Origin: a virus
DNA: 64,000 nucleotides
IMG/VR virus record: IMGVR_UViG_3300036715_002535
Location: 1 to 64,000 of that record
Direction: 5' to 3' (one strand)
The notes under the pieces were generated by a model. That model was not told the origin of the DNA, ran no database searches, and saw only the letters and a program-made list of their open reading frames with translations. Every line of letters starts with the position of its first letter. Within the stretch, counting starts at the first letter, position 1. Of this stretch, positions 1-64,000 are shown in pieces. The translations under genes and the position numbers were made by a program.

Positions 1-142
1 TAGTTCCATGACTCTGAAGTTTTAACTGTCTTCTATGGTAGGTCCATCGGACGTGAATATCTATCGAACTTCCTATGTAGGATTTACCGGTAATAGTATT
101 TAAAATTCGATAAATTCCACAAAGTATAGGTCTCTTTGTCAT
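1..142 (-). CDS. GIY-YIG homing endonuclease, N-terminal part (cut by window edge)
   Basis: The reading frame starts at an ATG (142 down to 140) and runs off the window. The visible 47 residues contain the GIY-YIG nuclease core: CGIYRILNTITGKSYIGSS, followed by an Arg of the next core helix (VRW). It closely resembles the complete endonuclease at 1279-2181 (GIYQILNTVTGKSYVGSS), so the two are probably recent paralogues or allelic homing genes. It lies directly downstream of the structural gene at 153-1292. Family role: site-specific DNA cleavage that drives the gene's own spread. The C-terminal DNA-binding part is not visible. Confidence 0.8.
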   Translation of the reverse strand, partial: MTKRPILCGIYRILNTITGKSYIGSSIDIHVRWTYHRRQLKLQSHGT

Positions 143-152
143 TTTTCACCAA

Positions 153-1292
153 TTAAACTAGGTATCTGTACGCAAGTTTCGTGTTTAACGTATTTAATTG
201 TAAATTAAACGCACGTTGCATGAGATCCACACGGCTCATGTTCTGATTGTAGAATTGGCGGCGTACACCAACGTGAGCTACATTCTGAATCTGGCGAAGC
301 ATTAACTCTTTTGCTTTAGGAAATTCTGTATTAATTTGATTTAGAAGCGTTTCGATCGTTCCACCGATTGCCGAATCAGGAGCATAATCCAAAGTCACGG
401 TCTGGCCGCTGAACTGGAAGCCAAGCTCGCCGTACATCACAATTTGGGACTGTAAACCCCAACACGCCGCAGCGCTTACGAGGTAGCCAGAGATGTCGAA
501 GGTACCGTTATGGGAACCAGGAAAGCTGTTGATGTTCCATTGCGTGATCTGAGGTGGTACCAGATTGAGCATGGAGATACCCTTGCTCAGGTACTCGTAC
601 AGATCAGACATACTATACGACTGAACAAGTTGGCCAGGCTTGCGAACCTTATCCATGTACATCTGAAGCTGGGGCACGTAGAACCAGAAGTAGTTGGGAA
701 CGATTCTGGCAACGACGATTTCCACGTAGGTCTGACGGATGTTCGGGATCTTAGCACGAACCCGAATCATGTAGTCGCCGTTTGGGTAGGGTGTCGTATC
801 GAAGGGTAATCCGTAGATGTACCCCTTAATGGTTGAAGTGGTTTCGAAGTCCTGTAGGTTCGTTGTGGAGTACACCACGGTATCCATGTAGTTCAGAATC
901 TCGAACTCAATGCTGGACGCTTTATCCGGCAGGACAAACTCGATGGTTTCCTTACTCTTCGTGCTCAGGATTAGGGTTCTGGGTGGTAGCTCGTTGTCAT
1001 CTTCCACCACATCGAATTCTGTGATGATATCAAGGATCTGGGTACCACTCTGGAAACTCCAGTCGATTGTCCAAGAGTGCTCTACCGTGGAGAAGGGAGC
1101 ATTCGCAGGAACTACGAAGTTGTAATCGTATAATCCTGACTCGAGATTCTTGAACGCAGTACCTTGGGAGACTATATTCTGACCAGGATCTAGAATTCGA
1201 GCGTTGACCGGAACACTAAGTCCTGGCTCGACACCAGTGGAATCCTTAATATTTTTGGAAAAGACTACACTCTGGCCCCTACACAATTTCAC
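153..1292 (-). CDS. Putative virion structural protein (379 aa)
   Basis: I do not recognise the family. The start is a GTG at 1292 with AAAGGAG about seven bases upstream, inside the 3' end of the homing endonuclease. The first half (about residues 1-200) is rich in beta-strand patterns with repeated modules ending in Y-D-Y or Y-M-I-R-V-R, as in Ig-like virion proteins. The second half is more helical and rich in Gln and Leu. Length, composition and position beside the packaging genes suggest a head, neck or baseplate component, but this is inference. It is flanked on both sides by GIY-YIG genes. Confidence 0.4.
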   Translation of the reverse strand: MKLCRGQSVVFSKNIKDSTGVEPGLSVPVNARILDPGQNIVSQGTAFKNLESGLYDYNFVVPANAPFSTVEHSWTIDWSFQSGTQILDIITEFDVVEDDNELPPRTLILSTKSKETIEFVLPDKASSIEFEILNYMDTVVYSTTNLQDFETTSTIKGYIYGLPFDTTPYPNGDYMIRVRAKIPNIRQTYVEIVVARIVPNYFWFYVPQLQMYMDKVRKPGQLVQSYSMSDLYEYLSKGISMLNLVPPQITQWNINSFPGSHNGTFDISGYLVSAAACWGLQSQIVMYGELGFQFSGQTVTLDYAPDSAIGGTIETLLNQINTEFPKAKELMLRQIQNVAHVGVRRQFYNQNMSRVDLMQRAFNLQLNTLNTKLAYRYLV

Positions 1293-2181
1293 TGGAGGCT
1301 CCTTTAACTTTTCTAGGGTAATGCTTACCTACATTTCTACCTTTGGCTGCAAGCCCTATTTTCTTCCTGGTTTCTTCAGAGACCACCCTTCCTCGCATCT
1401 TCTCTTTAGATTCTTCTGTCCTCTTTTTCCCTTTATGGGCCATTCTCACCGCGTCCTTATGGCCCTCGGATAGTTTTCGGCCTTTACTGGCTTCACCGAT
1501 TTTTTTCTTATGTTCTTCTGAAAGTTTTCTGCCTGTTAAAGCTTGACGGACTTTTGCGACCTGCTCTGGAGACTTGGGGGATCTCATTTTTTCTTTAGCT
1601 TCTTCGGATAATTTCCTTCCAGTGCTTGAAAGTCTCCTAGCTTCCTTTTGATCATCGGTTAGAACTTTCCCACGCATTTTTGCTCTGGTTTCTTCTGAGT
1701 GTCTTTTGAGCCTCATCTTCGATCTCTGCTCTTCTGAAACCGGTTGGCCCTTTCTATACCCCATCATCTTTCGAGTCTCGGGATCTTTTAGCATCTCTAG
1801 TCTGGTCTTGCTCATCTTTGCTCTAGCTTCCGCAGATTTCGGTTTTCTCATCTTCTGCCTAGTCTCTTCTGTAGCTCGTCGACGAACCAATCCATCTTCA
1901 AGCGTTAGAACCGTGCAGTTGTAACCATCCACGACAGAATTTAGACGATCCATCCAAAACGCCTCTAAAAAATTCAATCTTTCTTCTGTGCACTCTTGTA
2001 GAATTTTAAAATCCCACGAATCCTTACCGTATAAATCCCAGGAGTGCTGTAACTTTGGTGATGGATGTTTCTTGCACTTCAGCTGCCATTTATGATTCGC
2101 CCAACGATCTCGAATATTCACAGAACTGCCAACGTAACTTTTCCCAGTCACGGTGTTCAGTATCTGGTAAATTCCAATCAT
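1279..2181 (-). CDS. GIY-YIG homing endonuclease with NUMOD3-like repeats (300 aa)
   Basis: The N-terminal nuclease domain shows GIYQILNTVTGKSYVGSS (residues 3-20), an Arg helix (IRDRW) and a Glu in LEAFWMDRLN (about residue 73). From about residue 100 there is a long run of Lys/Arg-rich repeats of the type S-E-E-T/H-R-x-K-M/I plus G-R-K-L-S-E-E, typical of NUMOD3 DNA-binding motifs. It is free-standing: its ATG overlaps the stop of the upstream gene (ATGA at 2181-2178), and its last 14 bases overlap the next gene while supplying that gene's ribosome site. It is therefore inserted without breaking the operon. Confidence 0.93.
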   Translation of the reverse strand: MIGIYQILNTVTGKSYVGSSVNIRDRWANHKWQLKCKKHPSPKLQHSWDLYGKDSWDFKILQECTEERLNFLEAFWMDRLNSVVDGYNCTVLTLEDGLVRRRATEETRQKMRKPKSAEARAKMSKTRLEMLKDPETRKMMGYRKGQPVSEEQRSKMRLKRHSEETRAKMRGKVLTDDQKEARRLSSTGRKLSEEAKEKMRSPKSPEQVAKVRQALTGRKLSEEHKKKIGEASKGRKLSEGHKDAVRMAHKGKKRTEESKEKMRGRVVSEETRKKIGLAAKGRNVGKHYPRKVKGASSEIV

Positions 2182-2687
2182 TTTGTGACTCTCAATTTGA
2201 TCTTGATAGAGGATCTATGTAGACCGCTTTCCTTCTCTTTCAACCACTCTTCGAACCGGGGAACTGTCACATAGTCCGGGGCAACTTCTAAAAGTCGCTC
2301 CCATTCTTCCCGATCTCGCTCGAGTTGCGTTTTACGATTACGCTCAGAGATCATCCAACGTGTACCATTCTGGGTAATGTAACCTGCGGAGACCAATTCT
2401 TCCAGGGCCTCGAGGATCTCTGGATCCTGGTTGTCCTCGCCATCGATGTTGAGAAGGTGTTGAATCTCCTCTAGTCGCATGCCTTCACTCTTCAGGAGCT
2501 TGGGAATCTTGCGGATCAGATCTGGAATGTCTGAATAAGTTGTCGTACCAGCCTTAGCCATAATTCCTCCCGGTGGGGGTGGCACCTTCTGTGCCAACTC
2601 GAAAGTAGGAATCACCTCTTCCGTCAACGCCTTGGTGGGGTCGATCGGAATAATATAGGTGGGCCTTGTCTTGACGAAGATTTTCAC
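2178..2687 (-). CDS. Hypothetical protein (169 aa), winged-helix-like middle
   Basis: Not recognised. It begins with MKIFVKTRPT, a variant of the MK-hydrophobic N-terminus shared by several small proteins of this window. Residues 60-115 (PDLIRKIPKLLKSEGM, then LEALEELVSAGYITQNGTRW) look like a helix-turn-helix/wing arrangement. The C-terminus is charged and helical. The start overlaps the upstream stop by ATGA (2687-2684), so it is translationally coupled to 2684-3037. Confidence 0.6.
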   Translation of the reverse strand: MKIFVKTRPTYIIPIDPTKALTEEVIPTFELAQKVPPPPGGIMAKAGTTTYSDIPDLIRKIPKLLKSEGMRLEEIQHLLNIDGEDNQDPEILEALEELVSAGYITQNGTRWMISERNRKTQLERDREEWERLLEVAPDYVTVPRFEEWLKEKESGLHRSSIKIKLRVTK

Positions 2688-3037
2688 AGGTTGCGTCCGT
2701 GATGGTCACTACCACGTGCCCACTCATGGGCAGGTACATCTTCGTAGTCATGAGAGTTTTCATTCAGGAAGGCAACATAGTCGCCGGATGTCTTGCAGAG
2801 AATGCCTTCTTCAAGTTCCTGATCGAAGTGACCGAAGATGTCGGCATCCTCTTCGTTTGGTACTCCTTCGATTGCGTAGACAGTTAGATCATCATCGGCG
2901 CTAGGACCATTCTCAGCCACGAACATTGAAGTTTTCAGGCCACGTGCCAAAACTGCCTGCTTCCAAGATTTGTAGTCCTGGAAGGTTTCGCGGTCATTCG
3001 CTCGTCTCCAGAGATTGGCGGTTACACGGAGCTTCAT
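2684..3037 (-). CDS. Hypothetical protein (117 aa) with MKLRVTA N-terminus
   Basis: Not recognised. It starts at ATG 3037 with a strong GGGAGGTGATCT ribosome site just upstream. The N-terminus MKLRVTANLWRRAND belongs to the recurrent MK-[LF]-x-[IV]-x-A family of starts in this window. The remainder is acidic. It is the first gene of the leftward operon and is divergent from the terminase; the 46 bases between them (3038-3083) must hold both promoters. Confidence 0.6.
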   Translation of the reverse strand: MKLRVTANLWRRANDRETFQDYKSWKQAVLARGLKTSMFVAENGPSADDDLTVYAIEGVPNEEDADIFGHFDQELEEGILCKTSGDYVAFLNENSHDYEDVPAHEWARGSDHHGRNL

Positions 3038-3083
3038 AGATCACCTCCCTATCCATTCTAACCGAAAAAGGTTATCAATACAT

Positions 3084-5420
3084 ATGGCGCGAAGAGAAGT
3101 AGATCCCGTAGACCTTATTGAAAAAGCATTATCGGCGAACTGGGATACGAGTGAATTAGACTCGATGAAGCTGGACATCGAGGAAGCACCGAACTCAATT
3201 CAGTACATGGTGGGATCTCAATTCCATGGTATGTCCCCGTGGCCTCGGCAGATTGAGTTCGCTCTAAAAACCTTTGAAGACTATTGTCCATACTGTAGCG
3301 ACATGACAGTAGTCAACGATTGTTGGGGTAGGTCCCTCGACTCGATTCGAAACCGGGTCCAATTCCTCGAGTTCGGTAAGTGTCCAAAATGTCGAAGAAC
3401 CCGAATTGACTTCTGGAAAGAAGAACTCCATCAGGGTCGCCAAGAACTGATTGGTGTTGCCGGGCAGAGATGCTTGGACCCAGACCTCCTGGTTCGAATG
3501 GCAGACGGCATCTTGGTGTCCCTGGCCCTTCTTAAAAAGGGGGATCTACTCCAGGATCGGAATGGTACAGTCACAGAGGTTACGAAGGTCTGGCCGGTCC
3601 AGGAGCCGGGCTACTTCGTGGTCTTTATGAATCTACCTGATGGAAAGACTATCCCTATCAAGTGTGGACATGAGCATGCCTGGGTAACCGATCGTGGAGT
3701 CATAGCCACAACCGAACTATGCTACGAGGATCGGATTGAGTTTGGTGAGAGCTGGGCAACTGTTCGTATCATCAAGAAGTACCCCGGTAAGCCAGTCAAT
3801 CTGATTGACATCGAAACCACCTCCGGAACCTTTCTCCATGTGTCCGGTCTCACTCTTCACAACTCAGGTAAGACCCTAATCACCGCAGTTTTCTCTTCGT
3901 ACATTCTCCACAAATACCTGAGCATGGATGGTCTGCCATGTAGTCGGTACGGCCTACGTAACACGGTTCTGATGGGAACCTTCATCGCAGCGGACAACAA
4001 GCAGGTATCTGAAACCACCTGGGGACAATTCGCGGCTGAAATTGAATCGTCCCCGTGGTACAAGACGTACTTCGCTTTGCTGAAGGAAGAGGAAAAGCGA
4101 ACCGGTACCGAAATGTACAAGTTCAAGCCAGAGTACGCTCTGGCGTTCATGAACAAGAAGCTTCTATTCTCCCACGCAACAGGTGACTACACTGGACTAC
4201 GTGGACGTACGAGAATCCTGGGAAGCATCGATGAGTTGGGTTGGTTCGAGAGCAACGAACGTGCTAAGAGACGAGCCGGCCTCGAAATCTACACCTCCCT
4301 GAACAACTCCCTTAAGACGATCCGTTCTGCAGCAGATCATAAGCGTATGGAAGGTCAGTACGATCTACCTACCGCGTACATGTTCAATGTATCTTCTCCA
4401 GCAGCGGAAGATGATCCGATCATGACCCTCAAGTCTAAAGCTGGTACCGCGAAGAAGACTTTCTGCTTCCATCTTCCGACCTGGGAAATCAATCCCGGTA
4501 TCTCCCTCGAGGACTTCGAGGATGATATGAAGAAGGATCCAGTTAAGATCATGAGAGACTTTGGTGCCCAGCCGGGTGCCGGTCGTAACATCTATTTGCC
4601 AAACGCAGAGATCATTCTGGCATCTGTGGATGAGAAGCGTGAGAGTGGAATGAAGTTCCACAAGGAGTTCTTGGAAATCGACATCAAGAACACGCCCTAC
4701 ACCTACGTGTATCCCAAGCTAGACCACATCATGCTGGATCGTACTACCCCTTACATTCTCGCAGGTGACGCAGGAGAGTCCGGTAACAGCTTCTCCCTGA
4801 TGCTTTGTAGCTTGGATGAGAACGTGACCATCGTGAATGCGGGTGTGGTTGTTCAGCCGGTGGGTCTTGCTTCAGGTAAGATTGCAACGGTTCACTTCCC
4901 CTCAGTTCTACAGTTCATTCTGGATCTGCGTAGGCATATCACTCTTCGTAAGGTTGTCTTTGATCGTTGGCAGTCCACTTTCGTGATCCAAGCTCTACGT
5001 GATCAGGATATTGATGCAGAGAAGTTCTCTCTTCGTTATGAACACTTCAAGCTATTTAAGCAGAGATTCTACGAAGAAAGATTCAGACTACCCAAGCCAG
5101 AAGTCAGCTTCGACAAGATTATGTTACAGCATTTAGACGACAAACAACCTTCGGCTCTGTTGATCAAGCAGCTGAGAACTGTGAGGGATAATGGTCGTCA
5201 GGTCATGAAGCCCGCTGCGGAAGATGACGATCTCTTCCGTTGCCTAGTATTGGCGGACAAGTTCCTGCAGGAGGATCCGGAGGCTTTCAGAAAGATCGAT
5301 GTGCTTCGTGGTCGTGGTGGTCACTTCGCAACCTATTCTTCGAAGGAGATCCCGAAACAGAAGTTCAATATCCAATTGAACACCGGTCGGACGTTCATCC
5401 AGAAGAAAAAGACAAGATGA
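3084..5420 (+). CDS. terL: Terminase large subunit (DNA packaging ATPase/nuclease) interrupted by a mini-intein
   Basis: The phage DNA packaging motor. The ATPase Walker A loop is AGQR/SGKT, split after Arg by an intein at 3471-3863. Walker B is RILGSIDE. The RNase H-like nuclease domain shows candidate acidic residues in ILAGDAGESGN, VVFDRWQS and DDDLFRCLVLADKF. The preprotein is 778 residues and the spliced protein would be 647, normal for this family. An early zinc-type pair of CxxC motifs (YCPYC and KCPKC, about residues 69-115) precedes the ATPase. I chose ATG 3084 (MARREVD) over in-frame starts upstream because those lie in the divergent promoter region and over the opposite gene. Confidence 0.95.
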   Translation: MARREVDPVDLIEKALSANWDTSELDSMKLDIEEAPNSIQYMVGSQFHGMSPWPRQIEFALKTFEDYCPYCSDMTVVNDCWGRSLDSIRNRVQFLEFGKCPKCRRTRIDFWKEELHQGRQELIGVAGQRCLDPDLLVRMADGILVSLALLKKGDLLQDRNGTVTEVTKVWPVQEPGYFVVFMNLPDGKTIPIKCGHEHAWVTDRGVIATTELCYEDRIEFGESWATVRIIKKYPGKPVNLIDIETTSGTFLHVSGLTLHNSGKTLITAVFSSYILHKYLSMDGLPCSRYGLRNTVLMGTFIAADNKQVSETTWGQFAAEIESSPWYKTYFALLKEEEKRTGTEMYKFKPEYALAFMNKKLLFSHATGDYTGLRGRTRILGSIDELGWFESNERAKRRAGLEIYTSLNNSLKTIRSAADHKRMEGQYDLPTAYMFNVSSPAAEDDPIMTLKSKAGTAKKTFCFHLPTWEINPGISLEDFEDDMKKDPVKIMRDFGAQPGAGRNIYLPNAEIILASVDEKRESGMKFHKEFLEIDIKNTPYTYVYPKLDHIMLDRTTPYILAGDAGESGNSFSLMLCSLDENVTIVNAGVVVQPVGLASGKIATVHFPSVLQFILDLRRHITLRKVVFDRWQSTFVIQALRDQDIDAEKFSLRYEHFKLFKQRFYEERFRLPKPEVSFDKIMLQHLDDKQPSALLIKQLRTVRDNGRQVMKPAAEDDDLFRCLVLADKFLQEDPEAFRKIDVLRGRGGHFATYSSKEIPKQKFNIQLNTGRTFIQKKKTR
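3471..3863 (+). other. Mini-intein (131 aa) in the terminase Walker A motif
   Basis: The insertion begins with Cys130 (CLDPD) and ends with His259-Asn260. The +1 extein residue is Ser261 of SGKT, so the splice joins AGQR to SGKT and restores the P-loop. Block A is CLDPDLLVRMADG; the block B His lies in CGHEHAW; block F/G is HVSGLTLHN. At 131 residues there is no room for a homing endonuclease domain, so it is a minimal splicing-only intein. Splicing would be required for terminase activity. Confidence 0.93.
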
Positions 5421-5425
5421 CTACC

Positions 5426-5431
5426 TATAAT
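5426..5431 (+). promoter_or_regulatory. TATAATT-type promoter -10 candidate
   Basis: A TATAAT followed by T lies 6 bases after the terminase stop and about 20 bases before the GGAGGG ribosome site of the next gene. No TTGACA is visible at 16-18 bp upstream. It matches a set of isolated TATAATT boxes seen elsewhere in the window. Confidence 0.35.
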
Positions 5432-5451
5432 TAAGAGACCGGAGGGTTGCG

Positions 5452-6006
5452 ATGAAGTTACTGAAAGCAGTTTGGGCCGAGATGACCATCAAGGGCAAGT
5501 TCAAGGGTTCGCTCCAAGAGTTCGCGATTCGCAACGTGGACCATGGCAACAAGGTGTTCGCTGGACCCAAGCAGGTCACCAGCACCTTCGAAGCAATGGC
5601 CCTCGATCCGAACAAACTGTTCATCGATGAAGTAACCATGACCTGCTGCGAACCTAAGATCGCGGGGGAGCAAACTACTCGTGTTGGATGCGATAAAAGA
5701 GATGAAATAAAGAAGGATAAAAAGACTTCAGCTTTCAAGCCAGATGCCTCACTAAAGAAAACCGCTGGCTCTTCCATCGCAGACATCTTCTTCAACCCTG
5801 CTCAGCAGACCATCGACTGTCCTCACTGCCACCTGCCCATGAAGACCGCAACTCTGAATGGTGGCATGGGATCTCTCTTCTGCCCCAACTGCCGCCACGT
5901 AGACTACGAAGACAAAGTGAAGTCAACCGTGAATGCTGGATCCCCAAGCGTGGACAAGTCTCTTCAGTTCAAGTGCCTGGATTCTGGCAATTGCCAAATT
6001 GTATAA
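5452..6006 (+). CDS. Zinc-ribbon hypothetical protein (184 aa)
   Basis: Not recognised as a family. A C-terminal zinc ribbon is clear: C123-P-H-C126 and C144-P-N-C147. The middle is Lys-rich and probably disordered (residues 85-105). The start is ATG 5452 with GGAGGG upstream. It lies between the terminase and a tail-fibre-like gene in the late gene block. The job is unknown; a structural or assembly role is only inferred from position. Confidence 0.7.
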   Translation: MKLLKAVWAEMTIKGKFKGSLQEFAIRNVDHGNKVFAGPKQVTSTFEAMALDPNKLFIDEVTMTCCEPKIAGEQTTRVGCDKRDEIKKDKKTSAFKPDASLKKTAGSSIADIFFNPAQQTIDCPHCHLPMKTATLNGGMGSLFCPNCRHVDYEDKVKSTVNAGSPSVDKSLQFKCLDSGNCQIV

Positions 6007-6023
6007 GAGAGGGTTAGAATCTC

Positions 6024-6443
6024 ATGGCAGACTTCCAAGTTCGTCCCGTTCTAACTGACCTCGCAAGAACCAATCTTGGTTCCATGCTTGATGTCGGCTA
6101 CCCAGCATTTCAGATTACGGACTTCGCGGTCGGACTTGGTGGCTACTCTCCAGCAAATCCAACGGTGGCATTCCCACCAGACCCTTCCGCAACCGGCCTG
6201 ATCAATGAAATCTTCCGCAGCGTAAACGTATCGCGGGAGAACTTGGATCAGTTCAGCAAGGTCTTCATCGGAAATCTGGATCAGTCTGAGGGTGTAGGTG
6301 AGCTTGGAGAGGTTGGTTTATTCGCGACCTACCTCAGTGGGCCGCTTGCTGGACAGAAGTTCCTGTTCGGAAAAGCGAACTTCCCCATGAAAGTCAAGAC
6401 GGCACAAGACAAGATTAGATTCCTGATGGTGGTTCTACTGTGA
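6024..6443 (+). CDS. Tail-collar/fibre N-terminal-like protein (139 aa)
   Basis: The pattern FAVGLGG, then GLINEIFRSVNV, then GELGEVGLFA, then LFGKANFPMKVK and IRFLMVV resembles the N-terminal domain of phage tail-collar fibre proteins (DUF3751-like), which anchors fibres to the baseplate. The protein is 139 residues and holds only this module. It overlaps the portal start by four bases (GTGA), so the two are co-translated. The family assignment is from pattern memory. Confidence 0.5.
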   Translation: MADFQVRPVLTDLARTNLGSMLDVGYPAFQITDFAVGLGGYSPANPTVAFPPDPSATGLINEIFRSVNVSRENLDQFSKVFIGNLDQSEGVGELGEVGLFATYLSGPLAGQKFLFGKANFPMKVKTAQDKIRFLMVVLL

Positions 6444-8512
6444 AGTCTCCCCTACCAGTAAGTGCCTCTAAGAGAAAGTTCACCTTAGAAGGCATCAACT
6501 CGGCGGTAAGTGGGTCTGAGAAGACCCAGCCTACTTTTCATGTAAAATCTTCCCTCGCTGCGAAGGCAGCAGGTCAGGCCGGTGGGTCTGGAATGGGTGG
6601 CACAGTCTTCGCCCCTATGTACCAGGATTTGCTGTACAACAACATTGCAGCGTACCAGATCCCCAAGAATAAAAAGGCCCACAACAAGCTGATGTCCCAG
6701 ATCTATCACTTCGATCCCATTGCGGGACCGGCAGTTGATCTGTACGCTGAGATGCCTTGGAGTGGATTCGATCTGACCGGAATCGATGATCCGGCAATCC
6801 GCCACATCTACGAAGATGCGTTCAGCAACCTGAGGATGGAATACTACTTCCCTCAGATGACTGCGAACTATCTGGTGTACGGAAGAATCTGCTTGCACCT
6901 TCTCTTTGATCAGACAAAAGGCATCTGGACCAACTTCATTCTACACAACGATGATGATGTCGAGATCGTGCCAGTGCCATTCTTCAACGAAGATCCGCTG
7001 GTCAATTTTCTGCCTCCCCCAGAGACGAAGGAATTCATTCTTTCGAAGGATCCCCGTACGCAGGTGTATCTCCAGAACATTCCTGCGAGCATGATCCAGA
7101 TGATCAAGAGTGGTAAGTCGATTCCACTTGATGTCAGTAACACCCTTTATCTCCCACGACGCACGCTGATCAATGATCCCTCTGGAACGTCCCTGTTCTC
7201 TCGCATTATTGGCCTGATCACCCTCGAGCGCGCTTTGATGAATGCCTCGACCGTGAAGGCCCAGAGAAATGCTGGACCCATCCGCGTACTGAAGATGGGT
7301 AAAGAGGGCTGGCTCCCCACGGACGAAGAGATGGCAAACGCCATCTCGAGCATCATGATGGCAGAAGAAGATCCTGTTGCCGCAGTCGTGGGCTTCAAGG
7401 GTCAGGATACCTCCATCGATCTTATGTCTGGTTCGGGTCAGGATGGTCTCTGGAAGATCTCCGAGGAATACGATTTCATCCAGAATGCGAAGTTCAAGGC
7501 CCTGGGTATCTCCGAGCAGATGATGGCGGGTGATGCCACCTACAACAACATGGAACAGGCCCTCTCGATCTTCCTGGAGAGAATCAAGACCCTCCGTCAA
7601 AGATTCGAGCGGAAGATCCTCATTGAGAAGGTCTGCGAACCTCTTGCAAAGGCTCACGGGTTCTACAAGAAGCAGAAGGTTCTCAATCCTCGGCTCAAAC
7701 AGTCGGATACTAGAAATCTACAAGAAACTTCGGACGCTCAGTTGATTCTGCCTACCATTGGATGGCACAAGCCTCTCGAACCTCGTATGGATCAGAGCCT
7801 CGTGGATCTGTACAAAGCCGCCGAAGAAGTTGGTCTGCCGGTCACCATGCGCCAGTGGGGTGCTGCAACCGGTATCAGCCTCTCCGACATGGGTCAGAAT
7901 CTGGAAGACGATCTTCTGGTTCGCAAACAGATCAAGCAGTGGAAAGATCAGGTCGATGAAGATGGACTTGGTTCTGCTGACCTGGGTACCAGCGAAGACT
8001 TCGGTGGTGGTGACCTGGGCGGTGGCGGAGACATGGGAGATCTGGGTGGACCGGATGAAGGTGGTGGACCCGGCGGAATGGAAGATGGTAAGCCGGTAAT
8101 GGAAAAGGTCACTCCCGAAGACACCTCGGTTGTAGACAACATCCCACCCCCACCAACTGAGAGCTCCTACACCAAGTTCAAATCTTCCAGTCTGAAGGGT
8201 CATCCACTTCTTAGTGGCAGCAGATTCGGAAACGTTGCTCTGGCTAGAATCCGTGAGATTGAGGGTTTCGGACTTGCAAAGGTACGGACCTACCTGGCCG
8301 AAACAGAACTGAACTCCGTTGAAAAGGCTTGGATCAAGTACGCTGCGAGCTATTCAGATCTACGCATCACCTTGGACAAGAAGGAGATCCAACACATCGC
8401 GAGAGAACTGGCAAGACATAAGGTTCTTCGCAATAACAAAAACGTTACGCATCTGGCTCGGTTGAGTGCGATCAGCCCCGAAGCCTCACTTAATTTACTT
8501 TCAGGAAAATGA
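6440..8512 (+). CDS. Portal (head-tail connector) protein (690 aa)
   Basis: The portal ring protein through which DNA enters and leaves the capsid. Size, its position near the terminase, and the signature MMAGDATYNNMEQALSIF followed by a long helix with LERIKTLRQRFERKI (about residues 358-390) fit T4 gp20-like portals. Residues about 515-545 form a Gly/Asp-rich flexible segment, and the C-terminus is basic and helical. GTG 6440 overlaps the preceding stop. Confidence 0.85.
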   Translation: MKSPLPVSASKRKFTLEGINSAVSGSEKTQPTFHVKSSLAAKAAGQAGGSGMGGTVFAPMYQDLLYNNIAAYQIPKNKKAHNKLMSQIYHFDPIAGPAVDLYAEMPWSGFDLTGIDDPAIRHIYEDAFSNLRMEYYFPQMTANYLVYGRICLHLLFDQTKGIWTNFILHNDDDVEIVPVPFFNEDPLVNFLPPPETKEFILSKDPRTQVYLQNIPASMIQMIKSGKSIPLDVSNTLYLPRRTLINDPSGTSLFSRIIGLITLERALMNASTVKAQRNAGPIRVLKMGKEGWLPTDEEMANAISSIMMAEEDPVAAVVGFKGQDTSIDLMSGSGQDGLWKISEEYDFIQNAKFKALGISEQMMAGDATYNNMEQALSIFLERIKTLRQRFERKILIEKVCEPLAKAHGFYKKQKVLNPRLKQSDTRNLQETSDAQLILPTIGWHKPLEPRMDQSLVDLYKAAEEVGLPVTMRQWGAATGISLSDMGQNLEDDLLVRKQIKQWKDQVDEDGLGSADLGTSEDFGGGDLGGGGDMGDLGGPDEGGGPGGMEDGKPVMEKVTPEDTSVVDNIPPPPTESSYTKFKSSSLKGHPLLSGSRFGNVALARIREIEGFGLAKVRTYLAETELNSVEKAWIKYAASYSDLRITLDKKEIQHIARELARHKVLRNNKNVTHLARLSAISPEASLNLLSGK

Positions 8513-8539
8513 ACATTAGAATAAACCTGGGAGTACCCG

Positions 8540-9409
8540 ATGCTTAATTGGAAGAGAAAAATCGCTGCCCTGTTGGAATCGGAACCACTCAAAGCGCGTA
8601 CTTACTTCTTCGCCCAGGAAAAGATCGAAGCTCTCTCACCAGTGTTCGATGGTTTGCCGGAGGATACAAATCCTCAAGCGATTTTGACTGCCAGCGTTGA
8701 GATTGAAGCAATGATGGGTAAGGAAGGGATCTCTTTGAAGGAACTCCTGGAGAAGAAGTACCAGGAAGTCCAGAAGATTCTTCCGGTCATGGCACCCAAG
8801 ATCAAGAACGTGCTGATGAATGAAGTGACCGATGTGGATGGTCTTCAGAAGAATCTGAAGACTGTCACAGATACCCTCACCCAGAACGAAGAACAGAACG
8901 CTTCGGAATTCAAGTACACCAAGAAGAACACCAATTCAATCGCACTTTCCAACATGGCGAAATCCGTGGTGGATGGTGCAGCAGCCCAGTACCGGGACAT
9001 GATTGAGGAAATGACAGACAAGAAAGAACGTGTTCGCTTATTCCTCAGTCTTTTGGAGGACGAAGTGGTGAAGATCCTGGACGAGTTGGAACCGGCTCTT
9101 CGGGACATCTTCAACGTTAGAGTGAAAGAATTTGCAAAACAGGTCGTGATGGAACCCACATTCAGCGCTTCAAAGAACGTTCGTGCTTCCCTCAAGAAGA
9201 AAGCCATGAAGAACGTTCGTGCTTCCCTCAAGAAGAAAGCCATCAATGATATGCTCCTGGAGAACTGCTCCGGCAGTGTTGAAGGTGAAGCAGAGATCAC
9301 AGAGATTCGTGAGACTCGTCCAAGGTTCCTGGTAACCTCTCCCAAGTCCCCTCGTAAGTGGCCCAAGAAAGTCAAGCGTGGAGAGTTCAAGGAGGATCCC
9401 ATTGAGTAA
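8540..9409 (+). CDS. Hypothetical late protein (289 aa), coiled-coil rich, with internal tandem duplication
   Basis: Not recognised. The start is ATG 8540 with GGGAG upstream. The sequence is mostly charged helix (residues 50-210). Residues 212-235 are two copies of a 12-residue basic unit (KNVRASLKKKAM, then the same with a final Ile), encoded by a near-perfect 36-bp tandem repeat. The position between portal and protease, plus helicity, would fit a scaffold or core protein, but this is inference. Confidence 0.6.
   Translation: MLNWKRKIAALLESEPLKARTYFFAQEKIEALSPVFDGLPEDTNPQAILTASVEIEAMMGKEGISLKELLEKKYQEVQKILPVMAPKIKNVLMNEVTDVDGLQKNLKTVTDTLTQNEEQNASEFKYTKKNTNSIALSNMAKSVVDGAAAQYRDMIEEMTDKKERVRLFLSLLEDEVVKILDELEPALRDIFNVRVKEFAKQVVMEPTFSASKNVRASLKKKAMKNVRASLKKKAINDMLLENCSGSVEGEAEITEIRETRPRFLVTSPKSPRKWPKKVKRGEFKEDPIE
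9173..9244 (+). repeat. 36-bp tandem duplication, two copies
   Basis: Two adjacent in-frame 36-bp units (9173-9208 and 9209-9244) differ only in the last codon (ATG versus ATC). The near-identity at third positions indicates a recent duplication, so copy number may vary between isolates. Confidence 0.95.
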
Positions 9410-9782
9410 CTTTCGAAAGATCGCTGAACAGCTTCCTGGCTTTGGTCAGGACGAAAATCCAATCAAGAATTTCGCAGATCAGAACGGTCTGGAAGTCGTC
9501 ACCGGGCGCCCAATGCAGATCGGAGATATAGTTCTTCTCCCTTCGGTACCCTGCGTAATGGACTTCGAAGAGCCAAACGGTCACGTTGCCATGGCGGCTC
9601 TCAAGATCGAAGTAGACAAGAACTGGATGATGGAAGGGGAGGACGGTTTACTCTACCTCGTAGTTTCCCCTAACGAAATTCAGTCCTTCGCGGATTCCCT
9701 CAAGATCCTGGCCCGCAAGGCATACAAGATCGATGAGAGACTGAAAGCCGATCCAGAAATCACCCACGCGGATGATCTATGA
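9402..9782 (+). CDS. Hypothetical protein (126 aa)
   Basis: Not recognised. I chose the TTG at 9402, which gives MSNFRKIAEQ, because an AAGGAGG sits six bases upstream and the TTGAGTAA overlap with the preceding stop indicates coupling. An upstream in-frame GTG at 9378 has no comparable site. The middle (MQIGDIVLLPSVPC, then LLYLVVSPNEI) looks like a small beta barrel. It overlaps the next gene by ATGA. Confidence 0.65.
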   Translation: MSNFRKIAEQLPGFGQDENPIKNFADQNGLEVVTGRPMQIGDIVLLPSVPCVMDFEEPNGHVAMAALKIEVDKNWMMEGEDGLLYLVVSPNEIQSFADSLKILARKAYKIDERLKADPEITHADDL

Positions 9783-10141
9783 TTCACCGCCGGTTCCTCG
9801 CCTCCGAAGATCTCCTGGAACCAGGAGAAATTGATATTCTCCGAGAAGCATTCGAGGATGGGGATGCTGCGGAGCACGTTGACTTCTTGATTGATCAGTA
9901 CGTCCCTCTGGAAGATCTCTATACCAAGTTCGAGGATTACGCAAGGCTCCCCGGATTCTGGGAAGACGTTCCAAACGTTCACTTTCTGGCAATCAAGCTC
10001 TTCTATAAGTTGGTTCGCGAAGTTCCGGTCCTAGATGTAAACGGGGATTTGGATTCAAGCGTAACCTACTGGGCAAACCAAGCAAGTCCGATACTTTCCA
10101 AAATCTTGGCAGACAAGTCCCATCTGGCTTCAGTGAGGTAG
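9779..10141 (+). CDS. Hypothetical acidic helical protein (120 aa)
   Basis: Not recognised. It is coupled to the preceding gene by an ATGA overlap. The composition is acidic and mostly helical (EDLLEPGEIDILREAFEDGD at the start), with no motif. It lies in the head-gene block between portal and protease. Confidence 0.6.
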   Translation: MIHRRFLASEDLLEPGEIDILREAFEDGDAAEHVDFLIDQYVPLEDLYTKFEDYARLPGFWEDVPNVHFLAIKLFYKLVREVPVLDVNGDLDSSVTYWANQASPILSKILADKSHLASVR

Positions 10142-10143
10142 AC

Positions 10144-10269
10144 ATGGCATTTCAGAAGTTCGGTGATGCAGTCAAACAAGACAATACGTTCGAACTGAAA
10201 GAGAAAGACGAGAAGGTCAAGACCTCTACTTCCAAGGACGAGGAAGACAAGAAAAAGAAAGAGAAGTGA
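10144..10269 (+). CDS. Small highly charged protein (41 aa)
   Basis: ATG 10144 to TGA 10269 gives MAFQKFGDAVKQDNTFEL followed by a tail of Lys, Glu and Asp (25 of the last 27 residues are charged, Thr, Ser or Val). It starts three bases after the preceding stop. Its place directly before the homing endonuclease and the protease-like gene suggests a small head-core protein; function unknown. Confidence 0.6.
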   Translation: MAFQKFGDAVKQDNTFELKEKDEKVKTSTSKDEEDKKKKEK

Positions 10270-10273
10270 CCCT

Positions 10274-10939
10274 TTGTTCTACATCGTTTATAAAACTACC
10301 AATCTGGTGAACGGTAAGTTCTATATCGGTGTACATGGAACTTCGAAAATCGAGGATGGCTACTTAGGTTCGGGTCTATTCATACTTCGTGCGATCAAGA
10401 AGTATGGTAGAGAAAATTTCAAACGGGAAGTTCTCTTTAGCTTTACAGACCCAAACGAAGCTTTTAGAAAAGAATCCGAACTCGTTGTTGTAGGTCATCA
10501 GAGTTACAATTTATCCCCTGGTGGTCTTGGTGGGGTAGGTAAAAAACTAACCCCGGAGCATCGAAGAAAAATTAGTGAAGGGTGCAAAAATCCTTCTTTG
10601 GAAACTCGAAGAAGAATTGGAGAGTCTGCGAAGGCTAGGTACTCTGAAGAGGATCTCAAAAGACTTCTCGAAGCCAGCAAAAGGTATACCAAGTCGGATG
10701 AAAATCGAAAAAGAATCTCAAAGATGTGGACCGGACGAACTCATTCTGAAGAGACAAAAAGAAAAATATCCGAAGCTAAGACCAACCCACCAGAAGAAAC
10801 CCGGAAGAAAATGCGTGAAGCAAAACTAGGCACTACCAAATCTGCAGAGACTCGTAGAAAGATGAGTGAGTCGCAGAAGGAAAGACAGAAAAGAAGCCGA
10901 GAATTAAAGGACCTGGAGGTTAGAAGTGTCATTTTATAG
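10274..10939 (+). CDS. GIY-YIG homing endonuclease with NUMOD3-like repeats (221 aa)
   Basis: The nuclease core is FYIVYKTTNLVNGKFYIGVH with a later Glu in EAFRKESELV. After about residue 85 come repeats of the type P-E-x-R-R-K-I-S-E and S-E-E-T-K-R-K-I-S-E (NUMOD3-like DNA binding). It starts at TTG 10274 just after the small charged gene, and its last 14 bases overlap the protease-like gene. The GGAGG ribosome site of that gene (10915-10919) is inside this endonuclease, so it sits in the operon without disrupting expression. It is distinct in sequence from the 1279-2181 enzyme. Confidence 0.92.
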   Translation: MFYIVYKTTNLVNGKFYIGVHGTSKIEDGYLGSGLFILRAIKKYGRENFKREVLFSFTDPNEAFRKESELVVVGHQSYNLSPGGLGGVGKKLTPEHRRKISEGCKNPSLETRRRIGESAKARYSEEDLKRLLEASKRYTKSDENRKRISKMWTGRTHSEETKRKISEAKTNPPEETRKKMREAKLGTTKSAETRRKMSESQKERQKRSRELKDLEVRSVIL

Positions 10940-11642
10940 AACAGGTTCCTGGGGTACTGGTAGACAAGATGAGAGAACCTTCGGAGCGAAGGATGTCTTT
11001 GGTATCAACCGCCATGCAGCTTTGAACACCCCGATAGGGGAAGTTGATGTAAGTTGGTTGGAAGGGGCATCTGCCGAGTACAAGATCTCTCCCAATCCGT
11101 ACGATTATGTGTTCAGCATCAATCGAATTGTGGTAGCGGACCTTCCAAACCGCAACATGGATGCGTTCCCAAAAGCAGAGCTGCATAGGTTTAACCTAAC
11201 TGTGGGTAAGCCCACGTGGCAGACTTTCATGGGAAAGCCTCTGTATTTTGAGCACAACCAGGTGCCGACTGATGCTCGCGGGGTAATTTTCAAATCCTAC
11301 GTGCAGCCTGAAGGACCCTACCACATGATCGTCAATCTCGTGGGTGCGGATAAGAAAAAGGATCCGGATCTTGCAAACGCAATCGCAACGAACCAGCGCC
11401 CCTTCTTCAGTATGGGTTGCACCGCCGATTACGTCCGTTGCTCCATCTGCAACAAGACCGCATCTGAAACCAGGGAGTTCTGCTATCACCTGGCGAATCA
11501 GCTTGGTCAGCTTCTCAATGGCCGCTTGGTCTATGAGAACCTTCTTGCCATCACATTCATTGAGCAGTCGAGCGTAGCCGCCCCCGCCTATCTGGGCGCT
11601 GGTAAGGGCAATCTGAACTTAGTAAACAACATGGCACAGTGA
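10926..11642 (+). CDS. Putative prohead core maturation protease with Cys-rich insert (238 aa)
   Basis: The order GKPLYFEHNQVPTDARG (about residues 100-116, candidate His), then FFSMGC (about 157-162, candidate Ser), resembles phage prohead serine proteases that cut scaffold and head proteins. A Cys cluster follows: VRCSICNKTA then EFCYH, a probable zinc site. GTG 10926 has GGAGG seven bases upstream. The location downstream of the portal agrees with T4-like gene order. The assignment rests on short motifs. Confidence 0.5.
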   Translation: MSFYRTGSWGTGRQDERTFGAKDVFGINRHAALNTPIGEVDVSWLEGASAEYKISPNPYDYVFSINRIVVADLPNRNMDAFPKAELHRFNLTVGKPTWQTFMGKPLYFEHNQVPTDARGVIFKSYVQPEGPYHMIVNLVGADKKKDPDLANAIATNQRPFFSMGCTADYVRCSICNKTASETREFCYHLANQLGQLLNGRLVYENLLAITFIEQSSVAAPAYLGAGKGNLNLVNNMAQ

Positions 11643-11651
11643 GGAGAAATT

Positions 11652-12356
11652 ATGACTAAGCTAACGATTCGAATTGCTGCACCTCGCAGAGAGTTCAAAA
11701 TCGATCTGCCCACCATCCTTCAGCACAAGGATATCCACGATTTTATCGACTGGGTGAAGAAGTATAAAGAGGGAGGTCGGGCTCTTGGCGAAGCCATCGA
11801 AGCTCTGAACGATCACCAGCGCAAAGAGTACGAAGATCTCTTCCGCGAGAACGCAACAATCTTGGCTAATACCTTCCCAGGTTGCAACAACTACAGCGAC
11901 GGACCTGGCAGCTGTAGCATGGGTGTGCCATACCCTCTCGCTCCTTCATATCTAGCGAGTTCGGATATCAAAGTTCCAGCAGATTACATCTGTCAGCTTG
12001 GAATCGCTGAGATGATGGACGAATACTTTGGAATCTGCTATGTTCCAAGGCGGATTACACAGCGGTTCCAAGATGCGGATATCAAACAGAGACTTGCCGA
12101 TGCCATTCGCCATCAGACTGCTGGCCCTGAGAACCTCAACACTGTCTTCATGGGTAATGCCACAGCTCAGGATTTGATTGATCTCTATGGTCGCCAGCAG
12201 GTCAAGCAGTGGTGGCGCCGAGTGGACGAGGATCATCTGCGTAACCTCGCAGATAGCTGCCCCAACCTCTACGATGGTCTCGTGGAGATGTTTGGCGGTG
12301 GCCTGGAAGAGGATGAGGACACCATTGGTGGTCCACGTCCTCGAGTGGAGGATTAA
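11652..12356 (+). CDS. Hypothetical late protein (234 aa)
   Basis: Not recognised. It starts at ATG 11652 with GAGGAGA close upstream. It contains a Cys-containing segment (FPGCNN, then GSCSMGV) near residues 76-90, and an acidic C-terminus. It is immediately followed by ATG 12357 after its TAA. In gene order it sits where scaffold or major capsid genes often lie, but no capsid signature was seen. Confidence 0.55.
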   Translation: MTKLTIRIAAPRREFKIDLPTILQHKDIHDFIDWVKKYKEGGRALGEAIEALNDHQRKEYEDLFRENATILANTFPGCNNYSDGPGSCSMGVPYPLAPSYLASSDIKVPADYICQLGIAEMMDEYFGICYVPRRITQRFQDADIKQRLADAIRHQTAGPENLNTVFMGNATAQDLIDLYGRQQVKQWWRRVDEDHLRNLADSCPNLYDGLVEMFGGGLEEDEDTIGGPRPRVED

Positions 12357-12659
12357 ATGAAGTTCAAGGTCGTAACAAGTTTCGATCCTATCGCGGAACC
12401 CAACCATCGAATCGGAATGGCAATCAAAGATGAGAGCCACTACATCTGGTACGAGTACACCGGAAGTGACTCAGTTCTGCTTCGAACCAAGAACGGTAAG
12501 CGCGAAGAGAACATCGTTGCTGGTTCAAAATTCGGAGTTCGAACTTCATCGAACGGTCGGGACATTCGCCTGATCACCGAGAACCTGGGACCCACCATTG
12601 TCTTCACAATAGACTTTTCGGTCTACGGAAAACTGATCAATTCGTCCAAGGAATCCTAG
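12357..12659 (+). CDS. Hypothetical protein (100 aa) with MKFKVV N-terminus
   Basis: Not recognised. The stop of the previous gene and this ATG are adjacent (TAAATG). The N-terminus MKFKVVTSFDP is a member of the recurrent MK-[LF]-x-[IV] group in this window. The rest looks like small beta-strand-rich domains. Confidence 0.6.
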   Translation: MKFKVVTSFDPIAEPNHRIGMAIKDESHYIWYEYTGSDSVLLRTKNGKREENIVAGSKFGVRTSSNGRDIRLITENLGPTIVFTIDFSVYGKLINSSKES

Positions 12660-13192
12660 TGCGGTATGTACCAACCGTAACGAGGATCTGGAGGAGATTA
12701 GACTTAACTGGGGTGGAAGAAGTTCTTCTTACCCCAGTTGATACTGATTTACCGAAAGAACCCTCAAGTATCCTTATAGATAATGGATGTTTTAGCATCA
12801 ACCGTGATCTGAGTCTACACCCTAAGTTGAACGATCATATCGAACGTTGCCTCGAACTGAAAAAAGATCCCAGATGTATCTTCGTTCTTCCGGACATTCG
12901 ACATAGCAAAAATCTGGCAATTCACTACATCAATGTTTTCATAGAACGCGTTAGACCCAAGAAATTCGTGCTTGTAGATGTGCCACATATTCTAGAGAAC
13001 TACAAGCACCTGATTGACGACGCGGAATTCCTTGCAATTCCCTCCAACCGTGAAAAACATGCTAGTTTTGATCTGAAAAGATACCACCTCTTTGGTAGAA
13101 ATCCAACGTTTACCATGGCTAGATCCTGGGATGATCTGCTGTTCGATGCCACCCTCCCACTAAAAGATCAGGTTTTACTTCGATCTCGTTAA
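12659..13192 (+). CDS. Hypothetical protein (177 aa), TIM-barrel pieces reminiscent of TGT/DpdA
   Basis: GTG 12659 overlaps the previous stop. Order of motifs: ILIDNGCFSI (residues 40-49), CIFVLPDIRHS (about 74-84), KKFVLVDVPH (about 100-109), AEFLAIPSNRE (about 121-131), KRYHLFGRN (about 140-148). This spacing of an Asp-Gly loop, a V-x-P-D strand and a final H-L-x-G strand resembles the tRNA-guanine transglycosylase fold used by phage DpdA enzymes. At 177 residues it is too short for a full TGT. With queC at 55698 a 7-deazaguanine link is possible but unproven. Confidence 0.3.
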   Translation: MRYVPTVTRIWRRLDLTGVEEVLLTPVDTDLPKEPSSILIDNGCFSINRDLSLHPKLNDHIERCLELKKDPRCIFVLPDIRHSKNLAIHYINVFIERVRPKKFVLVDVPHILENYKHLIDDAEFLAIPSNREKHASFDLKRYHLFGRNPTFTMARSWDDLLFDATLPLKDQVLLRSR

Positions 13193-13198
13193 TAATTC

Positions 13199-14080
13199 AT
13201 GAAGCACATTCTCCATAAACTCATCCTCGATCCTCTGGATTTCCTAGAGTACTTCTGTCCCAACGAAGATATAGATCTTGGCACGATCCTCTTTGGATAT
13301 AGAGGTCTCAAAGACGCCCTAAAGTTCCATACCTTGGGTAAGGAGTACGCGGAGAACCTTGCGAAGAAGTACGGTTTGACCCTGGAAAGATCTTACGAAG
13401 TGGATCAAGAGGATCTCAAACGGTTCATCCACCTATGCAGTCAGAACCTTGAGGCCGTGGCCCCTTACCTAGAAGAACGGGGCTTTCCGCTCGAGTTGGC
13501 TTCTAAGTATGACTTGGGCGGCTTTTGCTTCAACACCTTTAAAAACGAAGATTTGGGAACCTTAGGTCCCTACATTCTATTCAATGGGGATGAGCTAGAT
13601 TACATCAATCACCAGATTCGTCAACAGTGCCGGTTCACCGTTGACATTAAAGAGTGTAGGTTCCTCTTGTGTCCCAGTTACGATCGAACTGGGAAAGTGA
13701 ACAATCTAGCATTTCGGGTAATCAATCCGGCCCTGGAAACTCTCGCAAAGTGGGTGTTTGCAATGGGTCGTCAGGCTACCTTTGGTCTTCAATGGGTAGA
13801 TCCAAGAGAAGAGACTTGGGTCGTGGAGGGATTTTTCGATCAGGTAGCCTGTTACGAGTGTGGAATTCAAAGTGTGGGTCTAGGATCCGCTTTTATGTCT
13901 GAGGCTCACTTAGCCTATCTGAAAGATTTGAAACTTGCCTATTTATTCGATTCGGATGAAACCGGTCGAAAATATTCGGAGATTCTAGAAAAGGATCATC
14001 ACAAAGTACTCAGACTCAGTAAGGAGTTCAAGGATCCGTGGGAGTCTTGGACTCAAACTCAACAAATTCATTTAGAATAG
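13199..14080 (+). CDS. DnaG-type primase-like protein with TOPRIM domain (293 aa)
   Basis: The C-terminal half carries TOPRIM motifs: the Glu in WVVEGFFDQVACYECGI (about residues 204-220), then a Gly-rich LGSAFMS, then the DxD motif of AYLFDSDETGRKY (about 246-258). TOPRIM domains of primases bind Mg and catalyse RNA primer synthesis. The N-terminal half (LYGLTLERSYEVD-type helices, then CRFLLCPSYDRTGKVNNLAFR) resembles the DnaG catalytic N-subdomain. There is no zinc-binding or helicase domain, so it may act with partners or be a TOPRIM primase relative of reduced size. Confidence 0.65.
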   Translation: MKHILHKLILDPLDFLEYFCPNEDIDLGTILFGYRGLKDALKFHTLGKEYAENLAKKYGLTLERSYEVDQEDLKRFIHLCSQNLEAVAPYLEERGFPLELASKYDLGGFCFNTFKNEDLGTLGPYILFNGDELDYINHQIRQQCRFTVDIKECRFLLCPSYDRTGKVNNLAFRVINPALETLAKWVFAMGRQATFGLQWVDPREETWVVEGFFDQVACYECGIQSVGLGSAFMSEAHLAYLKDLKLAYLFDSDETGRKYSEILEKDHHKVLRLSKEFKDPWESWTQTQQIHLE

Positions 14081-14097
14081 GTATAGTGGGGGTTCGT

Positions 14098-14553
14098 ATG
14101 AAATTCCATGTTGCCACAGAAAAAGAAGCTGCGACTCCTGGTGTTTACGAGAGGCTTTGTGTAGGTCTGGAGATTGTTGCCCGGACAAACGCGCTCACCT
14201 ACCCCAGTCTAATCTCAGAAAAAGCCAGACTGGCAGTTGTTCTTCCCATCCAAATTCGTAAAGAAGACTTCGATCCGGAAGACTGGGAATTCGAGATGAA
14301 GGATGCGGATACCTTCCGCTGGATCAAATTAGATCTCAATCTGAGTGGGGATATGGCGGAAGTCTTTCTTCGTACCCCACAGATCAAAGACATCAGCTGG
14401 ATCGAAGATTGGTATATCTCTAGAGCGGAACAGCCACCGAGTCTCCTGCAACCGGAAGGGCACGCAGATTGGGATGACTCCCCCATTCTTACTTCAGAGC
14501 TGCCGAACCTGGATCTTCGACAACTAGTTGAATTCGAATTCTTTAGAGCCTAG
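14098..14553 (+). CDS. Hypothetical protein (151 aa) with MKFHVA N-terminus
   Basis: Not recognised. I chose ATG 14098 (MKFHVATEKEA) because GGGGG lies just upstream and the start matches the MK-[LF]-x-[IV]-x-A pattern. The last residues are Leu, Phe and Glu rich. It ends just before the fibre genes. Confidence 0.55.
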   Translation: MKFHVATEKEAATPGVYERLCVGLEIVARTNALTYPSLISEKARLAVVLPIQIRKEDFDPEDWEFEMKDADTFRWIKLDLNLSGDMAEVFLRTPQIKDISWIEDWYISRAEQPPSLLQPEGHADWDDSPILTSELPNLDLRQLVEFEFFRA

Positions 14554-14560
14554 GTCCAGA

Positions 14561-15211
14561 ATGAAGGTTCTCTCCCCCGTAATTCTAAGCGGTCTGACAA
14601 ATCGAAAATTCGATAGACAGCATCATGTTGATGTTGTTGATTCGAATTACACGATTACGGCAACAGACATCGTGGTTGCGGTTCGCTCAATTACGGGCCT
14701 AAGAACCTTCTCCCTTCCAGCCATCAGCGCTTGCCCAGAACAAATTCTCTGGGTAATTGATTACTCCGGTCAAGTAAATATAACGAATACCGTTCAAATC
14801 CTCGCAAACGGTACAGATCTGATCCAGGATGGATCAACTTACAACATGATGAGCCCCTTCGGTGCCGTCTGTCTTCGTAACGATGGTGTCGGTATCTGGT
14901 CTGTTCTATCTGCGAATGACGTTTCTTCTGCAGTCAAAAAACCAATTCTTCGTACTACTGCCAGCTATACGGTAACAGGTGTGGACTCCACAATCATTTG
15001 TGATGCAACAAACAACAGTATTGCAATCTTCCTGCCTGCGAATCCTGCAGCAGGGCACTATGTAACAATCAAAAAAGTTGACTCTACTTCCCACTCCATT
15101 ACCGTTGATGGAAATGGTAAACAGATTGACGGCCTGTCTTCTGTAATCATATCTAATCAATACGTATCCTACGTGCTCCAATACGATGGGCTCGTCTGGA
15201 ACATCTTATAA
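14561..15211 (+). CDS. Tail-fibre-type protein, two beta modules (216 aa)
   Basis: Start ATG 14561 (MKVLSPVILSG) with AGG nearby. It contains two copies of a roughly 85-residue module: about 25-110 (SNYTITATDIVVAVRS to GIWSVLS) and about 130-216 (ASYTVTGVDSTIICDA to YDGLVWNIL). The same module forms the C-terminus of the next fibre gene (ANYTVTATDYTILVDATA to GTAWYIM). Such terminal modules are common in phage fibres and exposed virion decorations. Its location suggests the adsorption apparatus. Confidence 0.65.
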   Translation: MKVLSPVILSGLTNRKFDRQHHVDVVDSNYTITATDIVVAVRSITGLRTFSLPAISACPEQILWVIDYSGQVNITNTVQILANGTDLIQDGSTYNMMSPFGAVCLRNDGVGIWSVLSANDVSSAVKKPILRTTASYTVTGVDSTIICDATNNSIAIFLPANPAAGHYVTIKKVDSTSHSITVDGNGKQIDGLSSVIISNQYVSYVLQYDGLVWNIL

Positions 15212-15232
15212 TTTCCGAGGGAGGAAAGTAGA

Positions 15233-17377
15233 ATGTCGTACATCTTAAACTCACCTGCGTTTACGGGCACCCCAACTGGCCCAACGCCGGCAACCGCGGA
15301 TAATACCACCAAGCTCGCGACGACTGCGTTCGTCAAGGCTCAGGGGTATCTGACCGGGAATCAGAACATCACATTCAGTGGAGATGCAACTGGTTCTGGT
15401 ACGACTGCCGTAACCCTCACCCTCGCAGCAAGCGGTGTCACTGCCGGTACTTACAAGTCCGTAACTGTGAACGCAAAGGGTCTGGTAACTGCCGGAACAA
15501 ACCCCACCACGCTCGCAGGATATGGAATCACTGACGCAGTGAATTCATCCCTACTGGGTGTAGCAAACGGAGTGGCAACTCTGGACGCAACCGGTAAGGT
15601 ACCGGTCGCACAGTTGCCTTCTTCGGTCCTGGGTGGGATGACCTACCAGGGAACTTGGAACGCAACTACGAATACTCCAGCGCTTGCTTCTGGTGTTGGA
15701 ACCAAGGGATGGTACTACAAGGTAGCAACTGCGGGTACAACCTCCATCGATGGCAATGCCAACTGGACCCTCGGGGATCTGATCGTCTTTGATGGAACGG
15801 TTTGGGAACAAGTACAGGGTGGTAGCTCTGATGTGGTTTCCGTAGCCGGCAAGGTTGGTGTGGTAACCCTGGTCGTGGGTGATGTGAGTGGTGCAGCTCC
15901 TCTGGCTTCCCCCACCTTCACCGGCACAGTCACTGCACCGACCTTCGTGGGCGCCTTGACTGGAACCGCTTCCAATGCCTCGCAGTTGAATGGTCAGTCG
16001 GCTTCGTACTACACTTCGACGACCAACATCACTGAGGGCACCAACCTCTACTTCACCAACGCTCGCGCAATCGGTGCTACACTGACCGGTTTCAGTGCAA
16101 CGGCAGGTGGTAACGTTGCGGCAACGGATACAATTCTTCAGGGCCTACAGAAGCACGAGTTCCGCCTGAACAATATCGTATCTGGTGTCTCCAGCGTCAA
16201 TGGTAGCACTGGTGCCGTGACCCTCACTACTGCAAACGTAGCTGAGAACACAAACCTGTACTTCACCAACGCTCGTGGCATCGCCGCTACCCTGACTGGC
16301 TTCATTGCCACCTCCGGAACCGTAGCAGCAACCGACTCCGTGCTGACTGCCATTCAGAAGTTGGCTTACTCAGTCAACAATGCAGTCACCGGTGTTGCCA
16401 GCGTCAATGGTGCCACCGGCGTTGTGACCCTCACTACAACGAACATTGCAGAGGGGTCCAACCTTTACTTCACCACCGGAAGAGCCCAAGCAGCTATCAC
16501 CGGAACAGCTCCGATCTCCGTCGCCGCTGGTGTGGTGAGCATTTCCCAGTCGAGCAGCACGACCAACGGTTACCTAAGTTCGACCGACTGGAGCACCTTC
16601 AATGCCAAGGCTCCTACCGCAAGCCCCACCTTCACGGGAACCCCGGTAGCACCCACAGCAGCAGTCGATACTAACACCACGCAGCTCGCCACCACCGCGT
16701 TTGTGATCGGTCAGGGTTACCTGAAGTCCTCCGTGGCTTCTACCACCTACGCACCTATCGCATCCCCGGTCTTCACTGGCACCCCGGCAGCTCCCACTCC
16801 AACTGCCGGTGATAGCTCCACCAAGCTGGCGACCACTGCGTTCGTAGCAACATCCTACGCACCTCTGGCTTCCCCGGCCCTCACTGGCAACCCAACCGCA
16901 CCGACTCCTACCGCAGGGGACAATGACACTAGCATCGCAACCACCGCGTTCGTAACCGGCGGAATTGCAACTGCGATCGCTCCTCTGGCGCCTATCGCTT
17001 CCCCGGCTCTTACCGGTAACCCCACGGCACCAACTCCTGCTGCTGGTGACAATGACACTAGCATCGCAACCACCGCGTTCGTAACTGCTGCCATTGCAGT
17101 CAACAGTAAGTCGATCGTTACCAAGAGTGCAAACTACACCGTAACGGCAACGGACTACACCATCCTGGTGGATGCAACCGCAGGCGCAGTAACCCTCACC
17201 TTGCCAGCCTCCCCACTAGTTGGTCAGGAATTGAACATCAAGAAGGTAGACTCTTCGGCCAATGCGGTAACCATCACCACAACCGCAACGATCGACGGCG
17301 CCTCCAGCTTGATCATTCCTGCCCAGTGGCAAGCCTACTACATGCAGTGGAGCGGTACTGCCTGGTACATCATGTAA
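15233..17377 (+). CDS. Large repetitive tail fibre (714 aa)
   Basis: It is made of repeats of about 30 residues of the form S-P-x-F-T-G-T-P-x-A-P-T-P, a D-N/T-x-T linker, then LATTAFV, present at least five times. Between them lies a central module containing WTLGDLIVFDG and repeated NLYFTNARAIGATLTGF segments, as in long collagen-like or beta-stacked fibres. The C-terminus is the TAWYIM module shared with 14561-15211. AGGAAAG precedes ATG 15233. Role: host recognition or long fibre shaft at the tail tip. Confidence 0.9.
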   Translation: MSYILNSPAFTGTPTGPTPATADNTTKLATTAFVKAQGYLTGNQNITFSGDATGSGTTAVTLTLAASGVTAGTYKSVTVNAKGLVTAGTNPTTLAGYGITDAVNSSLLGVANGVATLDATGKVPVAQLPSSVLGGMTYQGTWNATTNTPALASGVGTKGWYYKVATAGTTSIDGNANWTLGDLIVFDGTVWEQVQGGSSDVVSVAGKVGVVTLVVGDVSGAAPLASPTFTGTVTAPTFVGALTGTASNASQLNGQSASYYTSTTNITEGTNLYFTNARAIGATLTGFSATAGGNVAATDTILQGLQKHEFRLNNIVSGVSSVNGSTGAVTLTTANVAENTNLYFTNARGIAATLTGFIATSGTVAATDSVLTAIQKLAYSVNNAVTGVASVNGATGVVTLTTTNIAEGSNLYFTTGRAQAAITGTAPISVAAGVVSISQSSSTTNGYLSSTDWSTFNAKAPTASPTFTGTPVAPTAAVDTNTTQLATTAFVIGQGYLKSSVASTTYAPIASPVFTGTPAAPTPTAGDSSTKLATTAFVATSYAPLASPALTGNPTAPTPTAGDNDTSIATTAFVTGGIATAIAPLAPIASPALTGNPTAPTPAAGDNDTSIATTAFVTAAIAVNSKSIVTKSANYTVTATDYTILVDATAGAVTLTLPASPLVGQELNIKKVDSSANAVTITTTATIDGASSLIIPAQWQAYYMQWSGTAWYIM

Positions 17378-17392
17378 TAGGAAGGACAGTCA

Positions 17393-19429
17393 ATGACTTA
17401 CCTGGAAGACAAAACTTCTCCAGCGTTTCTGGGATCCCCTACCGCGCCAACACCGCCGGTAGGGGATAACTCCACGCGCTTAGCCACAACGGCTTTCGTA
17501 AAGAGCCAAGGTTATGCGAGTGGAACTACCTGCTGGAGTCTTTCCGGTAACGCAGGCACCACCTCAGCCAACTTCGTCGGAACTACTGATGCCCAGCCAA
17601 TCCGTTTCCGGGTCAATAACGTTGAGCAAGGTTGGCTAGATACCAATGGTGCACTTCGTCTTGGTAACCCCACGGTCGCTGGCATCAGTGGTTCCGAACG
17701 ACTTATTCTCAATGATGCAACTGGTAACTTCTCTGACTATTCCTTCGCGGTAGCTGGAAATGGTTGGCCGGTCATCAATCTGGGATCTTCGAACGGAACC
17801 CCTACGGCAAGAACTGCTTCAGCTGCAAACGGAAATCTGGGAACTTACAACTGGTGGGGCTACGATGGCACCACCTGGATTTCTGTTGCACAGTTCAACG
17901 TAAAAACAATTACGGTTGCCGCAGGATCTATCCCTTCTCAGGGTATCTGGACAATCAACGGCACTACGGTAATGACCATGACTTCGAGCTTGGTCAACTT
18001 CCCAGTGACCGCAACTGCCACTACCCCAGCAACTTCAGATAACACAACCAAGATTGCAACAACGGCATTCGTTAAGGATCAAGGGTACCTGACTGCGAAC
18101 CAGAGCATTACTCTTACAGGGGATGCTTCCGGTACAGGTACAACTACAATCCCAGTAGTTCTAGCAAACACCGGGGTAACTGCTGGAACTTATCAAGCGG
18201 TTACAGTAGACAGTAAAGGTCGGGTAACCGCTGGATCCAACCCAACCACGCTTGCAGGATATGGAATCACTGACGCAGTCTCCACCGCCTCCCCGGCTTT
18301 TACCGGAACTCCTACTGCACCTACTGCTGCGGTTGATACCAACACTACCCAGCTTGCAACAACGGCATTCGTAATTGCTCAGGTTGCAAGTGAAGGAATA
18401 AATCAGCCGATCGGGCAAATTGTTTTTGGTAATGCAACAAGTACCGGCCTTACTAGTTCTTCTAGCTTTACATGGAACGGTACAACCGGCCTTACCGCCG
18501 CGGGAAATGCAACCTTTGGTGGAACTGGAACCTTCTTCGGTGACTTGACCATCGGCGGTAAGCTCAAGCTACCTGCCATTGCAGACCCTTCCCCAGCACC
18601 GGCAGGTTCGGGTTACCTCTACGCAAAAACAGTTGCAGGTAGAGTCGTACCCAAGTGGATTGGACCTGCTGGAATTGATGAGATTCTTCAAGCTCACATT
18701 GGTCAGGACAAGATCAATACCTGGAGCCCTGCAGGTAACTCTACTGCGGTCTCAAACCTGTTCGGTGGTGCGGTTGCCTTTACTGCGGTGGGTACTGCAA
18801 CTGCCCGGAACGTGGCAACCACCAACATGGCAACCAGAACGAGGAGACTGGGCTATGTATCCTCAACAAGTGTGGGGTCCCTTACATCCATTCGAACTGC
18901 GGCAGCTCAGTACACTCTAGGAGTTCCAGGAACTCCAAACCTGGGCGGCTTCTTCCTGATCATCCGGTTCGTACCTTCAAATCCATCGGGACAAACCGGA
19001 GAAAGATTCTTTGCGGGTCTGTGGGCAACAACTTCAGCTCCCACAAACATTGAACCCAGCACCCAGACGAACTGCATTGGAGTTGCGCAGCTTTCCTCCT
19101 CAACCAACCTTCAAATAGTGTATGGTGGTTCAGTAGCTCAAGCAGCAATAGACCTCGGTTCGAATTTCCCTGGAAATACCCTTTCAGCGGATCTTTATGA
19201 GCTGATTCTCTTCACACCACCTAACGCCAACAATACGGTCTACTACAAGGTATCTCGTCTCAATACTGCGTTCGTTGCAGAGGGATCCTTAACAGCGGCA
19301 ACTCCAGGAACTCAGTTGCCACTCAATACCACTTTACTTTCAGGTCCGGTGATCTGGAAGTCAAATAATGCGCAGAGCGGTGCGGTTGCATTTGATTTGG
19401 TTAGTGCCTATATTGGAACGGATCAATAA
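17393..19429 (+). CDS. Second repetitive tail fibre (678 aa)
   Basis: It shares with the preceding fibre the N-terminal S-P-A-F-x-G-x-P-T-A-P-T-P ... LATTAFVKSQGY unit and the module GVTAGTYQAVTVDSKGRV. The C-terminal about 230 residues are unique and look like a globular receptor-binding or capping domain (GGFFLIIRFVPSNPSG, then DLYELILFTP). AAGGACAG precedes ATG 17393. It is the likely distal fibre, with the shared N-terminus as attachment and the unique end as specificity. Confidence 0.88.
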   Translation: MTYLEDKTSPAFLGSPTAPTPPVGDNSTRLATTAFVKSQGYASGTTCWSLSGNAGTTSANFVGTTDAQPIRFRVNNVEQGWLDTNGALRLGNPTVAGISGSERLILNDATGNFSDYSFAVAGNGWPVINLGSSNGTPTARTASAANGNLGTYNWWGYDGTTWISVAQFNVKTITVAAGSIPSQGIWTINGTTVMTMTSSLVNFPVTATATTPATSDNTTKIATTAFVKDQGYLTANQSITLTGDASGTGTTTIPVVLANTGVTAGTYQAVTVDSKGRVTAGSNPTTLAGYGITDAVSTASPAFTGTPTAPTAAVDTNTTQLATTAFVIAQVASEGINQPIGQIVFGNATSTGLTSSSSFTWNGTTGLTAAGNATFGGTGTFFGDLTIGGKLKLPAIADPSPAPAGSGYLYAKTVAGRVVPKWIGPAGIDEILQAHIGQDKINTWSPAGNSTAVSNLFGGAVAFTAVGTATARNVATTNMATRTRRLGYVSSTSVGSLTSIRTAAAQYTLGVPGTPNLGGFFLIIRFVPSNPSGQTGERFFAGLWATTSAPTNIEPSTQTNCIGVAQLSSSTNLQIVYGGSVAQAAIDLGSNFPGNTLSADLYELILFTPPNANNTVYYKVSRLNTAFVAEGSLTAATPGTQLPLNTTLLSGPVIWKSNNAQSGAVAFDLVSAYIGTDQ

Positions 19430-19857
19430 TGACCTACTCATACTTCCCAGACTACGGCTCGGTGATTAGAGATTCAGACCAGAAACTCATCACACCCTGT
19501 CAGAGTACTGCAGACCAGGATTTTCTGGACTATAAAGCGTGGGTTGATGCAGGAAATTCTCCGGCACCCCCACCGCCTGCATCCGAACTGGGTGCTGCGA
19601 AAGAAACCATCATTTCAGCAGTTCAAGCTCATATGGACTACACCGCAAGTCTTCGTGGATACGATTCCATCCTTTCTCTTTGCACCTACGCGAACTCCTC
19701 CATCCCACAGTTCAAGGCTGAAGGTCAGGCGGGGGTCAACTGGAGAGATCAGTGCTGGGCAATCGGATACGGCATCATGGCCGATGTGCTTCAAGGTAGG
19801 AGAGCAATGCCCACAGCCGAGCAAGTTCTAGCTGAGATGCCATCCATTGTCTGGTAA
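19429..19857 (+). CDS. Fibre-associated protein, possible fibre assembly factor (142 aa)
   Basis: It starts at ATG 19429, overlapping the fibre stop. The N-terminus is aromatic (MTYSYFPDYGSVI), then a Pro-rich linker (SPAPPPPASE), then a helical domain (MDYTASLRGYDSILSLCTYA, then GYGIMADVLQGRRAMPTAEQ). The C-terminal domain resembles the DUF4376-like region of phage fibre accessory proteins. Coupling to fibre genes supports an assembly or chaperone role. Confidence 0.55.
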   Translation: MTYSYFPDYGSVIRDSDQKLITPCQSTADQDFLDYKAWVDAGNSPAPPPPASELGAAKETIISAVQAHMDYTASLRGYDSILSLCTYANSSIPQFKAEGQAGVNWRDQCWAIGYGIMADVLQGRRAMPTAEQVLAEMPSIVW

Positions 19858-19867
19858 GGAGTTAGAA

Positions 19868-20899
19868 GTGAGCAACTACTCAGTTCTGCTATACAAGAAT
19901 ACGGATAACCCAGACGGCATTCCTGGGGATTGGCCGGCAACAGTGCAGCTTCTTCCGGATGATGTTCATACGGTAGATCCTCCACATCAGATCATGTCCG
20001 ATACCGAGTACAACGAGTATATCAACAGCCCCTTTCTGGCTTCTGCAATGGCTTCTTGGAAGAATGCCGAACAGGGTATTTTTAACCCCGTAGCGAAGAT
20101 TGTTGTAACAGAAGTTACTTGCGGACTTCCAAGCTCGAATCCAGCTTTTCCAATGTTTAAGTATGAGCCTAATACTGAAAGTTGTAAAGCTTCAAAAGTT
20201 CAGATGCTCGAGAATATGCCAGTCACGGTCAAAATTCTTATCCGGGATTTAACCGACAGCTACACTCTTCCAATTACAGATGGTTTCGCTCTACCAGTTC
20301 TGGGAGAGGGGATGCCAACCCAGCTTCTTTTCGTTTCCTTCGTGAACGGAGAAGCTATGGTTAACCTCGACCTTTCAAAAACGGGTGTTTACGAAATCAC
20401 CCAAGATGATCTGAATCGTGAACTCCCTTCGGATTCAACTTTTGCGTTTGATGGCATGAAGATCTACGTTCTGAAATCTACGGCACTGGTTGACAACCAA
20501 TCTCCAACATCCTTCATTATCACAGAAGAGATTGTTTGCGAGTTGCCGGAAGGGGATCCACGAAAAGCGGTCTTCTCCTTTACCCACACCGCAGAGAATA
20601 TTCCAGACGTAGTCAAGATGCTGGAAGGTACCCCGATCGTTGTTACCGTGGCTATCAAGGATCCAACTGGAACATCCATCATTCCAGTAAATGATAGCTT
20701 TGCGCTACCTATTACAGGTGAGGGTGTTCCAACTCAATTGATTCTTGTTCGTTTCGTTGATGGAATTGCAAGAATTAATCTCAAACTAGATGTTACAGGA
20801 TTGTACGAGATCAACCAGGACATCATCAATCGAGAGTTACCTGCAGGAGCCCATTTCAAATTCTGTGGTGTGAAACTTTATGTTCTCAAGGCCGGCTGA
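19868..20899 (+). CDS. Fibre-region protein with two internal repeats (343 aa)
   Basis: GTG 19868 has AAGGAG upstream. After an N-terminal fibre-accessory-like region (about residues 1-75) there are two tandem domains of about 115 residues. They share the patterns FALP[VI][LT]GEG[MV]PTQL, YEI[TN]QD and NRELP, and end with K-[IL]-YVLK. The second copy ends the protein. The duplication is old at DNA level. Not recognised as a named family; probably a tail or fibre component. Confidence 0.6.
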   Translation: MSNYSVLLYKNTDNPDGIPGDWPATVQLLPDDVHTVDPPHQIMSDTEYNEYINSPFLASAMASWKNAEQGIFNPVAKIVVTEVTCGLPSSNPAFPMFKYEPNTESCKASKVQMLENMPVTVKILIRDLTDSYTLPITDGFALPVLGEGMPTQLLFVSFVNGEAMVNLDLSKTGVYEITQDDLNRELPSDSTFAFDGMKIYVLKSTALVDNQSPTSFIITEEIVCELPEGDPRKAVFSFTHTAENIPDVVKMLEGTPIVVTVAIKDPTGTSIIPVNDSFALPITGEGVPTQLILVRFVDGIARINLKLDVTGLYEINQDIINRELPAGAHFKFCGVKLYVLKAG

Positions 20900-20907
20900 G
20901 GTAAACC

Positions 20908-21306
20908 ATGATTGCTAAAGAAACTCCAGCTGCAGTTCTGGCAAACGTGCTGAATGTGATCAAAGAGAGGGAAGTTCGAATCAAGGTCATGAAGGAACTC
21001 AAGTCCTTGGTCAAGCCGGATGCTCCAATCTTCATTCAGGTCTACGAAGGTAACCGAACCGGAGTAGGGGTTGTCACTTCGAAGGGTTGGCAGGAGAACC
21101 GCCCTCTCAAGGATTACGAATCTGAAATCCACGAAGCGTTCGGCGGTGGCCGCAAGACGAATGGAATGTTCGTAATCAATGCCAGCTCAAAGGTCTGCAA
21201 GAGAAACGAAGATGGAACCGTCACGATCCAGCTTCCCTCTGGTAAGACGAAGGTCAGTTACCAGTTTGCAAGAGATCTGGTCATCGGTCTCATTGATGTC
21301 CTGTAA
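20908..21306 (+). CDS. Hypothetical protein (132 aa)
   Basis: Not recognised. ATG 20908 follows the previous stop by 8 bases. It is a small mixed alpha/beta protein with FIQVYEGNRTGVGVVTSKGW in the middle. It ends with a helix followed by Val-Leu, just before the HNH gene. Confidence 0.55.
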   Translation: MIAKETPAAVLANVLNVIKEREVRIKVMKELKSLVKPDAPIFIQVYEGNRTGVGVVTSKGWQENRPLKDYESEIHEAFGGGRKTNGMFVINASSKVCKRNEDGTVTIQLPSGKTKVSYQFARDLVIGLIDVL

Positions 21307-21315
21307 AGGGAAGAG

Positions 21316-21696
21316 ATGCTCAAGCATATTCTCAATGTTGCAAAATCCTTAGTTCGAGAACACATCACTAAGGCTACCACCCGTAGCAATGCTTGGGCCT
21401 CTATTCGTAAAGCCCATCTGAAGAAAAACCCTACCTGCGCAGCGTGCGGTGGAACCCAATTTCTTCAGGTTCATCACAAAGAACCTTTTCACCTGGATCC
21501 TTCAAAAGAATTGGATCTGACAAATCTCATCACTCTGTGTATGGGTGAATACGAGTGCCACTTGAAGATTGGTCATGGGGATAATTTCAAAGCGTATAAT
21601 CCAACGGTTGAGCCAGATTCAGAAACAGTCCGGACCCGTCCGGACAGGCGTTTCGAGATTAATGAGTTAGCAGAGAAGAATAGAAAGACTCTCTAA
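21316..21696 (+). CDS. HNH endonuclease (126 aa)
   Basis: HNH nuclease with structural zinc: CAACGG (about residues 40-45), then LQVHHKEPF (catalytic His pair), LDLTNLITLC (Asn) and ECHLKIGHG (last His). The N-terminus is a basic helix. Free-standing HNH genes in phages are either homing nucleases or packaging-associated nucleases. Here it is between fibre and nucleotide-metabolism genes, far from the terminase, so a homing or intergenic role is more likely. Confidence 0.88.
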   Translation: MLKHILNVAKSLVREHITKATTRSNAWASIRKAHLKKNPTCAACGGTQFLQVHHKEPFHLDPSKELDLTNLITLCMGEYECHLKIGHGDNFKAYNPTVEPDSETVRTRPDRRFEINELAEKNRKTL

Positions 21697-21714
21697 GATC
21701 TCGGTTAAATACTC

Positions 21715-22119
21715 ATGCGAATATACTTGAGCCAGCCTTTTGCCGGGTACACTAACTTCTCCGGTCTCCTCTCTCAGTTCAAACGATTCATCGAAAATCA
21801 GGGTGGGTGGGAAACCTCGGACCCTTTGGATTTCGACATCACCGGCTTGACTGACGGTCAAGTCGTACAGTTAGATGTGGACCACGTTTCCAACTGCGAT
21901 CTCATCCTAGTTGATCTCTCTACCCCTAATTTGGGTGGTGGAGTTTGGGGTGAACTGTACCACGCTTACAAGCTGGGGATTCCTATCGTGGTGATCTGCC
22001 CAGACAATGCGTGGGATAGTCCCTGGATTCGATTCCACTCAACCCATAGATTCAGAACCGGAGATACTTTCGTAGAGGAAATCTTCGAAGTCTGCAAGAA
22101 GCTCACGGAGAAAAAGTGA
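21715..22119 (+). CDS. Nucleoside 2-deoxyribosyltransferase-like protein (134 aa)
   Basis: It begins MRIYLSQPFAGYTNF, with the usual beta-strand plus loop for nucleoside binding. The catalytic-region pattern CDLILVDLSTPNLGGGVWGELYHAYKLG has the D-L-S and G-x-W-G-E elements of the nucleoside 2-deoxyribosyltransferase family (the Glu is the usual nucleophile), then IPIVVICPDN. Such enzymes swap bases on deoxynucleosides. It overlaps the dNMP-kinase-like gene by four bases, suggesting joint action in nucleotide supply or modified-base handling. Confidence 0.65.
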   Translation: MRIYLSQPFAGYTNFSGLLSQFKRFIENQGGWETSDPLDFDITGLTDGQVVQLDVDHVSNCDLILVDLSTPNLGGGVWGELYHAYKLGIPIVVICPDNAWDSPWIRFHSTHRFRTGDTFVEEIFEVCKKLTEKK

Positions 22120-22625
22120 AGATTGGATTCATTGGACAGATGCGGGCCGGCAAGGATACCGCAGCAGACTACCTTCGTGACATGCACCACGGTCAGATCA
22201 TGAAATTCGCAGATCCGATCTACGAGATTCAGAACTTTGCTTACAAGGTCACTGGCTTCCCGAAGGAGAAGGACCGCCATCTTCTTCAGTGGATTGGAAC
22301 CGAGTGGGGCAGGACCAAGGATCCAGACATCTGGGTCAAAGTTCTAGAGCGTCGTCTGAATGTTATGAGAGATGATTGCGAAGTGTATATTACGGATGTT
22401 CGCTTCCCGAATGAGATCACCATGCTCAAGAAGCAGGGTTTTACCATAGTGATGATCTACGCAGATGATGAGATCCGGGTGGCACGTGGAGCTACCCACG
22501 AAACCCATGTCTCAGAAGCATATTCTCGTACCTGCGAGGACTATGATTTCCGGATTGAAAATAATGGAACGAGGGAAGAATTCTATAGCAGACTGGAAGG
22601 TCTGCTGAAGGAGTTAGCAGCATGA
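22116..22625 (+). CDS. Deoxynucleoside monophosphate kinase-like P-loop protein (169 aa)
   Basis: The P-loop GQMRAGKDT (residues 7-15) is followed by FADPIYEI (nucleobase/lid-region type) and TDVRFPNEI (about 88-96), all characteristic of phage dNMP kinases of the T4 gp1 type. GTG 22116 overlaps the previous stop. It would phosphorylate dNMPs to dNDPs, possibly including a modified nucleotide. Confidence 0.7.
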   Translation: MKIGFIGQMRAGKDTAADYLRDMHHGQIMKFADPIYEIQNFAYKVTGFPKEKDRHLLQWIGTEWGRTKDPDIWVKVLERRLNVMRDDCEVYITDVRFPNEITMLKKQGFTIVMIYADDEIRVARGATHETHVSEAYSRTCEDYDFRIENNGTREEFYSRLEGLLKELAA

Positions 22626-23698
22626 CCGCCTTCTATGCGAACGACCTACCAGAATCCAAGGCGATGTTCTGGGAACTTGATTCCTATCTTGAGGGAATCG
22701 AACTGAATGAACTGGAACTGGAAGCCGGGAACCTCCTCCTGCAATCCTTTGGCTCCCGTTCCATCTACCCGGCTATCTCTAGCATCCTCGAAGGTAAGAT
22801 GGTGGAAGATGATCGAGCCGATCGTGGTGAGCATCCAGCTGATCTAGTGATCCTAGGCTACAGCCAGCATAACAGTTGGCTGGAAGAAAGAATCATCGCA
22901 ATGACTTTCCGCTACAAGGAAATTCGGAAACACTTCAGCAAGTATCAAATGGATGGTTTCCTTCAACACTACTTCGCTTTACATGCTTTCTACCTTACCC
23001 GTATGATGGGACTGCAGATTCGTCTCAGCCAGTTTCTTCTGCAGGTTGAGGACTACATGGAGACCCCTTCTGCAATCCATACCCTCAAGTCGATGGATGA
23101 CCTCCTGGGGAATCAGATCTCCTGTTCGACCTCCAAAGAGGCGATCAGCAACCTCCTTCGAATTTTCTATGGCAACGCCCTGATCATGGGACTTCGGTTC
23201 ATTGGCTATTTCGAGAAGAATGAGGTTGAAGAGTCCTTCCAGTTCTTCCTCAATAACCTACCCGAAACCGAAGAGTCTGAATCAAAATTGGCTTTGGCAC
23301 ACCTAGATACCCTTCCCATCTTCCGTAAATGGTACCGTGATGAAGGTGAGAACCCCTTTAGTCAGGGACTTCTGAACAACGTTGTAAAGGCCATCCCCAC
23401 TCCCACCTTGCCCCTAGTACTAGACCTGGAAAGGGTGGTACCTGCCAGTGATCCGGATGGAACCGAACGGAAAACCCAGCCGGCTCCAAAGCCCAAGCCA
23501 GAAAAGAAGGCCGCAGCTAAACCAGGACCAAAGCCCAAACCAAAGAAGGAAGAGAAGCCCCATGTGGAAGAGGTAGTGGTAACCCATTCAAGTGAACCTC
23601 TAGCTGTAACCCCACCTCTTGCACCTGGTCAAGAGATGACCGTTACCGTTGAACCTCCAGCAGAGAACTTTCTGGCTTGGATGGCGACTCAAGGATGA
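22622..23698 (+). CDS. Hypothetical helical protein with Pro/Lys-rich tail (358 aa)
   Basis: Not recognised. It is coupled to the kinase gene by ATGA. Residues 1-255 are predicted helical and acidic. Residues about 280-320 are a low-complexity Pro/Lys/Glu segment (KPKPEKKAAAKPGPKPKPKK). The C-terminal end is a short conserved-looking LAWMATQG. A flexible linker with a terminal peptide suggests binding to a partner; function unknown. Confidence 0.6.
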   Translation: MTAFYANDLPESKAMFWELDSYLEGIELNELELEAGNLLLQSFGSRSIYPAISSILEGKMVEDDRADRGEHPADLVILGYSQHNSWLEERIIAMTFRYKEIRKHFSKYQMDGFLQHYFALHAFYLTRMMGLQIRLSQFLLQVEDYMETPSAIHTLKSMDDLLGNQISCSTSKEAISNLLRIFYGNALIMGLRFIGYFEKNEVEESFQFFLNNLPETEESESKLALAHLDTLPIFRKWYRDEGENPFSQGLLNNVVKAIPTPTLPLVLDLERVVPASDPDGTERKTQPAPKPKPEKKAAAKPGPKPKPKKEEKPHVEEVVVTHSSEPLAVTPPLAPGQEMTVTVEPPAENFLAWMATQG

Positions 23699-23722
23699 AC
23701 CTTCAACTCCACATCTGTAATC

Positions 23723-23728
23723 TATAAT
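23723..23728 (+). promoter_or_regulatory. TATAAT -10 box candidate
   Basis: TATAAT lies 18 bases before ATG 23746, in the short intergenic gap after 23698. A TTCAAC at 23702-23707 is 15 bp upstream and could be a poor -35. Confidence 0.35.
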
Positions 23729-23745
23729 AGAAGGGTGGAGTGACA

Positions 23746-24525
23746 ATGGACCCGAAATCTCTAAAGGTCAATTTTCAGTTACAGACCTTTGCGTATGGTC
23801 AGTACATCGAGAACGATTATTCGGTCAAGACACGCGTTCTTCGTTTGGATCTACGTCTGCCTTGGTCCTCGACTCAAAACGACATCGAAACCGATGCCCT
23901 ATACTATCTGAACCTTGCAACGAACTACATCCCTGAAGCGAACTTCAGCATGGGTATTTGGTATTCGGACAATGCAATCGTTCGAGTGGAAGCGGGTCTC
24001 ATTCAGCTCAAGACCAAGAACATGCCCCAACAGATGCAGCCCATGAATAGCATTCGTGGTCGCATGTCGAATCTTTCCATCGACCGCCATTTGACTAAGG
24101 GCATAGTACCTAGCACCTTAAACACTCCAAGTGGTCACACACCAGGCGCCAGGGAAGTAAGTGCTTACCAGGTCCCCTTCTCCTTTCAACTGAAACCCTA
24201 TCTTATGACCCTTGAATTAGAGTTCAAAGATTCGTGGTGGAAATTGAGCGATGAAAAGAAGAACAAGTTCCTCGTTGGACTTGATGAATACGCTGACAAG
24301 AATATGCCGGAAGTCAATACAGTTCTGGTTGATACCCCACTATCGTCCACGCCCCATACCCTCTGCATCTATGCAAATCACTACACGGATCTTCAGATTT
24401 TTGCGGCAGCAATTAGATCCTTACCTATCGCAGAACATCTAGTAGATCCAACAAAGATCCTTATTTGCAACCACACCAAGGTCCAGGTCATTGAGAGACC
24501 GCATGAGTGGGTACGAAGAGGATAG
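23746..24525 (+). CDS. Hypothetical protein (259 aa)
   Basis: Not recognised. I chose ATG 23746 with GGTGGAG upstream. The protein looks beta-rich in its first half (VLRLDLRLPW) and contains SWWKLSDEKKNKFLVGLDEYA near residue 165. It is the penultimate gene of the rightward late block. Confidence 0.5.
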   Translation: MDPKSLKVNFQLQTFAYGQYIENDYSVKTRVLRLDLRLPWSSTQNDIETDALYYLNLATNYIPEANFSMGIWYSDNAIVRVEAGLIQLKTKNMPQQMQPMNSIRGRMSNLSIDRHLTKGIVPSTLNTPSGHTPGAREVSAYQVPFSFQLKPYLMTLELEFKDSWWKLSDEKKNKFLVGLDEYADKNMPEVNTVLVDTPLSSTPHTLCIYANHYTDLQIFAAAIRSLPIAEHLVDPTKILICNHTKVQVIERPHEWVRRG

Positions 24526-24571
24526 AAAAAAGTTACTCTAAAATAATTTGTGGATCCTCATTTTTACTAGT

Positions 24572-24577
24572 TATAAT
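24572..24577 (+). promoter_or_regulatory. TATAATT-type -10 box candidate
   Basis: TATAAT followed by T, 19 bases before ATG 24596, between two rightward genes. TTGTGG at 24548-24553 with an 18-bp spacer may serve as a weak -35. Confidence 0.35.
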
Positions 24578-24595
24578 TCTAATGAGGATTTATTC

Positions 24596-25276
24596 ATGTC
24601 GGTTCGTATTCGAATCCATCTCGCAACGGACCTCCCACCGGTGGTCTTGCAGACGGTTAAAGAATGCCTTCGACTTCTAGGCGCAACAGATCTGTACGTT
24701 CCTCGGTTCCGAATTGCGAACCATCTTCACGTAAAGTGGAATGGTCTCTGCACTCACATTCAAGATGAACCTACAACTACCATCACTCTTCAAAAGAGAA
24801 TCCTGAACGATGAGAGAACCTGCGCGAGAGTGGTAGCTCACGAGATGTGCCATCACGTGGAGTTCCTTCGGGATCCTATGCTGAGGGAAGAGGGGCACGG
24901 ACCTACCTTCTTGAAGTACGCAGAGATCATCAACGCGGCTCTGGGTGCGAATTTCGTCACAACCGAATCCGACAAAGACTACGTGATCAACAATACGAAG
25001 GACTTTTACGTTCTCATCTTCCCAGTTCAAGATGGAAAGTTCGCTTGGCAGGTGGCAGGTCGTTTGACCAAGGACATGGAAGACTACGTTCGCATGTGCA
25101 AGTTCCGGTACGTGTGTAAGTTCTTCAAGACGAAAGATCGTCGTCTCTGGAGAACCCCGAACCTCGGAGCAGACAAGAACTATCTCACGATGCAGAACAA
25201 CTCCGAGATCCAGAAGATCCTAAAAGATCTGTACGGTGCAAGAGTTATGAGCGGGGTAGATCCGGACGCAGCCTAA
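24596..25276 (+). CDS. SprT/zincin-like metalloprotein (226 aa)
   Basis: The zinc-protease motif is VAHEMCHHVEF (HExxH, about residues 79-85), followed by EEGHGPTFLKYA containing a third His, the layout of SprT-like and WLM-type metalloproteins. The C-terminal part contains two Cys (about 164 and 172) in MCKFRYVCKFF, weaker than a usual zinc ribbon. ATG 24596 has GAGGA upstream. A role in protein turnover or in opening DNA-protein crosslinks is known for the family; the phage role is unknown. Confidence 0.7.
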   Translation: MSVRIRIHLATDLPPVVLQTVKECLRLLGATDLYVPRFRIANHLHVKWNGLCTHIQDEPTTTITLQKRILNDERTCARVVAHEMCHHVEFLRDPMLREEGHGPTFLKYAEIINAALGANFVTTESDKDYVINNTKDFYVLIFPVQDGKFAWQVAGRLTKDMEDYVRMCKFRYVCKFFKTKDRRLWRTPNLGADKNYLTMQNNSEIQKILKDLYGARVMSGVDPDAA

Positions 25277-25291
25277 AGAATTTTGAACAGG

Positions 25292-25328
25292 AAAAGGGAG
25301 GATCTTTCGATCCCCCCTTTTTTTTCTT
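25292..25328. terminator. Bidirectional intrinsic terminator between convergent genes
   Basis: A stem of GGGAGGATC (25296-25304) and GATCCCCCC (25309-25317), one mismatch, with a four-base loop. Eight T follow on the plus strand and four T on the minus strand. Read from the minus strand the loop is GAAA, a stable tetraloop. It sits 16 bases after the rightward gene and touches the end of the leftward fibre gene. Confidence 0.9.
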
Positions 25329-28311
25329 AGTTCACGGTTTCGATCTTGATCATATTGTGGGCCGGGTATTCTCCAGCAACGTATACGTGACCGTTGTCCA
25401 TCGTGAGATGATAGACATCCACGTATTCTTCCATGGGCCTGACTTCGAGAACCTTGACAGCTTCCAGAGTATTGAGTTCCATGTTATGCCACAGAATCGA
25501 ATCCCCGGTTGCCAAATCTCTTGCCGATGGGTAAGAGGGTTCGCCGTCCACCACCTTGGTGAGGCGATGGTCGTGAGAGCAAACCAGTGAGCTCTTGTCC
25601 GTAACGATGGTGAAGAGCTGACGGTTCTCGTACTTGAACGTTGCAGTAACTGTCGCAAAGATAGGTTCGAGGGTGTGCTCGTCGAATCCAATAGCAACAT
25701 CTCCAACCTTCAGGAGTTCGACTGGGATATAGCCAGTAGATGTGAGGATGAGAGTTCCTGCCGGTACGCAACCACCGCCTCCACCGCCTCCACCGCCTCC
25801 TCCACCACCGCCACTGGAGTAGACCAATTCCGAGATGGAAATTGTCTTGCTTACCGAAGTGGATCCCACGCAATTCAAAGTAACCGTTACGGTATAGGGG
25901 AAAGTTCCAAGAGCTGTAGTGCTGAAGGTCATGTTGAGCGTAGAACCGGTGATGGATGCTCCAGGTAGATTACCACCTGATAGGGTCCAGGTAAGAGCAC
26001 TTCCATTTCCGCCAGTACCACTCAAAGGTAAGGTATAAACACCGGAAGAATTCTGGATGAATGAGAAGGTGTAAGCATCCAGGTTGGTGATGACAAGGGG
26101 CTGAGTAACGAACTGATTCACTGTTACAGAAATTCCCGTTGTTACCGTATGGAGAGAGTCCACGGCTTGTAAATTGACGGTATAGACATCTGGCACCGCG
26201 CCTGGATCCGGAACTGATGCGGTTAGAAGATTGCCGGCGACGGCGGCACCTGGAAGGGTAGTTCCTGCTAACAAAGACCAAGTGACGGGACCTTGTGCGT
26301 TTGTAGCTTGAAGTGGAATTACAATGGACCAGGGATAGGTAACGGAAGCATCCGCTTGGAAGTTCTCATTGAGATTGATAATCGTCAGTGTGGATGTTGG
26401 CGCGAGCTGACCGAGGTATTTGTGGCTAAAGTGAATCAGCTGCCACCAGTAGTAGTCGTGGTTGCAAGTGATGCACAGTTTGGCACCAGCGCCCAACCAT
26501 CCAATCCAGAGGGTTGGATGCGCACAGTCGACGGATTCTCCTGGGCTATGATTGATAGTTGCATCCGAATTTAGTCTTCCCCAAGTAGCTACTGGATCCA
26601 TCATAACGTTGATTTGGAGTGAAGTGTTTGAGTTACCACCAGAGTCTCTTCCATTGTTTATCATAAGAGAACTGAGTTCATAGATTCCGGCTTTGGCTAC
26701 AGTGAAGACTCCAGTTGCAGAATCATAATCAATGTTCACCCCGCTATGATACTGTTCGGAGAACTTTACCGGATTTGAAGTCAACTTCCATATATTTCCT
26801 TGACCGTTGATGTTCGTGTAGTAACCAACGGATGCGTAAGGTTCAATGATCTGATTAATAATATCGATCTTACGAACTACCCCGGCATCTACCAAAGGTG
26901 ACTGGTTTACCACAACGCTCTGATCAAAGGTCTTCGCACCAGCAATTGACTGAGCCGTGGACTTAGTAACAAAGTCCGCTACCCGTGCTGCAGTGAAGTA
27001 AAGATTAGACCCTTCTGGAATGTTCGTTGTCGAAAGACTTACCGCTCCGGTGAAAGTATTGACGCTGGTGACGCCTGCTGTGATGTGATTGACATTGTAA
27101 TCCAACTTCTGGATGGCCTGCAGGATAGTATCCGAAGCAGTCAAAGCACCTGAGGTCGAAGTGAAACCGGATAAAGTAGCGCCGATTGCAAGTTCATTTG
27201 TGAAGTATTGATTTCCACTTTCAGGAACGTTCGCAGTGGTAAGCGTAACCACTCCTGTTAGACCGTTCACTGAAAGAATGTCTGAACTACCACCCTGGAT
27301 GAGATCCCATTTCACTCCATCAAAGACGATCAGATCCCCGAGGGTCCAGTTGGCATTGCCATCGATGGAAGTTGTTCCGGGTGTTGCTACCTTGTAGTAG
27401 TATCCCTTCGTTCCAGTTCCAGAGGAAATTGTCGGAGTATTGGTTGCTGCGTCCCAGGTTCCCTGATAATTCATCGCACCCAGAACCGCATCCGGCAAGT
27501 AGGCTGTTGAGATCTTGGTATCTGCACCCAGTGGGACGATACCGCCAGGGCTACCAACCAGAAGGTGCTGCATGATGTCAGCATCAAGGTAAGGAAGACC
27601 ATAACCGGACCAGGTAGTTGGATGGGTCTGGAGAGCAGCAAAGTCCAAAGTCTGCCAGGTCTTATCCCCTCTCCAATACTGGGTTGCCGTCCCCATCGGA
27701 TGAAGAGGTTCCTTACCAGAATCCAGAGTTGCGAGGCTGGAATCTATTTTGTTCAGATCTGCATCTGTTGCGGATCTTGGAAGAAGGTAACGTGGAGAGA
27801 TATCCCCGGGTCCGATTGCAATTCCCTTGATGCTCACTGCAGTGACGGATGGAGCATCGATTCGAATCTTGAAAGCGTTTGTAGATGCAATTGAGAAGGA
27901 CTGAGCATTGAGAATGTACCCATCGGTCTCAGTTGGAGTAGCGTTCAGAAGGAAGTTCTTCGAAGGATTGGTATCCCCATCCAGAAGGGTGACTGTGATC
28001 CATTCTGCTGTTGCGGATGAGGGTTTGTAGAAAAGTGTGATGGTGTAGGAACTAATACCCAGACCAGCACCTGGATAGGAGAACGATTGGTCCGCTTCGA
28101 TCTGCTCTAGACGACCACCACCGGGATTCAGATTGATAGTGGCAGATTCTGGTGTAGAATCTGACTTGGATCCATTGGACAAAACCCAGCCATAGATCTG
28201 AGTCGGGTCCTGAAGGTTGTGACCGAAGAAAGGATTCGCGACCAGATTTACGTTACGGTATCTCTGTTCATCCTGTAAACCGTTTAAACTAAGGTTAACG
28301 AGGCTCTTCAT
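25327..28311 (-). CDS. Large tail fibre with C-terminal Hint (intein-like) domain (994 aa)
   Basis: A fibre containing the same modules as the 15233 fibre (YQGTWDAATNTP, DGNANWTLGDLIVFDG, NLYFTAAR; about residues 275-470). Two cadherin/Ig-like domains follow (about 650-830, PLVITNLDAYTFSF and similar), then a run of 14 Gly (residues 834-847), then a Hint domain from Cys848 to Asn986 and only eight further residues. The start is ATG 28311 with GGGAG upstream. The Hint end suggests self-cleavage or ligation of the fibre tip (see findings). Confidence 0.9.
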   Translation of the reverse strand: MKSLVNLSLNGLQDEQRYRNVNLVANPFFGHNLQDPTQIYGWVLSNGSKSDSTPESATINLNPGGGRLEQIEADQSFSYPGAGLGISSYTITLFYKPSSATAEWITVTLLDGDTNPSKNFLLNATPTETDGYILNAQSFSIASTNAFKIRIDAPSVTAVSIKGIAIGPGDISPRYLLPRSATDADLNKIDSSLATLDSGKEPLHPMGTATQYWRGDKTWQTLDFAALQTHPTTWSGYGLPYLDADIMQHLLVGSPGGIVPLGADTKISTAYLPDAVLGAMNYQGTWDAATNTPTISSGTGTKGYYYKVATPGTTSIDGNANWTLGDLIVFDGVKWDLIQGGSSDILSVNGLTGVVTLTTANVPESGNQYFTNELAIGATLSGFTSTSGALTASDTILQAIQKLDYNVNHITAGVTSVNTFTGAVSLSTTNIPEGSNLYFTAARVADFVTKSTAQSIAGAKTFDQSVVVNQSPLVDAGVVRKIDIINQIIEPYASVGYYTNINGQGNIWKLTSNPVKFSEQYHSGVNIDYDSATGVFTVAKAGIYELSSLMINNGRDSGGNSNTSLQINVMMDPVATWGRLNSDATINHSPGESVDCAHPTLWIGWLGAGAKLCITCNHDYYWWQLIHFSHKYLGQLAPTSTLTIINLNENFQADASVTYPWSIVIPLQATNAQGPVTWSLLAGTTLPGAAVAGNLLTASVPDPGAVPDVYTVNLQAVDSLHTVTTGISVTVNQFVTQPLVITNLDAYTFSFIQNSSGVYTLPLSGTGGNGSALTWTLSGGNLPGASITGSTLNMTFSTTALGTFPYTVTVTLNCVGSTSVSKTISISELVYSSGGGGGGGGGGGGGGCVPAGTLILTSTGYIPVELLKVGDVAIGFDEHTLEPIFATVTATFKYENRQLFTIVTDKSSLVCSHDHRLTKVVDGEPSYPSARDLATGDSILWHNMELNTLEAVKVLEVRPMEEYVDVYHLTMDNGHVYVAGEYPAHNMIKIETVN
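25354..25770 (-). other. Hint domain (bacterial-intein-like) at fibre C-terminus
   Basis: 139 residues: block A CVPAGTLILTSTGY (residues 848-861), GDVAIGFD, block B VCSHDHRLT (about 911-919), then block F/G VYVAGEYPAHN ending at Asn986. The next residue is Met, not Cys, Ser or Thr, so canonical splicing is not expected. This is the layout of bacterial-intein-like and hedgehog-type Hint domains that cleave or transfer the upstream chain. Confidence 0.88.
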
Positions 28312-28355
28312 GTTACTCCCATCTGGTATCCTATCCTAGAAATTATGCGATACTT
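28312..28355 (-). promoter_or_regulatory. Likely promoter region of the Hint fibre gene
   Basis: These 44 bases between tnpB and the fibre gene contain, on the minus strand, CATAATT about 25 bases before the GGGAGT ribosome site, similar to the TATAATT boxes elsewhere. The 3' end of a TnpB-associated guide RNA, if present, would also fall here. Confidence 0.3.
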
Positions 28356-29534
28356 TTAGGTTTCGGATTTCAACCGATCCTGCCCTTTGGTAAACTTTCG
28401 CCTACCACGAGGTCTTACAGATCGTCCATCCGCAGTAACCGGTTCGCCACCGGCCATAACTCTCTTACCCTCTTCTCGCAAGTTGATCGAAGCGTTGACA
28501 TCCCGATCATGCCTTTCACCACACTTGCTACATGTCCAGAATCGATCACTAAGTGACAATTTCTGTTGGTGGTAGCACCTGTGACAGAGCTGGCTGGAAG
28601 GGAACCAACGATCAACCTTGAGAACTACTTTACCAGTCCATCTGGCTTTGTACTGGCACATAGTAACGAAGGTTGACCAGCTTGAGTCCTGAATAGCTTT
28701 TGCTAAGCAATGGTTCTGCGTCATACCTTTCACGTTCAGATCCTCGAACACTAGAACTTGGTTCTCGTTCACTAGTTTCGTGGACAGTTTATGGAGAAAA
28801 TCCTTTCGAACATTCTGGATCTTCTCGTACACTTTTGCTACTTGAATTCTTGCTTTGTCCCTCCCTTTGGAACCTTTCCGTTTTCGTGCTAAATGTCTCT
28901 GTCTTCGTTTCAGAAGTTGTTCGTATCGTTTGATGTTGGGTTTGTTGAATTTGCTACCTTCCGAAGTAGCTACAAACGTAGTCAAGCCTAGGTCAAGTCC
29001 AATTACTCTACCGTGCGTAGAAGGGGTAGGTTCTGGTTGACCATCATCTACCAAGATGGATACGAAGTACCTTCCTGAAGGTTTCTTCCGTACTGTCACG
29101 GTTTTCATCTTTCCTTCAAAGGTTCGATCTTGTACGAACCGAACTTTCCCAATCCTAGGAATCTGAATCTTCTCCCCTTCGATCCTTACCCCTTGAGGGA
29201 ACTGGATACTTTGTTCGGAAGATTTTTTCTTAAATCTTGGGTATTTAGCACGTTTCTCGAAGAAATTTATATAGGCTTGACTAAGATTTCGGCAAGTCAT
29301 CTGAAGTGCTTGGGAGTAGGTTTCTTTCAACCAGGAAGTTTCTTCGTGCTTCTTCATTTCTGGAAGTAGGTTGATCAGATCAATCCAACTCAAACTTTTC
29401 CCAGTTTCCCTGTATGTCTTCTGAGATATCTCTAGACAATGATTCCATAGCCAACGGCAAGAACCAAAATTACTTTCTAACGAAGCTCTTTGAGCTTCGG
29501 TAGGATACATTCGATATTGATACGCTTTCAGCAC
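28356..29534 (-). CDS. tnpB: TnpB/IS605-OrfB RNA-guided nuclease (392 aa)
   Basis: Full-length TnpB. The RuvC-type active site is Asp181 (VIGLDLGL), Glu264 (VFEDLN) and Asp345 (HDRDVNAS). The zinc finger is C317-x2-C320 and C335-x2-C338 between the last two motifs. The N-terminal KAYQYRMYPT start and C-terminal basic tail are typical. GTG start at 29534. There is no tnpA in the window, so it would be a stand-alone element mobilised in trans or domesticated. TnpB cuts DNA guided by an omega RNA made from its own 3' end. Confidence 0.95.
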   Translation of the reverse strand: MLKAYQYRMYPTEAQRASLESNFGSCRWLWNHCLEISQKTYRETGKSLSWIDLINLLPEMKKHEETSWLKETYSQALQMTCRNLSQAYINFFEKRAKYPRFKKKSSEQSIQFPQGVRIEGEKIQIPRIGKVRFVQDRTFEGKMKTVTVRKKPSGRYFVSILVDDGQPEPTPSTHGRVIGLDLGLTTFVATSEGSKFNKPNIKRYEQLLKRRQRHLARKRKGSKGRDKARIQVAKVYEKIQNVRKDFLHKLSTKLVNENQVLVFEDLNVKGMTQNHCLAKAIQDSSWSTFVTMCQYKARWTGKVVLKVDRWFPSSQLCHRCYHQQKLSLSDRFWTCSKCGERHDRDVNASINLREEGKRVMAGGEPVTADGRSVRPRGRRKFTKGQDRLKSET

Positions 29535-29596
29535 TTTTTAATTATCAAAGACCAAACCTAATAAGAACTTTTACACTACCTCAACTTTTAACTACC

Positions 29597-29625
29597 TTGA
29601 CATTTTAAAGAATCTCCTGTATATT
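29597..29625 (+). promoter_or_regulatory. Sigma70-like promoter, family variant without dyad
   Basis: TTGACA (29597-29602) and TATATT (29620-29625) with a 17-bp spacer. The first bases (CCTTGACATTTTAA) match the repeated promoter family, but the right dyad arm is missing, so this one may escape the shared control. Confidence 0.75.
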
Positions 29626-29641
29626 TTTGAGTGGAGATGAC

Positions 29642-29902
29642 ATGGACCGCGCACCCTACTTTTTCTACGCAATCGAAGATCATGCGAAAGACAAGACGGA
29701 TCCAGTTTTCCTCAAGGGTGGGGTAGAAACCTACACGGTCTTTCGATTCAAGAAGAAACTCGAAATGACCCAGTTCGTCTCCCAAGGTGTTCGAAGAGAT
29801 TCGATTCCGGGTGCTAGCGCCCTAATCCAGAGGCAAGTACGACTTGAGTATGATTGGTTCCAAGCACCAGATGGTTTTGAATTCCTTCTCAAATCGGAGT
29901 AA
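29642..29902 (+). CDS. Hypothetical protein (86 aa)
   Basis: Not recognised. ATG 29642 has GTGGAG upstream; an in-frame TTG at 29627 lies over the promoter start region. The sequence is aromatic and basic (APYFFYAIEDHAKD, then TVFRFKKKLEM). It is the first gene of the accessory region and lies just before the bacteriohemerythrin. Confidence 0.6.
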   Translation: MDRAPYFFYAIEDHAKDKTDPVFLKGGVETYTVFRFKKKLEMTQFVSQGVRRDSIPGASALIQRQVRLEYDWFQAPDGFEFLLKSE

Positions 29903-29908
29903 ATCCGG

Positions 29909-29914
29909 TATAAT
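29909..29914 (+). promoter_or_regulatory. TATAATT-type -10 box candidate
   Basis: TATAAT followed by T, 18 bases before GTG 29932; no clear TTGACA upstream. It would drive the bacteriohemerythrin separately from the upstream promoter. Confidence 0.35.
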
Positions 29915-29931
29915 TTAGAGAAGGGTGACTC

Positions 29932-30315
29932 GTGACTGAACGTTTCAAACTGACTGGCAATGCCCAGATCGATGCGGATCACGATGAGATCTTCAAACTG
30001 TACGATGAGTACGTGGTGTTAGTGCAAGAAGGAAATTACGAGGAGATCAAGAGGGTATTCTACGAGCTCCTCGAATACCTAACTTTCCACTTTATAAGAG
30101 AAGAGGAATTGATGACCCTCATCTCCTACCCAGACATCTCAGATCATCGGCAACATCATTTTCAAATGCAAGAGATTTATCTGTCTCTTGTTCAGCCAGT
30201 TCTGAGTGGGAAAGAAACTAATGCTGAAGTACAAAAGTTCATGGAGCTGCTGAAATCCCACATCGAAAAGCAGGATTCGAAGATTTCAGAGTTCATAGAA
30301 GAACGAAACAAGTAG
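29932..30315 (+). CDS. Bacteriohemerythrin (127 aa)
   Basis: A four-helix O2-binding di-iron protein. All seven usual iron ligands are present: His17 (in DADHDEI), His53 and Glu57 (HFIRE), His72 and His76 (HRQHH), His110 and Asp115 (HIEKQD). The length equals a single-domain hemerythrin, with no attached signalling domain. GTG start with AAGGGTG upstream. The family binds O2 reversibly and may also handle NO or iron. A second, divergent copy is at 58141-58530. Confidence 0.9.
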   Translation: MTERFKLTGNAQIDADHDEIFKLYDEYVVLVQEGNYEEIKRVFYELLEYLTFHFIREEELMTLISYPDISDHRQHHFQMQEIYLSLVQPVLSGKETNAEVQKFMELLKSHIEKQDSKISEFIEERNK

Positions 30316-30360
30316 GTTAAATAGACTGAACCGTTTTAACCTCACCCTTCAAGGAGTGTC
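30316..30360 (+). other. Inverted repeat between hemerythrin and next gene
   Basis: AGGTTAAA and TTTAACCT form an 8-bp stem with a 13-base loop; no T tract follows. It may be a weak terminator or an RNA stability element. Confidence 0.3.
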
Positions 30361-30873
30361 ATGACTGATCTTGCAATCGTCCCCGCCGGTCCGGCCCACG
30401 TCTTTACCCTTCTGTGCGATGACATTCGGCAGGAGATGGGCGGCAAAACTTCCCTGATGGGACTCTACGATGCGCACGTGGTAGTTCCTCAGCTTCCCTT
30501 CACCCTCCCCAAGCTGTGCTTCTTCACCCGGTTCAAGAACCTCGAAGGCAACTGGGTCTTCTCCTTCTCCATCAAGTCTCCCAGCGGAGATGCCCGCAAG
30601 GTGATCGAGGGCTCCGAAGTCGTGATGCCCGAGGGTTCCAAGGACGGTACGTTCAACGTGGTAGCTTCCCCCTTCGAAGTGACCGAAGATGGCATCTACG
30701 AGGCCGAGATGGGTCTCCAGAGCGGTGAGGATCTCCATACCTTCGTCTTCAAGTTCGCTGTGAGCGATGCCAACCGCCTCCAGGCTGAGTACATGGCCGC
30801 TCAGACCAAGGTCCAGGAAGAAGATGATGTCGAGACCACTCCGGCTCCTGAAGCAGCTCCCACCGAAGCCTAA
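30361..30873 (+). CDS. DUF6941-like phage protein (170 aa)
   Basis: The start (VFTLLCDDIRQEMGGKTSLMG, with PQLPFTLPKLCFFTRF after it) matches a small family found in phages and bacteria that I recall as DUF6941. It forms a compact beta domain; the function is unknown. The C-terminal 25 residues are Glu/Pro/Ala rich. Codon use is more G/C at third positions than in neighbouring genes. AAGGAGTG precedes ATG 30361, and a terminator follows. Confidence 0.5.
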   Translation: MTDLAIVPAGPAHVFTLLCDDIRQEMGGKTSLMGLYDAHVVVPQLPFTLPKLCFFTRFKNLEGNWVFSFSIKSPSGDARKVIEGSEVVMPEGSKDGTFNVVASPFEVTEDGIYEAEMGLQSGEDLHTFVFKFAVSDANRLQAEYMAAQTKVQEEDDVETTPAPEAAPTEA

Positions 30874-30888
30874 GACCCCAGCGCCAAT

Positions 30889-30921
30889 GAAAACTCCCTG
30901 GAGATAATCCGGGGAGTTTTC
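30889..30921 (+). terminator. Intrinsic terminator-like hairpin
   Basis: GAAAACTCCC (30889-30898) pairs with GGGAGTTTTC (30912-30921) around a 13-base loop. The T tract is inside the 3' arm. It ends the 30361-30873 gene. Confidence 0.75.
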
Positions 30922-30924
30922 TTG

Positions 30925-30930
30925 TATAAT
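30925..30930 (+). promoter_or_regulatory. TATAATT-type -10 box directly after terminator
   Basis: TATAAT followed by T, three bases after the hairpin, and 42 bases before the next gene. No TTGACA upstream, since that region is the hairpin itself. Confidence 0.4.
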
Positions 30931-30936
30931 TGAATC

Positions 30937-30972
30937 ATGAGAAAAGTCGTCTGGCTGGGTGGGAACAACTAA
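30937..30972 (+). CDS. Possible 11-residue leader peptide
   Basis: ATG to TAA encodes MRKVVWLGGNN, and the TAA is directly followed by the next ATG (30973). There is no clear ribosome site for it. It may be a coupling leader or chance. Confidence 0.25.
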   Translation: MRKVVWLGGNN

Positions 30973-31716
30973 ATGAAACTTCGAATCGTTGCAAGGTACG
31001 AAGCGAAGAAGTACCGGACAAAAACTGGTCTTCCTTTGGACTTCTCTGTAATCTATGACAGCGAGGGTAACAAAAATCGAGGTTGGCAAGTAGATGAGTA
31101 TACCGCATCTATTAAAGGTTCGAAGGTTGGCTACCTCAAAGTCGCTTACATTCCAAGGAAAAGATTCGAAGAGCATTTTCCGAATCTGTTCTTCTGGCTT
31201 GACAAGATCAAAGGGTGGAGTCTTGGACTTCGAACTAGGTACGAAGCGGATGAACCCGATACCTTAGATCTTAAGAGTGAGGAATTCTGGAAACGTTTCG
31301 TGACCTACGCGGACCTCTGGGAATATCGGAATGGTCCGATTCCTGATCTTAAGATTCGAATGCAAGCGATTAAGAAGGTTGAAAAGAAATACAAAAAAGA
31401 GTTTCAACAGTTCATAGACTTCCACGTGGACAAGCCCCTGGTAGATTTCATTCGTACTCGGAACGATGTTCAGTGGGAAAGTAAAGAGTGGGGAGATCAA
31501 GAACGTAAGGACTGGAGACGAAATGGAATCTCCCTGGGCCTTTACGAGTACGCAGCAAGAGAGCTTGGAACTCGTGGGTTGGTTCTTTACGCATCTAGTC
31601 TACAGCAACCAGAAGCGGCAGCGGCCTGGGAAGCTATGAAAGAGAAGGGCTACCCAGTCAAGTCTGAGATGGGGCCTTACGGGAAGATGAGATTTTTCCT
31701 GGACTACCGGCAATAA
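30973..31716 (+). CDS. Hypothetical protein (247 aa) with MKLRIVA N-terminus
   Basis: Not recognised. It begins MKLRIVARYEAKKY (recurrent start motif). The middle has a conserved-looking FWKRFVTYADLWEY. The last third (ISLGLYEYAARELGTRGLVLYASSLQ) resembles an acetyltransferase-like fold: a helix, a strand, then PEAAAAWEAMKEKGYPVK. A GNAT-type C-terminal domain is possible but no acetyl-CoA loop was certain. Confidence 0.5.
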   Translation: MKLRIVARYEAKKYRTKTGLPLDFSVIYDSEGNKNRGWQVDEYTASIKGSKVGYLKVAYIPRKRFEEHFPNLFFWLDKIKGWSLGLRTRYEADEPDTLDLKSEEFWKRFVTYADLWEYRNGPIPDLKIRMQAIKKVEKKYKKEFQQFIDFHVDKPLVDFIRTRNDVQWESKEWGDQERKDWRRNGISLGLYEYAARELGTRGLVLYASSLQQPEAAAAWEAMKEKGYPVKSEMGPYGKMRFFLDYRQ

Positions 31717-31766
31717 TAAAGGCTACCCGAAGAAAAAGGTGGTTCTTAATTCTTGCTGGAGGTTTC

Positions 31767-32180
31767 ATGTCCTTGTTTGGACCGAATTTTTCCTTAGGTG
31801 GTGGGCTGTTCGGATTCGGTGGTGGGGACATCACTATCAAATCCAAGCTGTCTGAGATGGTTCCAGAACTGGGAGTCGGTAAAGCCTACAAGCTCTATCT
31901 CAAGCTCAAGGGCTTTGAGAAGATGGGCATCCGGTTCGCATCTGTTAGCGACAAAGAAGACAAACGGCGCCTGTGCATGACCCTCATCGATGGAGAGCTT
32001 CATCTCATCCAAGAAGGGAATCCGGACTTCAAACCAATCGACTGGGAATCTGAAGCGTTCGAACGGTTCCTCGAACCTGCCCTGGACGAAATCAATTCTC
32101 CTCTTCAGCAGGCACTCCTCGAAGATCTACTCACGAAAATGACTGCAGCGCATCTGAAAGAGCTTCTTCGCGACCTCTAA
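31767..32180 (+). CDS. Hypothetical protein (137 aa), Gly-rich N-terminus
   Basis: Not recognised. ATG 31767 has GGAGG upstream. The first 22 residues are Gly/Phe rich (FSLGGGLFGFGGG), then a helical acidic domain. The pattern of a Gly-rich start plus helices recalls some membrane-active or assembly proteins, but this is not conclusive. Confidence 0.5.
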   Translation: MSLFGPNFSLGGGLFGFGGGDITIKSKLSEMVPELGVGKAYKLYLKLKGFEKMGIRFASVSDKEDKRRLCMTLIDGELHLIQEGNPDFKPIDWESEAFERFLEPALDEINSPLQQALLEDLLTKMTAAHLKELLRDL

Positions 32181-32207
32181 AATAGAGCCTTCCAAATTCA
32201 GAAACTG

Positions 32208-32238
32208 CCCTTGACATTTAAATCGTCAGGGGTATATT
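32208..32238 (+). promoter_or_regulatory. Dyad promoter-operator, copy with imperfect right arm
   Basis: TTGACA 32211-32216, TATATT 32233-32238, spacer 16. Left arm CCCTTGACA; right arm CGTCAGGGG departs by two bases from the consensus. Drives the 32257 and 32462 genes. Confidence 0.85.
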
Positions 32239-32256
32239 TGTATCTGGAGGCCAACC

Positions 32257-32451
32257 ATGACTCATACCAAGACCGTGACCGTGACAGTCCGAATTGAAGC
32301 AGAAGATCTTCAGCAAGATATTACCCTCGATGTCCCCTTCCCAACCGCCTTCTCAGACCTGGAAATTCTGGTTCGCCAGAAGCTGGAGGCCACACTTCCG
32401 AACTTCACCTTCGAAACCCCGGCTCAGATCGAGCTACTTTCCGTCTCATAA
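32257..32451 (+). CDS. Hypothetical protein (64 aa)
   Basis: Not recognised. ATG 32257 with CTGGAGG upstream, 19 bases after the -10 box. It looks like a small beta-strand/helix protein (TVTVTVRIEAEDLQQDITLD). It lies ten bases before the lipoprotein gene, so it is likely co-transcribed with it. Confidence 0.6.
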   Translation: MTHTKTVTVTVRIEAEDLQQDITLDVPFPTAFSDLEILVRQKLEATLPNFTFETPAQIELLSVS

Positions 32452-32461
32452 AGGAGATCCC

Positions 32462-34072
32462 ATGAAAAATCTGTTCCTCGCACTTTCCATCATCGCCCTC
32501 ATCGCCTGCGGCGGAGGCGGTGGATCCACCCCTACCCCGACTCCCACGCCTACCCCGACCAAGGTTGGGGTGTTCCGCTTGCCCAAGGGAACCCCTTCGG
32601 CTTCCGTGCAGGCCAAGGAAAACGCCTACGTCGCTGCGGCCTCGGGCAATACTTCCATCCAGATGACCTACCCTCGGAAGAACCACAAGTCGGCTCTGCT
32701 CAAGCAGGGTCAGGTCCTTCTCCTGGGCGGCGAGTTCATCCTTCCTCCTGCTGGGTACGTGGGTGCCGGTCAGTACGAGGACAAGAGCTACGGAGACATC
32801 TTCGACAGCAAGACCGAGCTGTTCCATCCTTCCGCGGCCACCTTCGCCCTGAAGTACGTGTACGATCACGATACCTCCTTCGCAATGATCCCCCTTCCGG
32901 ATGGCCGGGTTGTCCTGGCGGGTGGTTCCAGCGTTCAGAATGGGGCCTACCAGAAAAATGGGTCCAACTCCATCGAGATCTACGATCCCTCGAGCGATAC
33001 TGCAACCGAGCTGACCAACGTGCTTCCGGATACAATCTGGAGTGTGGAGTCCGGCTACTACCTGAACGCTCACCAGGTGCTCCTGAATGGGTTGAAGAAG
33101 GCCAACTCGGATGAGTTCCTGACCTACTCCCTCCTGTTCGACCTCGACAGCCATAACGCAGTAACCAACGTCACCATGATCGACAATCCCTACACCTACG
33201 CGGATGGCATGAGCTTCCAGGATTCCAATGGGGATGTCTACTTCCTAGGCGGTCGGAAGTGGGATGCCTCAACCACCTACAGTGACATCGTGATGATCAG
33301 CGCTTCGGATGTCCATGCGGGTCGCGGCGCCTTCAATCGGGTCGGCAACCTCCTCACTCCCAAGTACGGCGCCGGCATTGTGGTCCTCAACAACAAGGAG
33401 GTAGGCATCTATGGTGGCTACCAGATTCAGTCTGGAACCGTCACGCGCTACGCTGAGGTTGAGGTCCTGAATACCAAGACCATGACTTCCACTTCCAAGA
33501 GTGCCCTCCTCTCCCAGGTGGGTTGGCTCACTTCCGTCCTGCTCCAGGGTGATGGCTATACCTTCCACGCTGGCGGTGTTGATGCTACCGGATTCACTGC
33601 CAACGCGGAATACGTCCACAATGCCGAGAAGAATATTTCTGGCTCGACTGGCACCATGGTGGAACCTCGCCGCTTCCATAACGTGGTCGCTCTGAACAAT
33701 GGTCAGGTGCTCATTACTGGTGGAGAAACCCAGCTGAACAACTCCAATGGGGTGGTCAGTCTGAAGAAGACCGCCGAGCTCTACGATCCCCAGTCCAAGC
33801 TCTACATCACCTTCCCCACCGACCAGATCCAGCAGAACACTACCACCCAGTTCCTTTGCGATGGTCAGCTGAACACCAATATCAACTGGTCAGTCGTTCG
33901 CGAGGATGGAGTCACCACTGGTAACGGTACGGGCACCATCGACACCAACGGCCTCTATACCGCTCCCTCGTCCGTGAGCCAGGACCGAGTGATTGTGGTG
34001 ACCGCCGCCCTCAAGGATGGTTCGTCTTCGGCTTCCATCCGCATCAAGCTGCTGGCCCCTGTCACCCTGTAA
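32462..34072 (+). CDS. Kelch-like beta-propeller lipoprotein (536 aa)
   Basis: ATG 32462 with AAAGGAG. The signal peptide MKNLFLALSIIALIAC ends in a lipobox (IALIAC) and is followed by GGGGGS and a Thr-Pro repeat linker. At least six kelch-type blades follow: GQVLLLGGEF, DGRVVLAGGSS, GDVYFLGGRK, KEVGIYGGYQ, YTFHAGGVD, GQVLITGGET. The C-terminal domain (about 450-536) is Ig-like (GTIDTNGLYTAPSS). It should be exported and lipid-anchored to the cell envelope, which for a phage suggests a receptor-masking or host-surface function. Its codons are more GC-rich than average. Confidence 0.8.
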   Translation: MKNLFLALSIIALIACGGGGGSTPTPTPTPTPTKVGVFRLPKGTPSASVQAKENAYVAAASGNTSIQMTYPRKNHKSALLKQGQVLLLGGEFILPPAGYVGAGQYEDKSYGDIFDSKTELFHPSAATFALKYVYDHDTSFAMIPLPDGRVVLAGGSSVQNGAYQKNGSNSIEIYDPSSDTATELTNVLPDTIWSVESGYYLNAHQVLLNGLKKANSDEFLTYSLLFDLDSHNAVTNVTMIDNPYTYADGMSFQDSNGDVYFLGGRKWDASTTYSDIVMISASDVHAGRGAFNRVGNLLTPKYGAGIVVLNNKEVGIYGGYQIQSGTVTRYAEVEVLNTKTMTSTSKSALLSQVGWLTSVLLQGDGYTFHAGGVDATGFTANAEYVHNAEKNISGSTGTMVEPRRFHNVVALNNGQVLITGGETQLNNSNGVVSLKKTAELYDPQSKLYITFPTDQIQQNTTTQFLCDGQLNTNINWSVVREDGVTTGNGTGTIDTNGLYTAPSSVSQDRVIVVTAALKDGSSSASIRIKLLAPVTL

Positions 34073-34093
34073 GACCCAGTTCCACAAAATATG

Positions 34094-34124
34094 CCCTTGA
34101 CATTTAAACCGTCAAGGGCATATT
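34094..34124 (+). promoter_or_regulatory. Dyad promoter-operator giving a near-leaderless start
   Basis: TTGACA 34097-34102, CATATT 34119-34124, spacer 16. Arms CCCTTGACA and CGTCAAGGG. The ATG at 34130 lies 5 bases after the -10 box. Confidence 0.85.
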
Positions 34125-34129
34125 TAATT

Positions 34130-35530
34130 ATGGTGAAATTAGAGAACGTCCAACCAGTCCTTGAAGCCATCCGGAACGCGGGTGGCATTCCTATGATCGT
34201 TGGCGGATTCGTTCGCGACCACGTGCTTGGAATAGACTCCAAAGACATCGATATCGAGGTTTACAAAATGACCTCGGACCAGCTTGCCGCCGTTTTAAGC
34301 CGGCATGGGAAGTCGGAAACCGTTGGTGCCTCATATGGGGTCATGAAGCTTTGGATGGATGGGCAGGACTACGACTTCACCCTTCCTCGGCGCGACAACA
34401 AGTGTGGTAGGAACCACAAGGACTTCACGGTCGAGATCGATCCAAATATGACATTCGAGGAGGCAGCTTCTCGACGGGACTTTACCTTCAATTCAATCTC
34501 CATGTGCCCCTTTGCCATGCGGGTCGAAGATCCTTTCAATGGCCTGGAGGATTTGGAGAAGGGTCTCATCCGTCATACTTCCATGGCCTTCGTTGAGGAC
34601 CCTCTTCGGGTTCTTCGTGGCATGCAGTTTGCTGGTCGGTTCGATTTCGAGGTGACTTCTGAAACTTCGAAACTCTGCCAGTCCATGTTCGATACCTACG
34701 ACGCTCTTGCCAAGGAGCGGGTGTGGGTCGAATGGGAAAAGTGGGCGACCAAGTCCATCAAGCCTTCCGCTGGAATTCGCTTCCTTGATCAGACTGGCTG
34801 GTTGAAGCACTTCCCTCAGATCGAAGCGCTCAAGGGTATCCCGCAGGATCCCATCTGGCACCCTGAAGGCGATGTCTTTGTGCACACCATGCACGTTGTG
34901 GATGCTGCAGCTCAGATCGCAAAGGACTTCGTTCCGGAAGAGCGCCTCATCACAGTCATGGCGGCTCTCTGCCACGACTTTGGAAAGGTCACCAACACCG
35001 CCTACTTCGGCAAGTTCTCAACCCGCGCTGATGGCACCCAGTTTGAGGTCGAAGGACCTCGTTTCCGTAGTCATGGGCACGAAGCTGCCGGTGAGGATCC
35101 CACTAAGGTGTTCCTCGAAGGTATCGGCGCTCCTCAGCACCTCATCGCAAAGATCGTCCCCCTCGTTACCAACCATCTGGCTCACTGCACCTTCCAAGGT
35201 GAAGCGCCTACTCCTCGGTCTGTTCGCCGGTTGGCCGTTCGACTTCATCCGGCTACCATCGATCAGCTCATCCCTGTCATCCACGCGGATGCCGCTGGGC
35301 GTCCACCCCTTTCGCAGGAACTCCCTACTACGGCAGTCCAGCTCCAGGAGATGGCAAAGCATGTAAGGGTCGCAGATGGTCAGCCGAAGCCGATCGTGAT
35401 GGGACGAGATCTCATCAAGGCCGGTATCAGGCCTGGACCTGAAATGGGACAGATCCTCTCCAAGTTGTACGAGTTGCAGCTTGATGGTGCCTTCGATAAC
35501 GTAGAAGACGGACTGACCTACGTTAAATAA
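34130..35530 (+). CDS. CCA-adding/poly(A) polymerase-like nucleotidyltransferase with HD domain (466 aa)
   Basis: The N-terminal nucleotidyltransferase has GGFVRDHVLG and DIDIEVY (metal-binding DxD), then RRDFTFNSI and EDPLRVLRGMQFAGRF, all class II tRNA nucleotidyltransferase motifs. The C-terminal part carries an HD phosphohydrolase motif (ALCHDFGKV). The overall size fits the multifunctional bacterial CCA enzyme. Role: repair or completion of tRNA 3' CCA ends, useful when host tRNAs are cleaved in defence. The ATG 34130 has no ribosome site and would be almost leaderless. Confidence 0.88.
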   Translation: MVKLENVQPVLEAIRNAGGIPMIVGGFVRDHVLGIDSKDIDIEVYKMTSDQLAAVLSRHGKSETVGASYGVMKLWMDGQDYDFTLPRRDNKCGRNHKDFTVEIDPNMTFEEAASRRDFTFNSISMCPFAMRVEDPFNGLEDLEKGLIRHTSMAFVEDPLRVLRGMQFAGRFDFEVTSETSKLCQSMFDTYDALAKERVWVEWEKWATKSIKPSAGIRFLDQTGWLKHFPQIEALKGIPQDPIWHPEGDVFVHTMHVVDAAAQIAKDFVPEERLITVMAALCHDFGKVTNTAYFGKFSTRADGTQFEVEGPRFRSHGHEAAGEDPTKVFLEGIGAPQHLIAKIVPLVTNHLAHCTFQGEAPTPRSVRRLAVRLHPATIDQLIPVIHADAAGRPPLSQELPTTAVQLQEMAKHVRVADGQPKPIVMGRDLIKAGIRPGPEMGQILSKLYELQLDGAFDNVEDGLTYVK

Positions 35531-35568
35531 TTTGAAGGTAACGTAGAATATGAAAGGGAGGTCCTCGA

Positions 35569-35901
35569 ATGGTAAGAACTGCTGAAGACTTCAAAAAAGC
35601 TTACAACAGATTTAAAGCTCTAAGGGACCAGAACGGATTCGAGTCCTGGTGGTCCATGTACGAAATTCCGGATATGAATTCTGTTGCATTTCCGGGAAAG
35701 TACAAAGTAGCCTACGTGGATCACTGGGGAGGAAGCCCTCCGGATTCTATCTTGGTTGAAAATCCAACTTGGATGGATCTCTGGAAGGCAGCGGATACGC
35801 TAATCAAAAAATCTGGAGATGCCCACCACATCTTCATAGAAGATTTTCGGCCCGAGGTGAAAGACAATGGTAACTTCCTCTTTCTAGTGACGGGGAGCTG
35901 A
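35569..35901 (+). CDS. Hypothetical protein (110 aa)
   Basis: Not recognised. ATG 35569 with GGGAGG upstream. Aromatic-rich (WWSMYEIPD, VDHWGGSPPD). First of a run of five tightly packed small genes leading to the SMR-like transporter. Confidence 0.6.
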   Translation: MVRTAEDFKKAYNRFKALRDQNGFESWWSMYEIPDMNSVAFPGKYKVAYVDHWGGSPPDSILVENPTWMDLWKAADTLIKKSGDAHHIFIEDFRPEVKDNGNFLFLVTGS

Positions 35902-35902
35902 G

Positions 35903-36103
35903 GTGAAATTCAAAGTTGTAGGAACTCGGAAGGTTGGAACTTGGGTAGTTCACCATGGCCCCATGAACATCGACAAGTTCAAGTCTGCAATGGATTCTAT
36001 CTTCGAAGAGTTCAAGAAGGAACACGAAGACAAGGAACTCTCATTCGATGACTGGATGCTCCGGTTTGAGAAGTGGCTCCGCAAGGAGGGACTTCTCCAG
36101 TGA
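35903..36103 (+). CDS. Hypothetical protein (66 aa) with MKFKVV N-terminus
   Basis: Not recognised. GTG start; MKFKVVGTRKVGTW at the N-terminus (recurrent motif), then an acidic helix and a basic C-terminal helix. It ends overlapping GTG 36100. Confidence 0.55.
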   Translation: MKFKVVGTRKVGTWVVHHGPMNIDKFKSAMDSIFEEFKKEHEDKELSFDDWMLRFEKWLRKEGLLQ

Positions 36104-36489
36104 AGCTTCGAATCGTCGCCAACCTCAAAAAGTCCACAGCGGAAATCCAATACGACTATATTGGTGGACCAAATGATGGCGACTGGATCTTCGATGTGGT
36201 TGATTCCCATCTCGAGGGTGGTTACGAAGTACCTGCCAGATTGCACGGTCACCCGGATTCCTGGGCACCTGCAGAAGGTAAAAATCCAACGGTTGATGCA
36301 ACTCTTCACCTTTGGGTGTGGCCTGAAGAGAAGCAGAACGTAGAGCCGGACCCCAACCGTCCAGATTACGTGATTGAAATCAAAGACGATCGAATCGTTC
36401 CAGATCGCGGTAAATATTACCCTAAAGGTGTGGAAGACTTTATCTACGAAACGATCATTCCAGGAATCATTCAAAAGGGTCTTCGATGA
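36100..36489 (+). CDS. Hypothetical protein (129 aa) with MKLRIVANLKK N-terminus
   Basis: Not recognised. GTG 36100 overlaps the previous stop; AAGGAGGG lies ten bases upstream. The start MKLRIVANLKKSTAEI is the clearest example of the recurrent N-terminal motif. The rest is mixed with an acidic middle. It overlaps the next ATG. Confidence 0.6.
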   Translation: MKLRIVANLKKSTAEIQYDYIGGPNDGDWIFDVVDSHLEGGYEVPARLHGHPDSWAPAEGKNPTVDATLHLWVWPEEKQNVEPDPNRPDYVIEIKDDRIVPDRGKYYPKGVEDFIYETIIPGIIQKGLR

Positions 36490-36836
36490 AACTCCACATC
36501 AAAGCCAAGTACGTAGCCAAGTCCCCTCGCAAGCCCAAGTGGGACCCTTCGATCAAGCACAAGAAGGAAACCAAGGTCATCCTACCTGACATCCAGATCA
36601 AGGGGATCTACCAGGACCTCGTGGCCGATGTGGTGCTGGATCCAACCTCCGGCGGTTACGATGCCGTGGTGGAGATCATGGGCACCAAGGTCAAGGGCTG
36701 GGGACTGAAGATCAAAGACGCGCAGAAGGCTCTGATCGAGAACGTTGAAGAGCTTTCGAAAGAGCTGGGTTGGGACAAGGCTCCCACGACTGCTGGAATG
36801 AAGGGCATCACCATCATCTTCCGCTACCACGAGTGA
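36486..36836 (+). CDS. Hypothetical protein (116 aa) with MKLHIKAKY N-terminus
   Basis: Not recognised. It is coupled by ATGA to the previous gene. The start MKLHIKAKYVAKSPRK belongs to the recurrent motif. Residues 60-115 are a compact alpha/beta domain. It overlaps the SMR-like gene by GTGA. Confidence 0.6.
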   Translation: MKLHIKAKYVAKSPRKPKWDPSIKHKKETKVILPDIQIKGIYQDLVADVVLDPTSGGYDAVVEIMGTKVKGWGLKIKDAQKALIENVEELSKELGWDKAPTTAGMKGITIIFRYHE

Positions 36837-37144
36837 TCCGCTGGTTCTGGCTTCTACTTGCAACGGCTCTTGAGGTCTTCGCAGATTATCTTTTGAAGCG
36901 TTGGTCTCTGGGAGCTGGAACCAAGTTTGCGATCTCTGGTTTCCTAATCTACGGAATCGGCGGTATCGGTTGGGGTTACTTGCTGCGGCATGAAACTCTT
37001 CAACGTGCCATTGTTCTGTTCGTTGCTGTAAACGTATTCGCGGTCATTGTAATGGGCCACTACGTCTTTGGCGAACGTATGTCGATCAAGGAGCTTGCTG
37101 CCGCCATTCTGGTAGTCCTAGCGGTAGCTTTGACAGAATATTAA
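36833..37144 (+). CDS. Small multidrug resistance (SMR)-like membrane protein (103 aa)
   Basis: Four hydrophobic segments. The first carries the hallmark Glu (LLLATALEVFADYLLK), the conserved site of proton/substrate exchange in SMR transporters. The last segment (LAAAILVVLAVALTEY) fits SMR C-terminal helices. GTG 36833 overlaps the preceding stop. SMR proteins pump cationic compounds or guanidinium; alternatively it may be an EamA-type fragment or a non-transport membrane protein. Confidence 0.6.
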   Translation: MIRWFWLLLATALEVFADYLLKRWSLGAGTKFAISGFLIYGIGGIGWGYLLRHETLQRAIVLFVAVNVFAVIVMGHYVFGERMSIKELAAAILVVLAVALTEY

Positions 37145-37157
37145 TTCTTCGGAATTG

Positions 37158-37188
37158 CCCTTGACATTTTTATTGTCAAGGGTATATT
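37158..37188 (+). promoter_or_regulatory. Dyad promoter-operator, perfect arms
   Basis: TTGACA 37161-37166, TATATT 37183-37188, spacer 16. Arms CCCTTGACA and TGTCAAGGG are exact reverse complements separated by 7 bases. Confidence 0.93.
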
Positions 37189-37205
37189 TTTATCTGGAGG
37201 GTTTA

Positions 37206-37436
37206 ATGTTCCGAAACGTTCCCAGGAAGCAAGGACAGAAGACGCCCAAGCCGAATCGGGATCCTCTCCGCGCCATCGTTGGTCGGGAGATGAGGGAACT
37301 GAGCCCTGGTGGAACGAGCGTACCCCATGAGATCCTTGAGTGTGGGCATGCTCAGCTCCCTGTCGAGGACTTCATTGGTAAGACCAATGCCGTGCGGCGC
37401 CGTTGCTGGCAGTGTGGGAGAAACGATGGGAAGTAG
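37206..37436 (+). CDS. Small zinc-ribbon-like protein (76 aa)
   Basis: ATG 37206 with CTGGAGG upstream. Basic, with Cys/His pairs ECGHAQL and RRRCWQCGRN, which could form a zinc site with one further ligand. Overlaps the next gene by 11 bases. Function unknown. Confidence 0.6.
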   Translation: MFRNVPRKQGQKTPKPNRDPLRAIVGREMRELSPGGTSVPHEILECGHAQLPVEDFIGKTNAVRRRCWQCGRNDGK

Positions 37437-37683
37437 GGTCATCGAACTCTCCGAAAAAGATAAGATCCGCATCTGCCGGGACCATCTCAGCAAGCTTGCA
37501 ATGATTCACCTGCGCCGTATGGAGAAGCAGTGCGGAATTGCTGACGATGAATTGCTTTCCAAGAAGTGCTATTTCTTTTACAAGGTCTCGGATCTGATCG
37601 AAACCAATTCGGAGCTTCGTAAGAGGGTTTTCAAGAAAGCCTTGGCGAAGCGCCTTTCCGATTCCTGTTACATTGACTACTGA
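37426..37683 (+). CDS. Hypothetical basic helical protein (85 aa)
   Basis: Not recognised. I chose ATG 37426 with GGGAG five bases upstream. The sequence is mostly helical and contains IRICRDHLSKLAMIHLRRME. It ends 8 bases before the next GTG. Confidence 0.55.
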   Translation: MGSRVIELSEKDKIRICRDHLSKLAMIHLRRMEKQCGIADDELLSKKCYFFYKVSDLIETNSELRKRVFKKALAKRLSDSCYIDY

Positions 37684-37690
37684 GGTCACC

Positions 37691-38326
37691 GTGAAACTTC
37701 TCGGCAACGGAATCTTCTCCTGGGGAGCGGAGGAGCGGAGGAGTAACCGCTATGGGTCATTCAACCTCTGTAGTGAGTCCTACAAGGGAGAGACCCCTGG
37801 CAAGGCGCCAGAGTTCACCTCGGATCTCCACCGCCTCGTCCACAAGCGGGTGAAGCTGATGGTTCGGGTCACCGAAACTCGGCAGAGCGGTCACGTTGGG
37901 GACCTGGCCCTGAGGATCAAGCCCACGACTCCTGAGGTCGGCCAAGAGTTCATCCTGGGCGTGGGCATTCTTCAGCTCGAGCCTTGCTCCTGGGATTCCC
38001 TTTCCAGTATCGCCCTGATTCCCAAGGACCGACGATCTGATCTGTGGATCGATCCCAGGATCCTCTACCAGATCCATGATCAAACTGTCGAGCTCTACGG
38101 GGAAGAGACCGAAGAGGATTTCCACGAAGCTCCTGGGATCGAATTTGAAGAGGGTGCTATCTCTCTTGGCGAGATCGGAATTCAGGCCAAGAAGATCTGT
38201 GCCATTTCAATTCCACCCAAGATCAAGGAAATGGGTCGGGGTATGCTTGCCGTCACCTATGAAGCACCTGCCGAAGGAACCAAGATGAGGAAGGCTTCAG
38301 ATGGCCGAATCACTTGGGAACCTTAG
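37691..38326 (+). CDS. Hypothetical protein (211 aa)
   Basis: Not recognised. GTG 37691 with GAGGT upstream (MKLLGNGIFSWG); the preceding codons overlap the previous gene. It is beta-rich with acidic segments, and the C-terminus is basic. Confidence 0.5.
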   Translation: MKLLGNGIFSWGAEERRSNRYGSFNLCSESYKGETPGKAPEFTSDLHRLVHKRVKLMVRVTETRQSGHVGDLALRIKPTTPEVGQEFILGVGILQLEPCSWDSLSSIALIPKDRRSDLWIDPRILYQIHDQTVELYGEETEEDFHEAPGIEFEEGAISLGEIGIQAKKICAISIPPKIKEMGRGMLAVTYEAPAEGTKMRKASDGRITWEP

Positions 38327-38627
38327 TAAATTCTTCAACACCCGGTTATCTAAAGTGCCAGAAACTGGCAATTCTACTTACGAGGTCACAGTGAGACTTC
38401 TTTGCGTTCTACAAGGTCATCGGTTTGAGACCCTCCGAGAAGAATGGATCAAGCCAGAAGATCCCAAGGGATTTACCTCCCTCCTTCGGTTCGATGAGTG
38501 CCGCCATTGCCACGATGTGCGAGCGACCATCACCCACCCCGAAGATCACAAGTCACGCTGGAGCATCGCCAACCGCGTGGATCATCGCACCATGACCGAC
38601 GACGAGAAGGGAATGGCACCAGCATGA
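38301..38627 (+). CDS. Hypothetical protein with CxxC (108 aa; possible shorter form from 38391)
   Basis: Not recognised. ATG 38301 overlaps the previous gene. A GTG at 38391 is preceded by GAGGTCACA, almost identical to the region before GTG 37691, and gives MRLLCVLQ. This could be the true start (78 aa). A DECRHCHDVRATITH motif suggests a metal site. Confidence 0.5.
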   Translation: MAESLGNLSKFFNTRLSKVPETGNSTYEVTVRLLCVLQGHRFETLREEWIKPEDPKGFTSLLRFDECRHCHDVRATITHPEDHKSRWSIANRVDHRTMTDDEKGMAPA

Positions 38628-38842
38628 CACGAGCAGAGAAGGTCGCGGAGCTCCTGGGTTTGGAGCACGGATTCCACTACTCCCACATCATTGGAGATGT
38701 CATCTGTGGTGTGAAGACTGATGGTGAACCCTTAGTCAAGGATCCCAAGATCTACGACTGGCTTGGAAAGAACAAGCTGAAGCTCCAGATTACCTGCCCA
38801 CGTATCGGCTTCGAGAACATTACGGTCGAAGACGATAAATAG
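38624..38842 (+). CDS. Hypothetical protein (72 aa)
   Basis: Not recognised. ATGA overlap with the previous gene. Compact alpha/beta (MTRAEKVAELLGLEHGF, then ITCPRIGFENITV). Its stop is directly followed by the next promoter-operator. Confidence 0.6.
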   Translation: MTRAEKVAELLGLEHGFHYSHIIGDVICGVKTDGEPLVKDPKIYDWLGKNKLKLQITCPRIGFENITVEDDK

Positions 38843-38873
38843 CCCTTGACATTTTAATCGTCAAGGGTATATT
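38843..38873 (+). promoter_or_regulatory. Dyad promoter-operator
   Basis: TTGACA 38846-38851, TATATT 38868-38873, spacer 16. Arms CCCTTGACA and CGTCAAGGG. It starts one base after a stop codon. Confidence 0.92.
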
Positions 38874-38892
38874 AGTGGGAAGGAGGTAATCC

Positions 38893-39045
38893 ATGCGTTT
38901 CCTTTTCACTCTCTTGCTGATGGCAGCTTGCACAGTCGCCGGTTACCAGTACGGAGTCAATCCCAAGTTCAATCAGAAGGTTCGCGAGAACGCTTACAAG
39001 GCCAAGGTCGCAACCAAGGCCAGCATCGACAAGATCTTCTCATGA
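38893..39045 (+). CDS. Small lipoprotein (50 aa)
   Basis: ATG 38893 with AAGGAGG upstream. MRFLFTLLLMAAC is a signal peptide with a lipobox ending at Cys13, leaving a mature peptide of 38 residues that is basic and helical (NQKVRENAYKAKVATKA). First gene after a strong operator-promoter. It may act at the inner or outer membrane, perhaps in exclusion or lysis; unknown. Confidence 0.7.
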   Translation: MRFLFTLLLMAACTVAGYQYGVNPKFNQKVRENAYKAKVATKASIDKIFS

Positions 39046-39284
39046 CCGCAAAAGAAGAATTCGCAAAGAAGTTCGGGATCACCCACCCATTCGTGCTGTC
39101 TCAGAAGAGCCGGTGCGATGAATGCAGTTTCTGGCGGGAGAACTACGAACCTGGCACTCAGTGCGCCGAAGGGCACCAACCCCGCTTCTACAAGCGTGGG
39201 ATGCTCAAGCCCGGTTGCATGAGGGTCTGCGAAGACTTCGATCCGATTAATCCGCCTGAAGGCGCCATCGTACATCCCATCTGA
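39042..39284 (+). CDS. Cys-rich hypothetical protein (80 aa)
   Basis: ATGA overlap with the lipoprotein gene. Cys/His ligands: CDECSFW, GTQCAEGH, PGCMRVCEDF, suggesting two metal sites. Function unknown. Confidence 0.6.
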   Translation: MTAKEEFAKKFGITHPFVLSQKSRCDECSFWRENYEPGTQCAEGHQPRFYKRGMLKPGCMRVCEDFDPINPPEGAIVHPI

Positions 39285-39291
39285 GGTTCCC

Positions 39292-39609
39292 ATGCGTCTT
39301 GCAAGTCCTTCCACCAAGTGGTTCCGCAAGTGGACAAAGAAGCATCTTTCCTGTGGTGGTGGGTTCCGCTCACGGCAGGAGAGACAGGATCTCATGTTCC
39401 GCGCTGCCGAACTCTATCGTTTGGGTTCGACTCCTGAGGCTGCAGGCAACGCGACTGCCAAAGAGCAGTTGCTAAGAGTGGCCTACGATGTCGCACAGCT
39501 TCGTGGAAGTCTCTACTTCGGCAAGAAGAACTGGTCGATGGCGAAGTGGAATGAGATCCCCTATCGTGGGGACATGATTCAGTCACAACTCCCGGGGTTG
39601 GAATGCTGA
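39292..39609 (+). CDS. Hypothetical basic protein (105 aa)
   Basis: Not recognised. ATG 39292 with AGGTTCC upstream. Strongly basic at the N-terminus (WFRKWTKKHLSCGG), then helical with AAELYRLGSTPEAAGNA. It may bind nucleic acid. It overlaps the next gene by 7 bases. Confidence 0.5.
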   Translation: MRLASPSTKWFRKWTKKHLSCGGGFRSRQERQDLMFRAAELYRLGSTPEAAGNATAKEQLLRVAYDVAQLRGSLYFGKKNWSMAKWNEIPYRGDMIQSQLPGLEC

Positions 39610-40064
39610 AGAACGTAACATCTATCAATCCAGAAACCATGAACTTGCTGAATAAGCAAGTCCTGATCACAACGAATCGCAACTCGAAGTACATCGGGAA
39701 GTTGGTTCGCTTGGGGAAAGAGAAGTTCGTCCTCATGAAGGTCACTGGTCTTTCTAAGGCCGGCACCTACAAGTTCATGGAAAGCAATAACCGATCTGGG
39801 AAACGGGAATTCAACTATTCCAGCACCATCGGAATGGTAGATGCCACGAACTACAAGGAACCTGAGTACGAAATCTTAGGCCGTCCAGTCGATCGTGCCG
39901 ACGCCTGCAAGATTCTTCGAGTGCGAGATCCGGAATTGATCGTCTTCCGTCACCTTCTGGAATGCGATTCCCCTGAGCAGTTCTTCGAAGATAACAAAAA
40001 TCTGGAACCGCAAATCTGGTTCGATACCCTGCGGTTCGTATTCATTCCAGTCAAGAGGTCGTAA
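39603..40064 (+). CDS. Hypothetical protein (153 aa)
   Basis: Not recognised. The N-terminal half is a small beta domain (LITTNRNSKYIGKLVRLGKE), similar in feel to SH3/Sm-like folds. The C-terminal half is helical with WFDTLRFVFIPVK. Its last base is the first base of the next ATG (TAATG). Confidence 0.5.
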   Translation: MLKNVTSINPETMNLLNKQVLITTNRNSKYIGKLVRLGKEKFVLMKVTGLSKAGTYKFMESNNRSGKREFNYSSTIGMVDATNYKEPEYEILGRPVDRADACKILRVRDPELIVFRHLLECDSPEQFFEDNKNLEPQIWFDTLRFVFIPVKRS

Positions 40065-40756
40065 TGCCCCTTCAGAAATTTTTCAATCTGGGTCTCCCCA
40101 AGTGGCCGTGCCTGGTCGTCGTGGGTTCGAAAGTCACCAAGGAACAGGCACAAGAGATCCTCGTTCGTACCGACAGCTGGCGCTTCATGTCAAACGACAA
40201 GGCGCTGGAGAAAGACCTTCATACTCTCGCAGGTCTTTCAGAGCCCTGGGAACCGGAACGGACACTCGCAGAGAGTCAAGCTGCCTGGGAAAAGGACGAA
40301 GAGGTCAAGAAGGTCCATGGAGTCCTGGAGCTCGAGTACCTGACCAACTCCCAGATCGTTTCCTGCTACGTGGGTGGTCCGCATGGCTGGTGCAACTGGG
40401 AAGGTGACATCTTCTGCAACAACTTCAACATTGGCAAGTGGCCTTCTACCGAAGAGGTCTACAACGAATGGTGCCTCATCGCCAAGACCTTCCCTTACCT
40501 GGATCTGCGTTGCCAGCTCATGAATGCGGAGTCCTGCGAAGAGGATCTTCGGCCGGTGATCGAGTACGTGGTGAAAGATGGCAAGGTCGAGATGCTGATT
40601 CCGACCAAGACAATCACAATTCCGGTTTCTCCAAACTTCGAAGAGCAGGCAATGAAGATTGCCTACATGTCCTCCAGAACGAGGGAGTTCGGTTGCACGA
40701 TGAGCGACTTCGCAACTGCCCTGGCTTTGACCCGTTTAAAGGTTTCGGAAGCCTAG
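40064..40756 (+). CDS. Hypothetical protein (230 aa)
   Basis: Not recognised. Start ATG 40064. The central segment is rich in Trp and Cys (CYVGGPHGWCNWEGDIFC). Residues 190-220 are helical. It may bind metal or nucleic acid; no family match by eye. Confidence 0.55.
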   Translation: MPLQKFFNLGLPKWPCLVVVGSKVTKEQAQEILVRTDSWRFMSNDKALEKDLHTLAGLSEPWEPERTLAESQAAWEKDEEVKKVHGVLELEYLTNSQIVSCYVGGPHGWCNWEGDIFCNNFNIGKWPSTEEVYNEWCLIAKTFPYLDLRCQLMNAESCEEDLRPVIEYVVKDGKVEMLIPTKTITIPVSPNFEEQAMKIAYMSSRTREFGCTMSDFATALALTRLKVSEA

Positions 40757-40764
40757 GGTCTACC

Positions 40765-40824
40765 ATGGTATGTTTCGCACTCAAAGCGGTCCCTACCGGC
40801 GAAAAACGTGGAGTATGGGCATGA
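40765..40824 (+). CDS. Possible 19-residue peptide
   Basis: ATG 40765 to TGA 40824 encodes MVCFALKAVPTGEKRGVWA and overlaps the next ATG by ATGA. AGGG lies upstream. Such tight coupling suggests it may be translated, but it is short. Confidence 0.35.
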   Translation: MVCFALKAVPTGEKRGVWA

Positions 40825-41139
40825 TTAGCGAACCCTTCTATGAAGCACTGAAGGTCGCCGCTGGTCCGGTCTCTACTCCACTTTTTTACGTGGATGGGAA
40901 TCCCCGAGCTATTTCCGAAACGATCCGGTAAGGTCGAAGCTCTTTTGAGCGTAGTTCGAGAGAAAAATTGGTCCACCCAGACCGCCCTTCATGGTGAGAG
41001 ATACTTCTTTCGACTGGAAAACGAAAGCCACCGCTTCACCGTTGTGATTGTTCAAGAAGATTTCGATCGAGCTCAGTACGATATCCTGGCCGAGGTTCTT
41101 TATCGTCTCTTACTCTCCTTGGACAATCTTCCGTTATAA
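40821..41139 (+). CDS. Frame-disrupted hypothetical protein (about 105 aa if a +1 shift occurs)
   Basis: ATG 40821 with GGAG upstream reads MISEPFYEALKVAAG up to SETIR and then a TAA (40929-40931). In the +1 frame from base 40930 the sequence continues as KVEALLSVVREKNWS and runs to 41139. Joining the two gives one smooth helix (ISETIR+KVEALLS). Alternatively two genes: the second could start at ATG 40894. Indel, recoding or two genes cannot be told apart here. Confidence 0.4.
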
Positions 41140-41140
41140 T
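41135..41140 (+). promoter_or_regulatory. TATAATT-type -10 box
   Basis: TATAAT followed by T, 18 bases before ATG 41158; no good -35. Its last bases overlap the stop of the preceding gene. Confidence 0.35.
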
Positions 41141-41157
41141 TGATCAAAGGTGATCCC

Positions 41158-41484
41158 ATGAAGCTGATTGTCAAAGCGAACCTGAAGAAGTCCGAAGTGG
41201 CTTGCGACATCAACATCAAGAGAGGGGACAAGGTCAAGTCCTACGATTTCCCTGAAAATCTTGAGTTGGATCCAGAACGTGCTGAGCGAAACTACGTGGT
41301 AGGCACCGTCACAGACATCGTAGAGAAACATGATTGCCAGCACTACAAGATTCTGGTCGAATACCGCGTAGTCAGTGGGGAGAAGGAAGAGACCCCTACT
41401 GGTCAGCTTCTCTTCGTTTACCCACCGGTCAATGGAACACCGACTTGGACCGATAAGACAACTTGCGGAGTTGTGAAAGTCTAA
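41158..41484 (+). CDS. Hypothetical protein (108 aa) with MKLIVKANLKK N-terminus
   Basis: Not recognised. ATG 41158 with AAAGGTG upstream. MKLIVKANLKKSEVA is nearly the same start as in 36100-36489. The rest is beta-strand rich (HYKILVEYRVVSG, then GQLLFVYPP). Confidence 0.6.
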   Translation: MKLIVKANLKKSEVACDINIKRGDKVKSYDFPENLELDPERAERNYVVGTVTDIVEKHDCQHYKILVEYRVVSGEKEETPTGQLLFVYPPVNGTPTWTDKTTCGVVKV

Positions 41485-41516
41485 AGACCATCTCCAAAGT
41501 TCGTGGAGGAGGTCTT
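41484..41516. terminator. Terminator-like hairpin between convergent genes
   Basis: AAGACC...CTCCA pairs with TGGAG...GGTCTT around AAGTTCG, with a 2x2 internal loop. There is no long T tract. It lies directly after the rightward gene and before the end of the leftward operon. Confidence 0.5.
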
Positions 41517-41557
41517 ACTGATTGCTATGAGCATGTAATTCTTGCAATGGCTCAAGC

Positions 41558-41701
41558 CTACGAACTCGTTCTTGGGTGGATAGTACTCCAGAAGCTGTTG
41601 AGCTTTGCTCGGTACTCGATGTACTGGGACATGGCACGGATTCGATCATCCGTTGACATCTCATTGAGCATTTTGTTCAGCTCACGATCCGCTGGATCCA
41701 T
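41558..41701 (-). CDS. Small helical protein (47 aa)
   Basis: ATG 41701 to TAG 41558. MDPADRELNKMLNEMSTD then IRAMSQYIEYRAKLNSFW: soluble, helical. AAGGTGGG lies upstream, inside the end of the membrane protein gene that it overlaps by 25 bases. Last gene of the leftward operon 43493-41558. Confidence 0.6.
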   Translation of the reverse strand: MDPADRELNKMLNEMSTDDRIRAMSQYIEYRAKLNSFWSTIHPRTSS

Positions 41702-41856
41702 GTTCCCACCTTCGGGAGGTATTGAGGTAGCAGAATGTATCCGGAGTAAAGTCCGAGGATTCCTAGAACTCCACTAAAAGTAACCGGAGACACAGCTTCA
41801 AATCCTAGCCGACGAACAATGAATCCAAGGAGCACGCAAACTAGAAAGATTTTCAA
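41677..41856 (-). CDS. Small membrane protein (59 aa)
   Basis: TTG 41856 to TGA 41677; the TTGA overlaps the preceding stop and GAGG lies upstream. Two hydrophobic segments (IFLVCVLLGFIV and VTFSGVLGILGLYSGYILL) are separated by a short basic loop. Probably an inner membrane protein; function unknown (exclusion or holin-like would be guesses). Confidence 0.6.
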   Translation of the reverse strand: MKIFLVCVLLGFIVRRLGFEAVSPVTFSGVLGILGLYSGYILLPQYLPKVGTWIQRIVS

Positions 41857-42203
41857 TGGAAGAACCTCAGCATCTCTGGCTGGTTGGGGAGTAGCCTAAG
41901 ACTCTGAAGGTAGTTCAAGAATGCTAGGTAAACTATTGTTGCTTCATTGGGACCTTGATCGACTTTGGTTCCTCGAACGTAGAACCCTTCAGGTGTGATG
42001 CGAACGTACTCTATGTCTGCGATTGTAAAAGAAATAGTCCTCTTCTTCTCTTCATCGGTCAAGGCATCCTGAATTGGAGCTTGCTCGTAGCAAATCGGAA
42101 ACTGGCCCATCGGTTCAGGTTCTGGTTGCCACTCGAACCCATCCAAAGCTGGTTGCACGTAAATCGGTTTGGGCCGTTCCTGGACGTACAGGGTCTGTGT
42201 CAT
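41853..42203 (-). CDS. Hypothetical protein (116 aa)
   Basis: Not recognised. It is coupled by ATGA to the preceding gene. Pro-rich N-terminus (RPKPIYVQPALDGFEWQPEPEP), then a small alpha/beta domain (TISFTIADIEYVRITPEGFYV). The TGA overlaps the TTG of the membrane gene. Confidence 0.6.
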   Translation of the reverse strand: MTQTLYVQERPKPIYVQPALDGFEWQPEPEPMGQFPICYEQAPIQDALTDEEKKRTISFTIADIEYVRITPEGFYVRGTKVDQGPNEATIVYLAFLNYLQSLRLLPNQPEMLRFFH

Positions 42204-42484
42204 TTCAGAAAATCCTTCTTGTAGGCTTCCGCCGTAGCCGGATCAACAGGTTGAAACGGACTTTCAACTGGTGGTTCATTTGTGGTCAAATCCTTGGTCC
42301 ACACCTTAGGAGCTTCCAGATAGACTGGCTCTTTATCCTCGAGGAGGGATAAGGCAAAGATCATCCCATTCGCCATTCCATGGAAGTAGGGATCGAAGTC
42401 CCAAGTTCCTTTCATGCAGGAGATCTCAGTCATCTTGCGAAGTTCTTCGATTTTACTCTTTAGAGTGGGCTTCGCTTTGGTCAT
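42200..42484 (-). CDS. Hypothetical protein (94 aa)
   Basis: Not recognised. ATGA overlaps on both sides. Basic N-terminus (MTKAKPTLKSKIEELRKM), then a hydrophobic helix (FHGMANGMIFALSLLEDKE), then an acidic tail. Confidence 0.6.
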   Translation of the reverse strand: MTKAKPTLKSKIEELRKMTEISCMKGTWDFDPYFHGMANGMIFALSLLEDKEPVYLEAPKVWTKDLTTNEPPVESPFQPVDPATAEAYKKDFLK

Positions 42485-42648
42485 GACTTCCCCTTGTACA
42501 CGTAGTTGATCCGAACCTCTTCACCCTTTTGTAGAACTGGATCGATCGTTATCAACCCATAGTCGTCTAGTTCTATTTCAACGTTTTTGTAAAGGAATGG
42601 CAGGCGAAACCCTAGAAACTTTCTTGGGATCTGCGCCTGGACCTTCAC
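42481..42648 (-). CDS. Small beta-rich protein (55 aa)
   Basis: GTG 42648 overlaps the preceding stop (GTGA) and its own TGA overlaps the next ATG. Reads MKVQAQIPRKFLGFRLPF then ELDDYGLITIDPVL and VRINYVYKGKS. The alternation and tight coupling support coding. Function unknown. Confidence 0.6.
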   Translation of the reverse strand: MKVQAQIPRKFLGFRLPFLYKNVEIELDDYGLITIDPVLQKGEEVRINYVYKGKS

Positions 42649-42821
42649 AGAACGTCCGTGGTCTCTAGAGTGACCTTGACGGTAACGGGAGGCTGATCCG
42701 GATTCGGGAAGACCCCGCGTGGGAAATAGAGACTCAGTTTGGGTTCCCCATCGTTTTCATACACGTGGGTACCTTTCGTTGATTTACCCAGCTTGAGAGA
42801 AGTAGAAAGGATCTGCATCAT
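42645..42821 (-). CDS. Small protein (58 aa)
   Basis: Tandem ATG at 42821/42818, the first overlapping the preceding stop; AAGAGGGC lies upstream. MMQILSTSLKLGKS then LSLYFPRGVFPNPDQPP and TVKVTLETTDVL. Beta-rich; function unknown. Confidence 0.6.
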   Translation of the reverse strand: MMQILSTSLKLGKSTKGTHVYENDGEPKLSLYFPRGVFPNPDQPPVTVKVTLETTDVL

Positions 42822-43039
42822 GCCCTCTTGGTGATAGTGATTGCGTGTTCTCGAGCGAATTGATGGAGTTCTTGTTCAGAATCGAAAGGCCCGTACTCAT
42901 GCAACTTCTCTTTAGTGTTGCTGTTGTACCCCTTGAGAACGTAGTGATCGATGTAGTGAGGTTGAAGTAGATTGTTCTCGCTGTGCCAGTATATCGGTAC
43001 AATCACCCAAGTCTCATTCGGGCTGATTCTCTTAGCCAA
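42818..43039 (-). CDS. Hypothetical protein (73 aa)
   Basis: Not recognised. It overlaps the preceding stop region by 8 bases. Aromatic strands (TWVIVPIYWHSENNLL) then GPFDSEQELHQFAREHAI, the pattern of small phage cofactor-like proteins. Confidence 0.6.
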   Translation of the reverse strand: MAKRISPNETWVIVPIYWHSENNLLQPHYIDHYVLKGYNSNTKEKLHEYGPFDSEQELHQFAREHAITITKRA

Positions 43040-43493
43040 GCATTTCTCCTTCTTTCATGTTTACCATTCCATCCAGAATTTCCGTGGAGGAGGGGCACCC
43101 TTTGAGATTGGGAAAGATTCCCATCATCTTCTCAATGTTACAAGTCAGATTTTGAGCGACTGCCATGGGATCTATCTGATCAAGATCCCATCCGTAGAGA
43201 TCGCTGCTCGACCAGGTTCCCTCTTCTACCTTCTTGTAGAGTTCCAGATGGAGTGGAGCACAAACCAGGATCGCCTTCACCAAGCAATCCCGAATATCCC
43301 TCATCGTTAGCCCTTCGACAAGAGTCTGCCCACGAAGACCATTGTCGGTCCAAGGTTGACCATCGTAAGGCCGTTCCCGATCATTCCTTCGAGCTGAAGG
43401 ACCCTCCGCAGCCCTCATCGCAAATTCTATGAAGGCGATGGGATCCTTCTGGAATTCTTCACCACCACTGTTCACTACCGGTAAGTTGTCCAT
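43032..43493 (-). CDS. Hypothetical protein (153 aa), first gene of an eight-gene leftward operon
   Basis: Not recognised. ATG 43493 (MDNLPVVNSGG). Helical with NDRERPYDGQPW then LTMRDIRDCLVKAILVC, and a C-terminal NLTCNIEKMMGIFPNLKGC. The genes down to 41558 all overlap, so the eight are one translational unit. Confidence 0.6.
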   Translation of the reverse strand: MDNLPVVNSGGEEFQKDPIAFIEFAMRAAEGPSARRNDRERPYDGQPWTDNGLRGQTLVEGLTMRDIRDCLVKAILVCAPLHLELYKKVEEGTWSSSDLYGWDLDQIDPMAVAQNLTCNIEKMMGIFPNLKGCPSSTEILDGMVNMKEGEMLG

Positions 43494-43647
43494 GGATTGT
43501 TAACCTACGAAGGCATCAATCCACATCTATTCTCGCGAGTAGCTTTCGAGCCTCGTTACAAATAGCACAATGACAAGCTTTTGATCCGACATCTTCACTG
43601 CCATTGTTAATTGTAGGTGATTTTACTATTCGTACAAATAATTCGGA
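43494..43647. other. Divergent intergenic region with a possible Cys-rich remnant
   Basis: 154 bases between the leftward operon and the next promoter. On the minus strand an open frame without a usual start reads SEDVGSKACHCAICNEARK and ends at a TGA near 43521. The CHCAIC block looks coding, so this may be a decayed or start-less small gene. No clear leftward promoter was found. Confidence 0.25.
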
Positions 43648-43676
43648 TTGACATTTTTATTCGTCAATAGTATATT
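43648..43676 (+). promoter_or_regulatory. Divergent member of the promoter-operator family
   Basis: TTGACA 43648-43653, TATATT 43671-43676, spacer 17. The dyad arms are shorter and altered (ATTGACA and CGTCAATA instead of CCCTTGACA and TGTCAAGGG). Confidence 0.8.
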
Positions 43677-43692
43677 GGTCTGAGGAGAATTT

Positions 43693-43977
43693 ATGCAGAC
43701 CTACCAAGTCAAATACCTTTCGTTCCGAGAAGCGCTCGAACGGTATTGCAATCAGACGAAGGAGGATCTGAAGGAAGTCACAGAACGCTGTAAAACTTGG
43801 CAGCGAAGGTTCCACGCGGAAACCGATGGCCTAATCGTTTTGATGAACAAGAAGGAATTCGTTCACTACCTCTACCAGCTTGGTAGCCAATGGATGATCG
43901 AGAGGGATATTCACCTCTACCTCGAAGTCTACCTGAAAGAAAAAGACGTTACTTATATTTCACTGGATCTTCAATGA
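43693..43977 (+). CDS. Hypothetical protein (94 aa)
   Basis: Not recognised. ATG 43693 with GAGGAG upstream. Helical and charged (EALERYCNQTKEDLKEVTE), with a Tyr-rich end. It ends 13 bases before the exonuclease gene. Confidence 0.6.
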   Translation: MQTYQVKYLSFREALERYCNQTKEDLKEVTERCKTWQRRFHAETDGLIVLMNKKEFVHYLYQLGSQWMIERDIHLYLEVYLKEKDVTYISLDLQ

Positions 43978-43990
43978 GAAAGGGTTTGAC

Positions 43991-44665
43991 ATGGAAATGA
44001 CCCCAACCATGAAGCATGAGGTCGAAGCAATCGAGGCGGCTTTCAACGATGGCTACATCTCTCGTTCGGAAGCAGATTCGGCAATCAAGAGGATTCGGAC
44101 CGAACCCTACCTTTTCATCTCGGTTGATGTGGAAGCGGATGGACCCATCCCTGGTCCCCATAATATGCTCTCCCTTGGAGCAGTCGCCTTCACCATCCAC
44201 AAGGGGAACTACAAGGAGCTGGACACCTTCGAGGTGAATCTAGAGCTCCTACCTGAATCCGAACCGATGGATCCTTCGACTGCAAAGTTCTGGAAGGACA
44301 ATCAGGCTGCGTATGATGCTACGCGAGTTAATCAGAAGTCACCCAAGCAATCGATGGAGGACTTCGTCAAGTGGATGGAGACCTTTGGCCGAAAGCCAAC
44401 CTTCATCGCATACCCAGCAGGGTTCGACTTCACCTTCGTGTACTGGTATTTGATGCGGTTCATGAAGAAGAGCCCCTTCAGCTTCAGCGCGCTGGATGTC
44501 AAGACCTTTGCGTGGGCAACCATGGGTGGTGCCTACCACTATGCCATCAAGCGAAACATGCCTAAGAAGTGGTTCGAGGGCTGTGGTGAGCATACCCACG
44601 TGGCAATCGAAGATGCCCGCGAGCAGGCAATCCTCTTCACCAACATCATGAAGGATTCCAAATAG
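43991..44665 (+). CDS. DEDDh 3'-5' exonuclease (224 aa)
   Basis: RNase T/DnaQ-like exonuclease. ExoI motif: Asp46 and Glu48 in LFISVDVEADG. ExoII: AYPAGFDFTFVYW. ExoIII: HTHVAIEDAREQ with His and Asp, giving the DEDDh set. The protein has a 40-residue helical N-terminal extension. Family members trim 3' ends of RNA or DNA. Followed directly by the next operator-promoter. Confidence 0.9.
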   Translation: MEMTPTMKHEVEAIEAAFNDGYISRSEADSAIKRIRTEPYLFISVDVEADGPIPGPHNMLSLGAVAFTIHKGNYKELDTFEVNLELLPESEPMDPSTAKFWKDNQAAYDATRVNQKSPKQSMEDFVKWMETFGRKPTFIAYPAGFDFTFVYWYLMRFMKKSPFSFSALDVKTFAWATMGGAYHYAIKRNMPKKWFEGCGEHTHVAIEDAREQAILFTNIMKDSK

Positions 44666-44696
44666 CCCTTGACAATTAATTCGTCAAGGGTATATT
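44666..44696 (+). promoter_or_regulatory. Dyad promoter-operator
   Basis: TTGACA 44669-44674, TATATT 44691-44696, spacer 16. Arms CCCTTGACA and CGTCAAGGG. It begins immediately after the exonuclease stop and drives the MESH1-like gene. Confidence 0.92.
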
Positions 44697-44714
44697 TGTG
44701 GGGAAGAGGATAAC

Positions 44715-45239
44715 ATGAAGTATACCGAAGCAGCATTCAAAGCTCTCCGCGAAAAGGCAATCAAGCTCGCGATGGAGAAGCACTTTGGTCAGACGTATGG
44801 CAAGGACAAGCCCTACACCTGGCACCTTCGGCATGTAGCTGACAACGCAATGAAGTGGGCACCTTTTCTTCCCTACGGTGCTCCAGTCGAAGCCATCGTC
44901 ATTGCTGCCTGGCTTCATGACATCATCGAGGACGCAGGATTCACCCGCGAAGAGATCGAGTTCCACTTCGGAAGTGAGGTCGCAGAGATCGTCTGGCGCG
45001 TAACGGATGAGGAAGGTGCCAACAGGGCAGAACGGCACGAGAAGACTTACCCGAAGATTCGTGGCTCGGTCTTCTCAGTCTACCTGAAGCTGATGGACCG
45101 AATCTCCAACATCGAAGCCGGCGGCAAGGCTGGGATGTACATCAAGGAGTTCCCGGGCTTCAAGGCGGCTCTCTATAAGGCTGGGGAGTTCGATCCCATC
45201 TGGGAACATCTCGAAATCATCTTGAAGGATGCTGCATGA
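44715..45239 (+). CDS. MESH1/SpoT-like HD hydrolase (174 aa)
   Basis: HD-domain residues in the order of SpoT/MESH1 hydrolases: TWHLRHVAD (first His), AAWLHDIIEDAGFTREEI (HD plus the ED pair typical of ppGpp hydrolases), VTDEEGANRAER, TYPKI, and LKLMDRISNIE (matching K-L-x-D-R-x-x-N of SpoT). It is a single domain, without synthetase, ACT or TGS parts. Expected activity: removal of the 3' pyrophosphate from (p)ppGpp or a related nucleotide. It overlaps the next gene by ATGA. Confidence 0.85.
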   Translation: MKYTEAAFKALREKAIKLAMEKHFGQTYGKDKPYTWHLRHVADNAMKWAPFLPYGAPVEAIVIAAWLHDIIEDAGFTREEIEFHFGSEVAEIVWRVTDEEGANRAERHEKTYPKIRGSVFSVYLKLMDRISNIEAGGKAGMYIKEFPGFKAALYKAGEFDPIWEHLEIILKDAA

Positions 45240-45607
45240 TCTTCGTATTCGGATCCAACCTCGCTGGTATGCACATGGCTGGCGCCGCTGCCTTCGCTGT
45301 TGAAAGGCACGGCGCCATCTTTGGTAAGAAGGATGGACGGCAGGGCAACTCCTACGCCATCCCAACCTGCGACAGCTTCATTGCTCCACTTACGCTGACG
45401 GAGATTCAGATGTACGTGGATGCGTTTATCAACTACACGGTCCAGATACCAGACGAAGAGTTCCAGATCACTCGAATTGGTTGCGGCATTGCCGGTTTCA
45501 CGGATGCTCAGATCGCACCACTATTCAAAGATGCGCCGGTGCTCAACTGCTTGATGCCTCCGGAGTGGGCATCCTACTACCCGAACCATCGTACCTGGAA
45601 GTTCTAG
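45236..45607 (+). CDS. Macro-like phage protein, A1S_2505-type (123 aa)
   Basis: MIFVFGSNLAGMHMAGAA at the N-terminus, then SYAIPT and ITRIGCGIAGFTDAQIAPLF: the strand-loop layout of a small macrodomain-like family frequent in phages (A1S_2505 family as I recall it). Macro proteins bind or hydrolyse ADP-ribose derivatives. Translationally coupled to the ppGpp-hydrolase-like gene. Confidence 0.65.
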   Translation: MIFVFGSNLAGMHMAGAAAFAVERHGAIFGKKDGRQGNSYAIPTCDSFIAPLTLTEIQMYVDAFINYTVQIPDEEFQITRIGCGIAGFTDAQIAPLFKDAPVLNCLMPPEWASYYPNHRTWKF

Positions 45608-45841
45608 CGCCTCCAGGCATCCTTCAATTGGTTCTTGTGGTACTCTTGTGCTAACGCCTTACCGATTGCATGTCTACGCCTTCGCTCTTCTTCGAAGACC
45701 TCACGTTGAGCATCCTTATCAAAGAATGGTTTGATAACTCCCTGTTGTTATGAAGAGTAGGAGAAATAGCGGTTGTAATAACATTACGAAGAAGGCTAGA
45801 AGTGACCAGGCCGCGATTCCTACAACGAGACCGTTCTGCAT
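45604..45841 (-). CDS. Small membrane protein with basic coiled tail, frame-disrupted
   Basis: ATG 45841 with GGAGGA upstream reads MQNGLVVGIAAWSLLAFF and LFLLLFITTGSYQTIL, stopping at 45719: a 40-residue hydrophobic protein. A second open frame, one base shifted (45738-45604), reads VIKPFFDKDAQREVFEEE then RRRRHAIGKALAQEYHK and has no usual start codon. A +1 shift in GGGAGTTATC would join a membrane anchor to a cytoplasmic helical tail (about 78 aa). Recoding, indel or two genes remain open. Confidence 0.45.
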
Positions 45842-46140
45842 TCTTCCTCCAGGATCTTGTACTCGACCAAAACTTTTCTGATCCTCGCAGCAAGATCTGG
45901 ATATAGAGAATCGAAGTCCCAGCACGTTATGAGAAACATTTGTATACTAAAGGATGGGTAAGTATCCAGAACCTTGAGGAATTCTTGAAAAGGGACTGCC
46001 TTCTCATTGAGTACTGCAAAGTGCTGGGCAATATCTAAAGCACACATTCTCGATCGATATACAAGATCGATTCTCCGGAGCATGATAGTACAGAGAACCA
46101 TTCCGATCAGGCAAAGAAAGAGAATCTTCTCTGAACTCAT
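45820..46140 (-). CDS. Membrane-anchored hypothetical protein (106 aa)
   Basis: Not recognised. The N-terminal segment ILFLCLIGMVLCTIMLRR is hydrophobic and ends with Arg. The rest is a soluble helical domain (FQEFLKVLDTYPSFSIQMFL). It overlaps the preceding gene by ATGA and the following small membrane gene by 22 bases. Confidence 0.6.
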   Translation of the reverse strand: MSSEKILFLCLIGMVLCTIMLRRIDLVYRSRMCALDIAQHFAVLNEKAVPFQEFLKVLDTYPSFSIQMFLITCWDFDSLYPDLAARIRKVLVEYKILEEECRTVSL

Positions 46141-46571
46141 TTCGCAGGCTCTGGGAAGATCAAACGCTGACCATCAGAGGTGATACCCGTCTCGTACCTT
46201 CTGGCCTGCAGCTTCTCGACCAGTTTCCGGTACCCTTCGTTGTCACCTTTTGCCATATCGCTAGCGGTATCGATGTCATCCAGCAGGCTGAAAAGAAATT
46301 CTGCCATCTCCTTGTGGGTCATCAAAGGGTTACCAGCAGGAGTGAAGAAGGTGACTCGAGCTGCCGAAGGTCTGGGAGGTGGTGGGCTTGGAAATTCCTT
46401 GATGAGAGCCTTGTTGAAGGATGGCCCGGCTTTTTCTTTACGTGCGAAAAGCAGTACGAATCCCTTTACTATGTTCGCGGACAAATCCACGCATGCAAGC
46501 GCTACCACGCAAGCAACGGGTGTTCCACAGAATGCGAACAGGTAAGGGTGTGCGAAAGCCCACGGAATCAT
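46137..46571 (-). CDS. Membrane-anchored hypothetical protein with Pro-rich linker (144 aa)
   Basis: Not recognised. Hydrophobic N-terminus (PYLFAFCGTPVACVVALACVDLSANIV), then a Pro-rich spacer (FPSPPPPRPSA), then a soluble C-terminal domain. Eight bases downstream of the radical SAM gene, in the same leftward operon. Confidence 0.6.
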   Translation of the reverse strand: MIPWAFAHPYLFAFCGTPVACVVALACVDLSANIVKGFVLLFARKEKAGPSFNKALIKEFPSPPPPRPSAARVTFFTPAGNPLMTHKEMAEFLFSLLDDIDTASDMAKGDNEGYRKLVEKLQARRYETGITSDGQRLIFPEPAK

Positions 46572-46579
46572 CGAATCTC

Positions 46580-48391
46580 CTAAGTAGAAAAGGGATCTGA
46601 CATTGGTATTGCTAAGGAGATAACCCGGTCTTTCTCTCTAAACATTAGTCCTAGATTTTCCAGTTTACGTAAAATTCCATCTACATCTCGGTAAGTAAAT
46701 CCATTCGAAAGAAGAATGGGATCCTCCGAAAGGCGGTCAAGTGAAACGATGTCCAAGCAGAGATGGTAGATGCGGCTTTCGTTTTCGTCCAAGGAGTACC
46801 GCGCGGATCTACCCGGTCTCTCATCCTCGACTACTACCTTCTCCCCAAGTCTGTAGTATCTTAGGAGCTTCTGTCCCTTCTTTTGCCGGTAGTTCTGGAT
46901 CCATTCCCTCACCACGCGAGTGAGTTCTAAACTGTAGGGTGCAGAATCAATCCCATCATAGTTGAACTTTGTCGCAATTCTATAGAGCTGTTCTCTATCA
47001 AGCGGGTACAGGAACTGGAAGATTGGTTCTGGATCTCGAATCACAATTCCATATTTCTCCGGGAAGTCGAAGAGCTGGGATCCCCTGGATAGGTAGTATT
47101 CGATCACACCATTCGGAGGATAGAGATGCTGAAGTTTGTAAGCTAGCTCGGCCATTCGCAGGTACTCAGTAGGATCCTCGGAATGGAATCCACGAATGAT
47201 GTTCCAAGTCAAAGGAATGTCCAACCACTTGCAGAACTTCAAAAATCGAACGTTCTGGATTGCTGAAACACCCTTAGAGATAAGCTCGAGGATGGGGGTA
47301 CTAAGACTTTCAATCCCTGGCTGAAGTACCCGCGCTCCGGCCCTCTTTAAAAGTTTCAGATCTTCTAGACCAGTGTTACTCTTGAGTTCGAAGAAGAGCT
47401 CTAGGTTGTACTTCGACTCAATCAACGATTCGAGAATCTTAGTCCCGTCCTTGTAATCGAGGATACTGTCGACTGCGTAGAACTTGTACACCCCATGCTG
47501 ATCTGCAAGACGAAGAACATCGGCTACAACCTTCTCCCAGTTCTTCCTTCGGTAAGGAGTAGTGAAGACATCTTCCGCACAGAATGTGCAAGGGTGCTTG
47601 AAACCCCACCAGCAACCACGACCGGTCTCGTACTGAATGTATACGTCCCGCTTGACCTCATCCAGTTTCAACCTATCGATACGTTCAAAGAACTCCTCGT
47701 GATTGGGATCCTCGAATTGATCACCCTCGACCTTGTTCGACAGGTCTGCAAAGTAGATTCCAAGATCCGAACGAATGGACGCACAGGGATGAGAGGTCAA
47801 ACCTGCCTGCAACCCCTTTACGAACTCCGGTAGAGCTACCTCAGCATCACCATGCCAGATCGCATCCAACCATCCGAAGTTTTCAAGTAGGGCTTCTCCT
47901 ACACCATGGACAAGTCCCGGTCCACCAAAGATGACCTTGATACGAGGATTCAGCTCTTTGATTCTCTTCGCCAGAACCAGGGAAGCAACGAACTGAGCAA
48001 GCACTATTGTGAAGCCCACAATCTTAGGATTTGATTCTACGATCTCAAGAGCCAGCTTCTCCACGAATTCCGGGGTTGCCGCTTTGATGTCGAAGTACAG
48101 ATCAGGAAGAATCTGCTGAAGGGTCTCAGAGTCGTCTATCCCTTTGAAGGTGGGGTTAGTGAAGACCCACTCCGCGTACTCCATGCTCTGACTGATCTCT
48201 AGGTACTGTAGCCTACTGGTTACAAGCTTTCGTTCGTACAGGAAAGAGTAGTAATCCAGGTTCGCGGAAAGAGACCCAACCTTGAGACCCGCTTTACTTA
48301 GAACGGTATGAACGATTCCAAGTTGAATACTTGGGTCCAGAGTAACCCACGGCATCGAAACCGTTAGGAAATCTAGATCCTTTGGGATCAT
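46580..48391 (-). CDS. Radical SAM protein of RiPP-maturation type (603 aa)
   Basis: Residues 1-200 resemble a B12-binding (Rossmann-like) domain, with IVGFTIVLAQFVASLVLA and VIFGGPGLVHGVGE. The radical SAM core begins at YETGRGCWWGFKHPCTFC: Cys260, Cys268 and Cys271 in a CX7CX2C arrangement, the unusual cluster motif of the RiPP-maturation radical SAM protein 1 group (TIGR03975-type). Later motifs ARVLQPGIESL and WNIIRGFHSEDP also fit. The C-terminal 150 residues may bind a peptide. TAATG overlap with the Cys-rich gene upstream. Confidence 0.75.
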   Translation of the reverse strand: MIPKDLDFLTVSMPWVTLDPSIQLGIVHTVLSKAGLKVGSLSANLDYYSFLYERKLVTSRLQYLEISQSMEYAEWVFTNPTFKGIDDSETLQQILPDLYFDIKAATPEFVEKLALEIVESNPKIVGFTIVLAQFVASLVLAKRIKELNPRIKVIFGGPGLVHGVGEALLENFGWLDAIWHGDAEVALPEFVKGLQAGLTSHPCASIRSDLGIYFADLSNKVEGDQFEDPNHEEFFERIDRLKLDEVKRDVYIQYETGRGCWWGFKHPCTFCAEDVFTTPYRRKNWEKVVADVLRLADQHGVYKFYAVDSILDYKDGTKILESLIESKYNLELFFELKSNTGLEDLKLLKRAGARVLQPGIESLSTPILELISKGVSAIQNVRFLKFCKWLDIPLTWNIIRGFHSEDPTEYLRMAELAYKLQHLYPPNGVIEYYLSRGSQLFDFPEKYGIVIRDPEPIFQFLYPLDREQLYRIATKFNYDGIDSAPYSLELTRVVREWIQNYRQKKGQKLLRYYRLGEKVVVEDERPGRSARYSLDENESRIYHLCLDIVSLDRLSEDPILLSNGFTYRDVDGILRKLENLGLMFREKDRVISLAIPMSDPFST

Positions 48392-48612
48392 TAGTAATCC
48401 TCGGATGGACCTATTGAAGGATGACCACCGAACTCAATAGTCGTTCCACCCTTTGGTTTGATGTCGGGGAACCGGTGTCGAAAGACTTCTGGAATTGCTA
48501 CAAGCCGTTCAATACACTCAAAGCAAAGAAGGGCATGGCGCTCCGCGTCTCCGATCAAAACGACCCGAGACTCCTGATGGCACTCACTGCACCAACCTTC
48601 AGTTACTCTCAA
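48391..48612 (-). CDS. Cys-rich small protein coupled to the radical SAM gene (73 aa)
   Basis: TTG 48612. Two CxxC pairs: WCSECHQ (Cys8, Cys11) and LLCFECIE (Cys30, Cys33), a treble-clef-like zinc site. The C-terminus is Gly/Pro rich (KPKGGTTIEFGGHPSIGP). The stop and the radical SAM ATG overlap (TAATG), so it is stoichiometrically co-made. It could be a partner, recognition module or substrate of the enzyme; not proven. Confidence 0.65.
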   Translation of the reverse strand: MRVTEGWCSECHQESRVVLIGDAERHALLCFECIERLVAIPEVFRHRFPDIKPKGGTTIEFGGHPSIGPSEDY

Positions 48613-48830
48613 TCAACAATCCTTCTACTGGAAGCAATCTCGTGATGAATGGACCTCCACGCATTACCAAAGTTTACGAGCAGTTCTTCAAGTCTACCTT
48701 GCCGAACCCACCACATTTTGAAGTCGTCTTCTGTGAGGGGTACATCGTTCTGAATGATTGTACGTTGATTGATTACCTCTGACTGAATAGGTTGGAAGCG
48801 ATCCTGAGAATCTTTCCCAGAGCGCCTCAC
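48609..48830 (-). CDS. Hypothetical protein (73 aa)
   Basis: Not recognised. GTG 48830. N-terminus basic and hydrophilic, then PLTEDDFKMWWVRQGRLEELL, helical. Its TGA overlaps the TTG of the Cys-rich gene. Confidence 0.55.
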   Translation of the reverse strand: MRRSGKDSQDRFQPIQSEVINQRTIIQNDVPLTEDDFKMWWVRQGRLEELLVNFGNAWRSIHHEIASSRRIVD

Positions 48831-48841
48831 GACCCTCGATC

Positions 48842-49135
48842 TTATATTCGGCCATTGTTGGGCTCGAGTTCTAAGTTGAGGACTCCAGTGACCGGAAGAC
48901 CCTTCCGAACCGCTTTACGATTGGCACGACGCTCTTCAGCACGCTGGCGCCTACGCTCCTGACGGTTGCCCTGATAGTGATCCAAGGGAACACGACGGGA
49001 CAGGACATGACCTTCGATCTTTAGTTCCTCAAGTCTTGCATCCATGGCTTCCCGAAGGGCGGTTTCGTTCGCAGCGTGAAAGACTTCCTGAAGGACCTTC
49101 TGTCCTTCAGTTGTGGTGTAGTGTGTCTCTTGCAT
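48842..49135 (-). CDS. Hypothetical basic helical protein (97 aa)
   Basis: Not recognised. Helical first half (VLQEVFHAANETALREAMDA), then a very basic segment (RQERRRQRAEERRANRKAVR) that may bind RNA or DNA, then a short strand. The ATG overlaps the preceding stop (TAATG). Confidence 0.6.
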   Translation of the reverse strand: MQETHYTTTEGQKVLQEVFHAANETALREAMDARLEELKIEGHVLSRRVPLDHYQGNRQERRRQRAEERRANRKAVRKGLPVTGVLNLELEPNNGRI

Positions 49136-49470
49136 TACTGTGCCTTTCCAAGGAAGCTGAGGATGCCCTTACGTGGTTTCTCTTGTTCGATATCAATCGT
49201 CTGAACCAGAGATCCGATCGAATTGAACTTGTAGTTTGGCTCCACACCCAGACACTCCTGAATGAGTGAAGGCACCGCGCCCCGAATCTCCTTCGGCATG
49301 TCCGCGAAATTGATGCAGTGAAGTGGATTCAGAATCCGATAGGCTTCGTTCTTGGGGTTGATATCTAGCATCGTAGCTACGCTATCGATTGTGCAGATAC
49401 TGAAATGCCCCTTCGACATCATGTTGTTCAGTGCAGTTATTGCTACAAGTTTTTTGATGTCGTCTGCCAT
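49135..49470 (-). CDS. Hypothetical protein (111 aa)
   Basis: Not recognised. MADDIKKLVAITALNNMMSKG then FSICTIDSVATMLDINPK: two helices and a helix-turn-helix-like middle. Coupled by TAATG to the next gene. Confidence 0.6.
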   Translation of the reverse strand: MADDIKKLVAITALNNMMSKGHFSICTIDSVATMLDINPKNEAYRILNPLHCINFADMPKEIRGAVPSLIQECLGVEPNYKFNSIGSLVQTIDIEQEKPRKGILSFLGKAQ

Positions 49471-49482
49471 GATCCCCTCTAA

Positions 49483-49647
49483 TTAGGGTTGAAACCCGGA
49501 AATATTCCGAGGTCCTACCAAAGTGCCTTGCGCATCTCGGTAGTAAACGAACGGCTGACCAGAATTTACGTAGCAGATCTCAAGGTTCTTGAGAGTCGCA
49601 GGGTCTGTTCCGGTTGCTTTCCACGTGTAAGGTGCAAGATCGAACAT
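49483..49647 (-). CDS. Small protein (54 aa)
   Basis: ATG 49647 to TAA 49483 with a strong AGGAGGT six bases upstream. MFDLAPYTWKATGTDPAT then LEICYVNSGQPFVYYRDA: small beta-strand protein. Strong ribosome site and tight operon spacing support it. Confidence 0.7.
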   Translation of the reverse strand: MFDLAPYTWKATGTDPATLKNLEICYVNSGQPFVYYRDAQGTLVGPRNISGFQP

Positions 49648-49664
49648 GAGAACCTCCTATCTTT

Positions 49665-49871
49665 CTAACCCATGATACCCTTGAGAGGCTCCTGAGGATT
49701 CTCAATATCATTGAGAATGAAAGTCAAGCGCTCGATTTCCTTCAGGGGACTGAATTCTTCTAGGCTATCGTAGTCCACACCTTTCAAGGGAAGGGTGAAG
49801 ATGTAACGGACCTCACCCTGAACCATACGAGGTCCAGACCAGTGTTTGGGGTCTAAGAAAGGATTTTCCAT
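49665..49871 (-). CDS. Hypothetical protein (68 aa)
   Basis: Not recognised. ATG 49871 (MENPFLDPKHWSG), alpha/beta with VRYIFTLPLKGVDYDSL. Sixteen bases downstream of the release factor gene. Confidence 0.6.
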   Translation of the reverse strand: MENPFLDPKHWSGPRMVQGEVRYIFTLPLKGVDYDSLEEFSPLKEIERLTFILNDIENPQEPLKGIMG

Positions 49872-49887
49872 ACTGGAGTAACCAAAA

Positions 49888-50542
49888 TTACTTTCCTTTC
49901 AACCAAGAATCAAGAGGAAATTTCTGTCCTGTACGATGATCCAGGATAAGATTGTCCTGAAACCGGTAAGTTCGGATCTTGTCTCCCCTTTGCCCAGAGC
50001 CAATCTTGTCTTTTCGTTCTCGATTGATGTCTGCGTGAGCATTATTCTTTACCAGCTCCTGAAGTTTCATCTCCAACAGCTCCAATGCAACTACACGATT
50101 CCGGATCTGAGACCTGCCATCGATCCGGACTTGAAGACCGGTCGGCTTGTGGGTCGCAATAACACAGGATTCTACCTTGTTGCGGTGCTGCCCTCCAGGA
50201 CCACTGCCCCGGGTAGTTCTAACGTCTATATCCCGCAAATTTAAAGATGCCGCGCGGTTCTGGAGCTCATAACAGGCCACGGTTATGGTAGAGGTGTGAA
50301 CTCTACCCTTCTTCTCTGTAGGTGGAATACGCTGGAAGCGATGTCCTCCACTCCCTTGAAGAAATTCACCGGCGCTATCACCCTTGATGAGAAGGGAAGC
50401 GAAGCCAGGCGCCTCTTCTAAGAGTTCGGTCTCAAAGTCCCCTCCGCTCCGTCCGACGTAAATAGGCTTTCAGTTGATCCCTGACGAGTAGGACTGCATC
50501 GTCCCCACCCTCAGCAGCTCGAATCTCAAGAATGAGTTCCAT
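49888..50542 (-). CDS. Peptide chain release factor-like protein, expressed by apparent +1 frameshift (217 aa)
   Basis: ATG 50542 with AAGGAGGTG four bases upstream reads MELILEIRAAEGGDDAVLL up to Leu36, then TGA (50434-50432). In the +1 frame the protein goes on without missing residues as ETELLEEAPGF, then PPTEKKGRVHTS, the peptidyl-hydrolase loop GSGPGGQHRN, and GSGQRGDKIRTYRFQDN. This aligns with class I release factors (RGFKTEIIEES region of RF2). Domain 1 is absent. The codon-recognition site resembles RF1 (P-x-T). The break carries the prfB signal (see next entry). First gene of the operon down to 45604. Confidence 0.85.
50432..50445 (-). promoter_or_regulatory. prfB-like +1 recoding signal
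   Basis: On the minus strand: GGAGG (50445-50441), spacer GGA, then CTT (50437-50435) and TGA (50434-50432) followed by G. Bacterial RF2 genes use an internal Shine-Dalgarno three bases before CUU-UGA to shift +1. Here the next base is G instead of the usual C. The position is in the middle of a conserved domain-2 helix instead of codon 26. Confidence 0.8.
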
Positions 50543-50560
50543 GCTGCACCTCCTTGAGCA

Positions 50561-50566
50561 ATTATA
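50561..50566 (-). promoter_or_regulatory. TATAATT-type -10 box for the release factor operon
   Basis: TATAAT followed by T on the minus strand, 19 bases before ATG 50542; no clear -35. It lies 21 bases from the divergent dyad promoter at 50587-50617, whose operator could affect both directions. Confidence 0.45.
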
Positions 50567-50586
50567 ACCCCAAGATCTAAGAATCC

Positions 50587-50617
50587 GCCTTGACAATTAA
50601 ATCGTCAAGGGTATATT
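50587..50617 (+). promoter_or_regulatory. Dyad promoter-operator
   Basis: TTGACA 50590-50595, TATATT 50612-50617, spacer 16. Arms GCCTTGACA and CGTCAAGGG. Divergent from the release factor operon. Confidence 0.9.
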
Positions 50618-50635
50618 TGATAGTGGGAGGAACGA

Positions 50636-51184
50636 ATGCTGACCATAGTGAGCTCCATCATCTGCAGCGAATTCCGGAAGGAGTTTCAATCTCCGGAGCG
50701 TCAGAAGAATGAGGGTTTCTTGTCCGAGCCCAACAAGGCCATGATGGTTCGCTTCAAGCTGACTCCGGATTTCGAAGTCGAGGAAGGCTACCGCAATCTG
50801 AGCATCCTGATCTTCGGCGCCGGCAGAAACTACATCACCGTGATGGCGAAGCTGGACTGGACCGTGATCCAGAACGAAGACATCAACGATGATGGTGAGG
50901 GGCTCAAGAAGGGCAAGGAATACACCGAGGGTGAAACCCCTTGGGTGCACTTCAGTTGCCATGACTCCTGCTGGACCTCGGACGGCGTGGAATCCATCAT
51001 CCAGATGTTCCGCAACCGGATCAACTGCATGGATTCGCGCTTCGATCGTTGGTACGAAACGATGACCCTGACTCCCGAACAGATCAAGGATTTCAATCAG
51101 ATCACTCGCGACACTCGCGAAGGCAAGCTCACCCATTCCCGCAAGTTCGAAACCCTCGAGTTCAAGTTCCCGGTGAAGAAATGA
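50636..51184 (+). CDS. Hypothetical protein (182 aa)
   Basis: Not recognised. ATG 50636 with GGGAGG upstream. Small alpha/beta protein with RFKLTPDFEVEEGYRNLSI and WVHFSCHDSCW. First gene of a rightward run of five. Confidence 0.6.
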   Translation: MLTIVSSIICSEFRKEFQSPERQKNEGFLSEPNKAMMVRFKLTPDFEVEEGYRNLSILIFGAGRNYITVMAKLDWTVIQNEDINDDGEGLKKGKEYTEGETPWVHFSCHDSCWTSDGVESIIQMFRNRINCMDSRFDRWYETMTLTPEQIKDFNQITRDTREGKLTHSRKFETLEFKFPVKK

Positions 51185-51351
51185 AGGCAGTCACCCGAGA
51201 AGCGGTCCACGCCTACCAAGAGAAGTATGGTTGTGGAATCGAAACCGCCAAGCGTGGGGTTGCACACCAGAATGCCATGGAAGCAATCGAATCCGCCACA
51301 ACCGTAGAAGATCTGAAGGGTGTTCTACTTTTCCTTCTGGAGACGAAATGA
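51181..51351 (+). CDS. Small helical protein (56 aa)
   Basis: ATGA overlap with the preceding gene. MKAVTREAVHAYQEKYGCG then AMEAIESATTVEDLKGVL. Helical throughout; small regulators have this shape but nothing specific is seen. Confidence 0.65.
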   Translation: MKAVTREAVHAYQEKYGCGIETAKRGVAHQNAMEAIESATTVEDLKGVLLFLLETK

Positions 51352-51659
51352 CCGCTCCCAAGTCGAACGAGCAGATCAGAACCAGGATCAAGAAGGTCTT
51401 CGAGAAAGTATGCCGGAACAATGGATGTACCATGGACGGACTCAGATTTTACTCTCCCAAACAGTGGAAGGAGAGGGGTGAGCGATACGGGCAGAACTCC
51501 GTCATGTCCACCATTTTCGAAGAGCATCAGGGGATGTACTACACGATGAACGCTATCGGATCCTTCAAGCTTCAGAATGAACTGGTGGAAGAGCTCGCAA
51601 AAATTGGTTACTGGTTTGAGCTGGGAAATTCCTGGTACCTGAGCATCTACGAACTGTAG
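51348..51659 (+). CDS. Hypothetical protein (103 aa)
   Basis: Not recognised. ATGA overlap. Basic helix at the N-terminus (QIRTRIKKVFEKVCRNNG), then alpha/beta with MNAIGSFKLQNELVEELA. Confidence 0.6.
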   Translation: MTAPKSNEQIRTRIKKVFEKVCRNNGCTMDGLRFYSPKQWKERGERYGQNSVMSTIFEEHQGMYYTMNAIGSFKLQNELVEELAKIGYWFELGNSWYLSIYEL

Positions 51660-51666
51660 GAGCGTT

Positions 51667-51969
51667 GTGGCAATCTTACCTCAGAGCGCCCCTTGGTTGG
51701 AGCAGTACTTTACGAATGGTCTTAAGGTGATTCGTCTGTACGCTCGTGCTTGGAAGACCGGGGAAGATCCTTACAAGGATGGTCTCTGGAGAGTCATTCT
51801 TCAACCGGTCAGCTCAAGTGGAGTGGTGCTTGCTGAACAGGCACAAGACTTCGAGTGGACCAAGAAGGACGACGCGATTCCCTGGGCTCAGAGCCAACTA
51901 GGTCCCTCCTTCAGACCCACCCATCAAAGAGTTCTCGGAAGGGCAGATCATGGTAACCGTCACCGATAA
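51667..51969 (+). CDS. Hypothetical protein (100 aa)
   Basis: Not recognised. GTG 51667, eight bases after the previous stop. Aromatic-rich (WLEQYFTNGLKVIRLYARAW). It overlaps the phosphatase-like gene by 20 bases; the extreme C-terminus (after about residue 85) is the overlapping part. Confidence 0.5.
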   Translation: MAILPQSAPWLEQYFTNGLKVIRLYARAWKTGEDPYKDGLWRVILQPVSSSGVVLAEQAQDFEWTKKDDAIPWAQSQLGPSFRPTHQRVLGRADHGNRHR

Positions 51970-52441
51970 AGAAAAAGCACTGGATCACTTCGATGAGTCG
52001 GATCTTTTCATTTCGATTCTCGATCCTGGTTTCAAGAAGTTTCCTCTCAAAGGATCTAAGGAGAAGCACTTTATTGCTCGATTCGAGGATACAGAACATC
52101 CCTCCGAACTAGAATGGATGAAGATGAACCGAGAGGTTCGATCAATTCTCTCATGGGTTCAACATAAGAAACCTTCTGTCGATACGAAAATTCTTGTACA
52201 TTGTCACGCTGGGGTTTCAAGATCATCCGCAATTGCGTGGCTAATCCTTATCATGCAGGGAAGAGAACCTCTTGAAGCCTTCCAATCTCTTTTCAAATCG
52301 AGATCTCAAATTTGGCCGAACTTAGTTGTGCTGGGTATAGGTTCCAAATTCCTGAACCTCGATCCCGGTTTCATGAAGCTCGCAATTCAGATCGATGAAG
52401 AAATTCGTGAAGGACGTGGTCAACTATTTGGATACTGCTGA
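51950..52441 (+). CDS. Dual-specificity/tyrosine phosphatase-like protein (163 aa)
   Basis: The P-loop ILVHCHAGVSRSSAIAW (about residues 82-98) is the HCxxGxxRS signature of cysteine-based phosphatases; Cys and Arg are both present. An upstream DESDLFISILDPGFKKF-type strand-loop could hold the general acid Asp. Substrate may be phosphoproteins or phosphoinositide/nucleotide; unusual for a phage. ATG 51950 has AGGGCAG upstream. Confidence 0.8.
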   Translation: MVTVTDKEKALDHFDESDLFISILDPGFKKFPLKGSKEKHFIARFEDTEHPSELEWMKMNREVRSILSWVQHKKPSVDTKILVHCHAGVSRSSAIAWLILIMQGREPLEAFQSLFKSRSQIWPNLVVLGIGSKFLNLDPGFMKLAIQIDEEIREGRGQLFGYC

Positions 52442-52469
52442 AGATTTCGGTTCAAAAATTTGGTAAACC

Positions 52470-52500
52470 ACCTTGACAATTTAATTGTCAAGGGTATATT
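52470..52500 (+). promoter_or_regulatory. Dyad promoter-operator
   Basis: TTGACA 52473-52478, TATATT 52495-52500, spacer 16. Arms ACCTTGACA and TGTCAAGGG, centre AATTTAAT. Drives the SWIM/J-domain genes. Confidence 0.92.
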
Positions 52501-52520
52501 TTAAAGCCTGGAGGTAATCC

Positions 52521-52763
52521 ATGGCGCTACCAGTTGTTACCCGCCCTCGTCAGTCCGTTGCCTTACCGGACAACAGCCAGTACACCAACCGTTTCGAGAT
52601 CCGCTCTGAGACTTCGAACCGGGTGTACCTCGTGGCGCAGCACAAAACCTCCCGTTGGTGGAGCTGCTCCTGCCCCGGTTGGATCCGGTTCCGCAAGTGC
52701 AAGCACCTCGCCGCCATTGGTCTTCCCGCCCAGCAGCGCCCCTACGAAGTGACGATGCGATGA
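52521..52763 (+). CDS. Minimal SWIM zinc-finger protein (80 aa)
   Basis: ATG 52521 with CTGGAGG. WWSCSCPGWIRFRKCKHL gives C49-x-C51-x8-C60-x-H62, the CxCxnCxH SWIM pattern for nucleic-acid or protein binding. The rest is basic. A stand-alone SWIM of this size is unusual. Confidence 0.8.
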   Translation: MALPVVTRPRQSVALPDNSQYTNRFEIRSETSNRVYLVAQHKTSRWWSCSCPGWIRFRKCKHLAAIGLPAQQRPYEVTMR

Positions 52764-52807
52764 ACTTTCTTCACTCCCCAATCCGCAGTTCAACAAGAGG
52801 AAGTAAC

Positions 52808-53143
52808 ATGAAAATCCCCGACGCCATCCGAACCCAGCACGATGCCATCATGAGCGTGAAACCCATCAGCTACCGCGGCTTCACCCTCAAGCCCCTGAGC
52901 CACATCAATCAGCCGCACTGGATCGAAGGCAAGTTCGTCTACTGGGGCTGGAACGTCTGCGATGCTTCCGGCTTCGTCAACATGGGACCTGGCTGTACCT
53001 GGGGTCGGACCATCGAGCAGGCCATGGAGATCGCTGACTGCATCCTGGAAGCCGGCACCCATCCCACCGCGTACGAAGAACTGGATTCCTGGAACCGTCG
53101 TTTCTGGACCCTCATGCGCAACCCTTCTCTTCGGGCAGTCTAA
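52808..53143 (+). CDS. Hypothetical protein (111 aa)
   Basis: Not recognised. ATG 52808 with AGAGGAAG upstream. Rich in Trp (HWIEGKFVYWGWNVCD, then TWGRTIEQAMEIADCI), like several small phage proteins of unknown function. TAATG coupling to the J-domain gene. GC-rich codon use. Confidence 0.55.
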   Translation: MKIPDAIRTQHDAIMSVKPISYRGFTLKPLSHINQPHWIEGKFVYWGWNVCDASGFVNMGPGCTWGRTIEQAMEIADCILEAGTHPTAYEELDSWNRRFWTLMRNPSLRAV

Positions 53144-53490
53144 TGGCTACCAAGAGCTGCTTCGCCGATCTGTTCGCCCAGTACAAGACCTACGATCCCA
53201 AGACGGAGGGTTACGGTAACGCCTCTGAGTGGTCCGAGACCTTTTATGAGCGGATGGGGTTCGAAGAGGCGGAAGAGATCCTGTTCCAGAACGATGGCAC
53301 TCCTCGCGGTATCCTGGGTGTGGGTCCGAAAGCGACCTGGCCTGAGATCAAGAAGGCTTTCCGCGCTCGGGTGATGGAAGTCCACCCTGACCGCTGCGCC
53401 ATCACCGGCCTGGATCCCAAGAAGGCATCTGATGAGTTCAAGAAGGTCACCGCGGCATTCACCATTCTCCAGAGGGAGTTCAAGAAATGA
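53143..53490 (+). CDS. J-domain (DnaJ-like) protein (115 aa)
   Basis: J-domain at residues about 58-112: ILGVGPKATWPEIKKAFR, VMEVHPDRC (HPD motif), then DEFKKVTAAFTILQ. It lacks G/F and zinc domains, so it would recruit host DnaK through the HPD loop for one specific task. N-terminal 55 residues unknown. Confidence 0.85.
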   Translation: MATKSCFADLFAQYKTYDPKTEGYGNASEWSETFYERMGFEEAEEILFQNDGTPRGILGVGPKATWPEIKKAFRARVMEVHPDRCAITGLDPKKASDEFKKVTAAFTILQREFKK

Positions 53491-53502
53491 CGCACCCAAG
53501 CC

Positions 53503-53733
53503 ATGACAGTACTTCCCAATACCCTCTGGAAAGACAAAGTGACCGGACGAATTGTCAGGGTTACTAAAGTCTACGTTCATACGTGGAACCGCTCTTCCTA
53601 CGTACAGATGTTCAACCTCACCTCCAAACGTTCCAGTGCAAAACGGTACGATTGGTTCATCAAGGAATTCGAGGAGTACCATGATCGACCCACAGACGAT
53701 GTCAGTGCAGGACTATCCTCAAGTCAAGGCTGA
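53503..53733 (+). CDS. Hypothetical protein (76 aa)
   Basis: Not recognised. MTVLPNTLWKDKVTGRIV then VQMFNLTSKRSSAKRYDW: small beta-barrel pattern with basic end. Its end overlaps the next gene by 53 bases, so the C-terminus is less certain. Confidence 0.45.
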   Translation: MTVLPNTLWKDKVTGRIVRVTKVYVHTWNRSSYVQMFNLTSKRSSAKRYDWFIKEFEEYHDRPTDDVSAGLSSSQG

Positions 53734-53923
53734 GCCCAAGAAGCACTTCCTGAACTTCTGCTTCTTGTTATACCATCCCTGGACTAAATGGACTTCACCC
53801 ATTCCGCGTACCTGGGGACACGACGATCCGTTCACCGGCCAGAAGGCATCAAGTGCTGTGTATCCCACCCAATTCCGGATGTGCCCTAATTGTGGCAAGC
53901 AACAAGCTCGGAAGGTTCGCTAA
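53681..53923 (+). CDS. Hypothetical protein with one CxxC (80 aa)
   Basis: ATG 53681 with GAGGAG upstream. LNFCFLLYHPWTKWTSPI then FRMCPNCGKQQARKVR: a half zinc ribbon at the C-terminus. Function unknown. Confidence 0.5.
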   Translation: MIDPQTMSVQDYPQVKAEPKKHFLNFCFLLYHPWTKWTSPIPRTWGHDDPFTGQKASSAVYPTQFRMCPNCGKQQARKVR

Positions 53924-53926
53924 CCA

Positions 53927-53957
53927 TCCTTGACATTTTAATTGTCAAGGGTATATT
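53927..53957 (+). promoter_or_regulatory. Dyad promoter-operator
   Basis: TTGACA 53930-53935, TATATT 53952-53957, spacer 16. Arms ATCCTTGACA and TGTCAAGGG. Confidence 0.92.
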
Positions 53958-53974
53958 GGTAAGTGGGAGTTATC

Positions 53975-54340
53975 TTGAGCGAGCAAACGAGAACGAAGAT
54001 TCTTCATACCCACGACCAACGGTTCGGCGGCTATCCAACCTACTGGAAGATCTACTTCAAGCTATGGGGAAAGATCTTCGACATCCCTTGGGAGACCCCT
54101 TGGAAGATGGCGAGGGTCCATTCCATCGTCGGTACGATCCTGAAGACTCCCTGGTGGCTGCTTATCAAGCCGCTGGGATGTCTATTCAAGCAACGAACGG
54201 TTCGTGATGGTGAGCACCTGAAGCTCGATGGCAAGCTCACCTCGTGGGACATTCGCAAGACCATTACCTGGTTCCTGGTAGGAATACCAGTAATGTGGTA
54301 TCGCTCGAAGATGACCGAGAAGGAGCTTGCGGAGCTATGA
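53975..54340 (+). CDS. Hypothetical protein (121 aa), basic and aromatic
   Basis: Not recognised. I chose TTG 53975 (MSEQTRTKILH) since GGGAG sits five bases upstream; a GTG at 53963 is inside the ribosome site region. Contains amphipathic aromatic segments (YWKIYFKLWGKIFDIPW, then WWLLIKPLGCLFK, ITWFLVGIPVMWYR), suggesting membrane association. Confidence 0.55.
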   Translation: MSEQTRTKILHTHDQRFGGYPTYWKIYFKLWGKIFDIPWETPWKMARVHSIVGTILKTPWWLLIKPLGCLFKQRTVRDGEHLKLDGKLTSWDIRKTITWFLVGIPVMWYRSKMTEKELAEL

Positions 54341-54591
54341 AATGGTTCGTGTACTTGGCTCGATGTGCTGATGGAAGCATCTACTGCGGCATCTCGAATG
54401 ATGTACCAGCCAGGATTGAAACGCACAATAAGGGTAAGGGAGCAAAATACACAAGAGCCCGGCTCCCCATTGAGTTAGTGTGGACGGAAGAACATCCGGA
54501 TAAGATTGCAGCGATGCAAAGGGAATACGTAGTTAAGAATCTCACAAGAATCAAGAAATTAGAGATGATTAATGAAAAAGCCCTTTCCTAG
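54337..54591 (+). CDS. YhbQ/UPF0213-type GIY-YIG protein (84 aa)
   Basis: WFVYLARCADGSIYCGISND with R-x-x-x-H-N and a later LVWTEEHPDKIAAMQRE (Glu) is the single-domain GIY-YIG of the YhbQ family, different from homing enzymes because there is no NUMOD3 tail. ATGA overlap with the preceding gene. Activity uncertain (possible DNA repair or structure-specific cleavage). Confidence 0.85.
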   Translation: MKWFVYLARCADGSIYCGISNDVPARIETHNKGKGAKYTRARLPIELVWTEEHPDKIAAMQREYVVKNLTRIKKLEMINEKALS

Positions 54592-54625
54592 AACCGTGAG
54601 TAGAGAAAATGAAAGAAGGTGAGAA

Positions 54626-54862
54626 ATGATCACAATGAACCTGAACGACACCATCTGGGTCAAGCCCACCAAGCATGGTCTGGAAGTCTACGTGAAGTAT
54701 TGGGAGAATCAGGGTGTCAAAAATCCTTGTCCTCTTAAAGTGGACTTCGAAGGTTGGGCGAAGATGCAGCTTTGGGAAGTGATGCAGACCTTCGGCCATG
54801 CAATGTACAATGGCGGTAAGGTTCCAATCGAAACCGAAATTCGTCTTACGAATGTGTACTGA
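54626..54862 (+). CDS. Hypothetical protein (78 aa)
   Basis: Not recognised. ATG 54626 with AAGGTGAG upstream. Contains LEVYVKYWENQG and WEVMQTFGHAMYNGG; small alpha/beta. It ends two bases before the next ATG. Confidence 0.55.
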   Translation: MITMNLNDTIWVKPTKHGLEVYVKYWENQGVKNPCPLKVDFEGWAKMQLWEVMQTFGHAMYNGGKVPIETEIRLTNVY

Positions 54863-54863
54863 C

Positions 54864-55237
54864 ATGCTAGACATCGGAAGACTCCTCGATGAAGTTCCTA
54901 CCCGGAATATGCCTGCAAGTACTGTGGACGTATTCGTAAAGATCGAACTACGAACTGCCTTTCATGTGGCGGACACCTAGCAGAGCTCTCAGAACCCTTC
55001 ATCAAGTCCCCGGAACCCTTTTCCGTCTACAAGTACACGACGGTCTTTGGTGGGGATGGCAAGAAGGACTACCAGCTCTTTCACAATCTCAATACCTTCA
55101 ATCTCCATTGGCAGATGAACTGTGAAGATGGTTCGATCGCAATCGTGGATCATTCCATGGACAAAGTCGATATGAATTCAGTCAGCCTCCACTTTGCCGA
55201 GCCACCTCCCAGACTGAAGATTCTTCTGTTCGGCTAA
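54864..55237 (+). pseudogene. Zinc-ribbon gene with apparent -1 frame change
   Basis: ATG 54864 reads MLDIGRLLDE. In the -1 frame, from base 54893 the sequence continues SSYPEYACKYCGRIRKDR then NCLSCGGHLAE (a complete CxxC/CxxC ribbon) and runs to TAA 55237 with no usual start codon in that frame (a TGA lies just before). The two parts join smoothly to about 124 residues. An indel, decay, or a -1 shift are the options. Confidence 0.45.
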
Positions 55238-55274
55238 AAAAACGGGTTGGATCTGGATGGAGGACTGATGGCCT

Positions 55275-55472
55275 GTGATAAGAGATGTTTGCAATTGCAA
55301 ATCTCACCTCCAGGACTTCCACCATTGCACAACAGTAGAAGGAAGAAAACCTTCCGAATGCTTTTGCGCGGATCCCAGAGGGTGGATCTGTACAACGGAT
55401 GGTTCCAGAGCACACTCCGGTTGGAGTGAACATGGTGAATGCGAACTCCACGATTGGAAGGGGAAGGTATGA
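55275..55472 (+). CDS. Cys-rich small protein (65 aa)
   Basis: GTG 55275 to TGA 55472, overlapping the next ATG (ATGA). GGAGG lies ten bases upstream. Pattern CNCKSHLQDFHHC, then SECFCADPRGWICTTD and EHGECE: eight Cys/His in order, suggesting two metal sites. Function unknown. Confidence 0.55.
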   Translation: MIRDVCNCKSHLQDFHHCTTVEGRKPSECFCADPRGWICTTDGSRAHSGWSEHGECELHDWKGKV

Positions 55473-55696
55473 GCTCTCGCAAGGATCTTCAGAAGACCAA
55501 GAACCGTCGTAAACGTGGAACTTCTTGGTTCCGTAAGCACTACATAGTCGTCAAGAATCTCACGACACTGTCCTACGAAATCTCACGAAAAGATAATATT
55601 TTCACCCTCAAAAACCAGATGGGTGAAGTGACCTACACCACCACCGGACGAGCTCCTAGTCATCCGGAACTCCAGAATATCAAACCAGGAGAGTAA
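55469..55696 (+). CDS. Hypothetical basic protein (75 aa)
   Basis: Not recognised. ATG 55469 with GGGAAGG. Strongly basic N-terminus (SSRKDLQKTKNRRKRGTSWF), then a small beta domain. It ends one base before queC, so probably co-translated. A nucleic-acid-binding role is possible. Confidence 0.6.
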   Translation: MSSRKDLQKTKNRRKRGTSWFRKHYIVVKNLTTLSYEISRKDNIFTLKNQMGEVTYTTTGRAPSHPELQNIKPGE

Positions 55697-55697
55697 C

Positions 55698-56366
55698 TTG
55701 GCAAAGGCAGTCGTTATCCTATCCGGCGGAATGGACTCAGTCGTTCTAGCCTACTTCCTCAAGAACCAAGGCTACGAACTCAGTTGCCTGTCGTTCAACT
55801 ACGGTCAGCGCCACGCGAAGGAACTCGGGTTCGCGGAGCAGTGCGCGAAGGATGTCCGGTCCCCTTGGCACCTGGTCGATCTCAGCACCATCCAGGGTCT
55901 TCTGCCTGGTTCATCTCTCACTGACAGCTCGATCGAGGTTCCCGAAGGGCACTTCGAAGCGGAGATCATGAAGGCCACGGTAGTGCCCAATCGGAATGCG
56001 ATCATGCTTTCGATTGCGTGGGGCCACGCAGTTGCCATCGGAGCGGATGTGGTAGCCTTTGGCGCTCACGCGGGTGACCATGCTATCTACCCTGATTGCC
56101 GTCCAGAGTTCTGGGAGAAGATCGAAGCCGGGTTCAAGTCTGGCAACGAGGGCTTTGGCAATCCAGAACTTCGACTGTACCCACCTTTCATCAAGATCAC
56201 CAAGGCGGATATCACCAAGCGTGGGTACGATCTGGGTGTCAACTACGCGTACACCTGGAGCTGCTACAAGGGTGGGGAGAAGCACTGTGGCAAGTGTGGA
56301 ACTTGCGTGGAGCGGAAGGAAGCCTTCGAGCTGGCAGGTGTTCCTGACCCAACGGTGTACGAATGA
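55698..56366 (+). CDS. queC: 7-cyano-7-deazaguanine synthase
   Basis: Converts CDG to preQ0 using ATP and ammonia. The ATP pyrophosphatase loop is LSGGMDSVVLA (residues 8-18). Zinc ligands near the C-terminus: WSCYKGGEKHCGKCGTC (about residues 189-205). Internal FNYGQRHAKE and VPNRNAIML match QueC. Length 222 is normal. TTG 55698 has AGGAGAG upstream. In phages this pathway feeds 7-deazaguanine DNA modification that blocks restriction. No queD, queE or folE was seen in this window. Confidence 0.95.
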   Translation: MAKAVVILSGGMDSVVLAYFLKNQGYELSCLSFNYGQRHAKELGFAEQCAKDVRSPWHLVDLSTIQGLLPGSSLTDSSIEVPEGHFEAEIMKATVVPNRNAIMLSIAWGHAVAIGADVVAFGAHAGDHAIYPDCRPEFWEKIEAGFKSGNEGFGNPELRLYPPFIKITKADITKRGYDLGVNYAYTWSCYKGGEKHCGKCGTCVERKEAFELAGVPDPTVYE

Positions 56367-56722
56367 TCCTGAAGATCCTGGTCGCAACAGATCTGATCTT
56401 GGTTCTATTGTTCCTTCTCTTCATGGTGGTGGCTTCCCTTTCACCTAAGATGCGTGCTGAGCAAGCGGACTTCAGCCTCAAAGGTCGTAAGGACTATCGA
56501 CTAGCAAGACAGTTGCTGACTGCGTTCCTCCCTTGGGTTATGATCGGTACCCTGATCAGGGTCGCTGGAATTGCTCAAGCCAAACACCCAAGGTTCGTAG
56601 TTCCTCTCTATATTGCAGATGTTCTGATATCCATCTTGGTTCTATGCTGCTTGCTCTGGTCAATCTACTGCATCTACTACAACGCCAACCTTCGGATGAA
56701 GCATGCCACCGGTCCTAGTTAA
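56363..56722 (+). CDS. Membrane protein (119 aa)
   Basis: Three hydrophobic segments: LILVLLFLLFMVVASL, LLTAFLPWVMIGTLI and IADVLISILVLCCLLWSIYCI. Coupled to queC by ATGA. Not recognised; membrane location is clear. Confidence 0.65.
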   Translation: MILKILVATDLILVLLFLLFMVVASLSPKMRAEQADFSLKGRKDYRLARQLLTAFLPWVMIGTLIRVAGIAQAKHPRFVVPLYIADVLISILVLCCLLWSIYCIYYNANLRMKHATGPS

Positions 56723-56897
56723 GTACATCGCAGTAGAAGACTATCAGGACGACATTGGTAACGGGGACTACCTCGATGCGGCAGAGTTCGATGAACTTGC
56801 CGCAGCAAAGGCTTACGCGAATGCAAATTCAAAGGTCACTCACCTCGATGCGATCAAAGTAGATGGTTGTCGCATCTACTACTGGAAGATCATCTGA
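56703..56897 (+). CDS. Hypothetical protein (64 aa)
   Basis: Not recognised. Overlaps the membrane gene by 20 bases. AAEFDELAAAKAYANANSK then KVDGCRIYYWKII: a small strand-helix-strand protein, as in short phage accessory proteins. TGATG coupling to the next gene. Confidence 0.55.
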   Translation: MPPVLVKYIAVEDYQDDIGNGDYLDAAEFDELAAAKAYANANSKVTHLDAIKVDGCRIYYWKII

Positions 56898-57175
56898 TGG
56901 GTAGAATGTACATGTGCGAGACCCACTCCTACGGTGGAAACCTTCCGTGCCCACTGTGCGCCCAACCCGTACACGTACCGTACATTCCCTACCAGCAGAA
57001 CATTCTCCCAGATCCACGTATCAGTGAGTTCGAGGATCTGTTCAATCAGATTAAGGATCGTCACAAACCCTACTGCTACATCTGCAAACGTTATGTGGAA
57101 GATGTCGAAAATGGTAAAGTAATTTACCCTGGAATGTCCCACGCGGAAGATTGCCTACTCAAGAAGTGCCCTTGA
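56897..57175 (+). CDS. Cys/His-rich protein (92 aa)
   Basis: MCETHSYGG, then CPLCAQPVH, then PYCYICKRY and HAEDCLLKKCP: two likely zinc fingers. The end of the gene overlaps the left part of the damaged promoter element. Function unknown. Confidence 0.65.
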   Translation: MGRMYMCETHSYGGNLPCPLCAQPVHVPYIPYQQNILPDPRISEFEDLFNQIKDRHKPYCYICKRYVEDVENGKVIYPGMSHAEDCLLKKCP

Positions 57176-57192
57176 CATTTTAATTGTATATT
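57169..57192 (+). promoter_or_regulatory. Promoter-operator copy with 7-bp deletion
   Basis: TTGACA 57172-57177 and TATATT 57187-57192 are only 9 bp apart. Relative to the intact family the segment TCAAGGG is missing, removing the right dyad arm. It should be inactive as a sigma70 promoter in this form. Confidence 0.85.
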
Positions 57193-57200
57193 GGACTTCT

Positions 57201-57941
57201 ATGAAACTTGGTTACTGCAGCGATGTTCACCTTGAACATCTGGACTCCATCAAACAGGTCCAGGAATATCTTCTTGCCTTGAAGCCAGAAGAGAAGCTGG
57301 ACGTGATGGTGTTCGCTGGTGACATCTGTAACATGATGGAGAAGCGTACCCTCTCTGCCATCATCAAGATCATCAAGATCTTCGCAACAACGGTCATCTA
57401 TGTAGATGGGAATCACGAATGGTATGGAACCAGTTCGGACTTGGATCGTTCAGTACATCTTCGACACCTCCAGAACCTTGGAGTTGTAGTTCTTTCTCGT
57501 TTCACGCAACCCGAGGTTACAATCTGTGGCCAGCATTTCTGTGGCACGATGTTCTGGTATCCCTGCAACGACCGGACACGGCTCGCGGTAGAAACCTGGT
57601 CCGACAATCGTGCTATCGACAGTTTCAAGAAATGGTGGCCGGGTGAGTACGAGATCGAACTGAAGATCTTGAACCGGATCGTCACAGACCAAAGTATTGT
57701 GGTGACCCACTGTCTTCCCTGCTGGGAAGCGATCCACCCAACCAAGGTTGCGAAACCTGACAACCACTTCTTCGTATCCCCTGCAATTGACATCATCCAG
57801 TGGAACGAACCCAAGGCGTGGATCTATGGGCACGCTCATACTCCCAACGAACAGACCGTCTTCAAAACGAATCTCCTGAGCAATCCCTTGGGGTACCCGA
57901 GCGAAGGGCAGGAAAGAAAGATCAAGGTGATTGAGCTATGA
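57201..57941 (+). CDS. Calcineurin-like metallophosphoesterase (246 aa)
   Basis: Metal-binding motifs in the classic order: YCSDVHLEHL (D-x-H), FAGDICN (GD), VDGNHEWY (GNHE), VVTHCLPCWE (H) and IYGHAHTPN (GHxH). A single-domain phosphoesterase; substrates in phages include RNA 2',3'-phosphates, lambda-type phosphoproteins or nucleotides. ATG 57201 is eight bases after the damaged promoter's TATATT and has no ribosome site. Confidence 0.92.
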   Translation: MKLGYCSDVHLEHLDSIKQVQEYLLALKPEEKLDVMVFAGDICNMMEKRTLSAIIKIIKIFATTVIYVDGNHEWYGTSSDLDRSVHLRHLQNLGVVVLSRFTQPEVTICGQHFCGTMFWYPCNDRTRLAVETWSDNRAIDSFKKWWPGEYEIELKILNRIVTDQSIVVTHCLPCWEAIHPTKVAKPDNHFFVSPAIDIIQWNEPKAWIYGHAHTPNEQTVFKTNLLSNPLGYPSEGQERKIKVIEL

Positions 57942-58140
57942 AGAAGTTCAAGACCTTCGAACGATGGAGAGTATTCTCATTCAGGCCCTGAAGAATTCCG
58001 GTTGCCAAGGATCGACCGCGTCAAGAGTCTTTCGTGATGGATCTCAAATACTCCCCTCTGGATGCGAAGTATACCTTCATGTCCATGTCAGTAGTCCACA
58101 ATCCGAAAAATCTCAAGTAGAATTAAAGCTGGGGGTATTC
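57942..58140 (+). other. 199-base interval before the second bacteriohemerythrin
   Basis: No convincing gene. An open frame in phase with the hemerythrin exists upstream (from 57964), rich in Ser and without a known motif; it could be an N-terminal extension, but the GGGGG before ATG 58141 and the exact family start MAFIDW argue against it. TAGAAT at 58118-58123 is a possible -10 box. Confidence 0.4.
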
Positions 58141-58530
58141 ATGGCTTTTATAGATTGGAATGACCGTTTTAGTGTAGGTCATGCTGAGATCGACAAACAG
58201 CACAAGAAACTCTTTAAGCTGGTCAACAACGTAGCTGACCTGGTGAAGATGGGAATTACTCCGGAACTGAAGAAAATTATCGCGGATCTTACCTCGTACA
58301 CCCTGGAGCACTTTCGTTTCGAAGAAAAGGTCATGCGGGATTCCGGCTACAAGGATCTCGCATCGCACATAAAGAAGCATGAAGATCTTGTCAAGGAAGT
58401 CTCGGCCCTACAGCTCAAACTCAAAGCCGGTGAGCGTGTGAGCATGATGTCCGTAACAAGATTCCTAGCGGATTGGCTGACGAACCACATCATGAAAGAA
58501 GATATGGAGTACAAGCCTTTCCTGAAATAG
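58141..58530 (+). CDS. Bacteriohemerythrin (129 aa)
   Basis: Textbook single-domain form: FIDWNDRFSVG at the N-terminus; iron ligands His21 (DKQHK), His57 and Glu61 (HFRFE), His76 and His80 (HIKKH), His116 and Asp121 (HIMKED). ATG 58141 with GGGGG upstream. It binds O2 at a di-iron centre. It differs strongly from the copy at 29932-30315, so the two were probably gained separately. Confidence 0.95.
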   Translation: MAFIDWNDRFSVGHAEIDKQHKKLFKLVNNVADLVKMGITPELKKIIADLTSYTLEHFRFEEKVMRDSGYKDLASHIKKHEDLVKEVSALQLKLKAGERVSMMSVTRFLADWLTNHIMKEDMEYKPFLK

Positions 58531-58558
58531 CCTCAGAAATCCAGGATTTCCAAATCTA

Positions 58559-58589
58559 CCCTTGACATTTTAATGGTCAAGGGTATATT
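58559..58589 (+). promoter_or_regulatory. Dyad promoter-operator
   Basis: TTGACA 58562-58567, TATATT 58584-58589, spacer 16. Arms CCCTTGACA and GGTCAAGGG. Confidence 0.92.
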
Positions 58590-58609
58590 TTTAATCCTGG
58601 GAGTTAGTA

Positions 58610-58822
58610 ATGAAAGCACTGAAGATCGAAAACGAAAAGTATTTCTTTGAGGTGGATGACTACGGTCTATTTTGCATGGATTCTAAAGGTGTAGTGTGCC
58701 CTGAGGAATCTGGCTTCCACGGTAGCATCCATAATCAATCAGATCGAATTGAACTGGCCCGCTTCCTCGCGGATGTTTCGTGTGCCTTGGCAACTCCTAA
58801 GAAGGGGAAATTAAATGTCTAA
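58610..58822 (+). CDS. Hypothetical protein (70 aa)
   Basis: Not recognised. ATG 58610 with GGGAG. KIENEKYFFEVDDYGLF then ELARFLADVSCALATPK: strand-strand-helix. It overlaps the next gene by 8 bases. Confidence 0.6.
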   Translation: MKALKIENEKYFFEVDDYGLFCMDSKGVVCPEESGFHGSIHNQSDRIELARFLADVSCALATPKKGKLNV

Positions 58823-59495
58823 CGATCGCGTTTTCGAATCGCACCCCTCGTACGGGATGATGGGTTTCTTTCGTACTCAGTCAAGCGGTCGTGGACCTCG
58901 GCTGTTCCAGTCGCATACCGACAACAGCACCTTCATTCACCTGGTCATCAAGCAAGCCGAGGTGAGCCACTATCTCGGTCGAGACCGGGTCCACGGCAAG
59001 GAAGTGGTCGTGGACGTGGCTCTGTCGGCTTCTCAGTTCGCAGAGCTGCTCACCACCATGAACATGGGTGATGGAGTTCCCTGCACTATCACGAATATTG
59101 GTGGGAAGTCCATTCCGAATCCCCCGACCAGCGCTTCAGTGGCTGCGAAGGTTCGTTCCAACTTCCGTAAGGAAGTGCGGACCCAGATGGAAGGTCTGGA
59201 AAGTCTTCAGACCGAGATCGCTTCGATCTTGAGCAAGCCCAACATCCTGAAGACCGACAAGGAAAAGATCTCTTCGAAGATGACGGAGTTGATAAACCTG
59301 TTCAGCTCTCACGCTCCCTTCATGCTGGATTCGTTCGAGGAGGCTACGGAGAAGGTTGTCTCTTCTGGCAAGGCAGAGTTTGATGCCTTCCTGACTCACG
59401 CCATCAACAAGGCCGGTTTGGAAGCCTTCAAGAACAATGCTCCTTCCCTGGCCATGGATGTGGAACCCATTCAGACCCTCGAGGAGAAGAAGTGA
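58815..59495 (+). CDS. Hypothetical protein (226 aa), helical C-terminal half
   Basis: Not recognised. First 100 residues are a beta domain (FIHLVIKQAEVSHYLGRD, then VVDVALSASQFAELLTTM), and about 115-210 form helices of coiled-coil type (RTQMEGLESLQTEIASILSK). ATG 58815. The abrupt domain change suggests a two-part adaptor. GTGA overlap with the next gene. Confidence 0.55.
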   Translation: MSNDRVFESHPSYGMMGFFRTQSSGRGPRLFQSHTDNSTFIHLVIKQAEVSHYLGRDRVHGKEVVVDVALSASQFAELLTTMNMGDGVPCTITNIGGKSIPNPPTSASVAAKVRSNFRKEVRTQMEGLESLQTEIASILSKPNILKTDKEKISSKMTELINLFSSHAPFMLDSFEEATEKVVSSGKAEFDAFLTHAINKAGLEAFKNNAPSLAMDVEPIQTLEEKK

Positions 59496-59629
59496 AGTGG
59501 TCTGTCTACTACCGAACACCAATTTCTTGGGGTTACATAGATGTCGTGGCCAGCTCGAAAGAAGCTGCCGAGGCTGAAGCCCTCAAGAAGAATCCCATGA
59601 TCATCTACTCCAAGGCGTCTGAAGTATGA
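59492..59629 (+). CDS. Small protein (45 aa)
   Basis: GTG 59492 overlaps the previous stop; GAGGAGAAG lies upstream. MKWSVYYRTPISWGYIDVVA then EAEALKKNPMIIYSKASEV. Strand-helix-strand; short but tightly coupled. Confidence 0.6.
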   Translation: MKWSVYYRTPISWGYIDVVASSKEAAEAEALKKNPMIIYSKASEV

Positions 59630-59680
59630 GGTTTCCAGTTGGGTGATCTATTCAATGCCGAACGAGGAGAAGGTCTCCTC

Positions 59681-59773
59681 ATGAAAGTGGTTCGAAGCTT
59701 GATTGCGCTTTGCATCGCGATTTCTTTTGCAGGGGTGATGTCCTGCGTCCATTCTACTTTGGGGTTTCAATAA
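59681..59773 (+). CDS. Tiny lipoprotein (30 aa)
   Basis: ATG 59681 to TAA 59773 with GAGGAGAAGG upstream. MKVVRSLIALCIAISFAGVMSC ends in a lipobox (GVMSC), leaving a nine-residue lipopeptide (CVHSTLGFQ). It is comparable in size to entericidin-like lipoproteins. TAATG overlap with the next gene. Confidence 0.55.
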   Translation: MKVVRSLIALCIAISFAGVMSCVHSTLGFQ

Positions 59774-59970
59774 TGCTTATCGAATCTCGCTTCGAACACA
59801 ACCTTCCGGTAGGTCAGTGGAAGATGCTTCGCAAACAGTTCTGTCACAATAATCCCAGGGTGACCGTTCGTATTGGGAGACGGTACGTCAATGTCTACGC
59901 GGACAACTTCGAAGCCTGCGAGGTTATGACCAATCTGATTCTGACTGCGCTTGCAGACTACACGAGGTAA
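59773..59970 (+). CDS. Hypothetical protein (65 aa)
   Basis: Not recognised. ATG 59773 overlapping the lipoprotein stop. MLIESRFEHNLPVGQWKML, then RVTVRIGRRYVNVYA: small basic alpha/beta protein. Confidence 0.6.
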   Translation: MLIESRFEHNLPVGQWKMLRKQFCHNNPRVTVRIGRRYVNVYADNFEACEVMTNLILTALADYTR

Positions 59971-59973
59971 CAA

Positions 59974-60309
59974 ATGAGAGATCTGGAATTCGAACTGAAC
60001 ATGGACCTCGTACGGCAGCGCGGGCTGACGGAGAAGGAGGTTCTTCATCTCTACGATCTGCACGAGGTTCGCGAGGAGCTATTCGAGCGCTTCGAGGCCA
60101 CAGCCGATCGGGAAGAGCTACGGGAGTTGGTCAACAAGCTGGAGACCCTCGAGTTCGAGATGCAGGTCGCGTGGAGGTTCCCAGTGGACCGCAACTTCCA
60201 CACCTGGTGGTACCGAGCGCCCAAGTGCCAGTGCCCTCAGATGGACAACATCGACGCCTTCGGCTCTGAACGCATCATCAACAAGCAGTGCCCTCTTCAC
60301 GGGGATTGA
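59974..60309 (+). CDS. Hypothetical protein (111 aa)
   Basis: Not recognised. Helical acidic first part (LTEKEVLHLYDLHEVREELF), then a Trp-rich strand (FPVDRNFHTWWYRAPKCQCPQ) and a Cys pair (CQCPQ, KQCPLHG) that may bind metal. GC-rich codons. Confidence 0.6.
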   Translation: MRDLEFELNMDLVRQRGLTEKEVLHLYDLHEVREELFERFEATADREELRELVNKLETLEFEMQVAWRFPVDRNFHTWWYRAPKCQCPQMDNIDAFGSERIINKQCPLHGD

Positions 60310-60310
60310 A

Positions 60311-60517
60311 ATGGAAATCGTTCGACCCACATCTGACGACATCCAACGCGGTTGGGTCACCATGCCAGATGGCATCCACGCCTTCATTACCAGCGCCAGG
60401 GTGAAGTTCGATCGTTCGCAGAACACCTTCTGCAAGGAATGTGACTGCTACACCCTCCCGATCACTGCCATCTTCGAGAATGCTGACGGTACTGTGAATC
60501 CTCTCAACGGACGGTGA
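60311..60517 (+). CDS. Hypothetical protein with Cys pair (68 aa)
   Basis: Not recognised. ATG 60311. MEIVRPTSDDIQRGWVTM then FCKECDCYTLPITAIF. Possible small zinc site (CKECDC). Confidence 0.55.
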   Translation: MEIVRPTSDDIQRGWVTMPDGIHAFITSARVKFDRSQNTFCKECDCYTLPITAIFENADGTVNPLNGR

Positions 60518-60521
60518 AGGT

Positions 60522-60767
60522 ATGACCAAGAAACTTAACAACGATGTCATCGTCTACGTGAATGGAGTCATCTACAAACCCAGCGAGAACTACGCCTACC
60601 AGCTAATCTGTACGAAGACTAGTGGGTGGGAGCTATTCACCCTGAAGGAGCTCAAGCACCTCGTGCGGCTCCTCGAACCCCTGGAAGAAGCTGGCACACT
60701 CAACGTCCCCGGCCTCGCGACCCTGAACGGCGCACGGAAGGCCATCACCGAGGCGGAGGCCAAGTAA
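60522..60767 (+). CDS. Hypothetical protein (81 aa)
   Basis: Not recognised. ATG 60522 with GAAGG. N-terminal strands (DVIVYVNGVIYKPSENY), then helices LVRLLEPLEEAG and NGARKAITEAEAK. Confidence 0.55.
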   Translation: MTKKLNNDVIVYVNGVIYKPSENYAYQLICTKTSGWELFTLKELKHLVRLLEPLEEAGTLNVPGLATLNGARKAITEAEAK

Positions 60768-60769
60768 CT

Positions 60770-61018
60770 ATGGCAAAATTGAAGTACATCAACTTCGAAC
60801 ACATCGGTCTGGTCATTTTCGAGACGGCCATCGGCCACGATACCATGAAGCAGCTCGTTGGTCATACTGCCATCTCCGCGGGTTTCTGCCAGTTCCCTCA
60901 TAAGGATGAATGCGGAAACGAAGCCTCGTGCTTTGGAGAATCTGTTTCCCTGAAACTCAAAGCAACAGACGAGGATACCAAGCTCCTCCAAAGGCGCCTC
61001 AACCCTTACGGTTGGTAG
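60770..61018 (+). CDS. Hypothetical protein (82 aa)
   Basis: Not recognised. ATG 60770 two bases after the previous stop. MAKLKYINFEHIGLVIF then HDTMKQLVGHTAISAGFC, with C-x-x-x-x-x-C-x-F: small alpha/beta protein. Confidence 0.6.
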   Translation: MAKLKYINFEHIGLVIFETAIGHDTMKQLVGHTAISAGFCQFPHKDECGNEASCFGESVSLKLKATDEDTKLLQRRLNPYGW

Positions 61019-61047
61019 GAATTTCGGGTTTCCATTAAGAGGTGTTT

Positions 61048-61626
61048 ATGGTCTGGCTGGAGCACGCATTCGATCTCGAAGATGCGAAGAAGAAGTTCTT
61101 CGAAGCTCGGGAAGCATACATCAAGGCCAAGGACTCTCCGGTCAACAAGCCCAACTACGTGCTGGATCTTCAGGAAACCGAAGAGAAGATGAAGCTGCAG
61201 TACGAAGAACTGCAGAAGTGGAAGAACAAGAAACCCCTGACCTTTGATGTCCTGGGTCAGCTTCGACAGAATGCCCTTTCGCACCCAGATCCCAAGGTTC
61301 GAGCCAACTGTCAGATGGCAATGGCAAGTGTGGCACAAGAAATTCTGAAGTCCAAGCCTCAGAGCTTCCAGGACGCAATCAAGATCCGAACCGACATCGG
61401 AATGCTTCACCTGATGAACCTGGGCAAGACCTGGGAAGAGATCGAAGCCAGTGCAACCGAACCGAAAGACAAGATCCTCATATTCATACGTAACTTCATC
61501 GTGAAATGTTCGGAGGAGTTCAAGAAGGACGATCCGAACTTCGAACTGACACCTCCCCTTGAAATTGCAATCATCGAACGTATGGCAGCGGATCCAGAAC
61601 TACTTCAAATCACCCTCAATCGCTAA
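61048..61626 (+). CDS. Hypothetical helical protein (192 aa)
   Basis: Not recognised. ATG 61048 with AAGAGG upstream. Long charged helices (FDLEDAKKKFFEAREAYIKA, then EEKMKLQYEELQKWKNKK) suggest a coiled coil; the second half has VRANCQMAMASVAQEIL. Could be an oligomeric scaffold-like protein. Confidence 0.6.
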   Translation: MVWLEHAFDLEDAKKKFFEAREAYIKAKDSPVNKPNYVLDLQETEEKMKLQYEELQKWKNKKPLTFDVLGQLRQNALSHPDPKVRANCQMAMASVAQEILKSKPQSFQDAIKIRTDIGMLHLMNLGKTWEEIEASATEPKDKILIFIRNFIVKCSEEFKKDDPNFELTPPLEIAIIERMAADPELLQITLNR

Positions 61627-61637
61627 AGGAGCGGATC

Positions 61638-62015
61638 ATGAAGGTCTTTCTCATCATCCTCGGAGTGCTGGTTGCCCTCGTGGGTCTGCCCTGGCTGATC
61701 CAGGGAAACGACTTCTACCTCACCAAGATGTTCGCACCCAAGATGGAACAGGTCCGGTACGACACCTTCAAGCAGAGCAAGAGCCACATCGAAGGCAACA
61801 TAGATGATCTGCGCCAGGACTACCGCATCTGGATCAAGGGTGATGCCGAACAGCGTTCCATGATCCGGACCGGAGTGATCCAGAAGATGGACAAGATCGA
61901 CGAGAAGACCCTTCCGTCTGATCTGTACGAGTGGGTCCAGAAGCTCCGTCAGGAACCCACCGGTCTCGGCCAGATCAAGCCGAACCCGGTCAAGCCTCTT
62001 CAGAAGGTGCAGTAA
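61638..62015 (+). CDS. Single-pass membrane protein (125 aa)
   Basis: N-terminal transmembrane segment VFLIILGVLVALVGLPWLI, then a soluble helical domain (YDTFKQSKSHIEGNIDDLRQ), then a Pro-rich tail (KPNPVKPLQ). AAAGGAG upstream. TAATG coupled to the lipoprotein gene, so the pair may form an envelope complex; an i-spanin/o-spanin-like arrangement is possible but not shown. Confidence 0.6.
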   Translation: MKVFLIILGVLVALVGLPWLIQGNDFYLTKMFAPKMEQVRYDTFKQSKSHIEGNIDDLRQDYRIWIKGDAEQRSMIRTGVIQKMDKIDEKTLPSDLYEWVQKLRQEPTGLGQIKPNPVKPLQKVQ

Positions 62016-62527
62016 TGCGTAAGGCCATTCCCCTTCGTTGCCTCACCTTCCTCCTGATCTATGGACTGGGTGTTCTGACCATCGGCTGTACCCAAACGGC
62101 AGATTCAAAAGAGCGGGACATTCAAGAAGACATCCAGGCCCAGCTCTCAGCCAAGATGGGTCTCCCCTCGGTCAAGAATGGCGCCGAGATGCGTCTGATG
62201 AATCGCATCATCGAACAGCGGGATCAGAACAAGGCCACCTACACCTACGTGTGGTGCACCATGCAGGGCAAGTTCCGCTTCGTGGGCAATACGGTCGGCT
62301 TCCCAGTCCCCTATGCCACGCAGAGAACCAACCCCATGAAAGCCAGTAGCAATGGGTATGCGCTCCCTCAAGCCGACCCCAGTGGCCTGTTTTACCCGGC
62401 TAGCGCCGAAGGAACCTGGATTCTGATGAAGGATCCCAACGGTAAAGATGTTGATCCTCAGTACTTCGAGGAACGGATGAACACCCTCACCTTCAAACTG
62501 CCTCCCCGGCTTGTCATTCAGGACTGA
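62015..62527 (+). CDS. Lipoprotein (170 aa)
   Basis: Signal peptide MRKAIPLRCLTFLLIYGLG with lipobox LTIGC (Cys25). The mature part is helical then beta-rich (KFRFVGNTVGFPVPYA, then NTLTFKLPPRLVIQD). Start overlaps the membrane protein stop. Unknown function; co-made with the preceding membrane protein. Confidence 0.65.
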   Translation: MRKAIPLRCLTFLLIYGLGVLTIGCTQTADSKERDIQEDIQAQLSAKMGLPSVKNGAEMRLMNRIIEQRDQNKATYTYVWCTMQGKFRFVGNTVGFPVPYATQRTNPMKASSNGYALPQADPSGLFYPASAEGTWILMKDPNGKDVDPQYFEERMNTLTFKLPPRLVIQD

Positions 62528-62705
62528 TCCTGATGTCAAGAAGGTTCTGGACTTCAATCTGAATACCCCTGTCGAGCTAACTGAGGAAACGAAGTTGGTG
62601 GATCTGCAGATGGATAGTCTGGACGACTTGGAAATGGTCATGGCCCTCGAAGAGAGGTTCGACATTCAGGTAGACGATCGGGATATAGAGAAGTTCGGGA
62701 CGTAG
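62511..62705 (+). CDS. Truncated acyl-carrier-protein-like protein (64 aa)
   Basis: LTEETKLVDLQMDSLDDLEM and VMALEERFDIQVDD carry the ACP DSL motif; the Ser (about residue 36) is the phosphopantetheine site. The protein ends at ...EKFGT, where ACPs normally go on with the fourth helix (about 12-15 residues more). TTG 62511 overlaps the lipoprotein gene and no good ribosome site is seen, so expression may depend on coupling. Confidence 0.7.
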   Translation: MSFRTDPDVKKVLDFNLNTPVELTEETKLVDLQMDSLDDLEMVMALEERFDIQVDDRDIEKFGT

Positions 62706-62727
62706 TGAACTGTCTTGCAAAACTCAC

Positions 62728-62745
62728 TTGACAATTAAATTGTCA
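62728..62745 (+). promoter_or_regulatory. Operator remnant of the promoter family, without -10
   Basis: TTGACA at 62728-62733 followed by AATTAAATTGTCA: TGACAATT and AATTGTCA form an 8-bp dyad. The -10 box is missing; TTGTCA is followed by TCCGTGGAGG, the ribosome site. It looks like a copy that has lost its right flank. Confidence 0.7.
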
Positions 62746-62763
62746 TCCGTGGAGGATCCAATC

Positions 62764-63054
62764 ATGGTATCCAGCAACAAGCGTGGTGTGATCGTACTGA
62801 ATGAGAAGTACGGCACACGTTACATCGAAGCGGATACTCCGGAACAGAAAGGTGAGGCAGCTTGCCGAATCATTCGTGAACGCATCACCAACAAGTGGTA
62901 CGATGAGCACGAAGTTGAAATGGCGAAGATGGTTCTTGACCTGGTCGATGTCGAGAAGCGCTATGCCCGTGCCTGGTCCTTCCTGAGCAAGCGAAATGGG
63001 TACGAGTACGAGGGAATCGAAATTGTTTTTCTCGAAACGGCATCGGGGGAATGA
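62764..63054 (+). CDS. Hypothetical protein (96 aa)
   Basis: Not recognised. ATG 62764 with GGAGG. GVIVLNEKYGTRYIEADT then helices (EVEMAKMVLDLVDVEKRYAR). It overlaps the next ATG by ATGATG. Confidence 0.6.
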   Translation: MVSSNKRGVIVLNEKYGTRYIEADTPEQKGEAACRIIRERITNKWYDEHEVEMAKMVLDLVDVEKRYARAWSFLSKRNGYEYEGIEIVFLETASGE

Positions 63055-63241
63055 TGTATCCCATGACCAGATTCCAGCAACGGTTGCTCAAGCGCATCTG
63101 TCGGAGACTGGTCGTACAAGGACCGGACCATCAGAAGAACATCATCATCAGATCATGGACCAAGCTGCCAAAGAGCAGTTCACAGAAGACAATGTCCCCA
63201 CCCTGAGAGGGTTCCTACATGAGTGTTTCATCCATACGTGA
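63051..63241 (+). pseudogene. Small conserved-type protein with apparent -1 frame change (about 62 aa)
   Basis: ATG 63051 reads MMYPMTRFQQRLLKRICRRL then VVQGPDHQKNII and stops at 63206. In the -1 frame the sequence goes on as HQIMDQAAKEQFTEDN then VPTLRGFLHECF to TGA 63241. Together these match my memory of a small phage protein family with ...QGPDHxxNI...EFTEDNxPTLxxFLxECF. The change falls in a CAT/ATC triplet repeat, where indel errors are common. Confidence 0.5.
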
Positions 63242-63665
63242 GAAGGTCCTCGAAGTTCTGAAGGATGGTCGTTATCGAACCACCGCTGGAGTGTGGTACG
63301 ATGGTAGGTTTCTCCCGCTCTTCCAACCAGCAGACATTCGCATTGAATTAAATCTGATGGTTGATGAGGGACTAATCTCAAAGGTTCGGGATAACTTCAT
63401 CGCCTACTTCTACATTCCCCAACCAGAGAAGCCCAAGAAAGTTCAGATCACCATCGCTGGCCTCACTGGATCCGGCAAGACCATCGTGGGGGCGATCATC
63501 GAGAAAGCACTCCGTGAAGCTGGGATCCAGGTTCAACCTTTCGTTTCCAAGGATGGAGATCAGGACTTCAAGAGGGATCTCCTCGAGGATGAGAGGATGA
63601 AAGAAGTCCTCCCCACTATCTCTGTGGTTATCGAAGAGAATCAGCTTCATAAGGGTCCTCAGTGA
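63219..63665 (+). CDS. P-loop protein with winged-helix N-terminus (148 aa)
   Basis: Residues 1-70 look like a winged helix (VLEVLKDGRYRTTAGVWYD, then RIELNLMVDEGLISKVRD). The second half has ITIAGLTGSGKTIVGAIIEK, a Walker A, then an Arg/Asp-rich region. Short for an ATPase. Known examples of such fusions act as regulators or kinases; not assigned here. Confidence 0.6.
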   Translation: MSVSSIREKVLEVLKDGRYRTTAGVWYDGRFLPLFQPADIRIELNLMVDEGLISKVRDNFIAYFYIPQPEKPKKVQITIAGLTGSGKTIVGAIIEKALREAGIQVQPFVSKDGDQDFKRDLLEDERMKEVLPTISVVIEENQLHKGPQ

Positions 63666-63883
63666 ACAAGCACCTTTCCGCAGATGTAGTCTGGTGGCTA
63701 CACGGAAAACCCATCTACGTTGATGGGGTTCAGATCGCGGAAGTGATTCGTAGTGCGGGTCACTTTACAATCCGTAACCTTCGTCCGAATGGTACAACTG
63801 GTGTCTGCTATACATCCAACACCAAGGAGGAGCTTCGTGGTTGGCTCGACAGCAACTATCCTGGTTGGAGTCAAGAGAAATGA
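63662..63883 (+). CDS. Hypothetical protein (73 aa)
   Basis: Not recognised. GTG 63662 overlaps the previous stop. VVWWLHGKPIYVDGVQIAEV then GVCYTSNTKEELRGWLDSNY: a compact beta-alpha protein. Confidence 0.55.
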   Translation: MNKHLSADVVWWLHGKPIYVDGVQIAEVIRSAGHFTIRNLRPNGTTGVCYTSNTKEELRGWLDSNYPGWSQEK

Positions 63884-63939
63884 CCTTCGCAGAGTTAGTT
63901 ACCACTCAAACCTGTTGTGGTTCCGCTCTCGAGGCCTAA
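63880..63939 (+). CDS. Possible 19-residue peptide at window end
   Basis: ATG 63880 overlaps the preceding TGA; reads MTFAELVTTQTCCGSALEA and stops. The ATGA coupling suggests translation, but it is very short. The last 61 bases of the window show nothing else. Confidence 0.25.
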   Translation: MTFAELVTTQTCCGSALEA

Positions 63940-64000
63940 GCGCTCTTCGACAACAGAGATCACTTTAGAACGAGATTCGTAAGGTCCAATCATCTTATCC

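What the first reader, a model, noticed from the sequence alone, without database searches (positions are those of the whole stretch)
49888..50542. Phage release factor gene with a bacterial prfB-type +1 frameshift signal
Seen: reading from ATG 50542 the frame stops at TGA 50434, and the release-factor fold continues with no missing residue in the +1 frame. The break has GGAGG, a three-base spacer, CTT, TGA. Known: this is the mechanism by which bacterial RF2 senses its own level (CUU-UGA, internal SD three bases upstream). Here it lies at a different site (between RRGL and ETELLEE, in the domain-2 helix) and the protein lacks domain 1. Inference: the phage has independently acquired or relocated an RF2-sensing switch at the head of an operon with a radical SAM enzyme. 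The fact that the recognition site looks RF1-like (PPT) means it would sense host RF2, not itself.
Basis: partly seen in the sequence, partly recalled or inferred. Interest (0 to 1): 0.93.

Follow-up and report, generated by a model that had tools for sequence, protein, structure and literature searches.

The report
Stop-codon-gated phage release factor genes
Large bacterial viruses carry a gene for a translation-ending protein that can itself be made only when the ribosome slips past or misreads a stop codon, and 171 of 176 relatives compared (about 97%) have such a built-in stop, so these viruses appear to measure the cell's termination capacity before making their own factor.

Summary
The window gene (50542-49888, minus) encodes a 217-aa RF1-like release factor without domain 1, split by GGAGG-GGA-CTT-TGA; a +1 shift restores the protein. 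It is not a sequencing error. Of 176 distinct relatives, almost all on phage contigs, 69 need a +1 shift. In 66 the shift is internal: always CTT before the stop, 65 at the same column, mostly with GGAGG three bases upstream. Another 102 have one or two in-frame stops (UGA) in the same short region (columns 36-51). Only 5 have neither. Sampled phages use the standard code, so this is a specific recoding site. The signal also occurs at other places (codon 8, codons 11-21, column 47), once doubled in one gene. The stop is UGA (52), UAG (11) or UAA (3); UAG was absent from 8,164 bacterial prfB sites (PMC12421855). Best reading: a termination-capacity gate on a phage RF1-like factor, evolved repeatedly. 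I found no earlier report in the open literature searched. Recoding in cells, sensing and codon specificity are untested.

The parts
50435..50542 (-). zero-frame part of the phage release factor gene, ATG to CTT, 36 codons
   Evidence: tblastn of fused protein finds it as a separate piece
50549..50555 (-). AAGGAGG ribosome binding site, 6 nt before ATG 50542
   Evidence: read from sequence
50441..50445 (-). internal Shine-Dalgarno-like GGAGG, 3 nt before the slippery codon
   Evidence: conserved in relatives beyond synonymous expectation
50432..50437 (-). slippery codon CTT followed by stop TGA (then G)
49888..50433 (-). +1-frame part: rest of domain 2, GGQ domain, C-terminus, stop TAA
50293..50334 (-). 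codons of the stop-codon recognition loop QRIPPTEKKGRVHT (RF1-like PxT)
   Evidence: alignment to T. thermophilus RF1 QRVPVTETQGRIHT; family table
50188..50196 (-). codons of the catalytic GGQ motif

Best explanation
The gene is a phage release factor of RF1 type, lacking domain 1, whose full-length synthesis requires a programmed +1 ribosomal frameshift: leucyl-tRNA on CUU slips to UUU while the ribosome waits at UGA, helped by the internal Shine-Dalgarno sequence three bases upstream. Because slippage competes with termination at the stop, the factor should be made mainly when the release factor for that stop (RF2 for UGA; RF1 or the phage factor for UAG) is scarce relative to demand. Relatives implement the same gate by in-frame UGA that must be read through, probably as Trp. 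Thus jumbo phages appear to make their own RF1-like factor on demand, when termination in the infected cell becomes limiting; for UGA sites an extra UAA/UAG reader would free host RF2 for UGA. Strongly indicated by comparison: the need for a +1 shift, and the conserved in-frame UGA. Inferred: RF1 specificity, sensing, benefit. Not measured: recoding in cells.
For: Conserved signal: 66 distinct proteins, all +1, all CTT, 65 at one column; synonymous-codon test. 102 relatives with in-frame UGA: 112 TGA codons, all within the first 55 codons, while 199 Trp codons beyond that point are all TGG and only 5 TGG lie before it; one clade of 79 has UGA at column 36. Standard code: TGA ends 49/249 and 79/240 ORFs >=150 aa in two such jumbo phages with extensions as short as after TAA, and the only tRNA-Trp found has CCA. 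The base after the recoded stop avoids U (1 of 180, against 36/128 and 59/173 at genuine TGA stops) and is C at most shift sites (44/66) and A at most readthrough sites (77/114), matching known UGA-C slippage and UGA-A misreading by tRNA-Trp (PMC5289835). Same signal at new places: L382, L056, L013, L104. RF1-like fold and recognition residues. One RF-1-domain protein per phage record.
Against: UAG at 11/66 sites does not fit pure RF2 sensing. About a quarter of shift sites lack a clear SD. Recognition deviates from bacterial RF1 (E119 equivalent is D in 174/176; H193 equivalent is Q in many members; three members lack PxT), so codon specificity could differ. No expression data, no host, no cultured phage with the family. 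Five relatives do without recoding. Readthrough at an in-frame UGA would normally be low, and no stimulatory RNA structure was found.
Confidence: 0.68

Rival explanations
1. Constitutive brake: recoding simply sets a low fixed output of a factor that is toxic in excess; nothing is sensed.
For: Frameshifting and readthrough both lower output; RF2 overexpression is toxic in bacteria (PMC12421855). Stop identity varies (TGA/TAG/TAA), as expected if only attenuation matters.
Against: A weak ribosome binding site would do the same; the window gene has a strong one. Competition with release factors is intrinsic to both mechanisms. UGA dominates.
Confidence: 0.18
2. Direct autoregulation: the phage factor itself reads the gate stop (UGA in most members), so it works exactly like bacterial RF2.
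For: In bacteria the gate stop always matches the encoded factor (PMC12421855). Phage factors depart from RF1 at the E119 and H193 equivalents. UAG gates fit an RF1-like product.
Against: Q181, R182, PxT and T194 equivalents are RF1-like in nearly all members regardless of gate stop; best match RF1 148.7 bits against RF2 about 91.
Confidence: 0.1
3. The phages use UGA as a sense codon (code 4), so the in-frame UGA is trivial and the shift sites are relics.
For: Code-4 phages encoding RF1 are known (PMC10746230).
Against: Two UGA-class jumbo phages end 49/249 and 79/240 ORFs with TGA, many as ATGA overlaps; a third ends 20/205 with TGA; TGA is absent from all later Trp positions of the gene; the window phage ends 26/66 ORFs >=150 aa with TGA.
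Confidence: 0.02
4. Sequencing error, assembly error or decaying pseudogene.
For: A single extra T in CTTTGAG would explain the window alone.
Against: Same break in 65 diverged sequences from independent assemblies, GGQ intact in 176/176.
Confidence: 0.01

Closest known systems
Bacterial prfB (RF2) +1 programmed frameshift
   Same: CTT slippery codon, stop directly after it, SD-like sequence three bases upstream, +1 shift, release factor gene, weak +4 base.
   Different: Here the product is RF1-like and lacks domain 1; the main site lies inside domain 2 (codon 36), not before domain 1; SD is mostly GGAGG, not AGGGGG; UAG occurs in 11/66 against 0 of 8,164 (PMC12421855); many relatives use UGA readthrough instead.
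Bacterial RF1 (prfA)
   Same: RF1-like recognition loop, GGQ domain, fold (TM 0.85 to T. thermophilus RF1).
   Different: No domain 1, Asp in place of E119, recoded expression; PMC12421855 found no programmed frameshift in prfA.
PrfH / RFH
   Same: Release factor without domain 1, about 200 aa.
   Different: Much weaker similarity (82.9 bits, cut-off 166.65; 61.7 bits in the PDB search); keeps an RF1-type codon loop; no RtcB seen near the window gene.
RF1 of code-4 phages
   Same: Phage RF1-type factor associated with UGA biology (PMC10746230).
   Different: Sampled phages here use UGA as a stop; the in-frame UGA is confined to the first 55 codons of the RF gene.
UGA readthrough by tRNA-Trp in bacteria and coliphage
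   Same: UGA followed by A misread as Trp (PMC5289835).
   Different: Here it would gate a release factor rather than make an extended coat protein.

Membership tests
prfB-type +1 frameshift element | CTT slippery codon immediately 5' of a stop, +1 shift | tested here: met
   window and all 66 distinct internal-shift sequences
prfB-type +1 frameshift element | SD-like sequence ending three bases upstream of CTT | tested here: met
   window GGAGG-GGA-CTT; 48/66 exact
prfB-type +1 frameshift element | premature stop readable by the encoded factor (RF2: UGA/UAA, never UAG) | tested here: not met
   product RF1-like with UGA in the window; UAG in 11/66; the factor's own codon specificity is inferred
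prfB-type +1 frameshift element | position near codon 25, before domain 1 of RF2 | tested here: not met
   codon 36 within domain 2, domain 1 absent
prfB-type +1 frameshift element | frameshifting measured and dependent on RF level | not testable with these tools
   needs reporter or proteomics
RF1 (prfA) | recognition loop Q-R-x-P-x-T and GGQ | tested here: met
   QRIPPT in window; family table
RF1 (prfA) | equivalog score cut-off of NCBIfam prfA | tested here: not met
   193.8 bits against 400 (PRK00591), domain 1 missing
RF1 (prfA) | release on UAA and UAG, not UGA | not testable with these tools
   needs in vitro release assay
PrfH | equivalog score cut-off TIGR03072 | tested here: not met
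   82.9 against 166.65 bits
PrfH | RtcB-type RNA ligase neighbour | tested here: inconclusive
   Pfam scan of ten window ORFs, seven from the neighbouring minus-strand cluster, gave no RtcB; recurrent neighbours in 176 loci were clustered but not all annotated

The most novel reading that the evidence does not exclude
Jumbo phages carry an RF1-like factor whose synthesis is gated by a stop codon that in most members is read by another release factor: a cross-factor termination-capacity sensor, evolved repeatedly by two different routes (+1 slippage and UGA misreading) at nearly the same place in the gene, with the gate codon switching between UGA, UAG and UAA.
Probability: 0.6. Interest if true: 0.93.

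Novelty: new variant of a known kind. Interest (0 to 1): 0.88.

Why it matters
Frameshift control of a release factor is a textbook bacterial autoregulation, described for RF2 only. Here a large phage family has it on an RF1-like factor, in a new place, with RF1-specific UAG gates not seen in bacteria, and with UGA readthrough as an alternative. This makes testable why phages carry release factors, whether infection makes termination limiting, and what the stop in such a gate really senses. It also means that standard gene callers split or miss these genes, which may explain why the family has been overlooked.

Tried and rejected
Code 4 as explanation: first suspected for relatives with in-frame TGA; rejected after fetching long contigs. 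An alignment-based count of interior TGA in neighbouring ORFs was uninformative because shadow frames align too. Selenocysteine: no conserved downstream structure (RNAalifold gave nothing in this diverged set), and the position is hydrophobic in relatives; not favoured but not formally excluded. Conserved operon partner: none across the family; a phosphatase-like gene lies near the RF gene in 42 UGA-class loci. Link of gate stop to the phage's stop usage: no significant difference (p = 0.12). Cultured representative: none found. The structure of the fused window protein could not be submitted (four-letter decoding not accepted); a single-frame relative was modelled instead. A promoter scan found no convincing minus-strand promoter upstream of the gene.

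Full report
Observation. On the minus strand ATG 50542 opens a frame of 36 codons ending CGG AGG GGA CTT TGA; the stop is 50434-50432. Reading CTTT as one step yields one 217-aa protein that matches Pfam PCRF and RF-1 domains, NCBIfam prfA with 193.8 bits from residue 2 to 216, prfB 116.8, prfH 82.9, and in the PDB T. thermophilus RF1 residues 107-319 (148.7 bits), RF2 about 91, RFH 61.7. Domain 1 is absent. The junction RGL/ETEL aligns to RF1 without a gap. The search over the whole 111,836-bp virus record finds the two pieces as separate frames.

Is it an error? No. A first scan of IMG/VR gave L001-L004 with CTTTGA at the same column and a purine-rich block three bases upstream, and a 485-kb huge phage, LR745208 (L016), has it too. 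Broader scans and a frame-agnostic classification (duplicates removed) give 176 distinct proteins: 66 with an internal +1 shift (stop TGA 52, TAG 11, TAA 3), two with N-terminal shifts, 102 with in-frame TGA, six apparently without. One of the six (L382) turned out to have MTNTRRSL/DKALVEIR with AGGAGG-TCT-CTT-TGA at codon 8. Final count: 69 shift, 102 in-frame UGA, 5 neither; 171/176 need recoding. All internal shifts are +1 and all use CTT; the procedure did not require CTT. CTT is about 20% of Leu codons in these loci. GGAGG, GGGGG or AGGAG ends exactly three bases before CTT in 48/66 against 3.1 +- 1.6 expected when synonymous codons are drawn by local usage. These tests ignore shared ancestry, but the shift set still holds 53 clusters at 70% identity. 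The hits in bacterial bins (L102, L104, L119, L181) look like phage contigs in MAGs; this was not proved.

The second class. In the 102 UGA members there are 112 TGA codons, all in the first 55 codons; all 199 Trp codons beyond that are TGG and only 5 TGG lie before it. In one scan 67/67 distinct sequences had TGA at the same codon and 141 other Trp codons were all TGG. Column 36, where bacterial RF1 can have Trp (from my knowledge of RF1 sequences), is the site in 79 members, which form one clade (SH-aLRT 100); others have UGA at columns 37-51, some two (two members have UGA plus UAG). Long contigs show the standard code (G012: 49/249 ORFs >=150 aa end in TGA with median 6-codon extension against 7 after TAA, and 32 ATGA overlaps; G019: 79/240; only tRNA-Trp with CCA; G022: 20/205). 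So the recoded UGA is confined to the start of this gene. Two members scored as readthrough at column 37 (L046, L345) could instead be decayed shift sites.

Context of the stops. The base after the recoded stop is U in 1 of 180 sites, against 36/128 and 59/173 after genuine TGA stops in the same kinds of phage. It is C in 44/66 shift sites, as in prfB, and A in 77/114 in-frame sites. UGA-C is the slippage context and UGA-A favours misreading by tRNA-Trp in E. coli (PMC5289835). This pattern was not used to find the sites and fits the two mechanisms.

Mobility of the site. L104 has GGGGG-CAC-CTT-TGA ten codons downstream of the usual column; L056 has CTT TAG at codon 21; L013 (595-kb huge phage) needs two shifts, CTT TAA and CTT TGA, before the RF domain. 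Gate stop identity changes at least 13 times on the tree by parsimony, and well-supported branches alone force at least five changes to or from UAG (quick tree, uneven support). This suggests selection for a gate as such.

What the protein reads. The Q181, R182, PxT and T194 equivalents are RF1-like in most members of every class; GGQ is invariant; the E119 equivalent is Asp in 174/176 and the H193 equivalent is Gln in many; L016, L371 and L345 have a shortened loop without PxT. A single-frame relative folds with high confidence (pLDDT 91.7) as RF1 domains 2-4 (TM 0.85 to T. thermophilus RF1, RF2 about 0.81, PrfH 0.66). The shift codon lies in the loop after the first helix. Codon specificity is therefore probably UAA/UAG but not shown.

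Mechanism. Shown by comparison only: the gene cannot be expressed full length without recoding, and the elements are those known to cause it. Inferred: because recoding competes with termination, output should rise when the cognate factor is scarce. With UGA this reads host RF2; with UAG it reads host RF1 and probably the phage factor. Each phage record tested has one RF-1-domain protein. The genes often sit within a few kb of tRNA genes (69/102 and 35/67 loci), and one shift-class phage carries two adjacent tRNAs with UCA anticodon about 9 kb away, so phage effects on UGA decoding are possible. No partner gene is conserved across the family; the radical SAM gene of the window is not a recurrent neighbour.

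Prior work. The +1 motif is known in bacterial prfB, absent from prfA, and never with TAG in 8,164 cases (PMC12421855). Huge phages were noted to encode RF1 and RF2 (PMC7162821), code-4 phages RF1 (PMC10746230), TAG-recoded jumbo phages RF2 (PMC13037316). In nine searches of the open library I found no report of recoding in phage release factors; most subscription papers and bioRxiv as such were not covered, so priority is not proved.

Verdict. Observation confirmed; interpretation partly supported and extended. New variant of a known kind.

Noticed in passing
L013 2910-3030 (LR756511, 595-kb huge phage): Two successive +1 shifts (CTT TAA, then CTT TGA) are needed before the release-factor domain, with a strong ribosome binding site at the ATG.
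   Followed up: yes
G006:139122-139296 (436-kb phage, locus L059): Two adjacent normal-length tRNA genes with UCA anticodon about 9 kb from a frameshifted RF gene; candidate UGA suppressors.
   Followed up: partly
G012 and G019 contigs (loci L035, L077): Large tRNA sets including tRNA with CUA anticodon, in phages that appear to use the standard code.
   Followed up: no
L016, L371, L345: Release factors whose stop-codon recognition loop is shortened by about four residues and lacks PxT; specificity unclear.
   Followed up: no
window 3015-5420 (+) and 25327-28311 (-): ORFs that by eye contain HINT/intein-like segments (terminase-like protein; C-terminal domain of a long tail-like protein). Not tested.
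   Followed up: no
window 28356-29534 (-); 1279-2181 (-); 10274-10939 (+): By eye a TnpB-like protein and two GIY-YIG-like homing endonucleases; not tested by profile search.
   Followed up: no
UGA-class loci; window 51950-52441 (+): A dual-specificity-phosphatase-like gene lies near the RF gene in 42 UGA-class loci, and a relative lies about 1.5 kb from the window RF gene.
   Followed up: partly
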